A DNA stretch of 49,321 nucleotides, from positions 1-49,321 of the forward strand of contig JACQEN010000085.1 in assembly GCA_016200585.1 (NCBI GenBank). Direction: 5' to 3'. Numbering within the stretch: the first letter of the stretch is position 1; each line of letters begins with the position of its first letter. Below, one piece after another: positions 1-49,321 of the stretch. The DNA is from Deltaproteobacteria bacterium. GTDB taxonomy: Bacteria > Desulfobacterota > Binatia > HRBIN30. A model generated the notes under the pieces. It had not been told where the DNA came from and did not search any database. It saw nothing but the letters and a program-made list of their open reading frames with translations. Made by a program: the position numbers and the translations under genes.

Positions 1-612
1 GTAGTCGAATCCATAGAACCTTGAGTTGGGATACGACTTGGCCATGAGCATGGTCGACGCCCCGTGTCCGCAGCCGACGTCGGCGACACGTGCCCCTTTC
101 TTCAATTTCTCCTCGACGTCGTCGAGAGCAGGAAGCCACGATGTGGTGAGATTGGCCGCGTATCCCGGGCGGAAGAAGCGCTCGGTACCTTGGAAGAGGT
201 CCGGGTCGTGCTCGTGCCAGCCGACGCCGTCGCCGCTGCGAAACGCTTCGACGAGCTTGGGAGTGACACGCATGGCTCCGGTCATCGCTTGGAAGCCGCC
301 GAGCACGCACGCCGGGCTGCTCTCGTCGGTCAATGCGATCGCCTGTTCGGCGGAGAGCGAGTAACGGTGCGTGGCGGCGTCGTAGTTGACGTAGCCGGCT
401 GCTGCCTGCGCGTTCAACCACTCGCGCACATAGCGCTCTGTTGTGTGCGTCCAATTGGCCAGCTCGTGCGACGTCAGTGGGCCGTGGGCCGCCAGCATCT
501 TGTACAGTCCCAGCTTGTCGCCGACGACGATCAATGCCGCGGTCAGTGCCGCACCGAGATCACCGAGTGCTTTGTGTACGAACGCTTCGAGCTTGGCTGG
601 ATCAACCGACAT
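1..612 (-). CDS. SAM-dependent class I methyltransferase, 3' end outside window
   Basis: Open from an ATG at 612 to the window edge (204 residues, no stop). The N-terminal ~110 residues read as a helical/winged-helix module (LGLYKMLAAHGPLTSHELAEW, then YVREWLNAQAAAGYV), the dimerisation module of Rv2258c-type methyltransferases. The SAM-binding motif I follows at about residues 176-186 (VADVGCGHGAST), with an acidic residue at the end of the next strand (FYGFDY) at the edge. A GGGAGG ribosome site lies about 8 bases upstream of the ATG. The substrate cannot be told. The gene is divergent from the SDR gene at 788. Family call is good; function is inferred only at the level of methyl transfer. 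Confidence 0.85.
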   Translation of the reverse strand, partial: MSVDPAKLEAFVHKALGDLGAALTAALIVVGDKLGLYKMLAAHGPLTSHELANWTHTTERYVREWLNAQAAAGYVNYDAATHRYSLSAEQAIALTDESSPACVLGGFQAMTGAMRVTPKLVEAFRSGDGVGWHEHDPDLFQGTERFFRPGYAANLTTSWLPALDDVEEKLKKGARVADVGCGHGASTMLMAKSYPNSRFYGFDY

Positions 613-787
613 CGAAATCTCCCTCCCGGTCGTGTGTTGCGATTCGAATGAGCCGACTTATCTGAAATTCATCCGTCTTGGAGCGCGCTGTCAAGCCATT
701 CAGTTTCTTGAACGGTTGCTGCAAGCGTGCCATAGCCGCAGCAGCCGTGGTGAAGGTCACCCAGCGCAGCAGCCGTGGAGGATACCG

Positions 788-1594
788 ATGAGAAAGGCCT
801 CGAAGGAGAAGAAGCGCGCCCTGATTACCGGCGCGTCATCCGGCATTGGCGCGGCGTTTGCGCGTCACCTGGCACGCGACGGATACGACGTCGTCCTCGT
901 CGCTCGCAGTCGTGAGCGCCTCGATGATCTTGCCGGTGAATTACAGGCACAGCACGGTGTAGCGGCCGAAGCACTGCCTGCAGACCTGACCGATCCGCCG
1001 GAACTGCATATCGTCGAGGAGATGCTCGCCGACGGCGTCGGGCTCGACCTGCTCGTCAATAACGCCGGTTTTGGGACGGGCGGTGCCTTTCGTGAGCTCG
1101 AGGTGAACCAGGAAGAGTCGGAGATTCGGTTGAACGTCGTTGCGCTCGTGCGGCTCACCCGCGCGGCATTGCCGTCGATGGTGGCGCGCAACAGCGGCGC
1201 CATCATCAATGTGTCGTCGTTGGCCGGCTTTCAAGCGGCGCCGTTCAACGCCACCTACGGAGCCACCAAAGCTTTTGTGAATAGCTTCACCGAGAGCCTG
1301 GCGGAGGAGTTGCGTGGTTCGGCGGTGAAAGTGCAGATGCTGTGTCCGGGGTTTACTCGCACCGAGTTCCAGGAGCGCGCCAGCCTCGACGTCTCCGGGG
1401 TGCCATCGTTCGCTTGGATGAGCGCCGAGGCGGTTGTCGATGCATCGCTGACGGCGCTGCAGCGCGGCGACTTGGTTTGCATCCCCGGGATGCAGAACAA
1501 GATGGTTGCGACGTTGACCAGCCTCCTACCGAGAAGCCTGACCCGGCGCGTAAGCGGAATGTTGACGCGCTCGGTCGTGAAGCTGGAAGGATAA
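788..1594 (+). CDS. Short-chain dehydrogenase/reductase (SDR)
   Basis: A 268-residue classical SDR, the usual length. Visible motifs are the NAD(P)-binding TGASSGIG near the N-terminus, the structural NNAG, the catalytic Ser strand (INVSSLAG) and YGATK carrying the Tyr-xxx-Lys pair. VVLVARSRERL after the second strand, with Arg residues, is typical of NADP-preferring 'VARRxxRL' short-chain oxidoreductases. An upstream in-frame start at 443 exists, but the ATG at 788 is preferred because GGAGG (777-781) sits six bases ahead and the Rossmann fold begins directly. It acts in the cytosol; the substrate is unknown. It converges on the NFACT-R gene, with a repeat-rich hairpin between. Confidence 0.9.
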   Translation: MRKASKEKKRALITGASSGIGAAFARHLARDGYDVVLVARSRERLDDLAGELQAQHGVAAEALPADLTDPPELHIVEEMLADGVGLDLLVNNAGFGTGGAFRELEVNQEESEIRLNVVALVRLTRAALPSMVARNSGAIINVSSLAGFQAAPFNATYGATKAFVNSFTESLAEELRGSAVKVQMLCPGFTRTEFQERASLDVSGVPSFAWMSAEAVVDASLTALQRGDLVCIPGMQNKMVATLTSLLPRSLTRRVSGMLTRSVVKLEG

Positions 1595-1614
1595 GGCGGA
1601 AAAACGTGGATGAT

Positions 1615-1674
1615 GGAAGCATTGATCGTCCGCGAGCCACGAGCAACCAGCCACGAGCCACGAATCAAGCTTCC
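1615..1674. repeat. Imperfect inverted repeat between convergent genes, with iterated GAGCCACGA words
   Basis: The outer arms GGAAGC-A-TTGAT-CGT (from 1615) and ACG-A-ATCAA-GCTTCC (to 1674) pair with single-base bulges. The 30-base loop is made of repeated words GAGCCACGAG, CAGCCACGAG and CCACGA. It lies where the SDR (+) and NFACT-R (-) genes converge and overlaps the last codons of the latter. It probably serves as a bidirectional transcription end; this is inferred from position and symmetry, and there is no clear T-tract. Confidence 0.5.
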
Positions 1675-2096
1675 AGATCCTCCGCTCGTAGCGGTTCGAC
1701 GTGTACCGTCTCGTAGCGCCGCAGCAACACCTTTCCCGGCTCGAAACCGCGCGGCTTGCTGACGTCGGCGCAGCGCGCCACGTGTACGCTGGTGCGCTTG
1801 GCATTGCGTGCCTTCGAGTAACCCGCCGCCAGGCCGGCTGCCATGCGCAGGGTGTCGCGCGGCAGGCGATCCAGGTTGTCGGGATTGCGCACGACGACGT
1901 GCGAGCCCGAGTCACCGCTAATGTGCATCCAAAAGTCGTTAGGAGAGCCAAGCTCGAGCGAGAGGATGTCGTTGTCGGCGGCGGTCTTGCCGACGAGAAC
2001 CACGAGCCCGTCCGGCGACACGAAGCGCCGCGCCAGCCGCTTGCCGCGATAGATGCCGGCATCGGGATCGGTCTTCGGTTCCAAATTGGTCGTCAT
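1665..2096 (-). CDS. Stand-alone NFACT-R (DUF814) domain protein
   Basis: A 143-residue protein made almost entirely of one NFACT-R/DUF814 domain, the RNA-binding C-terminal module of RqcH/Tae2/FbpA proteins. Hallmarks are a strand-turn ending in GKTAADNDILS, then DFWMHISGDSGSHVVVRNP (in family members, D-x-W-x-H...GSHVV-[IL]-R), and a distal VEPL. The NFACT-N and coiled-coil parts of full RqcH are absent, so ribosome-quality-control activity should not be assumed; small NFACT-R proteins exist in many bacteria with unclear roles. Start is the ATG at 2096; the upstream GGTGGCG is a modest ribosome site. A longer open frame runs upstream to 3122 but overlaps the glycosyltransferase antisense frame and is not coding. 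Confidence 0.85.
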   Translation of the reverse strand: MTTNLEPKTDPDAGIYRGKRLARRFVSPDGLVVLVGKTAADNDILSLELGSPNDFWMHISGDSGSHVVVRNPDNLDRLPRDTLRMAAGLAAGYSKARNAKRTSVHVARCADVSKPRGFEPGKVLLRRYETVHVEPLRAEDLEA

Positions 2097-2176
2097 GGAT
2101 CGCCACCGTTGCGTGCTGCCGGCCGGTTCTAGAATCAGGCTCAACGTGAAGCAAGATCGACGCAGGCGACGGATCG

Positions 2177-3187
2177 TCAAGCGGCACAGACGAAGTCGCG
2201 GCCTTCCTGCCATCCGAGCCGCGTGACGAAGCGGCGAATCTGCTGCCGCGGCTCGGTTCCAGCGACGGACGCAATGAGCGGCAGATGAGGAATGTCCCGC
2301 AGCTGCTCTGGGGAGATGACCGCCGCTCCATGAATCTGATTCCCCAGGCGGCCGGCATGCATCTCGACGACGTAGGCCGGATGCTTGCCGTATGGTAGCA
2401 GGGAGCAGCGCAGGCTGCGCCCGGTTCCGCCGTAGCCCCACAGAATGTAGCGCTCGTGTCCGCTCAACAGCCCGGTACTGAGAAAATGTGCTTTGCAGAT
2501 GGGGAACGCCTCGCGTCGATAGCGCGGGTCGCGGTGCGTCAAGCGCTCCGCGTGCTGGCGCCATCCTACCAGCCGGCGCGGTACGACGCCGAGCTGATGC
2601 CCGTCTGCGAGCAGCCGCAGCAGCAGGTCGTAGTCCTCCGGCCACGCCACGTCGCGATAGCCGTACGCTCGGGCGACGTCCCTTCGTAGCAACAAGGTTG
2701 GATGCGCCAGCGGACATTCGACGAATGCGTCGGCCTGCACATCGTCCGCGGTGTGTAGACTGTTCAGCCAGGCCTCGTACTCGCGCCAGCCGGGGCCAAG
2801 GGTGTGGCGTGGAAACAGTCGCACGTGACATCCGACCGCGCTCAGGTGCGGTGCGCCGTCGAGCTGTGCCGCCTGGGCGACAAGGCGGTCGCGATGCATG
2901 ATATCGTCGGCGTCCATGCGCGCGATGAAGCGGCCATGACAGAGTGCCAAGCCCGTGTTGAGTGACGCCACCAGGCCACGGTGCTGCTGGCGTTGCAGCT
3001 CGAAGCGTGCATCGCCGGCAGCGAAGGCGCGGACGCAGTCGGCTGTGGCATCGGTCGAGCCGTCGTCGATGATCAGACAATGCCAGGTGCTGTAGCGCTG
3101 CCGCTGGATGCTGCGCAGGCACGCCGGCAAGGTGGCCGCGGCGTTACGGGCCGGCAGGAGAATGGAAATGTCCGCAGGCGACGACAT
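2177..3187 (-). CDS. Family 2 glycosyltransferase with extra C-terminal nucleotide-fold-like segment
   Basis: 336 residues. The N-terminal ~230 residues are a GT-A fold: ISILLPARNAAATLPACLRS, the first acidic motif DDGSTDAT, and the DxD-type site MDADD, followed by WPEDYDLLLRL, which carries the ED pair that usually supplies the base. A C-terminal segment starting about residue 247 contains ILWGYGGTGRSL and a short alternating strand/helix pattern (VVEMHAGRLGN, then ISPEQL), like a small Rossmann-type binding domain. No membrane segment is seen, so it should act at the cytoplasmic face on an unknown acceptor, plausibly an envelope polysaccharide. It is divergent from the large AAA gene. Confidence 0.9.
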   Translation of the reverse strand: MSSPADISILLPARNAAATLPACLRSIQRQRYSTWHCLIIDDGSTDATADCVRAFAAGDARFELQRQQHRGLVASLNTGLALCHGRFIARMDADDIMHRDRLVAQAAQLDGAPHLSAVGCHVRLFPRHTLGPGWREYEAWLNSLHTADDVQADAFVECPLAHPTLLLRRDVARAYGYRDVAWPEDYDLLLRLLADGHQLGVVPRRLVGWRQHAERLTHRDPRYRREAFPICKAHFLSTGLLSGHERYILWGYGGTGRSLRCSLLPYGKHPAYVVEMHAGRLGNQIHGAAVISPEQLRDIPHLPLIASVAGTEPRQQIRRFVTRLGWQEGRDFVCAA

Positions 3188-3305
3188 GTCGGTCTAGATC
3201 GTGCGCTCGTCGCCCGCAGGAGGCAAACGACAGGCTTGACCCCTTCTTTTGGTGTACTAGAGAGCTGAGACCTGCGGTCCTTCCGGGCCGCGAGAAACGG
3301 CAGCA

Positions 3306-6300
3306 ATGAGGGGCGACAAAGTAGATCCGGTGGAAACGACTCCGGGCAGTGCGACGTGTGCTGCCGGGTTCGTCGGGCGCGAGCGCGAGCTGACGGAGTT
3401 GCGTGCTGGGTGGACGGAAGCGCTTAACGGCCGGACGCGATTGTTCCTCCTCGTCGGTGAAGCGGGAATTGGCAAGACGCGGCTGGCGCAAGAGCTGGCG
3501 GACGATTGCCGCCGTCAAGGAGCCCTGGTTTTGTGGGGAACTTGCTGGGAGGATCGCGGCGCGCCGGCCTATTGGCCCTGGGCGCAGGTTCTGCGTGGCT
3601 TGCTGCGCGATCCGCAGCTGCTGCCGGCGTTGCAGTCGCCGGTGATCGATGTCGAGCAGCTGTCGCAGGTGCTTCCGGAGCTGCGCGGCAAGCATCCCGA
3701 GGCGCGTTTCGAGGGTGAACCCATGATCGAGCGCGACGACGCTCGCTTTGCCGTGTTCGACGCGGTGACGAGCCTGTTGCGCCGGGTGTCGGCCGAACAA
3801 CCGTTGGTGTTGATCTTCGACGATCTGCATGCCGCCGATCCGCCGTCGTTGCTGCTTCTACGGTTCGTGTCGCGTGAGCTGCGTGACGCCCGGCTGCTGA
3901 TTCTTGGGACGTATCGGCCGACACGCACCGATGCGCAAGCCGAAAGGCTGGAGCTGATCGCTCAGATCGGGCGCTTCGGCCGCCACGTGCCCCTGGCCGG
4001 GCTTGATTTCAGCCAGGTCGCTACGCTCATCGAGCAAGACTGCGCTTCGCGCCCTTCTGCCGCGTTGGTTGCAGCGGTGCATCGGATTACCGAGGGCAAT
4101 CCATTTTTCATCGACGAAGTTGCGCGCCTGCTGGTCGCGGAAGGGCTCAACAATCTGCCCGACGAGCAGGCCGTGGCGCGATTGCGCATCCCGCTGGGTG
4201 TGCGCGAGGCAATCCGTGAGCGGCTTCGTCCGCTTTCCGACAACTGCCGCGATCTCCTGTCGATGGCGGCCGTGGTCGGTCGTGAGTTCGAGCTCAACGT
4301 TTTGCAAGGCGTGAGCGGTAGAGGTGCCGACGCTCTTCTCGATCTCCTGCGTGAAGCTTCTGTCGCCGGTGTCGTCGTCGAGTCCAGAGGCGGCATCGGC
4401 CGCTACTCCTTCGCCCATGCGCTGTTCCGCGACCATCTGTATGATGAGCAGTCACCGGGAGAACGCCTGCGGCTGCACAATCGCATCGGCGAGACTCTGG
4501 AACGCGTTCGGGCCAACGAGCTGGTGCCTCATTTTGCGGAATTGGCGCACCACTATCTGCTCGCCGCGCCGAGCGGCGATGTGACGAAGGCGGTTCACTA
4601 TTGCACGCTCGCCGCCGAACAAGCTGCGGATCAACTCGCCTATGAGGATGCCATCGACCACTATCAGCACGCCCTCCAAGCTCTGGCACTCGGCACCGCG
4701 CCTGTACCCAGACGCCAGTGCGAGATCCTTCTCGGGTTAGGCCAGGCGCAGCGCAACGCCAGCCACGCCGACGCCCGTGAGACGGTTCGACGAGCGGTCG
4801 AAATCGCCCGTGGCCTGGTTCGCGACGGGGACCCACAAGGGGCTTCGCTGTTTACTCGCACGGCCCTTGGTGTCGCGGATCAGGGCCTGGGAATGCCCGA
4901 CATGGCCGGCGACGCCGAAGTGGTTCGGTTGCTCGAAGAAGCGCTCGAAGTGCTGGGACCGAGCGATCATCCGTCGCGGGCTCGGGCACTCTGCCGCCTG
5001 GCGATGGAGTGTGTCTTCGAACCAGACCGCTCGCGTAGTCAGGAATTGAGCCAGCAAGGCGTCGAGATGGCCCGGCGGCTCGGCGATCCAACGACGCTGG
5101 CGGCGACTCTCAGCATGCGGCAGTTCGTCCTCTGGCATGTCGGCCGCATCGCGGATCGTTTGCCGATTTCATCCGAGATCATTGTTCTGGCAGAGCAGAT
5201 TCATCATCGCGAGCTGGCATTGCAGGGACGCACCTGGCACCTGGTCGACTTGATGGGCAGCGGCAACGTCCACGCGTTCGACGCCGAAATCGACACCCAA
5301 GCTCAATACGCGGAGACGCTACGGCAACCACGCTATTTGTGGATGACCGCCTCGCTGCGCTGCATGCGCGCCTTGTGGGCGGCGCGGTGGAACGAGGCAG
5401 AGGACTTGGCGCAGCGTTCGCTCGTTCTCGGACAACGAACCGGCGATCAACAAGCGGCCGTCAGTCCCTGGATTCAGGTATTCATCATCCGTCGCGAACG
5501 CGGTCAATTGGCGCAAGAGGAGCCAATGACCAAGTTCTTCGCCGAGCGCTATCCGAAGAGTCCGGTGCCGCGGACCTTCCTGGCCATCATCTATATGGAG
5601 CTCGGACGCTCGGCGGAGGCGCGCGAACAGTTCGAGCTGGTGGCCAGCGAAGACTTCGCCAACCTGTCGCGCGAGCGGCGCATCGGTGTGCTGCCGTGCC
5701 TAGCCGAGGTTTGCGCCTTCTTGGGCGATCAGCGACGTGCGGCGATGCTGCGGCCGCTGCTGCAGCCCTACGCACACTGCAATCTGCCGTACGGTACGAT
5801 CGTGACCTTCGGTGCTACCGATCACTATCTCGCGCTGCTGTCGGCGACGCTCGGAGGGTACGACGACGCGGTCGCACTGTTCGAACAGGCGCTCGATTTC
5901 AATCGACGGATGGAGGCCCGTGCATGGTTCGTGCGGACACAACACGAGCTCGCCAGGGTCCTGCTGGCACGGCATGACCCGGGAGATGTAGACCGCGCGG
6001 TACAGCTGGCGCAGGACTGTCTCAATGGTGCCGTTGTGCACGGTATGCTGAGCCTGGCTGCCAAGACCGAGCTACTGCTGGAGCGTGCGCGGGTGGCGGC
6101 GCGTGATCACGCCGATCGAGGAACGGAGAACAAGCGTATGCGCGCCGTCGGCGGCGGCCAGGAAGCGGTTGAAGAGGTGGGGGAGGGCGACAAAGGTAGT
6201 CCCGTCGACCCGGTCGAAGACGATTCCGCGACGCGCCGCGGCCGAGTGCTGAGTTTCCCGCGCCAGGCCCGCGACACACCCGCGGTTCGGCGTCGCGCCA

Positions 6301-6971
6301 CGCCGACCGCTTCAACGTCGCGAGGGACAGGAGCGGGAACTACGTCGGATTCCATGACGGGCGGCGAAGCCATCTTTCGGCGCGACGGCGAGTATTGGTC
6401 GATCGGTGACGGGCGGGCGATGATGCGCCTCAAGGATACCAAAGGCCTGCGCTACATCGCGCGGCTGCTGCGCCATCCCGGCCGCGAGTTTCACGCCGCC
6501 GATATGGTCGCAACCGAGGAAGGTGTGCGGTCCGAAGCGGTATCGCCGTTCGACGGACTGAGCAGCGAGCAACTCGCCGAAATGGGCATTCATCCGGATA
6601 GCGGCGAAAGCGGTCCACTCCTCGACGCGCGCGCCAAGAACGCCTATCGCCGGCGCATCGAAGACTTGCGTGACCAGCTGGAGGAATCGCAACGGTACAA
6701 CGATATCGAGCGGGCGCAGCGGGCGCGGCAGGAGCTGGAATTTCTCACCAACGAGCTGGCGCGGGCGGTCGGTTTGGGTGGGCGCGATCGACCCGGGAAC
6801 ACGCAAGCCGAAAAGGCACGCTTGAACGTCACCCGCGCCATCAAGGCCGTGATCAAACGCATTGGGGAGCACAACTTGATTCTGGGACGCTATCTGAGCA
6901 CGACCATCAAGACCGGCGCCTTTTGCTCCTACACACCCGATCCGCGCTTCCCGATCGACTGGAAGTTGTGA
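3306..6971 (+). CDS. Large AAA/STAND ATPase with TPR-type region and unusual C-terminal domain
   Basis: 1221 residues. An N-terminal STAND-type NTPase is present: GFVGRERELTEL, Walker A GEAGIGKT at 51-58, Walker B LVLIFDDLHAAD near 165-176, and a downstream winged-helix-like stretch. A long helical region from about 400 to 930 has TPR-like pairs, the architecture of MalT/LuxR-type or cyclase-linked regulators. The LuxR helix-turn-helix is absent. After a charged low-complexity linker (about 935-1015) comes a ~200-residue domain starting FRRDGEYWSIGDG and LKDTKGLRYIARLLRHPG, ending in a long helical pair; its first part reads like a winged helix (inference). No signal peptide or membrane segment. 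The start codon has no strong ribosome site. A signalling or transcriptional role is likely but unproven. Confidence 0.85.
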   Translation: MRGDKVDPVETTPGSATCAAGFVGRERELTELRAGWTEALNGRTRLFLLVGEAGIGKTRLAQELADDCRRQGALVLWGTCWEDRGAPAYWPWAQVLRGLLRDPQLLPALQSPVIDVEQLSQVLPELRGKHPEARFEGEPMIERDDARFAVFDAVTSLLRRVSAEQPLVLIFDDLHAADPPSLLLLRFVSRELRDARLLILGTYRPTRTDAQAERLELIAQIGRFGRHVPLAGLDFSQVATLIEQDCASRPSAALVAAVHRITEGNPFFIDEVARLLVAEGLNNLPDEQAVARLRIPLGVREAIRERLRPLSDNCRDLLSMAAVVGREFELNVLQGVSGRGADALLDLLREASVAGVVVESRGGIGRYSFAHALFRDHLYDEQSPGERLRLHNRIGETLERVRANELVPHFAELAHHYLLAAPSGDVTKAVHYCTLAAEQAADQLAYEDAIDHYQHALQALALGTAPVPRRQCEILLGLGQAQRNASHADARETVRRAVEIARGLVRDGDPQGASLFTRTALGVADQGLGMPDMAGDAEVVRLLEEALEVLGPSDHPSRARALCRLAMECVFEPDRSRSQELSQQGVEMARRLGDPTTLAATLSMRQFVLWHVGRIADRLPISSEIIVLAEQIHHRELALQGRTWHLVDLMGSGNVHAFDAEIDTQAQYAETLRQPRYLWMTASLRCMRALWAARWNEAEDLAQRSLVLGQRTGDQQAAVSPWIQVFIIRRERGQLAQEEPMTKFFAERYPKSPVPRTFLAIIYMELGRSAEAREQFELVASEDFANLSRERRIGVLPCLAEVCAFLGDQRRAAMLRPLLQPYAHCNLPYGTIVTFGATDHYLALLSATLGGYDDAVALFEQALDFNRRMEARAWFVRTQHELARVLLARHDPGDVDRAVQLAQDCLNGAVVHGMLSLAAKTELLLERARVAARDHADRGTENKRMRAVGGGQEAVEEVGEGDKGSPVDPVEDDSATRRGRVLSFPRQARDTPAVRRRATPTASTSRGTGAGTTSDSMTGGEAIFRRDGEYWSIGDGRAMMRLKDTKGLRYIARLLRHPGREFHAADMVATEEGVRSEAVSPFDGLSSEQLAEMGIHPDSGESGPLLDARAKNAYRRRIEDLRDQLEESQRYNDIERAQRARQELEFLTNELARAVGLGGRDRPGNTQAEKARLNVTRAIKAVIKRIGEHNLILGRYLSTTIKTGAFCSYTPDPRFPIDWKL

Positions 6972-7002
6972 AGGAGCGTAAGCCCGGTTCTCCGCCGTGG
7001 CG

Positions 7003-8200
7003 CTACGCCGCGTCAGGGTCGAAGCGATTGGCGCGCGCGATCTTTCCAAGATAGTGGGCGCTCGGCTTGGGGGTCCGTATCTGCGTCGCGCGATCGACGC
7101 CGACGATGCCGAATTGCGGTCCGTAACCGAAGACCCTCTTCTATGCACTTGACCACGGCTGCTAGAGCGCGGCGTTCGTACTCGATGCGTTGGGTGTCGT
7201 CGGTGGTGCCGATGCCGTTCTCGGTGACGTAGATGGGGACACGCGCCTTTTGCGCGGCGTAACGCACCGTCGCGCCGATGGCCTCGGGCCAGAATTCGTA
7301 GCCCATGATCAGCACCGGCACGCCGGCTTCAGGACCGAGCACACCTTCCGGCCCGTAGCGGTGCCGGCTGTAGGTCTGGACGCCGACGAAATCGTCCTTT
7401 TGAGCGACCTCGAGGAACGGATCGAAGCTCTCGGCGCGCGCATGGTCGCGATGTTTTTCGCCGCCAAGGATAGCTTGATAGTCCTGCATTGCCAGCGTCA
7501 CGCCGACTCCAAACGTGCCCGGACCGGATTTGAGCACGTCGCGGGCGCGCCTGTGCGCTGCCAGCATGGTGTCGCGAATCTTCATCGGATGCCCGAGAAA
7601 GAACGGGCCGAAGCGCTCGAGCGTCGTGCCGCACAGTCGCGCCGATTCGGCCACGGAATCGGAGCGCGACTTGAAACCCGCGGCCGGTACGATCTTGGAC
7701 ACTGCCAGGGTCGCCATCAAGTTGGCTTCGTTGATGGTGTAGGCGGTGTCGATGAGATCGCCGAGGTGCGCCGTGGCGCGTTCGCAGTAGCGTAGGAAGC
7801 GGTCGACGTTGTTGTGATCCTCCCAGCCACCGTCGGCGCTGAACCAACGCGGCGACGTGAAGTGATGGTAGGTGACGCAGGGTTTGATGCCGTGCTCGAG
7901 GCATGCCGCCAGCATGCGGCGATAGTGGTCGAGCGCGGCGGTCGAGAAGTGACCTTCCTCGGGTTCGATGCGCGCCCATTCGATGGAGAAGCGGTAGGCA
8001 TTGAACCCCAGCTGTTTGAGCATGGCGATGTCTTGCGGGTAGCGATGAAAGTGATCGACGGCATCGCCGGACGGTTCTTGAAACAATGTGCCCTTCGTAT
8101 GCTCCAGCAGCCAGAAGTCGCTGTTGACGTTGTTGCCTTCGACTTGATGCGCTGCCGTCGCCGTGCCCCAGACGAAGCCCTTCGGAAACTCGAATGCCAT
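7003..8200 (-). pseudogene. GH1 beta-glucosidase, internal deletion with frameshift
   Basis: The frame from the ATG at 8200 (GGAGG ribosome site) codes a GH1 protein: FPKGFVWGTATAAHQVEG at the start, the acid/base region TINEAN near residue 155 (family consensus TxNEP, so Pro is replaced by Ala), and the nucleophile region VTENG near 328. After CIEEG the open frame goes astray and stops at 7013. In another minus-strand frame the true C-terminus resumes at once (FGYGPQFGIVGVD, then TPKPSAHYLGK) and stops at 7003-7005. The block normally between, about 17 codons including the WSLLDNFEW sugar-binding motif, is missing around 7131-7140. The remaining junction is GAAGA-GGG-TCTTC. The product should be inactive unless the gap is an assembly error. 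Confidence 0.8.
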
Positions 8201-8528
8201 TGCTCTACCCTCCGGTGAGATTTGCGCCGACCCCCGCTGTTACCGGTGTGCGGCGGCAGAGTAAAGCGCTTCGATGCATGGACGACGTGCGAATCGACGC
8301 TGAACGATCGTGCGGCGAAACGGCATTCACCTCGTAGACCGACTGATGGGTGAGAGGGCGTTACAGTCCCTCGAGACAGCGTCGCGTTTGCGAGCTCCGC
8401 CGCATGCTTGGCGGGTTGTCTTGGCAATCTCCGGAAAGTGAAGACCGCAAAGCGTTCAAGACAACCTGCGATGCTCAATTGCTCCGTTGGCTTTCCGTTT
8501 GCTGCTTTTCCGAATTCGGAGGCGCAAT
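8201..8528. other. 328-base divergent intergenic region with leader hairpins
   Basis: This lies between the GH1 gene (-) and the cytochrome gene (+). No protein-coding signal is supported. It holds a small GAGGG/CCCTC stem (8354-8372) and the strong 13-bp hairpin at 8411-8469 described separately; both would be in the 5' leader of the cytochrome transcript. No convincing -35/-10 pair was recognised. Confidence 0.5.
8411..8469 (+). promoter_or_regulatory. 13-bp hairpin in the leader of a secreted cytochrome gene
   Basis: The arms GCGGGTTGTCTTG (8411-8423) and CAAGACAACCTGC (8457-8469) pair over 13 positions with one G-U. They enclose 33 bases that contain GGAAAG and CCGCAAAGCG. It ends 60 bases before the ATG at 8529. 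The loop words recall part of the GEMM/c-di-GMP-I core (GGCAA...GAAA...CGCAAAGC), but the second hairpin of that riboswitch is missing, so only a structured leader is claimed. Confidence 0.45.
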
Positions 8529-9482
8529 ATGAGACACTTTCGGTTGATCATCTGGGTGGCCGTGCTGGCCATGTTCGTTCCATCTGTTTCCGGCGCTCAG
8601 ATGATGCATGGGAACGGTATGGGTGGCGGGCGCAACGGAATGATCAACCTCGTGTCGCCGGCCGATTCGCCGACACAGATCCGACGCGGTTCCGTCGCAA
8701 TCGCTTCGTACATTTCCGCAATGATGGGAGCGGCGATTGCCGGACCTCACGGGAGCGGTACACCGGGCCTGCGAGTCATGCTGCGTCTTTACGGCGTCAC
8801 CGACATTGGCGGTTTGGTCACAAGCGCCGGTAACCATCTCATCTTTCAGGGCCAGCTCACCACGCCTACGGGCAAGCGCACGCCGATCAGCATCGATCAG
8901 CTGTTCGCGTTGAACGCCGGAGCGGCGGCGATCCAGGTCCCGGTAAGCATGCCGTCTGTCACGGGCCCAGCTACGATCGTCATCGATCGCGTCGCGGTTG
9001 AGGACAGTAGCGGCAATGCTTTTGCCGTCCCCGGTGTGTCGCTCACTCAACCGATTCCCTTGCTCACACCTGTGCCGACGCCGCAGATCACACCGCAGCC
9101 AACCGGCGATCCCGTTGCGGCAGGCAGGCGCATCTTTACCTCGGGGATCGGCACGGACGGGCGGCCGATCGCGCGGACGGGCGGGTACAGCATGATGATG
9201 ATGGTGAGCGGGTGCGCGGGCTGCCACGGGTTCGACGGACACGGGCTTCACACAATGATGTTTACGGCGCCGAATGTCACCTACTCGAACCTCACCGATC
9301 CGTCCGGCATGCGCGAGCCCGACGGTAGCCGCGGTCCGACGTACACGGACGACGAGATCCGTCGCGCCGTGGTCCAGGGTATTGATCCCGAGAACCAAAC
9401 GCTCGCCACGACGATGCCGCGCTGGCAAATGAGCGATCAGGACTGGAACGATCTCCTGCTGTTCCTGAAGACGCTCCACTGA
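8529..9482 (+). CDS. Secreted c-type cytochrome, Met-rich N-terminus
   Basis: 317 residues. A Sec signal (MRHFRLIIWVAVLAMFV, cleavage near VSGA-Q) is followed by a Met/His/Gly-rich start of the mature protein (MMHGNGMGGG), a ~170-residue region without recognised motifs, a Pro/Thr-rich linker (TPVPTPQITPQP), and a C-terminal class I cytochrome c domain. Haem attachment is CAGCH at 229-233; MPRW near 297 supplies the likely axial Met. The ATG at 8529 is chosen over 8487 because GGAGG (8518-8522) precedes it and the signal peptide begins there. It acts in the periplasm. The Met-rich stretch and neighbouring Cys/His-rich proteins hint at copper handling (inference). Confidence 0.85.
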   Translation: MRHFRLIIWVAVLAMFVPSVSGAQMMHGNGMGGGRNGMINLVSPADSPTQIRRGSVAIASYISAMMGAAIAGPHGSGTPGLRVMLRLYGVTDIGGLVTSAGNHLIFQGQLTTPTGKRTPISIDQLFALNAGAAAIQVPVSMPSVTGPATIVIDRVAVEDSSGNAFAVPGVSLTQPIPLLTPVPTPQITPQPTGDPVAAGRRIFTSGIGTDGRPIARTGGYSMMMMVSGCAGCHGFDGHGLHTMMFTAPNVTYSNLTDPSGMREPDGSRGPTYTDDEIRRAVVQGIDPENQTLATTMPRWQMSDQDWNDLLLFLKTLH

Positions 9483-9632
9483 CCCCGAACGAAGCATCGG
9501 CGCGGTCACTACGACGTTTCAAGTGTTGGAACCGTGGGGCTGTCCAATTCGTGAGTTGAGGAATGTGGGGCCAGCTCCGGCAATCGATGCAGCATATCCA
9601 CGATTGGCAGGGAGTTTGCGGAAGGCACACGC

Positions 9633-10019
9633 ATGGCAGTGAAGGGCCGACGGTCCGCGCGATACATACTCGCCCTCGTCCCCGTCCTCTGGGCGGTATC
9701 TGGTGTGGGCATTTGTTGCGCAATGCAGGCACCGACTCACGCTTGTTGCGACAAGGTCGTCGCACAAGCGGCCTCCGGAGCGATGACGTGTCATCACCAC
9801 GGCCAGGTGCATCGGCCAGGATGCCGATGTTGCGAAGCAATAAAACCCACGGTTGCGGGCGACGCGAACACCTTGCCGCAGGGGGCGAGCCCGCCGATGA
9901 CCGCTGTTGGCGTCATCCTGTCAGCACCGCGGCCGCTGAGCGCAGTCGTTCATGAACGGAGAGTTCTCTCCGGCAACAGCCCACCGCTCTACCTGAAGCT
10001 CCGCACCCTCCTGATCTAA
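9633..10019 (+). CDS. Small secreted Cys/His-rich protein
   Basis: 128 residues. There is a signal-like hydrophobic segment (ARYILALVPVLWAVSGVGICC) and then clustered metal ligands: CC, HACC, CHHHG and GCRCC within ~45 residues. It ends in PPLYLKLRTLLI, a tail seen in small proteins beside metal-efflux genes. A GGAAGG site sits about 9 bases upstream. The pattern fits a periplasmic metal-binding peptide (Cu, Zn or Co), but no named family is recognised and the metal is not determinable. It follows the cytochrome gene in the same direction by 150 bases. Confidence 0.7.
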   Translation: MAVKGRRSARYILALVPVLWAVSGVGICCAMQAPTHACCDKVVAQAASGAMTCHHHGQVHRPGCRCCEAIKPTVAGDANTLPQGASPPMTAVGVILSAPRPLSAVVHERRVLSGNSPPLYLKLRTLLI

Positions 10020-10096
10020 GTCTCCTCCTCGTAGCGCAGTTGGTGCACGAGGCCTTCACTGAGCGACAGGAACCTCTCCTGAAGCTCAACTGACGC

Positions 10097-10115
10097 CATG
10101 TCCATCTCGGACATG
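10097..10115 (+). promoter_or_regulatory. Hairpin abutting the ribosome site of the 10129 gene
   Basis: CATGTCC (10097-10103) and GGACATG (10109-10115) form a perfect 7-bp stem with loop ATCTC. The next bases, AAAGGAG, are the ribosome-binding site for the ATG at 10129. A stem directly against the ribosome site could affect initiation or mRNA stability; this is inferred from spacing. Confidence 0.4.
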
Positions 10116-10128
10116 AAAGGAGATTCGG

Positions 10129-10500
10129 ATGAAACATCTTAAACAATCGGCTCTCGTACTGTTCGTTGCTCTCACCGCGGCCATCCTCGTATCTTCGGCG
10201 CGCGTAGCCGTTGCGGCGGACCCCGCGGGGGCGATCACGGAAGAGAATGTCATCGAGAAGGTCGGCCAGGCGAAAACCAAAGCGGATCACGAGGCGCTCG
10301 CCGCGTACTTCCGTTCTGAGGCCAAGGAGAAAGCCGACGCTGCTGCAAGCCATGAGGCGATGCTGAAGTCGTGGGGTAAGGACGCGGGGCGTCCCAAAGA
10401 ACACATGCGGTCGCACTGTCAGACTTTGATCGACGCCTACACCCGTGAGCAGAAGGCGCTGGAAACCCTCGCCGGCGACCAAGAAAAACTCGCCAAGTAG
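10129..10500 (+). CDS. Small secreted helical protein, function unknown
   Basis: 123 residues with a good Sec signal (MKHLKQSALVLFVALTAAILV, cleavage near AVA-AD). The mature part is charged and mostly helical (KADHEALAAYFRSEAKEKADAAASHEAML), with one Cys and a conserved-looking HMRSHCQTLIDAY segment. AAGGAG lies 7 bases before the ATG. Residues such as H-x3-A-x5-E and HMRSHC could bind metal, but no family was recognised. It probably belongs to the same periplasmic stress islet as its neighbours. Confidence 0.75.
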   Translation: MKHLKQSALVLFVALTAAILVSSARVAVAADPAGAITEENVIEKVGQAKTKADHEALAAYFRSEAKEKADAAASHEAMLKSWGKDAGRPKEHMRSHCQTLIDAYTREQKALETLAGDQEKLAK

Positions 10501-10525
10501 AGCACGTTCCTGTCTACTTCGTCGT

Positions 10526-10559
10526 TGCGGAGGGCCGGTACAATCACCGGCTCTCCGCA
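10526..10559. terminator. 14-bp intergenic hairpin
   Basis: TGCGGAGGGCCGGT (10526-10539) pairs with ACCGGCTCTCCGCA (10546-10559) over 14 positions, one being G-U, with the six-base loop ACAATC. It starts 26 bases after the stop at 10500 and ends 41 bases before the next gene. No T-tract follows, so it may be an RNA-stabilising or partial-termination structure rather than a classical terminator. Confidence 0.5.
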
Positions 10560-10599
10560 GGCGCACAAGCCACAGCCGCCAGCACTTTGAGGAGCCACG

Positions 10600-11016
10600 A
10601 TGACCGGCAACACACATAGCTCGATATCCGTTTCTGAGCTCCGCCTGGAGCGATCTTTGTTCGCGTTCGGTGACCTGGCGCACGGGGCTTTGATCGGAGC
10701 ACTCACTGCCGCAAGCGTACACTTCGTGATCGCCCCCAGTACCGACATGGCGCTGGCAATGTTGCTGGGAATGGGATTGGGGATGATTCTGCATGTCGCA
10801 GTGGGCATCGTGCTCACACCGCTCCTCGGGATGTTTCACGTGATGGTGACCGGCAGTTTGGTCGGCATGTACGGCGGGATGCTGTTTGCGATGCGCGAGA
10901 CCATGGGGTCGCACGCTCCCAGCCTCGAACACGCTCTTGCGACCGGCGCGGCGTTTGGCGGTGTCGTTGCCGCGGCGGTTCAGTTGTACGACCGGATGCT
11001 GCGAGAGCCTTTGTAG
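10600..11016 (+). CDS. Met-rich four-helix membrane protein, unknown function
   Basis: 138 residues with about four hydrophobic segments: near 24-48 (FGDLAHGALIGALTAAS), 50-70 (MALAMLLGMGLGMILHVAVG), 75-100 (LLGMFHVMVTGSLVGMYGG) and 112-130 (LATGAAFGGVVAAAVQLY). About 12 Met residues lie mostly in the membrane parts, along with His (HFV, LHV, FHV). Met/His-rich helices suggest a soft-metal or haem ligand set, but no family is recognised. A GAGGAG site precedes the ATG. It is close upstream of a methyltransferase gene (13 bases). Confidence 0.75.
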   Translation: MTGNTHSSISVSELRLERSLFAFGDLAHGALIGALTAASVHFVIAPSTDMALAMLLGMGLGMILHVAVGIVLTPLLGMFHVMVTGSLVGMYGGMLFAMRETMGSHAPSLEHALATGAAFGGVVAAAVQLYDRMLREPL

Positions 11017-11029
11017 ATAGGGGGCGTGC

Positions 11030-11647
11030 ATGGATGTCGAGTGCCAGGCCAAGTGGGACCGCACCAGCCGCGCCTACGGCTGGATGACATGGGCGGAGGA
11101 ACGGCGCTTTGGACCCGCCAAGCTCGCTCTGTTCGCTCGAATGAGCGGCCGCTGTCTGATGGTGGCAGCCGGGACGGGAACCGATTTTCAATACTTTCCG
11201 CCAGGACGCGAAATCATAGCTGTCGACATCAGCTCACAGATGGTTGAGCAGGCCAAGCGACGTGCCGGCGCCTACGACGGCACTCTCAGGGTCGAAGTCG
11301 CAGACGTGCAAGAGCTGTCCTATGCCAACGCCAGCTTCGATACGGTGGTGACGTCGTGCACCTTCTGTTCGGTCCCCGACCCGCTTGGCGGGCTGCGCGA
11401 GTTGCATCGTTGCCTCAAGCCCGGGGGCCAGTTGCTCATGTTCGAGCACATGCGCAGCCGCATCGGGCCGATCGCAGTCTTCCAAGACTTGATGAGCCCG
11501 CTGACGCGGCGCTTCGGACCCGCAATGAACCGCGATACGGTGGGCAACGTGCTGCGAGCCGGCTTCGATCTGATTTGCGAACGCAATGTCTATATGGACA
11601 TCGTCAAAGCGCTCGAGGCCAGGCGCCCAGAAGCCATGTGCCGCTGA
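11030..11647 (+). CDS. Class I SAM-dependent methyltransferase, UbiE/PmtA-like
   Basis: 205 residues. The SAM fold is visible in LMVAAGTGTDFQYFP (motif I), IIAVDISSQMVEQAKRRA (acidic end of strand 2), VADVQELSYANASFDTVV (motif II) and LRELHRCLKPGGQLLMFEHMRS (motif III, EH). The EHMRS motif is seen in small phospholipid- and thiol-type methyltransferases often located near metal-resistance genes; that is a family impression, not proof. Motif I has AAGTG instead of the usual GxGxG. The ATG at 11030 has AGGGGG upstream. Confidence 0.85.
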   Translation: MDVECQAKWDRTSRAYGWMTWAEERRFGPAKLALFARMSGRCLMVAAGTGTDFQYFPPGREIIAVDISSQMVEQAKRRAGAYDGTLRVEVADVQELSYANASFDTVVTSCTFCSVPDPLGGLRELHRCLKPGGQLLMFEHMRSRIGPIAVFQDLMSPLTRRFGPAMNRDTVGNVLRAGFDLICERNVYMDIVKALEARRPEAMCR

Positions 11648-11708
11648 AGCCCTCTCTTCACCCGGTGGCTTGAGCTTCCTTCGTGCGAAGTGGGTCCTTA
11701 GCGAGGTA

Positions 11709-11736
11709 TTGACTGACTTGGTCGGTCATGTATAAG
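11709..11736 (+). promoter_or_regulatory. Promoter of the TetR gene with embedded palindromic operator
   Basis: A -35 box TTGACT (11709-11714), 16-base spacer and -10 box TATAAG (11731-11736) are seen. The spacer is filled by the inverted repeat TGACTGAC-TTG-GTCGGTCA (11710-11728), whose 8-base arms match at 7 positions. This is the usual size and place for a TetR operator, so autorepression is likely. The expected transcription start falls at about 11743, within two bases of the ATG at 11745, so the mRNA may be leaderless. Confidence 0.7.
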
Positions 11737-11744
11737 GCGGGGGC

Positions 11745-12449
11745 ATGGCTCGCACCATCCCCCCCGACCGTTTCCAGCAACTCGTCGACTGCGCCACGCA
11801 GGTCTTCATCGAGCAAGGGTACGCGCACACACAGATGGCGGACGTCGCCGAAGCGATGGGTGTTGCCAAGGGCACTCTGTACCTCTACGTCGAAAGCAAA
11901 GAGGCGCTCTTTGATCTCGTGCTGCGCTCCGCAGATGGCACCCTTCCGCTCACGACACCGGTGAAGCTGCCGCTTCCCACACCGCGACCTGGCGCGACCC
12001 TTCAGCACGTGCGCAACCGTGTGGCCACGCAGCCGCCCCTCGTGGTGCTTCTGGCAGCGCTCGGCCGCAAGCGAGTGAAGGATCCACGCGCGGAGCTCAC
12101 GGAAATTGTCCGCGAGATGTACCACACGCTGAGCACGAATCGGCGGGCCATCAAGCTGATGGACCGATCGGCGCAGTTTCATCCACACCTCGCCGCTGTG
12201 TGGTTCACCGGCGCCCGCGGTGCCCTAGTGGAGGCGCTGGCTACATACCTGGAGAGCCGTATCAGGCTGAAACTGTTTCGATCGGTTCCTGATACCGCAG
12301 TCGCCGCCCGTTTCATCCTGGAGACGATCGTCACCTGGGCCGTGCACCGTCACTGGGATCCGTCCCCCAAGACGATTGATGATCAGGCTGTCGAGGACAC
12401 GGTTGTCCAATTCATTGTCGGCGGTCTGATGAAGGAGAAGCGGCCATGA
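11745..12449 (+). CDS. TetR/AcrR family transcriptional regulator
   Basis: 234 residues. The N-terminal helix-turn-helix is typical: FQQLVDCATQVFIEQGYAHTQMADVAEAMGVAKGTLYLYVESKEALFDLVL, with the recognition helix around VAKGTLYLYVESK. The longer C-terminal region binds an unknown ligand. A palindromic operator sits in its own promoter 17 bases upstream. The stop codon overlaps the next ATG (ATGA, 12446-12449), so it is translationally coupled to the acyltransferase-DUF2147 fusion, its most likely regulated partner. Confidence 0.9.
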   Translation: MARTIPPDRFQQLVDCATQVFIEQGYAHTQMADVAEAMGVAKGTLYLYVESKEALFDLVLRSADGTLPLTTPVKLPLPTPRPGATLQHVRNRVATQPPLVVLLAALGRKRVKDPRAELTEIVREMYHTLSTNRRAIKLMDRSAQFHPHLAAVWFTGARGALVEALATYLESRIRLKLFRSVPDTAVAARFILETIVTWAVHRHWDPSPKTIDDQAVEDTVVQFIVGGLMKEKRP

Positions 12450-14152
12450 GCCCCAACACCGTGTCTGACTGCGACGCTCGTCGGTACGACATCGACTGGC
12501 TCCGGGTGTTCGCGACCTACCTGCTGCTGCTTTTCCACGCCGGCATGGTTTTTAACCCGGCGCCGTTCTACCACGTACGCAACACGGACGTATCCTTCTT
12601 CTTCCTGATTTTTTGCGGCTTCATCGGCCTCTGGCATATGCCGTTGTTCTTTCTGCTCGCTGGTTGGTCCGCCTTTGCTTCGCTCTCGATGCGTGGAACT
12701 GGTGAGTTCCTGAAAGAGCGCTTCTTCCGTCTTTTCGTCCCGCTGGTGACCGGCTGCATCCTCCTCATGCCGGCGATCAAGTACCTTGAGCTCTCCAGCG
12801 GTCTTGACGCGAACTACACCGGCCTTTACGTCGCCCCGGCGCTGCAGGATAGCTTCCGCCAGGTGATCCCGTCGTGCCTGCCCGGCGCGGCGCCGTTCAA
12901 CGAGACCTTCTTTGATTTTCTGCCGACCTTCTTCACCCATCTGACGCGGTTTACCTGGGCGCATCTCTGGTTCGTCGCCTACCTCCTCACGTTTACGATC
13001 GTCTATCTGCCCCTGTTCGGGCACCTTCTGCGCTCGCGCGAGTGGTTCAAGGGCGGGATGTCGCGCTTGTGGGTGTACGCACCGATTCTTCCTCTCGCAG
13101 TCATTCAGGTCACCATGCGTGAGCGCTGGCCGGGACTTCAGAACCTGATCAACGATTGGGCGAATTTTGCCTACTACAGCACCTTTCTGATTGCGGGATT
13201 CCTGCTGGCGCGGTTTCCAAACTTGGAAGCGGCTGTGCACGCTGAGCGTAAACGGGCGCTGGTGATCGGGCTGATCGCTACAGTGGTGTTACTGCTCGGC
13301 GTTCTCGGCGTGTTTTCTTCGCCGGCGGTGATCCTTGCCCACACCGCCATCGCTGGCTGGTGTTTCGTGATTGCTTTCCTCGGATGGGCGCGTCGGATGC
13401 TGTCGTTCACGACGCCGGCGCTCCGCTATCTGACGGAATCCGCATTCCCGGTCTACGTGCTGCATCAGTCGGCCATCGTCATTCCTGGGTACTTCTTGAT
13501 CCAGCTTCCGCTCGGGCTGTGGACAAAGTTCGTCTTGCTCCTGGCCGTCTCGTCGGCTCTCACTCTCACAATCTACCATCTGCTCGTGCGACCATTCGCG
13601 GTGCCCCGCTTTCTGTGCGGAATGAAGGCGAGGGCGGGTGCGCTGCGTCCACGGCTGGCTCCGGGCCTGACAGCGGCGGGGATCATGCTCACCGTCATGG
13701 TTGCCATCGGGAGCGCGGCAACGAGCGAAGCGTCTCACCCGATCGCCGCGTTGCCGATCGGCCGCTGGTATGCCGAAGGCGGGGCTGCGCAGGTCGAGAT
13801 CAGCGACTGTGCCGGCGAGCTTTGCGGGCGGGTGGTGTGGTTGCGATCCCCTTTCGACGAGAACGGCTGCGAGATGCGTGATCGCTACAATCCCGACCAG
13901 TCTCTGCGTCACCGTCCGGTGATTGGGCTCGATATTATCCGCGGGCTCGCGCCTTCCTCCGGCGCAGTTGCCGTCTGGAACGGCGGAACCATCTACGATC
14001 CCGGGAGCGGAAACACGTACCGCGCCTCCCTGAGCGTGGTTGGTGAAAACCGTATCGAGCTGAGAGGCTACGTCGGCATTCCCTTGATTGGACGGACCAC
14101 GAGCTGGTTTCGGGTCGGGTCTGAGCCGGAGACCTGTCGAGAAGCGGGTTGA
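12446..14152 (+). CDS. Acyltransferase-3 membrane protein fused to a DUF2147 domain
   Basis: 568 residues. Residues 1-380 are an acyltransferase-3 (OafA/WecH-type) domain: the start RYDIDWLRVFATYLLLLFHAG has the DxLR and H typical of the first helix, followed by some ten membrane segments. A short linker and one more hydrophobic helix (about 408-428) lead to residues ~435-560, a DUF2147 domain (GRWYAEGGAAQVEISDCAGELCGRVVWL, then YDPGSGNTYRASL and GRTTSWFRV). DUF2147 normally occurs as a small secreted protein; here the last helix probably delivers it to the periplasm. The enzyme likely transfers acyl groups to an envelope glycan or lipid. It overlaps the TetR gene by four bases. Confidence 0.85.
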   Translation: MSPNTVSDCDARRYDIDWLRVFATYLLLLFHAGMVFNPAPFYHVRNTDVSFFFLIFCGFIGLWHMPLFFLLAGWSAFASLSMRGTGEFLKERFFRLFVPLVTGCILLMPAIKYLELSSGLDANYTGLYVAPALQDSFRQVIPSCLPGAAPFNETFFDFLPTFFTHLTRFTWAHLWFVAYLLTFTIVYLPLFGHLLRSREWFKGGMSRLWVYAPILPLAVIQVTMRERWPGLQNLINDWANFAYYSTFLIAGFLLARFPNLEAAVHAERKRALVIGLIATVVLLLGVLGVFSSPAVILAHTAIAGWCFVIAFLGWARRMLSFTTPALRYLTESAFPVYVLHQSAIVIPGYFLIQLPLGLWTKFVLLLAVSSALTLTIYHLLVRPFAVPRFLCGMKARAGALRPRLAPGLTAAGIMLTVMVAIGSAATSEASHPIAALPIGRWYAEGGAAQVEISDCAGELCGRVVWLRSPFDENGCEMRDRYNPDQSLRHRPVIGLDIIRGLAPSSGAVAVWNGGTIYDPGSGNTYRASLSVVGENRIELRGYVGIPLIGRTTSWFRVGSEPETCREAG

Positions 14153-14170
14153 TTCGAGAAGGGAGATTCC

Positions 14171-14374
14171 ATGAGCATACGCCATTACCTGCCACTGGTT
14201 GGATTCGTCGCGCCCACGGTGATCATCGGCTACGGATTCGTGATTCCGCGAAGCTGCATTGCCGGGGTGAACGAGCTCACAATTGGCTTTGCGAGCAGCA
14301 TCGTCGGCGCCTGTGTGACCTACTATTTCGGACTCCGCACGCTGGCGAGAGATGACCGACCAGCGCGTTCTTGA
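14171..14374 (+). CDS. Small two-helix membrane protein
   Basis: 67 residues, with hydrophobic segments YLPLVGFVAPTVIIGYGFVI and LTIGFASSIVGACVTYYFGL and a charged tail (RDDRPARS). AGGGAG sits 7 bases before the ATG. It lies 18 bases after the acyltransferase gene, so it is probably in the same transcript. No family recognised. Confidence 0.65.
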   Translation: MSIRHYLPLVGFVAPTVIIGYGFVIPRSCIAGVNELTIGFASSIVGACVTYYFGLRTLARDDRPARS

Positions 14375-14432
14375 CGGATCAAGTCGTCGCCGGTTCGGCG
14401 ACCTGACGTCAGTGACGCCGGAGGTGGAGCAG

Positions 14433-15059
14433 ATGCGTAGACCTGCGTTCATCGCGCGACAGAGTGGCTGCCCAAGCGGGTTGCTGGGGCGGATTATTGG
14501 CTCGATCATGGCCACCGAAACCGCGGCAGCAAACGACGCGGTGGTTGCGGCACTCGCCTTGCAACCAACGGATCATGTCCTGGAGATCGGCTTTGGACAC
14601 GGGCGGACGCTCGACCGGGTGGGTCGCCAGCTCACCACTGGTCTTAGTGCCGGCATTGATCTGTCTGAAACGATGGTCCGCATGGCTGCTCGCCGCTGTC
14701 GGGATTTGATCACCGCAGGCCGGGTCACGCTGCATCAGGGCGACAGTGCCCAGCTCCCGTTCCCCGATGGCCACTTCAACAAGGTGTACTCGGTGCACAC
14801 GCTGTACTTCTGGCCTGAACCGGCGCGGCACCTGCGGGAAATCCACCGCATCTTGAGACCAGGGGGGTGCTTCGTCCTCGGGTTCAGCCCGCGCGACGAC
14901 GAGAATACGACCGCAAAGTTTCCCGCGGCCATCTATCGGTTCTACACCGGCGACGAGGTGCGCACCCTGCTCGAGGAAGCCGAGTTTCAGGACATCAACA
15001 TGATCGCGCGTTCGGTATCGTCTCGCACCATCGCCCTCGCAGTCTCCCGTCGAGGGTAA
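14433..15059 (+). CDS. SAM-dependent methyltransferase
   Basis: 208 residues from the ATG at 14433, chosen because GGAGGTGGAG (14420-14429) lies just upstream and the protein then begins MRRPAFIARQSGCPSG. An in-frame start at 14352 would overlap the preceding small gene. Visible motifs are VLEIGFGHGRTLDRV (I), AGIDLSETMVRMAARR (strand 2), GDSAQLPFPDGHFNKVYSVHTLYFWPEP (II) and LREIHRILRPGGCFVLGFSP (III). A UbiE/Coq5-like small-molecule methyltransferase is indicated; substrate unknown. It is the second methyltransferase of the islet but of a different subfamily (normal GFGHG motif). Confidence 0.85.
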   Translation: MRRPAFIARQSGCPSGLLGRIIGSIMATETAAANDAVVAALALQPTDHVLEIGFGHGRTLDRVGRQLTTGLSAGIDLSETMVRMAARRCRDLITAGRVTLHQGDSAQLPFPDGHFNKVYSVHTLYFWPEPARHLREIHRILRPGGCFVLGFSPRDDENTTAKFPAAIYRFYTGDEVRTLLEEAEFQDINMIARSVSSRTIALAVSRRG

Positions 15060-15230
15060 CGGCTCTGTCAGTTCCAAGAAAGTGAGTCCGGCGCCGCTTT
15101 TGAAGGCTACGCCGCGCCCTTGGCTTTTCCCTTGCTGGTTAGAGCTCGGAGGCTGGCGATGTGAGATGCACCGCTGGATCGCCTAGCGGCGCACATGTCA
15201 CGGCCCGGAGTTCATCCTGAGGAAGTCCAT

Positions 15231-15773
15231 ATGCGTTTCAAAGCCCTACGTTCTCTCGGCGTCATCACGGCGCTAGCGTGCATTACTTGCCTTGGGGCCA
15301 CCGCGACGCCAATGGCTGAGGAGGCCCACCACGCACTCGGCGATGTCCTCGACCAGCGCAAACCCGTTCCTCTCCTGGCAATGATGGCGCAGCACCAGAA
15401 GGAGAACATGCGGGCCCATCTCGTGGCGGTCCAGCAGATCGTTGAGGCCCTAGGCCACGACGACTTTGACGCGATCACGGCGGCCGCTGGCCGCATCGGC
15501 TACTCGGACACCATGGCGCAAATGTGCACCCACATGGGCGCCGGTGCACCCGGCTTCACCGACACGGCGCTAAACTTCCACCGCACGGCGGACACCATCG
15601 GTGAAGCGGCGCGGCGCCGAGACCGAGGGGCGGTCCTCACGGCGCTCAACAACACGCTGCAAACATGCACCGGTTGCCACGCCACATATCGGCAGGAGGT
15701 GGTCGACGAAGCGACCTGGCAACGCCTGACGAACGGTGTCCCCGCCAGTCATCCGCACGAGAATCAGCAGTGA
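15231..15773 (+). CDS. Cytochrome c'-like periplasmic protein
   Basis: 180 residues with a Sec signal (RSLGVITALACITCLG, cleavage near the AEEAHHA region). A predicted four-helix region ends with CTGCHATYRQ at 146-150, the single C-terminal haem site of cytochrome c'/c-556 proteins, in which CxxCH is followed by a Phe/Tyr-Arg. An unusual extra CTHMGAG segment lies mid-protein. The ATG at 15231 is preferred over 15195 because GAGGAAG lies upstream and the signal peptide starts there. Proposed periplasmic electron carrier or gas/metal sensor. It converges on arsC. Confidence 0.8.
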   Translation: MRFKALRSLGVITALACITCLGATATPMAEEAHHALGDVLDQRKPVPLLAMMAQHQKENMRAHLVAVQQIVEALGHDDFDAITAAAGRIGYSDTMAQMCTHMGAGAPGFTDTALNFHRTADTIGEAARRRDRGAVLTALNNTLQTCTGCHATYRQEVVDEATWQRLTNGVPASHPHENQQ

Positions 15774-15917
15774 AGGGTGCGGACCCCAGCCAACGCGCAC
15801 GCGGGATTGTCGTCTTCGATCAACACGCGCCCGGCTACGTGCGTCTAGTCGCTCCAGCGGGAACCATCCGACCATGGTGTGCCTTGCCGCCCGCCACTGA
15901 ACCTTGATACCGCCCGT

Positions 15918-16331
15918 TCACGTCGAGACGAAGTCGCGAACCCGCTCGGCGATTTCATCGCGAACCCGGCGGAAAACCGGCATGCGCTCGGCTGTGGTTC
16001 CGGTCGCTGTCGCTGGATCGTCCAAGGACCAGTGCAGCCGCTTGGTTGCGAAGGGGAAGATCGGGCAGCGCTCGTTGGCGCTGTCGCAGACGGTGATCAC
16101 GTAGGCGAAATGCTCGCGCAGAAACTCTGCTGCCGATTTGGAGCGGTGGCTGGAGATGTCGATACCGATCTCGCGCATTGCGGCGATTGCCAACGGATTT
16201 ACGGTGCTCGGTTCTGTCCCGGCGCTCACCACGTCAAAGCGCTCGCCGGCGAGTTGGCGCAACAGTCCTTCTGCCATCTGACTGCGGCACGAGTTTCCCG
16301 TACACAGAAACAGAACTTTGGGCTTCGTCAT
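15918..16331 (-). CDS. arsC: Arsenate reductase ArsC, low-molecular-weight phosphatase type
   Basis: 137 residues. The P-loop VLFLCTGNSCRSQMAEG carries the nucleophilic Cys and Arg; SAGTEPSTVNPLAIAAMREIGIDISSHRSK, then VITVCDSANERCPIFP supplies the other redox Cys residues of thioredoxin-coupled ArsC; LDDPA is the general-acid loop. It reduces arsenate to arsenite in the cytosol. It is the last gene of the minus-strand arsR-acr3-arsC operon, six bases after acr3. All key residues are intact, in contrast to the broken acr3. Confidence 0.92.
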   Translation of the reverse strand: MTKPKVLFLCTGNSCRSQMAEGLLRQLAGERFDVVSAGTEPSTVNPLAIAAMREIGIDISSHRSKSAAEFLREHFAYVITVCDSANERCPIFPFATKRLHWSLDDPATATGTTAERMPVFRRVRDEIAERVRDFVST

Positions 16332-16337
16332 TGTGGG

Positions 16338-17346
16338 TCAGCCTCTCGGCGGGTCATTGCGGAAATAGGTTCGCCCGAGCCACAGCGCTACGCGGACGAG
16401 GCCGATCATCACCGGCACCTCGACCAGGGGGCCGATGACGGCGGCAAACGCCGCACCGTGGTGAATGCCAAACGTGGCTACCGCCACGGCGATCGCCAGC
16501 TCGAAGTTATTCGAGGCGGCGGTGAACGAGAGCGTGGCCGATTGCGGGTAGGTAGCGCCTACCGTCTTGCTCATGAAGAATGCCAGCAGGAACATCACGA
16601 CGAAATAAACGAGCAGCGGAATGGCAATGCGCACGACGTCCATCGGGAGCTGCACAATCGCTTCGCCTTTGAATGCGAACATCACCACGATGGTGAAGAG
16701 CAGCGCGATGAGCGTAATCGGGCTGATCTTGGGAATGAACTGAGAATGATACCAGTCCTTGCTCTTGGCACGGATGAGCACCAGACGGGTGACGAGACCG
16801 GCGATGAACGGGATGCCGAGGTAGACGAAGACACTCTTGGCGATCTCGCCGATGGTGACGCTGACCGTGACGCTCTGCAGGCCGAACCAGGCTGGCAGTA
16901 CGGTGATGAAGACATAGGCGTAGATCGAGAAAAAGAGGATCTGGAAGATGGAGTTGAACGCAACCAGACCGGCGCAGTACTCGGGATCGCCCCTTGCCAG
17001 ATCGTTCCAGACCAAGACCATGGCGATGCAGCGTGCCAGGCCGATCATGATGAGGCCGACCATGTACTCCGGCTTGTCGGGAAGGAAGACCACGGCCAGT
17101 CCGAACATGAACACCGGCCCGACGATCCAGTTCTGCACCAGCGACAGCCCCAGTATCCGCCAATCGCGGAAGACGCCGCCCAACTCCTCGTAGCACCGCT
17201 TCGATCCCAGGGAAGAGGTAACCGATCGCGACGCCAACGGTCATGGCGAGGAAGATCCAAAGGGTCAGGTAGCGATCGAGGAAGGCAAGCTGCTTCGGCG
17301 CGCTGTTCGTGACCGGCATCGCCATCGGCGTTGCAGTCACGGTCAT
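16338..17346 (-). pseudogene. acr3: ACR3 arsenite efflux permease, internal deletion with frameshift
   Basis: The N-terminus begins at 17346 (MTVTATPMAMPVTNSA, then [28 protein letters not shown]) and leaves the ACR3 alignment after about residue 50. The rest of ACR3 resumes in another frame at [22 protein letters not shown] and runs to 16338, including [16 protein letters not shown] with the conserved Cys needed for arsenite transport. About 25-28 residues normally between (the second membrane helix, ending in the PPLAKV region) are missing near 17190-17200. The ATG overlaps the arsR stop by four bases, so the operon layout is normal. Either a real loss of efflux or a sequence/assembly gap. 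Confidence 0.8.
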
Positions 17347-17741
17347 CGACTCACCTTTACGGATCCTGTCGCCACGCGCCGGTTGGGCTGCGCTCTCGCC
17401 AGGGGTCCGAAGGACAAGGCGTCGCGCAAGGCGGCAAACCGTTCTCGGACGATGCGGTAGTACACCCAAGTGCCGCGGCGCTCTCGATCGATCAAGCCCG
17501 CTTCGTAGAGCACTTTCAGATGGTGGCTCACGGTCGGCTGCTTGACGTCGAGCGGTTTGTTCAGGTGACAGACGCACGCCTCTCCGGAGGGTTGTGCGGC
17601 GATGAAGTTCAGGAGTTGCAGACGGCCCGGATCGCCGATCGCTTTGAAGCCGAGCGCGAGCTGCTCCGCATCTCCCCTCTTCAGCCGGCCGTCGAGCACG
17701 GTTGGGCAACACGGAACCACTCGGGAGACGGAATGTCGCAT
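17343..17741 (-). CDS. arsR: ArsR family metalloregulator
   Basis: 132 residues. The winged helix is clear: LALGFKAIGDPGRLQLLNFIA, then VKQPTVSHHLKVLYEAGLIDRERRGTWVYYRI. The sensor site CVCHL precedes the recognition helices, as in the ELCVCDL arsenite site of ArsR; an extra CC pair lies at residues 11-12. Its stop overlaps the acr3 start (ATGA). It should repress the operon in the absence of arsenite. A candidate operator lies just upstream. Confidence 0.9.
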   Translation of the reverse strand: MRHSVSRVVPCCPTVLDGRLKRGDAEQLALGFKAIGDPGRLQLLNFIAAQPSGEACVCHLNKPLDVKQPTVSHHLKVLYEAGLIDRERRGTWVYYRIVRERFAALRDALSFGPLARAQPNRRVATGSVKVSR

Positions 17742-17747
17742 AGCCCT

Positions 17748-17779
17748 ATATTGACGATCATCGATGCAGGAATCAATAT
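17748..17779 (-). promoter_or_regulatory. Candidate ArsR operator
   Basis: Perfect inverted arms ATATTGA (17748-17754) and TCAATAT (17773-17779) are separated by 18 bases and sit 7-38 bases upstream of the arsR ATG. On the minus strand TTGATT may serve as a -35 box. AT-rich TCAA/TTGA arms are typical of ArsR/SmtB sites, but the wide spacing makes this tentative. Confidence 0.35.
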
Positions 17780-17846
17780 CGACAGCGATCGATCTTTGAG
17801 CCGATCGAACCAGGTCGATGCGCCGCTTGGGGCCGATTCGACGCAG

Positions 17847-18791
17847 TTACTGTGGTTGCGGCAACCATACCTCGACCTGCCCGGTAGGTGCGTTGAGCTT
17901 CAGTAGGTGAGGTTCGCCGGCGATCGCGAGCTGATTGAACGGTGCCGTGGCGCGGAGATCTTCGTGCAGCTGGCGAGCTGCGTCGGCGTCGGACTCGTTG
18001 AAGTATCGCACCTGCAGCTCGTTCGGCGCCTTGTTCCCGACCCTTTCCGCCGGCGGCGTCAACCATCCCTTGTTTTCGCACAGCTTGCGTAATTGCTTGA
18101 CCAGGTCGGCTTGGCTGTCGTCGGCATACTGAATGTAGACGCGACGTGGCAGCGAACGAGCCAGCGCTACCTGCGCCGAGCTCAGGATCGGCCGCACGAG
18201 ATTCGAATTCTCGATCTCGGCAACTGTGGCGGACAGACTCAGGCGTTCGGTCGATTCGCGCCGGTCGACGGCGCGAATTGTGTCGGTGGCGTTGCGCGAT
18301 TCACCGTTTTGCGGTGCGGCGGCTTCCTGCCGTACCTGTTCGGCAACGCAGCTTCCTGTCTCTCCGGCCAGACCTTCGCCGAGGGTCTTGTCGATGGCGC
18401 CGCTGGCGATCATGTGCGCGAGCACGCGGCAGGCCAAGGCCCGGTCGGGACTCCCGGTCTTGGCGAGCATCGGCAAAAACGGCGACACATGCTGTACGTC
18501 GATGAGTGCCTTGGCACTGTCCGCCGCAGCTTTGCGGTCGGCCTTGTGGAGATGCTCGTCGATCTTGGTGTAGCCCCATGTGGCGACGCTCAGCAGCACG
18601 GCTGCCATCGTCCCGATTCCGACGTTGGTGTTGAGCAGCGCGATCAGCTTGTCGAAGAACGATTTCTCTCGCGACGGCGGAGCCAGGGCAGATTGGATCT
18701 CGCGCCGCAGCTGCTCCTCGGCACGAATGCGTTCTTGATCGTGTGACGTGAGGATACCGGAGGTTGGGGCCGTTGGTGTCGGATCTGTCAT
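17847..18791 (-). CDS. Membrane-anchored protein with LytR_C-like C-terminal region
   Basis: 314 residues from the ATG at 18791 (GGGAG upstream); longer frames overlap the tRNA. A charged N-terminus leads to one membrane helix about 75-97 (VGIGTMAAVLLSVATWGY), then a helical region with two Cys (ALACRVL, SCVAEQ). A C-terminal ~95-residue domain (RVYIQYADDSQADLVKQLRKL, then LQVRYFNESDADAARQLHEDL) looks like the LytR_C/SPOR-type alpha-beta fold that binds glycans or proteins. The C-terminal domain probably faces the periplasm. Unknown function; the neighbours do not help. Confidence 0.7.
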   Translation of the reverse strand: MTDPTPTAPTSGILTSHDQERIRAEEQLRREIQSALAPPSREKSFFDKLIALLNTNVGIGTMAAVLLSVATWGYTKIDEHLHKADRKAAADSAKALIDVQHVSPFLPMLAKTGSPDRALACRVLAHMIASGAIDKTLGEGLAGETGSCVAEQVRQEAAAPQNGESRNATDTIRAVDRRESTERLSLSATVAEIENSNLVRPILSSAQVALARSLPRRVYIQYADDSQADLVKQLRKLCENKGWLTPPAERVGNKAPNELQVRYFNESDADAARQLHEDLRATAPFNQLAIAGEPHLLKLNAPTGQVEVWLPQPQ

Positions 18792-18912
18792 ACGGATCTC
18801 CCTATCTCTTCGTCGGAGTAGAACGCGAAGGGTGCGTGAGAGTCTCCGTAACGCCTGCCCAGCGTCTGCAAAGCAACAAGAGCGGACGCGATGGATCACA
18901 GAATGAGAAAAG

Positions 18913-18986
18913 CGCGCCCAGGCTGACTCGAACAGCCGACCCCAAGATTCGTAGTCTTGTGCTCTATCCAACTGAGCTATGGGCGC
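18913..18986 (-). tRNA. tRNA-Arg (ACG)
   Basis: The cloverleaf is complete on the minus strand over 74 bases: acceptor GCGCCCA/TGGGCGC, D-stem GCTC/GAGC, anticodon stem CAAGA/TCTTG with loop CTACGAA (anticodon ACG), variable GGGTC, T-stem GGCTG/CAGCC with TTCGAGT, and discriminator G. No CCA is encoded. A34 would be edited to inosine by TadA. Confidence 0.95.
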
Positions 18987-19139
18987 GTGTGCCGGTTTGC
19001 CGACGGGATCGCTGAAGTAACATGCACGGTTTTATGGCGCAAGGCAGACTCGACGAGCGGCGAGAGGCCGAGACAGGAGTGGAAATCGGGATTCGGGAAC
19101 CGCGAACTTGGCGTCCAGAGGCTCGACAGCCTGGCCCCT

Positions 19140-19718
19140 TTATGCGGCGGACGGCGCCGGCCAGAACAGCTCGCGGATCACCTTGATGTAGTAGGCAATC
19201 CCCGACCATAGGCCGATGACGATCGAGATCCAGGCGAAGTACAGGCCACCGTGGTGGAAGTCGATGCCGAGAAAATCGTAGTGCAGCAGCAACCCCTCGA
19301 CGGCGGACATCTGGAAGATGGCTTTGTATTTGCCGAGCTCTTCGGCGGCGAGCACAACGCCCTGATTGAGCGCGACGGCGCGTAGACCGGTAACGGCGAT
19401 CTCACGGCCGATGATCACCACTGCCATCCAGGCGGGGACCTCCGGTTGGCGGTCCATCGCCACCAACATGATCAGCGCCGTAGCGACGATCAACTTGTCG
19501 GCCAGTGGGTCGAGCAGCTTGCCGAGCGTGGTCGAGATGTTCCAACGGCGCGCGAAGTAGCCGTCGAGAAAATCGGAGACGCAAGCAATGAAAAAGGTCA
19601 GGCCTGCCAGCGCGCTTGCCGTCGGGCCGGGGTCGGTGAGGAAGACGACCATGACCGGAATCAACAGGATCCGGATGAGCGTCAAGACGTTGGGGAGATT
19701 CCAGATCTCACTCGCCAC
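19140..19718 (-). CDS. pgsA: CDP-diacylglycerol-glycerol-3-phosphate 3-phosphatidyltransferase
   Basis: 192 residues, the usual length. The start NLPNVLTLIRILLIPVMV is typical, and the CDP-alcohol phosphatidyltransferase motif D-x2-D-G-x2-A-R-x8-G-x3-D-x3-D is complete (DFLDGYFARRWN, then GKLLDPLADK). About five membrane helices. It makes phosphatidylglycerophosphate for anionic phospholipids. Monocistronic here; 154 bases from the tRNA gene and divergent from the envelope cluster at 20032. Confidence 0.92.
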   Translation of the reverse strand: MASEIWNLPNVLTLIRILLIPVMVVFLTDPGPTASALAGLTFFIACVSDFLDGYFARRWNISTTLGKLLDPLADKLIVATALIMLVAMDRQPEVPAWMAVVIIGREIAVTGLRAVALNQGVVLAAEELGKYKAIFQMSAVEGLLLHYDFLGIDFHHGGLYFAWISIVIGLWSGIAYYIKVIRELFWPAPSAA

Positions 19719-20031
19719 AGCACGTGGTTATCACGGAGCAGCAACGCCGGGAAGAAGAGAGCGCGAGCTCTGCATCGACTCGACATACAACCGTTGACCA
19801 AGTGCGCCTCAGCTCGTTTGGACGTCAGAGAGGTCAGCGTCCTCTTCATTCCCTCAACTCTGCGAGCAGACGGATGCTTCGTTTGCACTCCGCAAGGTGA
19901 ATGAGCCTAGGGCCAGCCGCTTGACAGGCTTCTCTGAGCTTGAAATACGGCGAACCACTGACACTTGGGCGGGGGGCAATGCGAGTGACGAAATCGTTCT
20001 TTCTGTTCGCGATCCGGGGCGGGGGGGCCGT
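19719..20031. other. 313-base divergent intergenic region
   Basis: This lies between pgsA (-) and the repeat membrane protein (+). The plus-strand frame extends to 19897, but the first 45 codons lack coding character and precede the promoter-like site, so they are not included in the gene. It holds the candidate promoter at 19921; nothing else was recognised. Confidence 0.5.
19921..19949 (+). promoter_or_regulatory. Candidate sigma-70 promoter of the envelope cluster
   Basis: A perfect -35 box TTGACA (19921-19926) is followed after 17 bases by AATACG (19944-19949), a 3/6 match to TATAAT. The distance to the ATG at 20032 is 82 bases. The weak -10 makes this uncertain. Confidence 0.4.
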
Positions 20032-21276
20032 ATGAGCAGTCTCGTCGAGACCCTCAAACAATTTCTTTCCAATTTTCCAAAGCTAGCCAGCGGCGTCTGG
20101 CTCAACGCCAAGGGTATTGTGATCGCTGTTTTGATCTCACTGGCGTTTCTGGTGCCGGGATGGGTGATCGGCTGGGTGGTCACCCCCTGGGGGATCTTCC
20201 GGCACTACGTCAACACCGTTGCCGAGGTGACGGGCCTCAATCTGTACCTGGTGAGCGCGCTGTCGACGGTGCTCTTCATTCCATTCTACTACGGCTATTC
20301 GCTGTTGATCAGCCCGCTCAGCAAGCGACGGCGCTACGCTGGTGCGAGCATCCTGGGGGGAATGTTCGTCTTGTACAATCTGGGACTCTACTCGGCTACC
20401 AAGAAGGCCAATTTTTCCTTCGGGGAGGGGAAAGCGATCAAGTGGTACGCGATTACGCCCGACGGCCTCTATGAAGCCGATCGCGAGGGCACCGATCCGA
20501 AGTACGGTCTGCATCTTACGGCGGTGACCCCCGACATGGCCGAAATCCTGGAATTGGTTCGCCAGGGACCACCCGCGCTGCTCGATCCACACGCCACCGA
20601 GTTCTTCAATGCCAACACCGGACGTGCCCGTTCGTGGTACTCGCTGGACGAGGACGACAACTATCGGTTCTTTGACAGGCCGGGGTACGATCCTCGCTCG
20701 AGTGCAGAGCTAAAACCTGTCACCCATGCCGTCGTGGACGAATGGCGAAAGCGGGACAAAGAAAAGGCCGCTGCCGTCGGTGGCAACCCAAACCCAATCG
20801 ATCCCAAGACAGCGGTATTTTTCAACCCGGTCAGCGGCAAGCCGCAGGTTTGGTACCACCACGATCCGGACGGGACTTGGGAGTTTTTTGGGACTCGGGG
20901 GTTTCATCCAAGAACCGGTGCGGAGCTCAAGGAAGTTACCGCTGAAGTCGTGGAAGAGTGGCGTACGGCCGAGCAGGCCCGTGCCGCTTCGGACCCTGCG
21001 GCCATCGAGCAAGCCAAGGTCAACCAGGTGGACCCTCGCAGTGTCGTTTTTTTCAATCCGACTAACGGTCAACCCTTCGTTTGGTGTGGACGAGGACCAA
21101 GCGGCCGAATGGAGTTCTTTGACCGGAAAGGTGTTCACCCACTGACGGGCGCGCCGCTGCAGCCGGTTACGCAAGAGATCCTTGCTCGCTGGCGAACCGA
21201 TGAACAGCGACTTGCGGAAGCTGCAAAGCCCAAGGCGCCGGCGCCGCCGCACGATGCGTTGAAGGATCGTTGGTAG
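20032..21276 (+). CDS. Membrane protein with three 52-residue C-terminal repeats
   Basis: 414 residues from the ATG at 20032. Three hydrophobic segments occur in the first ~120 residues (IVIAVLISLAFLVPGWVIGW; LVSALSTVLFIPFYYGY; GGMFVLYNLGLY). A linker follows with one degenerate copy (WYAITPDGLYEADREG), then three repeats of exactly 52 codons at 20593-20748, 20809-20964 and 21040-21195. Shared pattern: FFN-x3-[TS]-G or FFNPxxGxP, WY, then [EY]-[RF]-F, P-x-[ST], A-x-L-x-x-VT and a closing WR. Conserved aromatic and Gly positions suggest a small beta fold for peptide or glycan binding. Proposed inner-membrane anchor with repeats in the periplasm or cytosol; topology is uncertain. First gene of a five-gene envelope cluster. 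Confidence 0.75.
   Translation: MSSLVETLKQFLSNFPKLASGVWLNAKGIVIAVLISLAFLVPGWVIGWVVTPWGIFRHYVNTVAEVTGLNLYLVSALSTVLFIPFYYGYSLLISPLSKRRRYAGASILGGMFVLYNLGLYSATKKANFSFGEGKAIKWYAITPDGLYEADREGTDPKYGLHLTAVTPDMAEILELVRQGPPALLDPHATEFFNANTGRARSWYSLDEDDNYRFFDRPGYDPRSSAELKPVTHAVVDEWRKRDKEKAAAVGGNPNPIDPKTAVFFNPVSGKPQVWYHHDPDGTWEFFGTRGFHPRTGAELKEVTAEVVEEWRTAEQARAASDPAAIEQAKVNQVDPRSVVFFNPTNGQPFVWCGRGPSGRMEFFDRKGVHPLTGAPLQPVTQEILARWRTDEQRLAEAAKPKAPAPPHDALKDRW
20593..21195 (+). repeat. Three tandem 156-base coding repeats
   Basis: Each copy (20593-20748, 20809-20964, 21040-21195) codes 52 residues, with spacers of 60 and 75 bases. Similarity is at protein level (FFN...WY...FF...P...L..VT....WR), so the duplications are old. 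Confidence 0.8.
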
Positions 21277-21293
21277 TCGCTGCGGTGGTGCCC

Positions 21294-22205
21294 ATGCGCG
21301 CGGATCGCTCCACGATTGCAGTGATGTTTGCCACGGCGTTGCTGGCCACATGGCGATGCGGCTGTCCCATCGCATCGGCGCAGGAGAGCACCAAGTGCGC
21401 CGTTGCCGTGCTGCCCTTTGACGCACCGAGCGATACGCCGTCGCTTGATGTCGCTGCGCTCAGGGACGCGTTCAGCCGCGTGCTGACGGATACTCACAAA
21501 TTCGTGGTCGTGGATCGCTCGCGTCTCGACCGTGCTCGACAAGAGCAGAAGTTCTCCCATTCGGCGCAAGTCGATGCCGCGACGCGGACCCGGTTCGGCA
21601 AATTTGTCGGTGCGCAGTATCTGGTCCTTGGGATCGTTACGGACGACTCGGTGAGTCGCCCCGAAGAGCTACCTTACGGCGCTGGAACTGCCCGAACGGT
21701 CCACGTGAGCGTCGAAGTGCAGGTGGTACGTGTCAGCACCGGCCAAATCGTCTCGGCTAGAAACGCGAGTGCGACGGTGTCGGCGCGAGTAACCGGTGCC
21801 GATTCGGGAGAGCAGAAAACTCGCAAGGCGCTCGAGGAGGCCATCCAGCAAGTCGCCAACGATGCGGTGGTGGCGATGGTGGACGTCGTCTACCCGCTGA
21901 AAATCGTCGATGCGAGTGATGGCAGCGTTCGCTTGAACCGGGGGCGCGGAGCGGGGCTCGAGGTCGGCACGGCGCTCCGTTGCTTCTCGGAAGGCCGCAA
22001 GCTGATCGATCCTGATACCGGAGAATCATTGGGCAACAGCGAGGCACCATCCGGCCGGGTGCGAGTTACAGAAGTGTTGCCCAAAATCACCGTCGCGAAA
22101 GTGCTGCAAGGCACCCCGGGAGAGGGGGACACGTGTCGGCCGGCAGACGAAGGGACTGAGCAACCGGAGGACGGGAGCGGGACAAAGTCGATACATTCGT
22201 ATTAG
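21294..22205 (+). CDS. CsgG/LpoB-like periplasmic lipoprotein-type assembly protein
   Basis: About 303 residues. A signal region (STIAVMFATALLATW) with CGC leads to a CsgG-type fold: VAVLPFDAPSDTPSLDVAALRDAFSRVL, FVVVDRSRLD, then RFGKFVGAQYLVLGIVTD, VHVSVEVQVVRVSTGQIVSARNAS, all core elements of the curli secretin and LpoB fold. The C-terminal ~100 residues (YPLKIVDASDGSVRLNRGRGAGLEVGTALRCFSEG) look like the flagellar-assembly-T C-terminal beta module. The ATG at 21294 is used; a TTG at 21270 overlapping the previous stop is possible. Probably periplasmic/outer-membrane; second gene of the cluster. Confidence 0.75.
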   Translation: MRADRSTIAVMFATALLATWRCGCPIASAQESTKCAVAVLPFDAPSDTPSLDVAALRDAFSRVLTDTHKFVVVDRSRLDRARQEQKFSHSAQVDAATRTRFGKFVGAQYLVLGIVTDDSVSRPEELPYGAGTARTVHVSVEVQVVRVSTGQIVSARNASATVSARVTGADSGEQKTRKALEEAIQQVANDAVVAMVDVVYPLKIVDASDGSVRLNRGRGAGLEVGTALRCFSEGRKLIDPDTGESLGNSEAPSGRVRVTEVLPKITVAKVLQGTPGEGDTCRPADEGTEQPEDGSGTKSIHSY

Positions 22206-22280
22206 TCGTTCGGGCACATCAAGGATCCGGAGATCTCGACAGCGTCGTCGTCGGGGGCTTGGATGGAAATGGGGGGAATC

Positions 22281-23714
22281 ATGAGATTGCGATCGGCAAG
22301 ATGGATTTGTGCGACGTTCTTCGCGTGCGGCTGCGGCATTGTGACGGCGAACAATCGCGAGTTGCTCGATGCTCGCACGCAGTTGAACAACGGCGATTTC
22401 TCAGGTGCACTCGCTTCCGTCGATTCCAAGCGACGCGACGATTTGTGTGCGATCCTGGACCGGGCGGTGATTTACGAAACGGTTGGGCAGGTTCCCGAAA
22501 GCAATCGTGAGTTTGATCGCGGTGAGGCCAAGATCAAGGAGTACGAAAACCGCGCCGTCGTGAGTGCAACCGAAGCAGCAACGGGTGTCGGGAGCCTTCT
22601 GGTGAACGACAAGATGCTGGAGTACCAAGGGGAAGGGTACGAAAAGGTCCTTCTGCACGCATTCAAGGCCCGCAACTATCTGCTTCTCGGTAAGGAGGAA
22701 GACGCTCGCGTCGAAATACGCAACGCCAACATGCGGCAAGACGAAGAGAGGAAGCGTCACCAAGACGAAATCAACAAAGCCAAAGCGGAGGCGAAGAATA
22801 AGAAGGTTGACCTGGGGACCTTTTCCAAAGAAATGGACAAACAGTTTGCCGCATCGTCTGAGGTCCTGAAGCGACTCGACAACGTCTACCAAAACCCATT
22901 TGCAACGTATCTGTCGGCGACGGTTTACGAACTGAACGGTGAAGCGGATGACGCCTTCATTGATCTGAAGCACGCCTATGAGATGACGCACAGTCCGACC
23001 GTTGCGGCCGACCTGGTGCGGGTTGCAGGCAAGGCGCATCGTGCCGACGAGTTGAAGAGCCTTGGCCTTCAGCCGCACAAGGACAAGGGTTCCACCTCCT
23101 CCGCCCCGGCCGGCAACACCCTGATCTTCATTGACAACGGCCTGGCGCCAGAACGTGTTGAAATAAAATTCCCCATACCCGAGCCCGATACGGTGCTCTT
23201 TGCGGCGATGCCGATGACCAAGCCGATGCCCACCGATCTCGCCGAAGTCGAGGTTCTCCGGAGCAGCGGTGAGGTGGTCGGCAAGACCGAAGTGATGGTC
23301 GATATCGAGGCGATGGCGGTGCGCAATCTCCACGATCGCTATCCCGGTCTGTTGCTGCGGCAAGCCATTCGGTTGGCGGGGAAGGCCGCGATGGCGCACG
23401 AGGCAAAGGCACAGGAGGGCGTTGCGGGTGCTCTCATTTCGACCGCATTCAACCTGGTCACCGAGCAGGCAGATCTGCGTGGCTGGTACGCGCTGCCGCG
23501 TTCGATCCACGTTGCGCGGGTGAATCTCCCCGACGGTGAAAAAGAGGTTCGGTTGCGGTTGCTCGACCCTGCCAGCCGAGCGATTCAAGAGGTTACGGCT
23601 CCGGTGCTGTCTGCGGGGCCGCATCTGAGAATCGTTAGCGCACGATACATCAACGGGCATGTGACGTTGCCGTCGATTCATGAACAGGTCGCTGCGGATG
23701 GGAGAGCGATGTGA
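22281..23714 (+). CDS. COG3014-type lipoprotein
   Basis: 477 residues from the ATG at 22281 (GGGGGG upstream). A short signal with Cys (TFFACGC) may be a lipobox, less than ideal. Helical/TPR-like N-terminal half (FSGALASVDSKRRDDLCAILDRAVIYETVGQ; LLHAFKARNYLLLGKEEDARVEIRNANMRQ), then a C-terminal half with GNTLIFIDNGLAPERVEIKFPIP and WYALPRSIHVARVNLPDG. This is the COG3014 family, which in other bacteria stands next to ycfL and lpoB as here. Function unknown; thought to be in the outer envelope. Its stop overlaps the next gene's GTG. Confidence 0.8.
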   Translation: MRLRSARWICATFFACGCGIVTANNRELLDARTQLNNGDFSGALASVDSKRRDDLCAILDRAVIYETVGQVPESNREFDRGEAKIKEYENRAVVSATEAATGVGSLLVNDKMLEYQGEGYEKVLLHAFKARNYLLLGKEEDARVEIRNANMRQDEERKRHQDEINKAKAEAKNKKVDLGTFSKEMDKQFAASSEVLKRLDNVYQNPFATYLSATVYELNGEADDAFIDLKHAYEMTHSPTVAADLVRVAGKAHRADELKSLGLQPHKDKGSTSSAPAGNTLIFIDNGLAPERVEIKFPIPEPDTVLFAAMPMTKPMPTDLAEVEVLRSSGEVVGKTEVMVDIEAMAVRNLHDRYPGLLLRQAIRLAGKAAMAHEAKAQEGVAGALISTAFNLVTEQADLRGWYALPRSIHVARVNLPDGEKEVRLRLLDPASRAIQEVTAPVLSAGPHLRIVSARYINGHVTLPSIHEQVAADGRAM

Positions 23715-24145
23715 CGCGTCGAGCCTGGCCAATCAGGATGATGATCGCAACGGTCGTAGCGGGGTCTCTGGTAGGTTGTGGTGCCGCATCCAACACGCTG
23801 GAGGGGAGGACCGAACCTCCTCGACCATCTCAACCGACGGCCAGTGAACGCGTCGTCATCGGTTCCCCTGGGCTGGCGCGCGATCTGAAGTTCGGTGATG
23901 TGGTCACACGTGAGGAGGGTCTGCTTCTGCACGTTCAGGTGTCGCTGGAAAACGACACGAAGAGCGCCGTCAATTTCGAGTACCGTTGGGAATGGACGGA
24001 CGCCGACGGGTTTCAACTCGGTGACACGCTGTCGGCCTGGCAACCTGGCTTCGTCAACGGTGGCGAGCGAAAACTGCTGGGTTCGGTTGGCCCCGGACCG
24101 GCCGCCAGAAACTTCAGGCTCTACGTTCGCAGGCCGGGCGACTGA
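23711..24145 (+). CDS. ycfL: YcfL-like lipoprotein (DUF1425)
   Basis: 144 residues starting at GTG 23711, which overlaps the COG3014 stop; GGGAG lies six bases before it. A clear lipobox LVGC gives a lipoprotein after MMIATVVAGS. The mature part, GDVVTREEGLLLHVQVSLENDTKSAVNFEYRWEWTDADGF, is the DUF1425 beta-sandwich, ending FRLYVRRPGD. YcfL is genetically linked to lpoB in enterobacteria and others. The role is unknown; outer-membrane inner leaflet is expected. Confidence 0.85.
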   Translation: MTRRAWPIRMMIATVVAGSLVGCGAASNTLEGRTEPPRPSQPTASERVVIGSPGLARDLKFGDVVTREEGLLLHVQVSLENDTKSAVNFEYRWEWTDADGFQLGDTLSAWQPGFVNGGERKLLGSVGPGPAARNFRLYVRRPGD

Positions 24146-24165
24146 GTGAAAGAAGGAGTCGAGAG

Positions 24166-24750
24166 ATGAAGCTGGTGCAGGTCGTTTGCTTGACTGGTGT
24201 GGGGCTCTCTTTCGCCGGCTGTGCCCGGCAGGTCAGCTACCAGGATCCCACGCGGGTCGAAACGGTCACGGAAGAATGGGGTTCGAGCGACATCCAGACG
24301 GTTGCCGATCGCATGGCGAATTCGATGGTGCGCCTGCCGGAGATCGCCAACAATTCGCGACCGATCGTTCAAGTGAGCACGTTGAAAAACAAGACCACCG
24401 AGCACATCGATACGAAGAGTATCACCGACAAAATTCGGACGGCCTTGATCAAGACCGGGATGGTTCGGTTTACGGCGGTTTCCGACGCCGCGGCCGAAAT
24501 AGGTGAGAACATCGACTATCAGCAGGGGGGTGCCGTGAACAAAGCTACCGCCAAGAAGAGCGGCAAGCAGGTCGGTGCCGACTATCTCCTGTACGGCGAG
24601 GTGGATTCGATCGTCAAGCAAGCCGGACGGACCACCGACGTGTACTACAAGTTGACTCTGAATCTTGCCAACGTCGAGACCGGGATCATCGAGTGGAGCG
24701 ATGAAAAGGAGATTCGGAAACAAGCCGAACGCCCGCTACTCGGTTACTAG
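24166..24750 (+). CDS. lpoB: Penicillin-binding protein activator LpoB-like lipoprotein
   Basis: 194 residues. Lipobox FAGC (after VCLTGVGLS) places it in the outer membrane. The LpoB domain shows RPIVQVSTLKNKTTEHIDTKSITDKIRTALIKTGMVRF and KQVGADYLLYGEVDSIVKQ, then YYKLTLNLANVETGIIEWSDEKEIRK. In E. coli LpoB stimulates PBP1B from the outer membrane. Here it ends a cluster with YcfL, a COG3014 protein and a second CsgG-like protein, 20 bases after ycfL. A GAAGGAG site precedes the ATG. Assignment is by family; the partner PBP is not in the window. Confidence 0.85.
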   Translation: MKLVQVVCLTGVGLSFAGCARQVSYQDPTRVETVTEEWGSSDIQTVADRMANSMVRLPEIANNSRPIVQVSTLKNKTTEHIDTKSITDKIRTALIKTGMVRFTAVSDAAAEIGENIDYQQGGAVNKATAKKSGKQVGADYLLYGEVDSIVKQAGRTTDVYYKLTLNLANVETGIIEWSDEKEIRKQAERPLLGY

Positions 24751-24788
24751 GAACGACAGCGGCCAAGCTTCCGACAGGAAAAGGCTAG

Positions 24789-24804
24789 GCGATCGTCGGA
24801 TCGC
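24789..24804. terminator. Palindromic hairpin between convergent genes
   Basis: GCGATC (24789-24794), loop GTCG and GATCGC (24799-24804) form a perfect stem between lpoB (+) and the transglycosylase gene (-). No T-tract is obvious on either side; a bidirectional end is inferred. Confidence 0.35.
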
Positions 24805-24809
24805 GGGCT

Positions 24810-25430
24810 TCAATCCGCGAACTGGCCCTGCAAATAGCCGTCGCGGAAGCGCATGACGCGCGCCAGATACTCAATCGTCTCGGGGTAGGGCGGCACGCCG
24901 CCGCTGCGATCCACGGCTGCCTCGCCGGCATTGTACGCGGCGAGGGCCAAGCGCAAATTCCCGCTGTAACGATCAAGCAGATAACGTAGATGGCGCACCC
25001 CACCTTCGACATTCTGGGTCGGCTCGAACACCTTCCACACGCCGCGCATGCGTGCGGTCGCGGGCATGAGCTGCATCAAGCCGAGGGCGCCCTTGGGTGA
25101 GACCGCGTCGGGGACGAAATCCGATTCGGCGCGAATCACCGCCTTCACCAGCGCTTCGTCGACTTGGTGACGTTGGGCTGCAGCCCGGATGATCTGGTCG
25201 TAGGCCTTGTGGCGCTTGGGATCACTCCAAACGTGTCCCCAGCGCCGGAACTTGCCGTTGGTCCACACCGCATCCGCCATGTAGTAGTGGTACTGCGGCT
25301 CGCTTGGGGCGTTGGAGAAATGCAGCCCGCCACGCGTATCGCGGTACATGTAGATGTCCGCCGTGGCCGGTGCCGCTCCGAGAGCAGCTGCACAGCAGGC
25401 CGCGAGCACGCCGGCTTTGAAAAAATGCAT
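24810..25430 (-). CDS. Lytic transglycosylase with N-terminal DUF4124-like segment
   Basis: 206 residues from the ATG at 25430; a TTG at 25451 is an alternative. Signal peptide (FFKAGVLAACCAAALGA), then a short DUF4124-like segment (IYMYRDTRGGLHFSNAP), and an SLT domain at about 70-200: IRAESDFVPDAVSP with catalytic Glu and Ser, KGALGLMQLMPATA, and LAAYNAGEAAV. It should cleave peptidoglycan with anhydro-muramic acid formation in the periplasm. It converges on lpoB and is divergent from nadB. Confidence 0.88.
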   Translation of the reverse strand: MHFFKAGVLAACCAAALGAAPATADIYMYRDTRGGLHFSNAPSEPQYHYYMADAVWTNGKFRRWGHVWSDPKRHKAYDQIIRAAAQRHQVDEALVKAVIRAESDFVPDAVSPKGALGLMQLMPATARMRGVWKVFEPTQNVEGGVRHLRYLLDRYSGNLRLALAAYNAGEAAVDRSGGVPPYPETIEYLARVMRFRDGYLQGQFAD

Positions 25431-25525
25431 GACGGCCGAGAGTAAGATCAAGACACCGGTTCGTCAATCGGATTTTTCCGCTCCTGCGTGGCTTGTGCGG
25501 CGACGCGTGTGGTACAGGAAAGCGC

Positions 25526-27178
25526 GTGGAGTCAAGCGATTTCTTGGTCATCGGTAGCGGCCTTGCCGGCTTGAGCTTTGCGCTCAAAGCGGCGGCGGTC
25601 GGACGTGTGCTTGTGCTCACCAAAGACCGGCTGCCGGAGAGTGCGACTGAATACGCTCAGGGTGGCATCGCCTCGGTGTGGAGTGCCGACGATTCTTTCG
25701 AAGAGCACAGTCAAGATACGATGACGGCAGGTGCGTCGCTGTGCCATCAAGACATCGTCGATCTGGTGGTGCGCGAGGGCCCGGAGCACGTGCGCCAATT
25801 GATCGCCCTTGGCACGCGCTTCTCGACGCGCGGCGGCAAGCACGCCGACGAATATGATCTGGGTCAGGAAGGCGGCCACAGTCGCCGCCGCATCTTGCAC
25901 GCTTCGGATGCCACCGGCCGGGAAATCATGCGGGCTCTGATCGAAGCCGTGCGCCGCGAGCCCAACATCAAGGTCCTCGAAAAACACCTTGCGGTCGATC
26001 TGCTCATCGACAGCAAGTTCGACCCCGCGATCAAACGGCCGTCGTGCTGGGGCGCGTACGCGCTTGATGTCACCACCGGTGTGGTTGGACGCTATCAAGC
26101 CAAAGCGACGCTTCTGGCGACCGGCGGGGCAGGGAAGGTGTACTTGTACACGACCAATCCGGATGTGGCGTCGGGGGACGGCATCGCCATGGCTTGGCGC
26201 GCTGGAGTGCCGGTCGGCAACATGGAGTTCATTCAATTTCACCCGACCTGTCTCTACCACCCACGCGCCAAGTCGTTCCTCATCACCGAAGCGATGCGCG
26301 GTGAAGGCGCGATTCTGCGGCGCCCCGACGGCGAGGCGTTCATGAAACGCTACGACGCGCGCGCCGAGCTGGCGCCGCGTGACATCGTGGCCCGGGCCAT
26401 CGACAGCGAAATGAAGGTGCACGGCTTCGAGCACGTCTACCTCGACATCACGCAGCGCGATGCCGAGTTCGTGCGCCAGCGCTTTCCAGTCATCTATGAG
26501 CGCTGCCTCGAGTTCGGCATCGACATCACACGCGACCAGATTCCGGTCGTGCCGGCGGCTCACTATTGCTGCGGCGGCGTCATGACCGATGCGGATGGTG
26601 CCACGGCCATCCAACGACTGTATGCCGCCGGCGAGGTGACGATGACCGGCCTGCACGGTGCCAATCGTCTGGCGTCGAATTCTCTGCTCGAAGGATTGGT
26701 GTTCGGCCACCGGGCCGCGGCGAGCGCTCAGTTGCTCGTCCGCGGCGACCGGCAACGCACGCCGGATCTCCCGGATTGGAATCCCGGCAAGGCGGTGAAC
26801 AGCGACGAGATGGTCGTCGTGACGCAGAACTGGGACGAGATCCGCCGCATGATGTGGAACTACGTCGGCATCGTACGCTCGAATCGTCGCCTGGCACGGG
26901 CTCTCAAACGCATCACGCTGCTGCAGGAGGAGATCCGTGAGTACTATTGGGACTTCCTGGTCACCGGCGACCTCATCGAGCTGCGCAACATCGCGCTCGT
27001 CGCAGAGCTGATCATTCGCTCCGCCATCAGCCGCAAAGAGAGTCGCGGCCTGCACTTCAACATCGACTACCCGCAGCGTGACGATGCCAAGTGGCTGCAC
27101 GATACGGTTCTGCCGCCGGGAGGGGAGCGTAGCGCGGAGCCAGCTCATGGAGATCGGTCCGCGTCCTCTGGTGTCTAG
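25526..27178 (+). CDS. nadB: L-aspartate oxidase
   Basis: 550 residues from GTG 25526 (AGGAAA seven bases before); a TTG at 25493 is less likely. FAD site FLVIGSGLAGLSFALKAA at the very start, substrate-loop motifs EYAQGGIASVW and HSRRRILHASDATG, and the C-terminal YAAGEVTMTGLHGANRLASNSLLEGLVFG seal the assignment. It oxidises L-aspartate to iminoaspartate, the first step of NAD synthesis, in the cytosol. The C-terminal helical domain is complete, with a short extra tail. nadA/nadC are not in the window. Confidence 0.95.
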   Translation: MESSDFLVIGSGLAGLSFALKAAAVGRVLVLTKDRLPESATEYAQGGIASVWSADDSFEEHSQDTMTAGASLCHQDIVDLVVREGPEHVRQLIALGTRFSTRGGKHADEYDLGQEGGHSRRRILHASDATGREIMRALIEAVRREPNIKVLEKHLAVDLLIDSKFDPAIKRPSCWGAYALDVTTGVVGRYQAKATLLATGGAGKVYLYTTNPDVASGDGIAMAWRAGVPVGNMEFIQFHPTCLYHPRAKSFLITEAMRGEGAILRRPDGEAFMKRYDARAELAPRDIVARAIDSEMKVHGFEHVYLDITQRDAEFVRQRFPVIYERCLEFGIDITRDQIPVVPAAHYCCGGVMTDADGATAIQRLYAAGEVTMTGLHGANRLASNSLLEGLVFGHRAAASAQLLVRGDRQRTPDLPDWNPGKAVNSDEMVVVTQNWDEIRRMMWNYVGIVRSNRRLARALKRITLLQEEIREYYWDFLVTGDLIELRNIALVAELIIRSAISRKESRGLHFNIDYPQRDDAKWLHDTVLPPGGERSAEPAHGDRSASSGV

Positions 27179-27213
27179 CGGCTCGTGGCTCGTCGCGGGT
27201 TGGTCTGCGATGC
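27179..27213. repeat. GGCTCGT words at a convergent gene end
   Basis: The sequence GGCTCGTGGCTCGTCGCGGGTTGG directly follows the nadB stop. It resembles, in reverse complement, the GAGCCACGAG words in the hairpin at 1615-1674, also between convergent genes. No clear stem is formed here. Confidence 0.35.
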
Positions 27214-28332
27214 TCAACGCATGCCGGGGGTGTTTGCGGCGGAGTTGAAATTCGTCAGGCCGAGCTCCTGCGGCAGGCCGGCGCTCATGGCGAGCATCAT
27301 GTCATCGAGCGCAATACCGGTCGAATCGGCGATGCGATCGACGACGTTGAAGGCGCCAATCACGGCACAGACATCGACGAACTGCTGCGGTGACAACAGG
27401 CGCAGCAGCTGTGCGCGTTCGTGTTGCATGGCGGCTTGGTCGTTGGCCATGACGGCTTCGGTGAATGCAAGCAAGCGGGCGCCGTGTTCAACGCCTGCGT
27501 CGCCCGTGCACCCGTGTACGGCTTGGAGGTCGACTGCGCTTCCGCTGATCGAGCTGCTCGCACGGAGCAGCGAGGCATGCGCCGTCGTTCAGTAGAAGCA
27601 TTGGTTGAGGGCCGAGACGCGCGCCGCAACCAATTCCATCTGCATGCGATCGAGAGCGCGGCGCGCCGTCGGATCCGGGATCTGCGCCACTGGCAAATAG
27701 TGTGCATCGGAGGACTGCCAGAGAGCGCGCACCTCATCGGGGACCTGACTGAGAGCGCGGACGATGTTGGGAACGAAGGGCAGTCCGAAGTAGATGTCGG
27801 CGTCGGCGCCCGCTGCATCCTCGACGGCGATCATCGGTACCCAGGCCGGGCCTGGTTTTGCGGCGGGGGGCAAATCGTGCGACGGCTCGCCTGGCAGTGC
27901 CGGCGGCAGGGCAAAAGGAGCGAGCCCCAGCGCTCGGGCACAGAAGTCGACACCCGTCAGAAGAGTCACAACAGCGATCACTTCGACGTACTGCGGTACG
28001 CTGACCCCGGCGGCGATGACGCCGTCGAACCAGGCGCGTGACAGGCGTCCCGGGTCGGTGCGGACCCGATGGATGACTTCGACGATCGTCCCGTCCAAGC
28101 CACCCAGTGAGTCGTGCTGGCCGCTGACGGAATTCGGCGAAAGCGCCGCTTGACGATTCTTGCACAGAGAACAATCGAGAGCGTGGCGCGCTTCTGCGGC
28201 GATGGCGATGCGTTCGGCGCCGCTCCACCAGGTGCCGGGCGAGCGGATGTGGTCGAGAATCCGCCGATGCGCATCCTGTAGATCCGCTCGTACCGCAACG
28301 CCGGCAGCGGAGTAGTCGAGGTCGATCGGCAT
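27214..28332 (-). CDS. Candidate selenoprotein: tandem AhpD/CMD-like peroxidase with CxxU motif
   Basis: 372 codons if the in-frame UGA at 27591-27589 is read as Sec (residue 248). Residues 245-252 read C-F-Y-U-T-T-A-H: the catalytic CxxCxxxH motif of AhpD/carboxymuconolactone-decarboxylase proteins, with Sec at the second Cys. After the UGA the frame is open for 124 codons and looks like an AhpD-like C-terminal helical part (LLAFTEAVMANDQAAM, then IGAFNVVDRIADSTGI). The N-terminal half holds a second CMD-like unit with C54-S-L-C57. A SECIS-like hairpin follows. The start ATG at 28332 is seven bases after glyA, so the gene ends the fab-acpP-glyA run. Proposed thiol/selenol peroxidase; substrate unknown. 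The alternative is a nonsense pseudogene. Confidence 0.8.
27553..27571 (-). promoter_or_regulatory. Candidate bacterial SECIS hairpin
   Basis: On the minus strand GCTGCTC-CGTGC-GAGCAGC forms a perfect 7-bp stem with a five-base loop. The loop starts 24 bases after the UGA and has G at its second position. As remembered from bSECIS models, the loop should lie roughly 16-37 bases after the UGA with a G among its first two bases, so the fit is good. Confidence 0.65.
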
Positions 28333-28339
28333 GCGACGA

Positions 28340-29578
28340 TCAGAGTATTCCGAGCGGGAAACGCTTGCACAGCGCAACGACGTCGTTGGCGACGGACTTC
28401 AATTTTGTGTCGTCGCCGACGCTCTGTAGAGCGCGGTGAATGAGCTCGGCGATGACTTCCATTTCGGCTTCCTTCATGCCGCGTGTGGTCACCGCCGGTG
28501 TGCCGATGCGCACGCCGCTGGTCACGAATGGCGAGCGGGTTTCGAACGGTACGGTGTTCTTGTTCACCGTGATGTGTGCCTGGTCGAGGGTTTCCTGGCC
28601 GATCTTGCCGGTCAGCTCGGTGTTGCGCAGATCCAGCAGCATCAGATGATTGTCGGTGCCGCCCGAAACCAAACGGAAGCCGCGTTTCATCAAGCCTTCG
28701 CCCAGAGCCTTGGCATTGAGGACGATCTGCTGCTGGTACTGTTTGAACGCCGGCTGCAGCGCTTCTTTGAAAGCGACGGCCTTGGCGGCGATGACGTGCA
28801 TCAGGGGTCCGCCCTGGTTGCCGGGAAATACCGAGGACCCTACACTCTTGGCGTACTGCTCTTTGCACATGATCATGCCACCGCGCGGTCCGCGCAGCGT
28901 CTTGTGCGTCGTCGTGGTGACGAACTCGCAGTGTGGTATCGGCGAGGGATGAATGCCGGCGGCAACCAATCCTGCGAAGTGCGCGATATCTGCCATGACC
29001 ATGGCCCCGACTTCGTCGGCTGCCTGGCGGAAACGGGCGAAATCGATCTCGCGCGAGTACGCGCTGTAGCCGACGACAATCATCTTCGGACGGTGTTTGC
29101 GCGCCAGGTCGAGCATGGCGTCGTAGTCGAGCCGTTCGTCGGATTGGCGCACGCCGTAGGGAACGACCTTGAAGAATTTGCCCGAGAAATTGACCGGGCT
29201 GCCGTGCGTCAGGTGGCCGCCGTGCGACAGATCCATGCTGAGGATCGTGGCGCCGGGCTCCAACTGCGAGAAGTACACGGCCATGTTGGCCTGCGAGCCG
29301 GAGTGGGGCTGGACGTTGACGTGATCGGCGCCGAAGATTTGCCGAGCCCGATCGATCGCCAGTTGTTCGGCGACGTCGACGAATTCGCACCCGCCGTAGT
29401 AACGCTTGCCCGGGTATCCTTCGGCGTACTTGTTGGTGAGGATCGAGCCTTGCGCTTCGAGCACGGCTCGACTGACGACGTTTTCCGAGGCGATCAGCTC
29501 GAGGTTGTGCTCTTGACGCTGCGCCTCCTGGCGCAGCACCGCAAAGATTTCCGGGTCGACGCGCTCGAGCTCGCTCAT
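28340..29578 (-). CDS. glyA: Serine hydroxymethyltransferase
   Basis: 412 residues, typical length. Recognisable parts are [52 protein letters not shown], and the PLP lysine in [16 protein letters not shown]. It converts serine and tetrahydrofolate to glycine and methylene-THF in the cytosol. The ATG at 29578 is four bases after the acpP stop; the longer frame upstream overlaps acpP and is excluded. Last standard gene in the run before the selenoprotein candidate. Confidence 0.96.
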
Positions 29579-29582
29579 CGGA

Positions 29583-29822
29583 CTACTTCTTGTGGCTTTC
29601 GATATAATTGACCACGTCTTGAACGGTGCGGATCTTTTCCGCCTCCTCGTCGGTGATCTCCATGTCGTATTCTTCCTCGAGCGCCATGACCAGCTCGACG
29701 ATGTCGAGCGAATCGGCACCGAGATCCTCGAGGAACGACGCCGACGGCGTCACCTCCTCCTCGCTGACTCCGAGTTGCTCACAAATGATCTCGCGTACCT
29801 TGGCTTCTACCGGTGATGCCAT
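29583..29822 (-). CDS. acpP: Acyl carrier protein
   Basis: 79 residues, acidic, with the phosphopantetheine Ser in [20 protein letters not shown] strong GGGAGG site precedes the ATG. It carries acyl chains for fatty acid and lipid A synthesis (LpxA is at 35079). It follows fabG with an 82-base gap, where an internal promoter could lie, though none is clear. Confidence 0.97.
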
Positions 29823-29904
29823 CGGTGTCCTCCCTGTTCTTCCTCGCGCCGCCGCCCTGCGCCGGCTATTTGTTTTGCAGATAGAGAATTGCCTGGTTGC
29901 CTGG

Positions 29905-30654
29905 TTACATGGATAAGCCGCCGTTCACGCCGAGAACCTGACCGGTGATATAACCTGCTTCCGGCCGTACCAGAAAGGCCACCGCATCCGCCACCTCCTC
30001 CACCGTACCCAGACGACCGACGGGAATGAGCTTCAGATACTCTGAGCGCCGGGTCTCAGGCAAGGCGGCGACCATTTCTGTTTCGACGAAGCCCGGTGCC
30101 ACGGCGTTCACCGTGATGCTGCGGCTGGCGAGCTCGCGCGCCATCGACCGCGTAAAGCCTTCGATCCCCGCTTTGGTAGCGGCATACGCACCCTGGCCGG
30201 CGTTGCCGAGGCTGGCGGCCACCGAGCTCAGGTTGACGATCCGGCCGTAGCGCGCCCGCACCATGGTACGCAGCACCGCCTTGGTGCAGTGGAATGTGCC
30301 GCTGAGATTCACTGCCACGACGCGATCCCAATCGCTTTCCTTGAGACGCATCACCAGAGTGTCGGCGGTCATCCCGGCGTTGTTGACCAGGATGTCGCAA
30401 CGTCCCAAACGCTCCGCGGCGGATGCAATGGAGGCCTGAACAGCGGCATTATCGGCGACATCGAACTGCACCGCTTCCGCCTGACCTCCGGCCGCGCCGA
30501 TCGTGTGCACTACCTCCGTAGCCGCGGCAGCTTGGTGGACGTAGTTGACGACGACGTGCGCGCCGTCGCGTGCCAGACGCAAAGCGATGGCGCGCCCGAT
30601 GCCGCGCGAAGCGCCGGTGACGATCGCTACCTGCCCCTGTAGCGGCAGGCTCAT
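29905..30654 (-). CDS. fabG: 3-oxoacyl-[ACP] reductase
   Basis: 249 residues. NADPH site [21 protein letters not shown], catalytic Ser (VNLSSVAA), YAATK, and a C-terminal [16 protein letters not shown], all diagnostic of FabG. It reduces beta-ketoacyl-ACP in fatty-acid elongation. Its ATG overlaps the fabD stop (ATGA), indicating translational coupling. Confidence 0.95.
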
Positions 30655-31586
30655 CCCTCACCTCGAAGAGCGCCGACGCTGGCAAAATCGAAGCCCGAGG
30701 CGCAGCGGATCGCAGGAGCGCTACGCTTCATCAATCCCGAGAGAACCTGCCCCGGACCGACTTCGATGGCAGCGGTGCAACCGAGCTGCGCCAGCGCCGC
30801 GACAGTTTCCTCCCAGCGCACCGGGCTGACGACCTGCCGTACCAGCAGCTCCTTGATACCGGCGGCACCGCGGTAGGCTTGCGCTTCGACGTTGCTGATG
30901 ACCGGAAAGGCCGGAGCGCAGATCGTAACCGGCTCGAGGACGGCTCGCAGACGTTCAGCGGCAGGCGCCATCAAGGCGCAATGAAAAGGCGCGCTCACGG
31001 CCAGAGGTATGGCGCGTTTGGCGCCGCGTGCCTTGGCCAGGGCTACGGCGCGCTCTACGGCTTGTTTGTGTCCGGCAATGACGATCTGTCCAGCGCCGTT
31101 GAGATTGGCCGGGCTGACGATGTCGCCTTCGGCTGCGTCGCGACACACCGCTTCGACGGCGGATGCATCCAGACCCAGGATGGCTGCCATCGCGCCAATG
31201 CCCGTCGGTACTGCTTCCTGCATCGCGCGTCCACGCTCGCGGACGACGCGAACGGCATCGCCGAAGGAGATGGCGCCGGCGGCTACGAGCGCGCTGAACT
31301 CACCCAGGCTGTGGCCGGCGGCGCAAGCCGGTTGAACGCCGGTTTCGGCGCTCAGGGCCCGCGCCAGAGCGGTGCTGACCGTGAGTAGCGCGGGTTGGGT
31401 GTTCGCCGTGAGCGTCAGATCTTCGAGCGGACCGTCGAAGCACAGACGCGACAGCGCGAAGCCCAACACCTCGTCCGCTTCGGCAAAGGTCGCGCGCGCA
31501 ACCGCCGAAGCTGCGTAGAGGTCGCGACCCATGCCAACGGCTTGCGAGCCTTGACCGGGAAAGAGGAAGGCCAGCGTCGCCGCCAT
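30651..31586 (-). CDS. fabD: Malonyl-CoA:ACP transacylase
   Basis: 311 residues from the ATG at 31586. LAFLFPGQGSQAVGMG at the start, active-site Ser in CAAGHSLGEFSALVAAG, and the catalytic His in VSAPFHCALM. It loads malonate on ACP. The frame upstream of 31586 overlaps rpmF and is not coding. fabH and plsX, often between rpmF and fabD, are absent here. Confidence 0.96.
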   Translation of the reverse strand: MAATLAFLFPGQGSQAVGMGRDLYAASAVARATFAEADEVLGFALSRLCFDGPLEDLTLTANTQPALLTVSTALARALSAETGVQPACAAGHSLGEFSALVAAGAISFGDAVRVVRERGRAMQEAVPTGIGAMAAILGLDASAVEAVCRDAAEGDIVSPANLNGAGQIVIAGHKQAVERAVALAKARGAKRAIPLAVSAPFHCALMAPAAERLRAVLEPVTICAPAFPVISNVEAQAYRGAAGIKELLVRQVVSPVRWEETVAALAQLGCTAAIEVGPGQVLSGLMKRSAPAIRCASGFDFASVGALRGEG

Positions 31587-31618
31587 TTCGAGTGTTGCTC
31601 GCCGAGAGAGCGGTGCCG

Positions 31619-31801
31619 TCAGTCGTTGTGCAGCTCGATCACTTTGCGGCCACGATACATGCCGCAGTGCGGGCAAGCATGATGCAGCGTGGTCGACTCG
31701 CCGCACTCCGGACAACTGATGACATGCGGCGCGGTCAGCGCGTCGTGGGCGCGTCGCTTATTGCGCTTCGAGTGAGAGGTTTTTCGCTTCGGAACAGCCA
31801 T
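31619..31801 (-). CDS. rpmF: 50S ribosomal protein L32
   Basis: 60 residues. MAVPKRKTSHSKRNKRRAHD is the standard start, and CPECGESTTLHHACPHCGMYRG gives the four-Cys zinc ribbon, so this is the zinc-binding (C+) form rather than the Cys-free paralogue. It follows the DUF177 gene by 36 bases, the common bacterial pair. Confidence 0.97.
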   Translation of the reverse strand: MAVPKRKTSHSKRNKRRAHDALTAPHVISCPECGESTTLHHACPHCGMYRGRKVIELHND

Positions 31802-31837
31802 GATCGACTCCTTCGATAGGTTTTGAGCGCACCGGCC

Positions 31838-32368
31838 TCAATGGCCGATCTTCAGCTCGCGCAGCACTGCCAGGCGCGGATTTCCGGTGGATACCGTGCA
31901 ATTACAGGTTGCCTGATTGAGATTGGCGCCGCAGGACGGACACAGGCCCTTGCAGTTTTCTCCGCAAAGCGGGCGCGTCGGCAACGCCAGGATGATTTGT
32001 TCGTCGACCAAGGGCGTGAGGTCGACCTGGTCACCGCTGTAGTAGCTGAGGTCGAGCTCATCGGCCGTCAGCTCCACATGCTCGCGCAGATCGGGTTTCG
32101 GTATGAGCACGACGTCGAAGTTCGTTGCGAGGGAAAACGTATAGTCTTCAAGACAGCGGGCGCAGTGGCCAACGACCGTGCCCTCGATTTTGCCGTGGAA
32201 GAAGAGCTCCAGACCGGCGCGATAGTAGTCGACCCGAACCGTAGCCTTGGCGGGAAACTCGAAATCGCAAACTCCGCCGTGAACCAAACGAGCGTTGAGG
32301 GGCTCGGTTGGCTCCTCATAGGTCAGCTGCTTGGCGCTTTCTTCGATTTGGTGGACGTTGAGCTTCAC
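31838..32368 (-). CDS. yceD: YceD/DUF177 family protein
   Basis: 176 residues from GTG 32368 (GGAG seven bases upstream). CARCLEDYTFSLATNFDVV, then LDLSYYSGDQVDLTPLVDEQIILALPTRPLCGENCKGLCPSCGANLN are the family signature, with six or more Cys that likely bind zinc. YceD is linked to 23S rRNA maturation/accumulation and nearly always stands before rpmF, as here. First gene of the minus-strand run through fabD-fabG-acpP-glyA. Confidence 0.93.
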   Translation of the reverse strand: MKLNVHQIEESAKQLTYEEPTEPLNARLVHGGVCDFEFPAKATVRVDYYRAGLELFFHGKIEGTVVGHCARCLEDYTFSLATNFDVVLIPKPDLREHVELTADELDLSYYSGDQVDLTPLVDEQIILALPTRPLCGENCKGLCPSCGANLNQATCNCTVSTGNPRLAVLRELKIGH

Positions 32369-32510
32369 GATGTGCTCCGCTCGCCTGCGGTAGGACGTTG
32401 CTTCCTAGCCGAGCGTTGCCGGGGGGTCAAGCGACGGCGCCGTTCCCTTTGCACCGGTAACAGCGCGCCAGGCTTCACTTTTCAACCACCTTCCGATAGA
32501 GCCCCAACGA

Positions 32511-33254
32511 ATGATGGACATGGTGGTGGAGGCCGATCGGCTGGCGCGCCGGTTTGCGAGCGTTACGGCGCTTGCGGGCCTGAACTTGCAGATCGGGGCC
32601 GGCGAGGCGGTAGCGGTGCTGGGTCCGAATGGTGCCGGCAAGAGTACGCTGCTGCGACTTCTGGGGACGTTGCTGCGCCCGACCAGCGGTACGCTGCGTT
32701 TGTTCGGGCACTCCGTCAGCGACGCCACCGCGGCGGTACGCCGGCGCATCGGCGTCCTATCGCATCAGAGCTTCCTCTATCCCGATCTCTCGCCAACCGA
32801 GAACCTCGACTTCTACGCGCGCATGTTTGGCGTCCACGATGCCGGTGCGCGTGTACGCCAGCTGCTCGACCTCGTCGGCTTGGTGGGCTGGGCGCATCGA
32901 CCGGTGCGCACTCTGTCACGTGGTCTAGAGCAACGCTGTGCTCTGGCGCGCGCCATTCTACACCAACCTGATCTCATCCTGCTCGACGAGCCGTTCACCG
33001 GGCTGGACGTCGATGCCGCCAACACCCTGAGCAGCATCCTGGTGAACGAGCACAAACGCGGAACGACGTTGTTGATGGTGACCCATGACCTGGCGCGCGG
33101 CTTGGAGATCTGCCGCCGTGCGGTTGTCCTCGTCGCTGGTGAGCTGCGTGACGACGTCGAGGTGACCGGGGGCGCGCGAGTTTCCTTCGAGACGCGGTAC
33201 CGCGAGATCGTTCACTCCCAGCCCAATGGTGAGTCCGAAGGGCAGGGAAGCTGA
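32511..33254 (+). CDS. ccmA: Haem exporter ATP-binding protein CcmA
   Basis: 247 residues. Walker A GPNGAGKST, signature LSRGLEQR (a degenerate LSGGQ), Walker B LILLDEPF, and H-loop VTHD. Position directly before ccmB/ccmC identifies it as CcmA, which with CcmB, C and D releases holo-CcmE for cytochrome c maturation. It is a little longer than the ~205-residue enterobacterial form. Its stop shares one base with the ccmB start. Confidence 0.92.
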   Translation: MMDMVVEADRLARRFASVTALAGLNLQIGAGEAVAVLGPNGAGKSTLLRLLGTLLRPTSGTLRLFGHSVSDATAAVRRRIGVLSHQSFLYPDLSPTENLDFYARMFGVHDAGARVRQLLDLVGLVGWAHRPVRTLSRGLEQRCALARAILHQPDLILLDEPFTGLDVDAANTLSSILVNEHKRGTTLLMVTHDLARGLEICRRAVVLVAGELRDDVEVTGGARVSFETRYREIVHSQPNGESEGQGS

Positions 33255-33913
33255 TGTTTGCAATCATTCGCAAGGATTTGCTGCTCGAGCTGCGAACGAA
33301 AGAGACGCTGACGTCGCTGCTCTTGCTCGGCTTGCTTACCCTGTTGGTTCTCAGCTTTGCCTTCGAACCGGGTAGCGACGTTCGTGTCGAGGCGGCGCCG
33401 GGAGCTTTGTGGGTAGCGGTCGTGTTTGCCGGTGTGCTCGGCCTCAGTCGGTCGTTCTTAGCGGAGCGTGAGAACGAGTGTTTGCAAGGACTCTTGCTCT
33501 GTCCGGTCGACCGCGGCTCGATCTATCTCGGAAAGACAGCTGCGAACTTTCTGTTCATGACCGCGGCACAAGTCGTGGTGCTGCCGATCTTCGTCTTCTT
33601 CTTCAACCTGACTGTGACGACAGCGTTCGGCGGCATCATTCTGACAATGCTTCTCGGAATGTTCGGATTCTCTGCCGTCGGGACGCTGTTCGCGGCAATT
33701 GCGGTACGCACTCGCGCTCGTGAGGTCATGTTACCTCTGTTGATGATTCCGCTTGTCGTTCCGCTGTTCATCGGCGGGGTGACGGTGACGCACAAGCTGC
33801 TGATCGGCAAGGGGCTCGACGAAGTGTCGCAGTGGTTGAATCTGATGCTCGGCTTTGATGTGATTTTTCTGGTTGTCGGTTGGCTGGTGTTTGAATATGC
33901 AGTCGAAGACTGA
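33254..33913 (+). CDS. ccmB: Haem exporter membrane protein CcmB
   Basis: 219 residues, six hydrophobic segments. The N-terminal IIRKDLLLELRTKETL and FLAERENECLQGLLLCPVDRGSIYLGK are characteristic of CcmB, the membrane partner of CcmA. Directly overlaps ccmA by one base; ccmC follows after 47 bases. Confidence 0.93.
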   Translation: MFAIIRKDLLLELRTKETLTSLLLLGLLTLLVLSFAFEPGSDVRVEAAPGALWVAVVFAGVLGLSRSFLAERENECLQGLLLCPVDRGSIYLGKTAANFLFMTAAQVVVLPIFVFFFNLTVTTAFGGIILTMLLGMFGFSAVGTLFAAIAVRTRAREVMLPLLMIPLVVPLFIGGVTVTHKLLIGKGLDEVSQWLNLMLGFDVIFLVVGWLVFEYAVED

Positions 33914-33960
33914 GCTCGGCCTGATGGCGCAGATTGCTGTGCAAGGCGAAAGGACGCGAC

Positions 33961-34665
33961 GTGGGTGAATCCAACGGCAAGACGCTTCTCGGAAACCTGA
34001 TCGCTGCGCTTGCAGGTGCGACGATGCTGGCCGCCGTCTACATGGTCTTCGTGTATGTTCCGACCGACAGCGCCCAGGGCATCGTCCAGCGTGTCTTCTA
34101 CTTCCACGTGCCGATCGCCATCATGACCTTCTTGGCTTTCGGCGTCGTCGCCATAGCAAGCGCGATGTTTCTCTGGAAAGGCACCCGTACGTGGGATCGG
34201 CTGGCGCATTCGAGCGGCGAGGTCGGGATGCTCTTCTGTTCGCTGGTTCTCATCACCGGACCGATCTTGGCCAAGCCGATCTGGTGGACGTGGTGGACCT
34301 GGGATGCGCGGCTTACCACCGCGCTGATCCTGTGTCTGATCTACGCCGCATATCTGATGATGCGCACCGTTACGACGACCGGCGAGCAGGGCGCTCGCTA
34401 CGCCGCCATTCTTGGCATTGTCGGCGCCGTCGACATCCCGATCATCAACCGCTCCGTGTATTGGTGGCGTACGATTCATCCCGCTGTGCTGGTGACGCGT
34501 GAGGGCGGTTCGGGCCTTTCGGACCCGCGCATGCAAGCCACGCTGGGCGTCTGTTTCGCTGCGTTTTTCCTTTTGTACGTGTGGTTGGTTTGGGTGCGTG
34601 ATGAGAATGCGCGTTTGCAGGACGCGCTCGAAGACCTGCGCCAGCGCGTCTTGGGAAGCCGCTGA
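33961..34665 (+). CDS. ccmC: Haem lyase/handling protein CcmC
   Basis: 234 residues from GTG 33961 (AAGGA nine bases before). Six membrane segments, with the WWD-type haem site PIWWTWWTWDARLTTALIL and periplasmic His in FYFHVP and TIHPAV. It passes haem to CcmE. A longer frame to 33934 has no ribosome site. Confidence 0.94.
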   Translation: MGESNGKTLLGNLIAALAGATMLAAVYMVFVYVPTDSAQGIVQRVFYFHVPIAIMTFLAFGVVAIASAMFLWKGTRTWDRLAHSSGEVGMLFCSLVLITGPILAKPIWWTWWTWDARLTTALILCLIYAAYLMMRTVTTTGEQGARYAAILGIVGAVDIPIINRSVYWWRTIHPAVLVTREGGSGLSDPRMQATLGVCFAAFFLLYVWLVWVRDENARLQDALEDLRQRVLGSR

Positions 34666-34688
34666 GCCCACTCTGGAGCGGAGAGGTG

Positions 34689-34832
34689 ATGATGGAAAAT
34701 TTGAATTTCTTGTTTGCTGCCTACACCGCGGTTTGGGTGATGCTGTTCTTCTACATCGTCGTACTGTCGCGACGGAACCGAGCTCTGGAAAAGGAGATCG
34801 AAGAGCTGCGCGAGTTGCTGCAGCGCCGTTAG
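34689..34832 (+). CDS. ccmD: CcmD-like small membrane protein
   Basis: 47 residues, one membrane helix ([20 protein letters not shown]) then a charged amphipathic tail ([18 protein letters not shown]). This is the CcmD layout: short, single helix, charged tail, right after ccmC (23 bases). GGAG and AGAGG sites lie upstream. CcmD is needed to release holo-CcmE from CcmABCD. Confidence 0.85.
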
Positions 34833-34854
34833 CCTTCATGGTCGGGGGTCGAGA

Positions 34855-35070
34855 TTGAAGGAAGTGCGTTGCCCGATGTGCCGCCGTCTGGTCGCTTGGG
34901 ACGGCAATCCCTATCGGCCGTTCTGCTCCCAACGCTGCCAGGTTCACGACCTCGGTAACTGGGCCAGCGAACGCTATTGCGTGCCGGACAAGACGGTAGG
35001 CTGCGAAAACGACGACGAGGCCGATGCCGACGAAAGCGATCGCATCAATCCTTCTGCACGGCGGCATTGA
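34855..35070 (+). CDS. yacG: DNA gyrase inhibitor YacG-like zinc protein
   Basis: 71 residues from TTG 34855. Zinc ligands CPMC and FCSQRCQ with [18 protein letters not shown], then [10 protein letters not shown] are the YacG signature; E. coli YacG binds gyrase. The acidic tail ([12 protein letters not shown]) is normal for the family. It lies between ccmD and lpxA (8 bases), so is probably co-transcribed. Confidence 0.9.
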
Positions 35071-35078
35071 GGGCGTGA

Positions 35079-35879
35079 ATGGCGATTCACCCCACAGCCA
35101 TCGTCGGTGCCGAGGCGGAAATTGATGCGAGTGCGGAAATCGGTCCGTATGTCGTTGTTAACGGAAGGGTCCGGATCGGACCTCGAACCCGTGTCGAAGC
35201 CCATGCGACGTTGATCGGCTGGACCGAAATCGGCAGCGACAACGTCATCCACGCCGGCGCCGTCATTGGCGACGAGCCACAAGACCTGAGCTACGATGGT
35301 GCGGAAAGCTACGTTCGCATCGGTGACCGCAACGTCTTCCGCGAGCACGTGCAGATCCATCGCGGCACCAAGCCCGGAACGGCGACCGAGATCGGTTGCG
35401 ACAACATGCTGATGGCGAACGCCCACGTCGGACACAACTGCCGCGTCGGCAATCGCATCATCATTGCCAACGGTGCAGCGCTCGGCGGGTACGTCGACGT
35501 CGAGGACCAGGTGTTCATCTCGGCCAACTGCGTCGTACACCAGTTCGTTCGCATCGGGCGCCTGGCGTTGTTGCGCGGCCTCAGTCGCAGCAGCCGCGAC
35601 GTTCCGCCGTTCTGTATCATGGATTTCACGCATACGGTGCGCGCCATCAATGTGGTCGGCCTGCGCCGTGCCGGTTTCCCGGCGACCGAGGTGCGAGCCT
35701 TGCGCACTACTTTTGCGAAGCTCTTCGGGCAGGCAGGCAATCTGCGGCTGCGTTTGGAAGAATTGGAGAAGCAACCGATGACCGACGAGGTCCGCTACCT
35801 GGTCGACTTCATCCGCGCCTCGAAACGTGGTGTCTGCCGCGGCATGAGGCGCGGGGATGCTGCGGAGATTGGCGATTGA
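35079..35879 (+). CDS. lpxA: UDP-N-acetylglucosamine O-acyltransferase
   Basis: 266 residues, close to the usual 262. The left-handed beta-helix hexapeptide pattern is clear (IHPTAIVGAEAEIDASAEIG), with the catalytic His in LMANAHVGHNCRVGN and a typical LpxA C-terminal helix set. It transfers a hydroxyacyl chain from ACP in the first step of lipid A synthesis, so the cell has an LPS-type outer membrane. lpxD/lpxB are not in the window. Confidence 0.95.
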   Translation: MAIHPTAIVGAEAEIDASAEIGPYVVVNGRVRIGPRTRVEAHATLIGWTEIGSDNVIHAGAVIGDEPQDLSYDGAESYVRIGDRNVFREHVQIHRGTKPGTATEIGCDNMLMANAHVGHNCRVGNRIIIANGAALGGYVDVEDQVFISANCVVHQFVRIGRLALLRGLSRSSRDVPPFCIMDFTHTVRAINVVGLRRAGFPATEVRALRTTFAKLFGQAGNLRLRLEELEKQPMTDEVRYLVDFIRASKRGVCRGMRRGDAAEIGD

Positions 35880-35968
35880 AGATGTTTGATTGACGATTCG
35901 TGATTGAGAGCTCCGCGCCGTCGCTGCAGCTTGAATCGACAATCACCAATCTTCAATCAACAATCGGA
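35880..35968. repeat. Long imperfect inverted repeat of GATTGA/CGATT words between convergent genes
   Basis: From about 35875, words GATTGAAGAT, GATTGACGATTC and GTGATTGAGAGCT mirror AGCTTGAATCGACAATC, CACCAATC, TTCAATC and AACAATC on the other side, giving near-symmetrical arms of about 40 bases around a GC-rich loop. It fills the whole gap between lpxA (+) and the NlpC/P60 gene (-). Likely a bidirectional end; the repeated seven- to eight-base words are unusual for a simple terminator. Confidence 0.55.
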
Positions 35969-36607
35969 CTACGATTGCGGGTCGACGCGCCGCGCTCCGA
36001 GGTAGCGACTGGCGTAGTAGGTCTGATCGAGTGAATCGACCTGCACCTGGCCGCCGCGGGTAGCGGCGTGAATGAACTTGTCCTCGGCGATGTAGATGCC
36101 GACGTGACTGGCGCCTTTGCGATACGTACGGAAGAAGACCAGGTCGCCCGGCGCTAGATCGTCGCGCCGGATGCGGTCTCCGAGGTCGAATTGTTCGCGC
36201 GCCGAGTGCGGCAATTCGACCCCCAACTCGGCAAATACCCGACGGACAAAACCGGAGCAATCGTACGACCCGGCGGTCGAGCCAAAGCGATAGGGGCGTC
36301 CCAGGTACTGCTGTGCCACGTCGAGGACCGGGGACGTCTCGGTCGCCGGCATGACGAGCTTTGCCGGATTTGTCTTGTGCGCGTGGCGAACGCCAGCTTT
36401 GGCGGTTCGTTGGGAATGTTTTTTGCCGGTTTGATGCTTCGACTTGCGATGGTGTCTCTTCTTGAGACTGGAGGTCTTTGGTGTAGCGCCAGAGGCCGGA
36501 AGAGGCGGCAAGGCGAGCACCGGGAGGAGGGCTACTGTGAATGTGAACAGCGCGCGTCGTGCCAAGCGCTTGTAATGATTTCGTCGTCCCTTCGTAATCC
36601 GCCCCAT
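35969..36607 (-). CDS. NlpC/P60 cell-wall endopeptidase
   Basis: 212 residues from the ATG at 36607. A cleavable or anchor signal (ALFTFTVALLPVLALPPL), then a very basic Lys/His linker (KKRHHRKSKHQTGKKHSQR). The C-terminal NlpC/P60 domain has catalytic Cys in YDCSGFVRRVF, His in ASHVGIYI, and the third polar residue in FIHAAT. It should cut peptide stems of peptidoglycan in the periplasm. The Lys-rich linker may bind acidic wall or lipid. An upstream start at 36751 is possible but lacks signal-peptide logic. Confidence 0.88.
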   Translation of the reverse strand: MGRITKGRRNHYKRLARRALFTFTVALLPVLALPPLPASGATPKTSSLKKRHHRKSKHQTGKKHSQRTAKAGVRHAHKTNPAKLVMPATETSPVLDVAQQYLGRPYRFGSTAGSYDCSGFVRRVFAELGVELPHSAREQFDLGDRIRRDDLAPGDLVFFRTYRKGASHVGIYIAEDKFIHAATRGGQVQVDSLDQTYYASRYLGARRVDPQS

Positions 36608-37068
36608 CCCTGAGGTGTCCCTTCTTCGACCCCGGCTTGCCGGGTCGTGAGCTGGTCTGCGCGCCATCACGACGTACGGCGCGACCGTGGACTGATAACA
36701 GCGGGCAACCGGGTCGTCCAGCGGTTGTTTGGACAACACCCAGGTGGCCATGAGGCTGCGGGCATTCCGTCCTACTGCGCAGCTTCCTGCAGGTCGGACT
36801 GCAAATTTCGGCGTTCGCAGCTACAAGAAGAGAGGAGTTTGAGGGATTAGCTGGTCAGACCCAGCTGGCAGGCGCGCTTGTTGCTTTGTGAAAGTGTGTA
36901 GGGAAAACGTGGCGCAATCAGAACCACGCAGGAGGAGCGTGTTGAGACCGGGACCGGGCTATTGGGCTGGCGTTAGGGCAGTTTTGCTGCGCGCCAGGCA
37001 TGGGACAGTCTGCGGCGGTATTCTCAGCGTTGAATCAGCAGTTACATTGCATTAGGTGTGAGGCGAAG
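36608..37068. other. 461-base divergent intergenic region
   Basis: This lies between the NlpC/P60 gene (-) and ccmE (+). Two hairpins were seen: 36627-36647 (CGACC-C-CGGC with GCCGGGTCG, one bulged base, just upstream of the NlpC/P60 start) and 36849-36866 (AGCTGG/CCAGCT). No gene and no convincing promoter boxes were recognised, though promoters for both genes must lie here. Confidence 0.5.
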
Positions 37069-37509
37069 ATGAATCGGAAAGCTCGTTTCTTTGTGGCTGG
37101 TTTGGCCCTGGTCGGAGCCGTCGCGTACTTGATGTACACCGGCGTCAGTCAGACCTCGGTCTACTACCTGACCATCGGCGAATTTATCACCAAGAAAGAG
37201 GGCCTGGCGAACGAAGGCGTTCGGGTTGCCGGACGGGTGGCGCTCGGAAGCGTCAGGAAGAACATGACGCCCAACGGCGAGGAGCTGAACTTCCGAATCG
37301 GCGATTTCCAGGGCAATGACAGTCCGGACCAGCCGACCGTGCCGGTCCACTACGTCGGTGTAGTCCCCGACATGTTCAAAGCAGCAGGCGGCAGCGACGT
37401 CATCATCGAGGGGAAGTATCGTGATGGCACCCTGCAAGCGCAGAACGTGCTGACTTCGTGCCCGTCGAAGTACGAAGCCAAGGCCGCCGGCGAAGCGGCA
37501 GCGAAATAG
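37069..37509 (+). CDS. ccmE: Cytochrome c maturation protein CcmE, Cys-type (CxxxY)
   Basis: 146 residues from the ATG at 37069 (GAGG upstream). One N-terminal membrane anchor (FFVAGLALVGAVAYLMYTG), then the OB-fold haem chaperone: VYYLTIGEF, GVRVAGRVALGSV, VHYVGVVPDMFKAAG, VIIEGKYRDGTLQAQNVLTSC. The haem-binding site is C131-P-S-K-Y135, not the usual H-x3-Y. This Cys-type CcmE is known from archaea and some sulfate reducers. It starts the second ccm cluster, 18 bases before ccmF. Confidence 0.92.
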   Translation: MNRKARFFVAGLALVGAVAYLMYTGVSQTSVYYLTIGEFITKKEGLANEGVRVAGRVALGSVRKNMTPNGEELNFRIGDFQGNDSPDQPTVPVHYVGVVPDMFKAAGGSDVIIEGKYRDGTLQAQNVLTSCPSKYEAKAAGEAAAK

Positions 37510-37527
37510 CCAAGAGACGGAGGACTC

Positions 37528-39519
37528 ATGCTCGACGTAGGCCCCATCGCCTTAGCCATCGCATGGGTTCTTGCCATCTATGCCATCGTCATGTCGCTGG
37601 TCGGCGCGTTACGCCAACAGCGCGATTTCATCACCAGTGCGGAACATGCGGCGCTCGCGGTTTGGGGGCTGACGGTTATTGCTGTCGCCGATTTGCTGCT
37701 TGCTCTGGTCACGCACGACTTCAACATCGAATACGTTGCCCACTACTCCAGCAGCACCTTGCCGCTGAACTACACCGTCGCCGCCTTGTGGGGCGGCCAG
37801 GCCGGGTCGCTGCTTTTCTGGCTGCTGATCCTGACGTCGATGACGGCGATCGTCGTCATGCAGAACCGTTACAAGAACCGCGAGCTCATGCCGTACGTGA
37901 ACGCGACGTTGATGCTGACGGCGCTGTTCTTTCTGTCGATGCTGCTGTTTGTCACGCCGCCGTTCGAACGCCTGGCTTTCACTCCCGGGGAAGGCCAGGA
38001 TCTCAACCCCTTGCTGCAGAACTACTGGATGACGATTCACCCGCCAGCCCTTTATACGGGCTTCGTCGGTTGCTCGATCCCCTTTGCCTTCGGCATGGCG
38101 GCCCTGGCGACTGGCCGTCTTGACGACGTTTGGATTCGTACGACCCGCCGCTGGACGCTGCTTGCCTGGTTCTTCCTCAGCCTCGGCAACCTCTTCGGCG
38201 CCGAATGGGCATACCGCGTACTCGGTTGGGGCGGTTACTGGGCCTGGGATCCGGTCGAGAACGCCGCCTTCATGCCCTGGCTCACCTGCACGGCGTTTCT
38301 GCATTCGGTGATGATCCAAGAGAAGAAGAACATGCTGAAGGTGTGGAACATGGTGCTGGTGATTCTCACCTTCCTGTTGACCATCTTCGGCACCTTCCTG
38401 ACGCGCAGCGGTGTCATCTCATCGGTGCATTCGTTTACGCAGTCGGGGTTGGGGCCGTTCTTCATCGGCTTCCTCGGGATCATGGCGACGATGGCGATCG
38501 GGCTTCTGGTGTGGCGTCTGCCGCAGCTCAAAAGCGAGAACGAGCTCGATTCGATCCTGTCGCGTGAAGCGACCTTCTTGTTGAACAATCTCATCTTGGT
38601 CGGCATTGCCTTCGCCGTCTTCTGGGGCACGATCTTTCCGGTGATCTCCGAGGCGGTGCGCGGCATCAAGATCACCGTCGGTCCGCCGTTCTTCAATCGC
38701 GTCAACGCGCCGCTCGGTTTGATCCTGCTTTTCTTGACGGGTGTCGGTCCGGTGATCGCCTGGCGCCGTGCTTCGGCCAGCAGCCTGAAACGCAGCTTTC
38801 TCTGGCCGACCGTTCTCGGGGTTGGTGGCGGTTTCGCGATGATCCTTGCCGGCATCGGCCACTACTACGCCGTGCTGTCGTTCTCGATCTGCATCTTCGT
38901 TGGCGCGACGATTGCCGCAGAATTCTACCGCGGGGTGCGGGCGCGCCAGGCCATGATCGGTGAGAACGTCTTCGCCGCACTGGCTCATCTGATGGGCAAG
39001 AATCGCCGCCGCTACGGCGGTTACGTCGTGCACATCGGAATTGTGATGATGTACCTGGCGATCACCGGAACGTCGGCTTTTCGCGTCGAGCAGCTGAACA
39101 CCGTCAGCCCCGGCGAGTCGTTCGACGTCGGCAACTACAAGCTGCGCTACGACAAGGTCGAAGCCTGGGAAAACGAGCACGCGGCCCACATGGCGGCCAA
39201 CATCGCCGTGCTGAAGGACGGTAAGCAAATCGACACACTGAAACCGGAGAAGCGCTTCTACAAGAAACCGGAGCAACCGACCACGGAGGTGGCGATTCGC
39301 TCGACCTTCGGAACCGATCTGTATCTCGTGCTCGGAAGCTACGACGACGCAACCAAGAAGGCGACAATTCAAGCCTACATCAATCCGCTGGTTGGTTTTC
39401 TGGGCTGGGGCGGCATCGTATTGGCGATCGGAACGTTCATTACGATCTGGCCGGCGCGCACGCCTCATCCCGCTGCTGCATACGCACCCAGCCGCGGCGA
39501 GCGGATGGCCAGTGAGTAG
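37528..39519 (+). CDS. ccmF: Cytochrome c haem lyase subunit CcmF
   Basis: 663 residues, the expected length, with about 14-15 membrane segments. The WWD haem-handling motif is GWGGYWAWDPVENAAFMPWL; periplasmic His in TIHPPALY, HSVMI and SSVHSF match CcmF. It attaches haem from CcmE to apocytochromes. ccmH starts 8 bases before its stop. Confidence 0.96.
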   Translation: MLDVGPIALAIAWVLAIYAIVMSLVGALRQQRDFITSAEHAALAVWGLTVIAVADLLLALVTHDFNIEYVAHYSSSTLPLNYTVAALWGGQAGSLLFWLLILTSMTAIVVMQNRYKNRELMPYVNATLMLTALFFLSMLLFVTPPFERLAFTPGEGQDLNPLLQNYWMTIHPPALYTGFVGCSIPFAFGMAALATGRLDDVWIRTTRRWTLLAWFFLSLGNLFGAEWAYRVLGWGGYWAWDPVENAAFMPWLTCTAFLHSVMIQEKKNMLKVWNMVLVILTFLLTIFGTFLTRSGVISSVHSFTQSGLGPFFIGFLGIMATMAIGLLVWRLPQLKSENELDSILSREATFLLNNLILVGIAFAVFWGTIFPVISEAVRGIKITVGPPFFNRVNAPLGLILLFLTGVGPVIAWRRASASSLKRSFLWPTVLGVGGGFAMILAGIGHYYAVLSFSICIFVGATIAAEFYRGVRARQAMIGENVFAALAHLMGKNRRRYGGYVVHIGIVMMYLAITGTSAFRVEQLNTVSPGESFDVGNYKLRYDKVEAWENEHAAHMAANIAVLKDGKQIDTLKPEKRFYKKPEQPTTEVAIRSTFGTDLYLVLGSYDDATKKATIQAYINPLVGFLGWGGIVLAIGTFITIWPARTPHPAAAYAPSRGERMASE

Positions 39520-40018
39520 ATCCGTAGCGCTTCGTTATCGCACTCTGTTCCTGGCGCTCCTGTTCGCAGTCGGGCTGGGCGGAATGGTTGCGGCCGACGA
39601 GAAAGAGGCGGTTTCGTTTCAGGACATCGAGGAGTCACTGACGTGTCAATGCGGTTGCGGATTGACCGTTCATAGCTGCAACCACCTGCAATGCGGCTCG
39701 GCGTTGCCGCTGCGCGACGAAATCCGCGAACAAATGTCCCAAGGAAAAGACAAGCTGGCGATCCTCGCCCACTTCTCGGAAAAGTACGGCGAGAAGATCT
39801 TGTCCGCCCCGACGACGACGGGCTTCAATCTGATTGCGTGGGTGACACCGTTCCTTCTGGTGGCACTGGGAGGCGTCGTCGTAGCCTTCACGCTGATGCG
39901 CTGGCGGGCTGCGACCAAGCCTGCGGCGGCGCCTTCTTTGGAGGTTGCAGGGCATGCAGGACCGAAATCTCAGCACGAACAAACGCTCGAGCGCGATCTC
40001 AAAAACTTCGACGCCTGA
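39512..40018 (+). CDS. ccmH: CcmH-like protein with expanded Cys site
   Basis: 168 residues from GTG 39512. Sec signal or anchor (LFLALLFAVGLGGMVAA), a periplasmic three-helix unit, and a second membrane helix (LIAWVTPFLLVALGGVVVAF) as in CcmH. The usual L-R-C-x2-C is replaced by LTCQCGCGLTVHSCNHLQC, five Cys and two His in 19 residues. The rest, REQMSQGKDKLAILAHFSEKYGEKILSAP, is ordinary CcmH. Likely thiol reductant for apocytochrome Cys, or a metal/haem site; co-encoded with the Cys-type CcmE. Confidence 0.88.
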   Translation: MSRSVALRYRTLFLALLFAVGLGGMVAADEKEAVSFQDIEESLTCQCGCGLTVHSCNHLQCGSALPLRDEIREQMSQGKDKLAILAHFSEKYGEKILSAPTTTGFNLIAWVTPFLLVALGGVVVAFTLMRWRAATKPAAAPSLEVAGHAGPKSQHEQTLERDLKNFDA

Positions 40019-40054
40019 GCTTGGCAGAAAACGAAGGAGTCTGATCTTCCGACC

Positions 40055-40462
40055 ATGACAACGGTTCTAGGACTCTTGTTGGCCCTCGCGGCGGCTGTCT
40101 GGGTTGCATTACCCTTCTTCCGCCGCGACCTTCTTTCTGGCGACCCGGCGGCCAAGATCATGGGCAACCGTGGCCGGTGGGAACGGCAGAAGGTCGAAGC
40201 ATACGCGGCAATCAAAGAAGCCGAGTTCGACCTGCGTATGGGTAAGCTGTCGAATGCCGATTTTGCGATCGTGCGCGACAAGTACGGCAAGCAGGCTCTC
40301 GAGGCCATCGCCGCGCTGGATGACGAACGCAAGGGGCGGGCGGCGGCTGGCGGACGCAAGCCGTCACGCTTCGCCTATTGCCCGAACTGCGGAACCACCC
40401 TTCCGGCGCAAGCCAATTTTTGCCCGGGCTGCGGAAAGTCGATCCTCGACGCGGTGGCTTGA
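40055..40462 (+). CDS. CcmI-like membrane protein with C-terminal zinc ribbon
   Basis: 135 residues. One N-terminal membrane helix (VLGLLLALAAAVWVALPFF), a helical segment (AYAAIKEAEFDLRMGKLSNADFAIVRDKY) resembling the CcmI N-terminal part, then a zinc ribbon, YCPNCGTTLPAQANFCPGCGK. TPRs of full CcmI are absent. Position after ccmH supports a role in cytochrome c maturation (inference). Confidence 0.8.
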   Translation: MTTVLGLLLALAAAVWVALPFFRRDLLSGDPAAKIMGNRGRWERQKVEAYAAIKEAEFDLRMGKLSNADFAIVRDKYGKQALEAIAALDDERKGRAAAGGRKPSRFAYCPNCGTTLPAQANFCPGCGKSILDAVA

Positions 40463-40507
40463 GCGGCAGCCGCAGCGGTGCCGCCAGACCGGTATCTCCA
40501 GGCCGGT
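40463..40507. terminator. Two hairpins between convergent genes
   Basis: GCGGCA (40463-40468) with TGCCGC (40479-40484), enclosing CCGC/GCGG, and then ACCGG (40488-40492) with CCGGT (40503-40507). They lie between the CcmI-like gene (+) and the GDPD gene (-). No T-tract; a bidirectional end is likely. Confidence 0.4.
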
Positions 40508-40516
40508 CGAGAAGCT

Positions 40517-41317
40517 CTATTGGACAGCGGTTGCGGCGTCGACCGCGACGCGGGCGACGCCGGGTAGGTCGGAAATGATTCCGTCGACCCCGATTGCCAA
40601 CAGCGCGTCCATTTCTTCGCGTTGGTTGACGGTCCATACGTGCACTTCCAACCCGAGCCGATGGGCCGCCGCCACCGACTCTGCCGTCACCAGACGGATG
40701 TCGCCGAAGCTTGACGGAATCTGCAATGCCCGTCCGGCCGGCTTGTAGTCGGTGAAGCCCGGCCCGTTGAAGCGTCCGACGAAGTCGGCAACCTCTGCCG
40801 CCGAAAAGCTGGTGACGATGTCGCCGGCATGGCGCCGGATCGCTTGCATGATCGAATCGTGTTCGGCGGCGAGCAAGACGCGGTGCTGCGCGTCGAGACG
40901 CTGGACGAGATTGAGGACCTCTTCGACGATCGGCGGATCTTCTTGTTTGATCTCGATGTTGCACAGAGCCAATGGAAATAGGCGGAACACCGATTCCAGG
41001 GTCGCCAAGCGAATGCCCTGGCCGCGGAATGGAAAGTCGTGACCGTCACGCGTGAAGCGATACCCGGCATCGAGCTTTTCAAGCGCATCCCAGCGCTGAT
41101 CGCGAAGAACGCCGTCGCCGTTGGTCGTGCGCTCCAGGGTTGGGTCGTGGCTGACGACGATCACACCGTCACGGCTCGCATGCACATCGAGCTCGAGGAT
41201 ATCGGCGCCCAACGACAGAGCGAGGGCGAACGAAGGGATGGTGTTTTCGGGAGCCAAGCCGGCCGCACCCCGGTGTCCGAACACACGCCGACGCTTCTGA
41301 GAAAAAAATCCGCCCAT
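40517..41317 (-). CDS. Glycerophosphodiester phosphodiesterase
   Basis: 266 residues from the ATG at 41317. GDPD motifs are FGHRGAAGLAPENTIPSF (His-Arg), ELDVHASRDGVIVVSHDPTLERTTNG (metal ligands and second His) and IEIKQEDP. It should hydrolyse glycerophosphodiesters to glycerol-3-phosphate. No signal peptide, so cytosolic UgpQ-like. It follows the GMC gene by 64 bases. Confidence 0.93.
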   Translation of the reverse strand: MGGFFSQKRRRVFGHRGAAGLAPENTIPSFALALSLGADILELDVHASRDGVIVVSHDPTLERTTNGDGVLRDQRWDALEKLDAGYRFTRDGHDFPFRGQGIRLATLESVFRLFPLALCNIEIKQEDPPIVEEVLNLVQRLDAQHRVLLAAEHDSIMQAIRRHAGDIVTSFSAAEVADFVGRFNGPGFTDYKPAGRALQIPSSFGDIRLVTAESVAAAHRLGLEVHVWTVNQREEMDALLAIGVDGIISDLPGVARVAVDAATAVQ

Positions 41318-41381
41318 GCGTTGAGAATGACACAGGGAAGGTTCTGAGAGAAGTACGGCGTCTTCGGATCGATGCCGGAAG

Positions 41382-43154
41382 CTACAGCGTGGTATCGCGC
41401 CCCAGAGCGCGCTCCGGCGTTCCCGGCGATACGACGTTTGCTGCCGCACGCAAGGCCAAGGTGATGATCGTCAGTGTCGGGTTGTAGCCCGACGAGGTGA
41501 CGAACACGCCGCCGTCCATGCAGTACAGATTGTCGACGTCGTAGAACTTGCCGTAGGCGTCGCAAACCGCGGCGCGGGAATCGTTGCCCATGCGCAGCGT
41601 CCCGAGCACGTGGCGTGAGGCCGGCGGCGAGTCGATCGGCGCCAAGAAACCGTATTGCGCTCCCGCGGCTTTCTGAATGTCGAGCATCTTCGGCCCGTAA
41701 AACGTCCGCGTTGCCTGTTCGAGAGCGCCGCGAGCGTAGGTGATGCGCGGCACCGGCTGGCCGAAGACGTCCTTGATCTGCGGATCGAGATCGATCTGGT
41801 TGGCCAGGTACGGTGCGTCCTCGGCCTGCTGAATCATCACCGCGATATGCGCCAGAAACGGGCTGCCGACCAACAGTTTCTTGAGGGTGATGGGGACACC
41901 CTGGAGCTTGGCGAATCCCACGGCTTGCAGGTTGTTGAGAGCCGCGGTGATCGCTTCCGAGTTGGTGCCGAATTCGACGATGCCGCCGAGCGGCATTGTC
42001 GGGTCGATCGCTTTGCCCCCCGGGAGCACGCCGCGAAAGTCGGACATCCCATGCGTCACCGATCGCCCGCGCTCGCCGTGCAGACGCTGCTTGTAGATGC
42101 CGACGGCGAGATTCTGCGAGTGGAACATCAGATTGCGACCGACCAGGCCGCTGCTGTTGCCGAGGCCTGCGCCACCGAGGTCGGACGCCAGGCACAGACG
42201 AGCGCTCTCGATGGCGCTGGCGGCGACGATGAACTGATCGGCGCTGGCGCGCTGAAGTTTGCCGTCGCCGTCGATGTACTCGACGCCGGCGACGTGCGTT
42301 CCGCTGCTGTGCAGCAAACGCGTCACGTGGCAATTGAAACGCAGCTGGCAATTGCCGCTCAACAACGCTTCGCGCAAGGTCGTTACCGCTGGCGAGCACT
42401 TCGAATTGTTCGGGCAGCCGTAGCCGCTGCAAAAGCCACAATCGATGCACGCCGGACGCCCGCGGTACGGTCGAGAGTTCACTGCCGAGGGGTAGGGAAA
42501 CGGCGTGCAGCCCTTGGCGCGGGCTCCGTCGCTGAGCACCTGCGCAACGTACATCGGTACGCCGGGCGGCATGAGATAGTCTGCATTGCGCGGCGAGGCG
42601 AAGGGATCGCTGTCGCGTTGGCCCTGGACGCCGGTGAGCCGCTCCGCCTCGCCGTAAAACGGTTCGAGCTCGTCGTAGCTCAGCGGCCAATCGGCAAAGT
42701 TGCTGTTGGCGTATGAAACGTTCTTGTCGTGCAGCTCGGAGCCGAGATGGAAATCGACCGCGTTGAAACGCGGGTACTTCATATCGGCGTGCACTGCCGC
42801 GCCGCCGACCGTCTTCGGCAGCGTGTTGACGTCTTCGTTGAACGTCGCGGTCGCCGAGGCACGTTCACGATACGAGCGCGGTTCGAGGAAATGGTCCTGA
42901 TCGATGAGCTCGCGAATGCTCAGCTTGATCTCATCGTTGCTAAACAACGGCACCGGCATGTTCGGTGCCGGATCGTCGAGGCCGACGAAGTAGTTGTTGC
43001 CGTGCTCCAAGACCAGCACCTTCTTGCCGCCGACCAGGGCCAGCGTCCGTGCCGCCATGCCGCCGCCGGCGCCGCTGCCGATGATGATCACGTCGAAGTG
43101 GCTGAGGCTGGTGTTTCCGAGTACCCCCGGAACGCGTGACGGCAATTGGGCCAT
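41382..43154 (-). CDS. GMC-family oxidoreductase
   Basis: 590 residues. FAD site HFDVIIIGSGAGGGMAARTLA at the start; GMC signature parts (TLPKTVGGAAVHADMKYPRF; GVFVTSSGYNPTLTIITLALRAA with conserved His/Asn region); catalytic HVLGTLRMG. A Cys-rich insert CIDCGFCSGYGCPNNSKC resembles a ferredoxin-type cluster, seen in other GMC dehydrogenases of this subtype. It acts with the next two genes; substrate unknown (alcohol, sugar or sterol). Six bases separate it from the subunit-3 gene. Confidence 0.9.
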   Translation of the reverse strand: MAQLPSRVPGVLGNTSLSHFDVIIIGSGAGGGMAARTLALVGGKKVLVLEHGNNYFVGLDDPAPNMPVPLFSNDEIKLSIRELIDQDHFLEPRSYRERASATATFNEDVNTLPKTVGGAAVHADMKYPRFNAVDFHLGSELHDKNVSYANSNFADWPLSYDELEPFYGEAERLTGVQGQRDSDPFASPRNADYLMPPGVPMYVAQVLSDGARAKGCTPFPYPSAVNSRPYRGRPACIDCGFCSGYGCPNNSKCSPAVTTLREALLSGNCQLRFNCHVTRLLHSSGTHVAGVEYIDGDGKLQRASADQFIVAASAIESARLCLASDLGGAGLGNSSGLVGRNLMFHSQNLAVGIYKQRLHGERGRSVTHGMSDFRGVLPGGKAIDPTMPLGGIVEFGTNSEAITAALNNLQAVGFAKLQGVPITLKKLLVGSPFLAHIAVMIQQAEDAPYLANQIDLDPQIKDVFGQPVPRITYARGALEQATRTFYGPKMLDIQKAAGAQYGFLAPIDSPPASRHVLGTLRMGNDSRAAVCDAYGKFYDVDNLYCMDGGVFVTSSGYNPTLTIITLALRAAANVVSPGTPERALGRDTTL

Positions 43155-43160
43155 GGCTGC

Positions 43161-44135
43161 TCAGGGGAAATGCATCGGATCGGCGAGACGCGCCACGAAG
43201 CGCAGGAAGCGATCCATGTCGCTATCGAAGGGAGTGAAGCTCTCGTCGGGATTCGCGGTTGAATTTGGCTTGTCGGTGCGTTCGCGGTACGACTGCGTCG
43301 ACGCGTCGAAAATCGAATAGCCGAGCGGCTGACTATCCCCATCATAACCGATCAGCTTCCAACCAGTCTGGTCGCGATTTCCGCCGTACTCCGGCGGACA
43401 GAACATTCCTTCGAGCACGTGCCGTGTCACCAGGTCGACGAACGAGCTGTCGGCTTTGGCAAGCACCATGTCCTGCTGCGCCGGCGTCGCTGCATCGAAG
43501 TCGATTGCGAACATCTGCTGACTCTTGGCCTGCAACCCGGCAAGCCCGGCGCGGTATTGGTCGCGAATTCCAACGACGGGATCGATGGTGCCGGAGTTGA
43601 AGTCGCTTCCGGCAACGGCGGCGCTGCCGAGCAACTGCACTCTCCAGCTCATCAGCTGCAAGCGCGTCAGCGGAATGAAATGCTCAAACGAATCGGTCGG
43701 AAAGTGGTCGGACGGTGTTCCCGTCGCGGCATCGGGAAACGGGTTGCGATCGCTGAAAGGTCCACCGGCAAACACCTGACCCACCGGATCTTGAGAATCG
43801 GGCACGATGCTGAGGAGCCGATTGATGTATTCATCGGCGCCGCATTCGAGCGCCCCCGGCAGATCATCGGTCGGCACGATGCGCCCCGTCAGGGCGCGTA
43901 AAACCCGCCGTTCTTCCGAGTCGAGAAAATTGGTGGGAGACGGAGTTGCACCGCCCTCATGGTCGTTGCCGCAAGCGGTCAACCCGCCGGGCAGCAAAAC
44001 CAACGTGCCGCCGATCAGGCCGTAGCGCAGGACCTGACGGCGGGTGAAGGTGTGGCGTTGTGATGATTCGGGCGTGCCGATTTCCGCGAGTGGCGTTACG
44101 TCGCCACTCGCGGGAGGATCGGGAAACAAGCGCAT
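43161..44135 (-). CDS. Gluconate-2-dehydrogenase subunit-3-like Tat lipoprotein
   Basis: 324 residues. Tat signal RHTFTRRQVLRYGLIGGTLVLLPGGLTAC with twin Arg and a lipobox LTAC. After it, EERRVLRALTGRIVPTDDLPGA and a C-terminal EGMFCPPEYGGNRDQTGWKLIGYDGD are the subunit-3 family signature. It usually escorts a GMC subunit through Tat and keeps it at the membrane. Immediately follows the small gene at 44137 (one base). Confidence 0.9.
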   Translation of the reverse strand: MRLFPDPPASGDVTPLAEIGTPESSQRHTFTRRQVLRYGLIGGTLVLLPGGLTACGNDHEGGATPSPTNFLDSEERRVLRALTGRIVPTDDLPGALECGADEYINRLLSIVPDSQDPVGQVFAGGPFSDRNPFPDAATGTPSDHFPTDSFEHFIPLTRLQLMSWRVQLLGSAAVAGSDFNSGTIDPVVGIRDQYRAGLAGLQAKSQQMFAIDFDAATPAQQDMVLAKADSSFVDLVTRHVLEGMFCPPEYGGNRDQTGWKLIGYDGDSQPLGYSIFDASTQSYRERTDKPNSTANPDESFTPFDSDMDRFLRFVARLADPMHFP

Positions 44136-44136
44136 C

Positions 44137-44592
44137 TCAGCCCTTCTTGCGCGGTCGGAGATCGAGATCTTGTGGCGGCTGATCGGGCAGCTTCCAGACG
44201 ATGTACGGCTTGTCCTTCAATTCGTGGTAGGCGTTGCCGGCCTCGACTGCTTTCTGGAAGGCGTCCTCGAAGGCGTTGAAGTCCTTCTTGTTGATGGCGT
44301 CTTGCAGAGGCTTCCAGTTCTCTTCGAGGAACTGATTCAACGCTTCCTCGTGCTTGGGGCGGGTGAAGGCACCGAGCTCCATCAATCCCTTGATCTCTTT
44401 CGCTTCGAACGTCGCCAAAGGCCAGTTCTCAGCCTTGGCGGCGTAGAAGAGCTTCCAGGTGCGGTTGCCGACTTCCGGCATCAAGCGCCCGAGACCCGGC
44501 TGGATGGTTGCGACGTCTTCCACCGACATTTCGCGGTGACCGCTCCACACAGTCAGCGCCTTGAGTTTCTCCAAGAGCTTTTCGTCATCCAT
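44137..44592 (-). CDS. Small helical protein of the GMC operon, unknown function
   Basis: 151 residues from the ATG at 44592 (GGGGAG about 10 bases upstream). Mostly helical: SVEDVATIQPGLGRLMPEVGNRTWKLFYAAKAENW, LNQFLEENWKPLQDAINKKD, then DKPYIVWKLPDQPPQDLDL. No Cys, haem site, signal peptide or membrane helix. It resembles a haem-less four-helix bundle of the cytochrome c' kind (inference). First gene of the GMC operon, so probably needed for the same enzyme. Confidence 0.78.
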   Translation of the reverse strand: MDDEKLLEKLKALTVWSGHREMSVEDVATIQPGLGRLMPEVGNRTWKLFYAAKAENWPLATFEAKEIKGLMELGAFTRPKHEEALNQFLEENWKPLQDAINKKDFNAFEDAFQKAVEAGNAYHELKDKPYIVWKLPDQPPQDLDLRPRKKG

Positions 44593-44739
44593 TGTATTGA
44601 GCTCCCCGAACAAATGTTTGGCGGCCGTCCTAGCACGCGTGCCGAACGCCTGTCCAGCAACAAGCGGGCACCACGACGCAGCGGCGATAAATGATGAGTG
44701 TATTGTCGGATCGCCGCGCGCCGTGTTACGTGCAGCGTC

Positions 44740-46995
44740 ATGTGGGAGCGCAGCGGTCGTGTGCCGGAGCGGGCGGTGGTCTGGGTTCGCTCCGTTCTTG
44801 GGTTGGCGGCGGTGTTGTCTCTTCTCCTGCCGGCGACGGGTTCGGCGAAATCCAAACGCTCCGCCGCGGCGGTAAAGGCGCCTGACCCTCAGGGGTTCAC
44901 GATTCAAGTCAGCGAGCACGAGGGCGCATCGGGTGCGGGCTGGCCATTCACCGCCGGTGTGCCGCTACCGATGGGATGGATCGCCGACATCAACGATCTC
45001 GAAGTGCGCAACGACAAGCGCTCGCTACCGATGCAGGCGCGTGCGCTCAGTCGATGGCCGGATGGCAGTCTGCGCTGGGTGCTTCTCGACTGGCAGAGCG
45101 AGCTGCACCCACACGGTGCGCACGTCTTCGAAGTGCGTCGTGGCGTGTCGACGGCGCCGCCGACGCCGATGAAGGTGGAGGATCTACCCGATCGCGTCGA
45201 TATCGACACCGGGGCGATCGAGCTATCGATTCCGAAAAACAAAGCGGCCTTGATCGTCGATGTGCGGCGCCGCGGGCGAGCGTTGCTCAACGGCCCGATC
45301 ACCAACTTCTTCGTGATTGACGGCAAGCGGTTGACGCCGCAAGCGCCGACGCGGGTTCGAGTCATCGACAGCGGGCCGCTGCGGGCGCGCGTCGAAATGC
45401 GCGGCCAGATCGGCAACGGCTTCGTCTACGTCGTGCGCATCGATGCCTACGCCAACCAGCCGTTCGTGCGTATTCTGCATACGTTCGAGAATCATGCGAG
45501 CGCGCCCTACACAGCGGTGCAGCAAGTCAGTGTCGATGTACCGCTCGAACTGTCGGCAAAGGCCACCTACAGCGTCGGTCGCGATGCGGCAGCGCCGCTC
45601 TCCGACGTCATGCCCGAAGCACCGCTCGACCTCTACCAAGAAGACAACGAAGTGTTCTATCAAGGCGCGGCACGCGATTCCGGTCATCTGGCAGGCTGGT
45701 TCGACCTGCACGACACGACGCGCGGTGTGGCTCTGGTGGCGAGATATTTCTGGCAGGAGTATCCGCAAAGCGTACGCCTGCGCCGCAGCGGTTTGACCTA
45801 CAATCTGTGGGCGCCGCAGGCGAAGATTCCCGCCAAGGTAGGCATGGGGGCGGCCAAGACGCACGAAATGTTGCTCTATTTCCACGCCGAAACTGCCCCG
45901 ACGCCGTCCTTGCTCGAAGGGCTGCGCGCCCCGACGATCGGACACGCCGAGGCGCAATGGATCGTACGCTCCGGAGCGCTGCGCAACGGCATCGCGCCGT
46001 CCGAGGCGACGAAGACATTCTTGTCGGAGCTCGGGGCCGGATATGATCGCTATCGCCAACACGCCGATCGCGAGTCGTGGGACGATCTGGGACAGGTACG
46101 CTGTCCGAAAGATGGCGCACCCAATCCCAACGAGCGTCGCCGGCAAGGCTTCTACGGGATGCTCAACTGGGGCGATTGGAATTATCCCGGATACCACGAC
46201 GACACCAAAGGCTGCGACGCGTGGGGTAACCTCGAGTACGATTTGACGCAGACGCTGGCGCTGGCCTACGCGGCGACGGGTGAAGCGCGCTACCTCGACG
46301 CCATGACTGCATCGGCGCGTCACTTCGGCGATGTCGATCACATCTATTTTCAACGTCAACGTCCGAACTGGGTGGGGATGAACCATCCCAAGAATCCGTT
46401 GCACTTCTCCTTCGAGCTCGGCGGGGTCGACCTCGGTCACACCTGGAATGAGGGACTGTTGTCGTACTACGCAATGACCGGCGACGAGCGTGCCTTCGAT
46501 GCGGCGCGTGGGATCGCCGACTATCTGGTGGAACGCGAACATCGCCCCCTGCTCAAAGGCAACCCGCGCCAGTTTGGTTGGCCGCAGATCGCACTGGTGG
46601 CGATGTATGAGATGACCGGCGACGAGCACTATCGGGCCGCGGCTCGCGGCTATGCACAACGGGGCATGAAGGTGCACAAACCGGAGCGCGGCAAGGACTG
46701 GAAACTCGGCGTGCTGGCCGAAGCACTGGCCTACACACACAGTGTGACCAACGACCGCGCGATCGCTGACTGGCTGACCCGTTACTCGGAGTCGGTCAGC
46801 GCCTATCCCGGAGAGAACGATCCGCGCTTCCTGCCGGCCCTGGCGTATGTCGGCCGCGCCACCGGCAAGACGCGAATCCGTGACGTTGCTACCTCGGCCG
46901 TACCCAATCTCAAGTTCGGCACTTGGGGCAAGCCTTGGACGATTGCCGGCCGCGTCGGCTTCGCCATTCTCAGCGAAGCAGCAAAGGGGAAGTAG
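44740..46995 (+). CDS. YetA/PcRGLX-like secreted polysaccharide enzyme
   Basis: About 751 residues. Signal peptide (SVLGLAAVLSLLLPATGSA). The N-terminal RIFT-barrel pattern is FTAGVPLPMGWIADINDLEVR, then LPMQARALSRWPDGSLRWVLLDWQ, as in the exo-rhamnogalacturonan lyase (PL26)/YetA family. It is followed by a beta-sandwich and a C-terminal alpha/alpha barrel (FYGMLNWGDWNYPGYHDDTKGCDAWGN; HFSFELGGVDLGHTWNEGLLSYYAMTG). A GTG at 44776 with GGAG six bases before it is an equally good start; the ATG at 44740 is used. Substrate not determined. Divergent from the GMC operon. Confidence 0.82.
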   Translation: MWERSGRVPERAVVWVRSVLGLAAVLSLLLPATGSAKSKRSAAAVKAPDPQGFTIQVSEHEGASGAGWPFTAGVPLPMGWIADINDLEVRNDKRSLPMQARALSRWPDGSLRWVLLDWQSELHPHGAHVFEVRRGVSTAPPTPMKVEDLPDRVDIDTGAIELSIPKNKAALIVDVRRRGRALLNGPITNFFVIDGKRLTPQAPTRVRVIDSGPLRARVEMRGQIGNGFVYVVRIDAYANQPFVRILHTFENHASAPYTAVQQVSVDVPLELSAKATYSVGRDAAAPLSDVMPEAPLDLYQEDNEVFYQGAARDSGHLAGWFDLHDTTRGVALVARYFWQEYPQSVRLRRSGLTYNLWAPQAKIPAKVGMGAAKTHEMLLYFHAETAPTPSLLEGLRAPTIGHAEAQWIVRSGALRNGIAPSEATKTFLSELGAGYDRYRQHADRESWDDLGQVRCPKDGAPNPNERRRQGFYGMLNWGDWNYPGYHDDTKGCDAWGNLEYDLTQTLALAYAATGEARYLDAMTASARHFGDVDHIYFQRQRPNWVGMNHPKNPLHFSFELGGVDLGHTWNEGLLSYYAMTGDERAFDAARGIADYLVEREHRPLLKGNPRQFGWPQIALVAMYEMTGDEHYRAAARGYAQRGMKVHKPERGKDWKLGVLAEALAYTHSVTNDRAIADWLTRYSESVSAYPGENDPRFLPALAYVGRATGKTRIRDVATSAVPNLKFGTWGKPWTIAGRVGFAILSEAAKGK

Positions 46996-47037
46996 TCGCC
47001 GCGACCGCCCCCGGGCCAGGGAGCAGCGATGTGTCGC

Positions 47038-49321
47038 TCAGTCGTTCTTGTCGACGACGTCGATCACCAACTCCGTGCGGTTGTTGCTCGGAGTGCCATC
47101 AGGATTGCTCGGTCCCTGAGCGCTTAGCGATACGGTGCAGCGCTGGCTGCCGCGGTGATTGGGCGTCGAGATCCGGGATCCGTCGATGAAGGCAGGGACC
47201 GCACAGGTCCGCCGTCCTCCTCCCGTCACAACCGCGGTGTTGGTCTGTGTTCTTGTCTCACAGACCGGTGTGCCCAGTGTCAGCCCGCTGCAGTTTGCGG
47301 CAGCGGTCAGCGCAATGGCATCGCCCGGGAGCTCAGCGGGCACGTAGTCGGCATTGCCGATCTTTGCGTGCAGGGTCTTGTTGATGAAAGTTCGACCGGT
47401 CTTGAGGGTGAGCGTCACCGGCGCGGCGCTCGCCAGCGTCGTTTCGTGCGGCGGTGGCGCGATCTGCTCGGGGTCGTTCTTGTCTACGACGTTCAGTTCA
47501 ACCACCGCTGTGTTGTTCGAAGGGATCGGGTCGTTGCTGCCACCCGCCACTGCAGCGCTCGCCGTCAGGCGCAGCGTGCAGCGCTGTGGCGCCTTGAAAT
47601 TCAGACTCGTGAAATCGGCGCTGCGGATCGTCAGCGGTAGCTTCGCGCGTACAGTCTTGCCTGCCGGTACCAGGATACTGCTCTGGGCCCCCGGTGTCTT
47701 GGCATCGCAGTCGATTGCACCCGCTAGCCCGGCAGGACAGTCGCTGGCGTCGACCGCCAGGCCGATGGTGCGGTCCAGTGCATCGAGGTTGCGGATGCCG
47801 ATGGAAAGTGTCTTCTGCCGGAGCGTCTGACCGCTGACGATGGTGAGAGATTGCGGGCGGACCAGCAACACCATCGCATCCACACTCGGGCAAGAGACGG
47901 GCTGACAGGCACCGACCTGACAGGTGTCGGAAGGACAGCCGTCGCCGTCGTTGCAGGCGGTGCCATCGGGCTTATGGGGGTTGGAGCAGCCTGCCATCGG
48001 ATTGCAGGTGCCGACGTCGTAACACTGGTCGAACGCAGTACACACCAGCGGTGGACCTGCCTGGCACCCGCCTGCCTGGCAAGTGTCCCCGATGCTGCAT
48101 GCATTGCCGTCCTCGCAGGCCGTGCCATCAGCGGCGTTCGTGCCGGTGCATGTCCCGCTGCTGCAGACGTCGCTAATGCTACACCCATTGCCGTCGTTGC
48201 ACGTCGTACCATCGGCTGCGGGTGCACAACTCGAAGGCTGACCAGAACACTGGAAGCACGATTCGATCTGGCAGCTGCTGCTGCAACCATCGCCACCGTT
48301 GGTGTTGCCGTCGTCGCAGGCTTCTACGGTTGGATCGGACACGCCGTCGCCGCAGACGTTTAGCGCACAGTCGTTCTTGCAGGTATCTGCATCGATGGCG
48401 TTGCCGTCGTCGCACTGCTCACTTCCCTCGACATACCCGTCACGGCATCCCTCTAGCCCGCATGCGATGTTGCAGCCGTCCCCGTTTACCAGGTTGCCGT
48501 CGTCGCACTGCTCGCCGGCATCGAGGTTGCCGTTGCCGCAGGTTGCTGCCGTGGTGATGCGCCACAATTCGCTGGCGTACGCATCGTTGGTCGCAACGAA
48601 GATCAAGTCGGAACCGAGCTGAGTGAAGTTTCCCGGGTACGACGAGGCGGGACCGGGAAGCACATCGGCGAACATCACGGTACCAGACGCCGTACCATCG
48701 CTCTTCCATAGCTCGCAGCCGCTCTGGTCGTCGCAGGCGCTGAAGAACAGCGCGCCGCCGACGTTGCTCAAGTAGCGAGGATTGGACGATCGGCTCCCGG
48801 GGTTGATGTCCTTCACGATCACGGTGCCGGCGGAAGTTCCGTCACTCTTCCACAGCTCGCAATTGGCCGGGTTGCCAAACGGATCCGCGGTGTCGCAGGC
48901 CTTGAAGAAGAGCGTGCCGTTGACGTTGGTCAGCTCGCGCAGCCAATAGGAATACGCGCCGGGGAAGATATTCTTGACCAGCACCGTACCGGCCGCAGTA
49001 CCATCGCTCTTCCATAGCTCACAATCGGCTGGGTCGTTGAACAGATCGCGCGTGTCACAGGCGGTGAAGAACAGCGTGCCGTTGACGTTGGTGAGATTGG
49101 TGGGATCGGAACCATTGCTTCCGACACCGATGTCCCTGACCAGCACAGTGCCGCTGGCGGTGCCGTCGCTTTTCCACAGCTCGGTCCCGTTCATTCCATC
49201 GCTTGCGGTGAAGAACAGCGTGCCGGCGACGTTGATCAGGTTGGAGGGATCGGACGATCCCGATCCGGGGTTGATGTCCTTGAGCAACACGGTACCCGTG
49301 CCGGTGCCGTCGCTCTTCCAG
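47038..49321 (-). CDS. Surface-type repeat protein, 5' end outside window
   Basis: Open from the edge (WKSDGTGTGTV in frame at 49320) to a stop at 47038; at least 760 residues. N-terminal visible part: five ELWKSDGT-x2-GT-x5-DI-x-PG units. Then DUF4215-type Cys-rich repeats (CGNGNLDAGEQCDDGN and two more), several short Cys modules (DGT-x-C-x-DG-x-x-C), and two ~130-residue C-terminal beta domains, each ending in VVDKND. Such mosaics belong to secreted or surface proteins of delta-type bacteria. The true start and anchor are not visible. Confidence 0.85.
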   Translation of the reverse strand, partial: WKSDGTGTGTVLLKDINPGSGSSDPSNLINVAGTLFFTASDGMNGTELWKSDGTASGTVLVRDIGVGSNGSDPTNLTNVNGTLFFTACDTRDLFNDPADCELWKSDGTAAGTVLVKNIFPGAYSYWLRELTNVNGTLFFKACDTADPFGNPANCELWKSDGTSAGTVIVKDINPGSRSSNPRYLSNVGGALFFSACDDQSGCELWKSDGTASGTVMFADVLPGPASSYPGNFTQLGSDLIFVATNDAYASELWRITTAATCGNGNLDAGEQCDDGNLVNGDGCNIACGLEGCRDGYVEGSEQCDDGNAIDADTCKNDCALNVCGDGVSDPTVEACDDGNTNGGDGCSSSCQIESCFQCSGQPSSCAPAADGTTCNDGNGCSISDVCSSGTCTGTNAADGTACEDGNACSIGDTCQAGGCQAGPPLVCTAFDQCYDVGTCNPMAGCSNPHKPDGTACNDGDGCPSDTCQVGACQPVSCPSVDAMVLLVRPQSLTIVSGQTLRQKTLSIGIRNLDALDRTIGLAVDASDCPAGLAGAIDCDAKTPGAQSSILVPAGKTVRAKLPLTIRSADFTSLNFKAPQRCTLRLTASAAVAGGSNDPIPSNNTAVVELNVVDKNDPEQIAPPPHETTLASAAPVTLTLKTGRTFINKTLHAKIGNADYVPAELPGDAIALTAAANCSGLTLGTPVCETRTQTNTAVVTGGGRRTCAVPAFIDGSRISTPNHRGSQRCTVSLSAQGPSNPDGTPSNNRTELVIDVVDKND
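48571..49321 (-). repeat. Five tandem ELWKSDGT units
   Basis: Units of about 46-55 residues with ELWKSDGTxxGT, V-x-[DN]-I-x-PG, NVNGTLFF. The longer copies hold an inserted Cys-pair loop (ACDTRDLF, ACDTADPF). DNA identity between copies is still high, so they could be hard to assemble. Confidence 0.8.

Follow-up and report, generated by a model that had tools for sequence, protein, structure and literature searches.

A predicted selenocysteine-containing AhpD-related protein of the NF041238 family in a Binatia genome

Introduction

The protein described here shares its C-terminal domain and its CxxC-xxx-H site with AhpD and the peroxidase-related CMD proteins (TIGR01926 and PF02627; PDB 6k40, 3c1l, and 2pfx). 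AhpD-type proteins carry cysteine at the second Cys position of this site, where the present protein is predicted to carry selenocysteine (Sec), and the matched solved chains are 138–197 residues long, whereas the present protein has 372 residues with an extra N-terminal half. Sestrin2, which is said to have two AhpD-like halves, is of similar length and gives a weak whole-length fold match to the present protein (PDB 5dj4). A Sec-containing family of AhpD-related proteins is also in print. Table 1 of a 2026 review lists the model NF041238 as “AhpD-related protein (hypothetical protein 1, Sargasso Sea metagenome)” with a CxxU motif (PMC13188914), and the 2005 Sargasso Sea selenoproteome reports hypothetical protein 1 with a CXXU motif, a SECIS element, and four sequences (PMC1088965). 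The present protein shares the full-length match, the CFYUT and CxxU motifs, and the SECIS element with this family, and no distinguishing feature was found.

The DNA under study lies in a window, that is, the whole stretch analyzed, of 49,321 nucleotides from a Deltaproteobacteria bacterium (Desulfobacterota; Binatia; HRBIN30; assembly GCA_016200585.1, contig JACQEN010000085.1).

Results

An earlier note, made from the sequence of the window, had placed an AhpD-like selenoprotein at 27214-28332. This interval proved correct, and the strand, which had not been given, is minus. The features discussed below are as follows.

27214-28332, minus strand: predicted selenoprotein gene of the NF041238 family (AhpD-related), 372 residues, ATG start, TGA stop
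27589-27591, minus strand: in-frame TGA, codon 248, very likely read as Sec (TGA in 136/136 crossing alignments)
27577-27600, minus strand: active-site motif C245-F-Y-U248-T-T-A-H252 (translation; 99/99 distinct segments)
27553-27571, minus strand: SECIS hairpin, 7 bp, loop CGUGC, apical GU (pair counts and a synonymous-codon null)
27298-27795, minus strand: C-terminal AhpD/CMD domain, approximately residues 180-345 (PF02627, TIGR00778, 6k40)
27931-28287, minus strand: possibly AhpD-like N-terminal half with helices spanning residues 16-134 (model, Foldseek, half-versus-half comparison)
28162-28173, minus strand: second redox-like motif, C54-S-L-C57 (Cys pair in 104/107 distinct segments)
28340-29719, minus strand: glyA, the gene directly upstream (frame as listed)

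The minus-strand frame runs from the ATG at 28332 to the TGA stop at 27216-27214 and comprises 372 codons, the sole internal stop being the TGA at codon 248 (window 27591-27589). Plus-strand frame 1 across the same interval contains three TGA and one TAG. The minus-strand translation agrees with the earlier reading of a single in-frame UGA at the second Cys position of the active-site motif, and the count of codons that stay open past it is indeed 124. The translated protein matched NF041238 (AhpD_rel_CFYUT) with an E value of 4e-138 and 460.5 bits against a cut-off of 175, over positions 1-357 of the 357 in the profile, and the CFYUT motif of this model is present as C245-F-Y-TGA-T. The description of the gene as being of an unannotated type was therefore wrong, because NCBIfam NF041238 is a dedicated full-length model of a family described in print since 2005; the gene is a well-supported further member of that family and not a new discovery. 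The window protein was 42–63% identical to 22 of 28 aligned members and 32–34% identical to the other 6.

The conservation of the TGA was assessed by a script in which the window protein, its residue 248 masked as X, was aligned to 149 fetched loci, the relatives being drawn from whole genomes and from named contigs (the best 80 of at least 399). Residue 248 was crossed by 136 alignments in 133 of the 149 loci, and the codon was TGA in 136/136; these alignments correspond to 108 distinct 150-base stretches and include the window's own copy (L019), the distant L043 (E 2e-14), and some genomes that were fetched twice. The remaining 16 loci were the sel and tRNA loci L001–L013 and the pieces L040–L042, which fall short of residue 248. 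After identical segments were collapsed and matches above E 1e-20 discarded, a step also applied to the N-terminal Cys pair described below, C245, the stop codon at 248, and H252 were each found in 99/99 distinct aligned segments covering them. The protein sequence past the TGA was conserved as well in a multiple alignment of 29 sequences, which leaves aside L019 (the window itself) together with L028, L033, and L040–L043 (fragments or distant matches); three smaller alignments comprised 12, 25, and 12 hand-chosen members. The invariant codon bears out the suggestion that a TGA at precisely this residue is not random. In L033 (G039:C13), two in-frame TAG codons occur besides the TGA, pointing to a decaying copy or to errors.

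Genome surveys gave a similar picture, in rows that count stops without their positions, the position of the TGA being confirmed in the fetched loci only. One TGA was present in 38/41 matches in the class of the window genome, L033 with its additional TAG codons being one of the 38 and the other 3 being fragments that end before the site; the same held for 49/49 matches in the class to which an alphaproteobacterial genome belongs and for 95/95 in that of a Myxococcota genome. Since the surveys read through stops and counted them, a Cys version should have shown itself if its candidate was scored; at most 5 candidates were scored per genome in the alphaproteobacterial-class, Pseudomonadales-class, and phylum surveys. 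No Cys form inside the NF041238 family was found among the fetched loci or the genomes of three surveyed classes. The class surveys cover Sec-decoding groups, with phyla without Sec, such as Actinobacteria, lying outside the sample, and Cys forms ranking below the 80 relatives retained from at least 399 could be hidden. The homologues with Cys across the UGA that the earlier note had called for are thus present in the wider AhpD family, in that Cys was aligned with U248 in the solved AhpD-type chains 6k40, 3c1l, and 2pfx (three alignments), and none was found inside NF041238 as surveyed. They also seem to have been reported already: the table row for hypothetical protein 1 in PMC1088965 reads 4, 7, 0, 5, which seems to count 7 Cys forms for the Sargasso set and 5 for genomes.

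We then asked for the Sec machinery in the genome of the window, an assembly of 369 contigs with 85% completeness. A tRNA-Sec scored 67.3 bits, over the cut-off, and was confirmed by ARAGORN (anticodon tca) and Rfam; selA (597.5 bits), selB (397.7 bits), and selD (290.7 bits) each exceeded their curated cut-offs, so that all four of selA, selB, selC, and selD, which the earlier note had proposed to look for, are present. A second, partial selB-like match in the same genome (L011, G000:C228:3410-4582) covers profile positions 1-344 of 581, contains an in-frame TAG, and lies under the cut-off. In the class of the window genome, selA was found in 25/28 carriers of the family and in 98/120 non-carriers; the gene is common in the class anyway, and its co-occurrence there is therefore weak evidence. 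Among named carrier genomes, selA exceeded the cut-off in 10 of the 11 tested, reached from 12 loci, and did not in G531, the genome of L071. At E 1e-80, no selA was detected in the carriers G047 (99% complete), G060, and G075. Assembly gaps, mis-binning, or true exceptions may account for these four genomes.

A hairpin of the bacterial SECIS type occupies bases +20 to +38, where 0 is the U of the UGA. All seven of its pairs were formed in 64/100 distinct sequences, many of them related, as compared with 1.6% of shuffles in which synonymous codons were sampled from these genes' flanks, and the mean number of pairs was 6.48 of 7 versus 3.19 in the shuffles. This position stands out, as none of the other centres among the 48 scanned exceeded 4.42. 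The window gene itself forms 7/7 pairs, a number matched by 0.5% of its 200 shuffles, and has a folding-energy z of -2.8. The codon choice is biased by the hairpin: the loop Arg is CGT in 71/100 sequences, although this codon accounts for about 9% of those for Arg in the pool, and the hairpin Ser is AGC in 91/100 versus about 18%. Covariation was seen in the first pair (A-T replacing G-C in 8/100), the second pair (A-T replacing C-G in 9/100), and the last pair (T-A replacing C-G in 4/100), and the apical dinucleotide was GT in 82/108, GG in 25/108, and GC in 1/108. The two basal pairs were often unpaired (the first in at least 24/100 and the second in at least 20/100), and the mean folding-energy z over the 100 sequences was only -1.27, with 16/100 not below the null. 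An Rfam scan of the region returned one chance-level match (Mcr7, E 0.59).

The C-terminal half of the protein was assigned to the AhpD/CMD superfamily by sequence and by fold. Pfam CMD (PF02627) matched at the C-terminal site with 26.1 bits against a cut-off of 23, TIGR00778 scored over its cut-off, and TIGR01926 scored under its own. The top solved chain by sequence was PDB 6k40 (E 1.5e-13), and the closest chains were of the AhpD type. A model built with Cys at residue 248 (mean pLDDT 94.9, pTM 0.94) again ranked 6k40 first in a whole-model Foldseek search (E 7.4e-4). The protein therefore has both the CMD fold and the CxxCxxxH site of the superfamily, the second Cys being replaced by the predicted Sec. 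In the same search, Sestrin2 (5dj4_D) aligned over 399 columns with an E value of 1.5, a probability of 0.38, and an rmsd of 14, and the sequence search of the PDB at E 0.01, with its 10 matches, did not return it. Membership of the sestrins was rejected, as the 5dj4 match is not significant.

For the N-terminal half, the earlier description of a tandem AhpD-like protein is weakly supported by Foldseek and a half-versus-half comparison. Modelled alone, this half reached a pLDDT of 90.9, and AhpD-type chains filled the first 20 Foldseek ranks with a top probability of 0.99; the best of these matches had an E value of 0.11, a TM score of 0.50, and an rmsd of 8.6. Alignment of the two halves placed C54xxC57 over C245xxU248 (E 0.0039), with an HH probability of only 8.5%. 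Pfam CMD gave no match in the N-terminal half in 25/25 members scanned, and profiles of this half found no convincing relative in sequence libraries. Taken together, these data make a duplication of AhpD halves plausible, not proven. C54 and C57 were both Cys in 104/107 distinct aligned segments covering them, and in 96/99 in a smaller set of loci, the exceptions being L038 and L039 as well as the second of two copies in L114. The multiple alignment shows the pair to be missing from L035–L037 too, whose pairwise alignments are too short to reach it. L035–L038 and L039, which are 32–34% identical to the window protein, keep CxxU and lack the N-terminal CxxC.

The gene was examined together with its neighbours. 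As the earlier note had stated, glyA adjoins it, ending at 28340, seven bases upstream; its true start probably lies about 48 codons into the listed frame. The proposed fab-acpP-glyA run was recovered in that fabG and fabD lie further upstream on the same (minus) strand, with acpP depending on our reading of an ORF at 29583-29822, on that strand between fabG and glyA, as this gene. On the other side, an L-aspartate oxidase gene (nadB, 25493-27178, plus strand) converges on the selenoprotein gene, and a LpoB-like protein is encoded at 24166-24750 on the plus strand. In a scan of ORFs of at least 90 aa, up to 6 kb a side and often cut by contig ends, GlyA occurred in 0/80 related neighbourhoods and only in the window's own, suggesting that the site beside glyA is probably incidental. 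The commonest ORF families were the selenoprotein gene itself and seemingly overlapping frames, followed by a FabG-like SDR (11/81), and no conserved neighbour pointing to a substrate was found in the 81 neighbourhoods. A function by way of a glyA operon was rejected, as the neighbourhood is not conserved.

Carriers of the family made up 28/148 genomes in the class of the window genome, 58/90 in the Myxococcota class sampled, and 27/385 in an alphaproteobacterial class; a phylum sample had 5/395, including the window's own, and the class of a Pseudomonadales genome had 1/369, the starting genome itself. The matches listed also place carriers in Myxococcota, alpha- and gammaproteobacteria, Acidobacteria, and Vicinamibacterales. 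A plasmid collection contained no match. Two tandem selenoprotein copies occur in L091 (6001-7077 and 7113-8183, both plus) and two divergent copies in L061 (6001-7101, plus, and 5915-4818, minus), and several genomes in the alphaproteobacterial and Myxococcota classes have 2 to 4 matches. One genome from the order of the window genome contains an in-frame ORF (L042:1441-1980, G010:C13; about 172 aa) that fuses profile positions 1-64 to 275-357 and lacks the entire Sec active site, pointing to an internal deletion or an assembly artefact.

Discussion

The claim of the earlier note that residue 248, in an AhpD-type site, is Sec is strongly supported because the sel genes are present in the genome, the TGA is conserved, and a SECIS hairpin follows it. 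We put the probability that UGA 248 is decoded as Sec in a member of the NF041238 family at about 0.93, judging from sequence. SelB and tRNA-Sec would decode the codon under the direction of the hairpin at +20 to +38, and Sec would thereby take the place of the second Cys in the CxxCxxxH site of AhpD. By analogy with the AhpD fold, U248 may act as the nucleophile that reduces a hydroperoxide or disulfide, C245 may resolve the intermediate to a C245-U248 selenenylsulfide, and a thiol donor or the N-terminal C54xxC57 may re-reduce the latter, with H252 and E233 as a putative proton relay. Such chemistry, in which the protein is a CxxU hydroperoxide or disulfide reductase, appears to be the most likely role, with somewhat better than even support.

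Other readings of the codon were weighed against the same data. A stop-interrupted frame, taken alone, would look identical if the TGA were a true stop or a sequencing or assembly error in a pseudogene or a gene for a truncated 247-residue protein; however, neither an error nor a decayed gene accounts for a TGA at the same codon in 136/136 alignments, for a protein conserved past it, and for a SECIS element, and we rejected this explanation on the conserved TGA as having practically no chance of being right. Stop-codon recoding exists in bacteria, and a recoded or suppressor tRNA could in principle insert tryptophan or cysteine at the UGA. Yet glyA and the selenoprotein gene itself both end in TGA, and the genome has tRNA-Sec, selA, selB, and selD, with a SECIS following the codon, which makes such recoding very improbable.

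If Sec is accepted, the job of the protein is less certain than the residue. Roles such as that of a thiol-disulfide carrier, of a dehalogenating enzyme of the CMD type, or of a sensor akin to sestrins would suit the presence of the debrominase Bmp8 (6ohi, E 0.037) among the Foldseek CMD matches, the Sestrin2 alignment over its 399 columns, though with the poor scores given above, and the neighbours, which give no substrate. The top matches in sequence and in fold are nevertheless AhpD peroxidase-related proteins, and the sestrin match is not significant; we accordingly give a role other than peroxide reduction the smaller share of our belief, albeit a sizeable one. A two-headed selenoenzyme, in which duplicated AhpD halves share one chain, C54xxC57 relays electrons to CxxU, and the site is Sec-locked in Sec-decoding lineages from several phyla with Cys not tolerated, is a further reading, which we regard as rather unlikely.

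Reading the raw sequence may have found a true selenoprotein that Sec-blind gene callers would cut in two. The family is common in the sampled Myxococcota class, and no assigned substrate was found for it; the apparent Sec lock in the sampled groups, together with the second conserved CxxC, offers a testable case of Sec being kept and not reverting to Cys. Shorter AhpD-type matches under the family cut-off also occur in the class of the window genome, many with one in-frame TGA (for example, G100:C1:652697-653275, G084:C43:13883-14452, and G018:C22:16659-17135), the position of which was checked in L043 only; these matches suggest that AhpD-like selenoproteins may be numerous in this clade.
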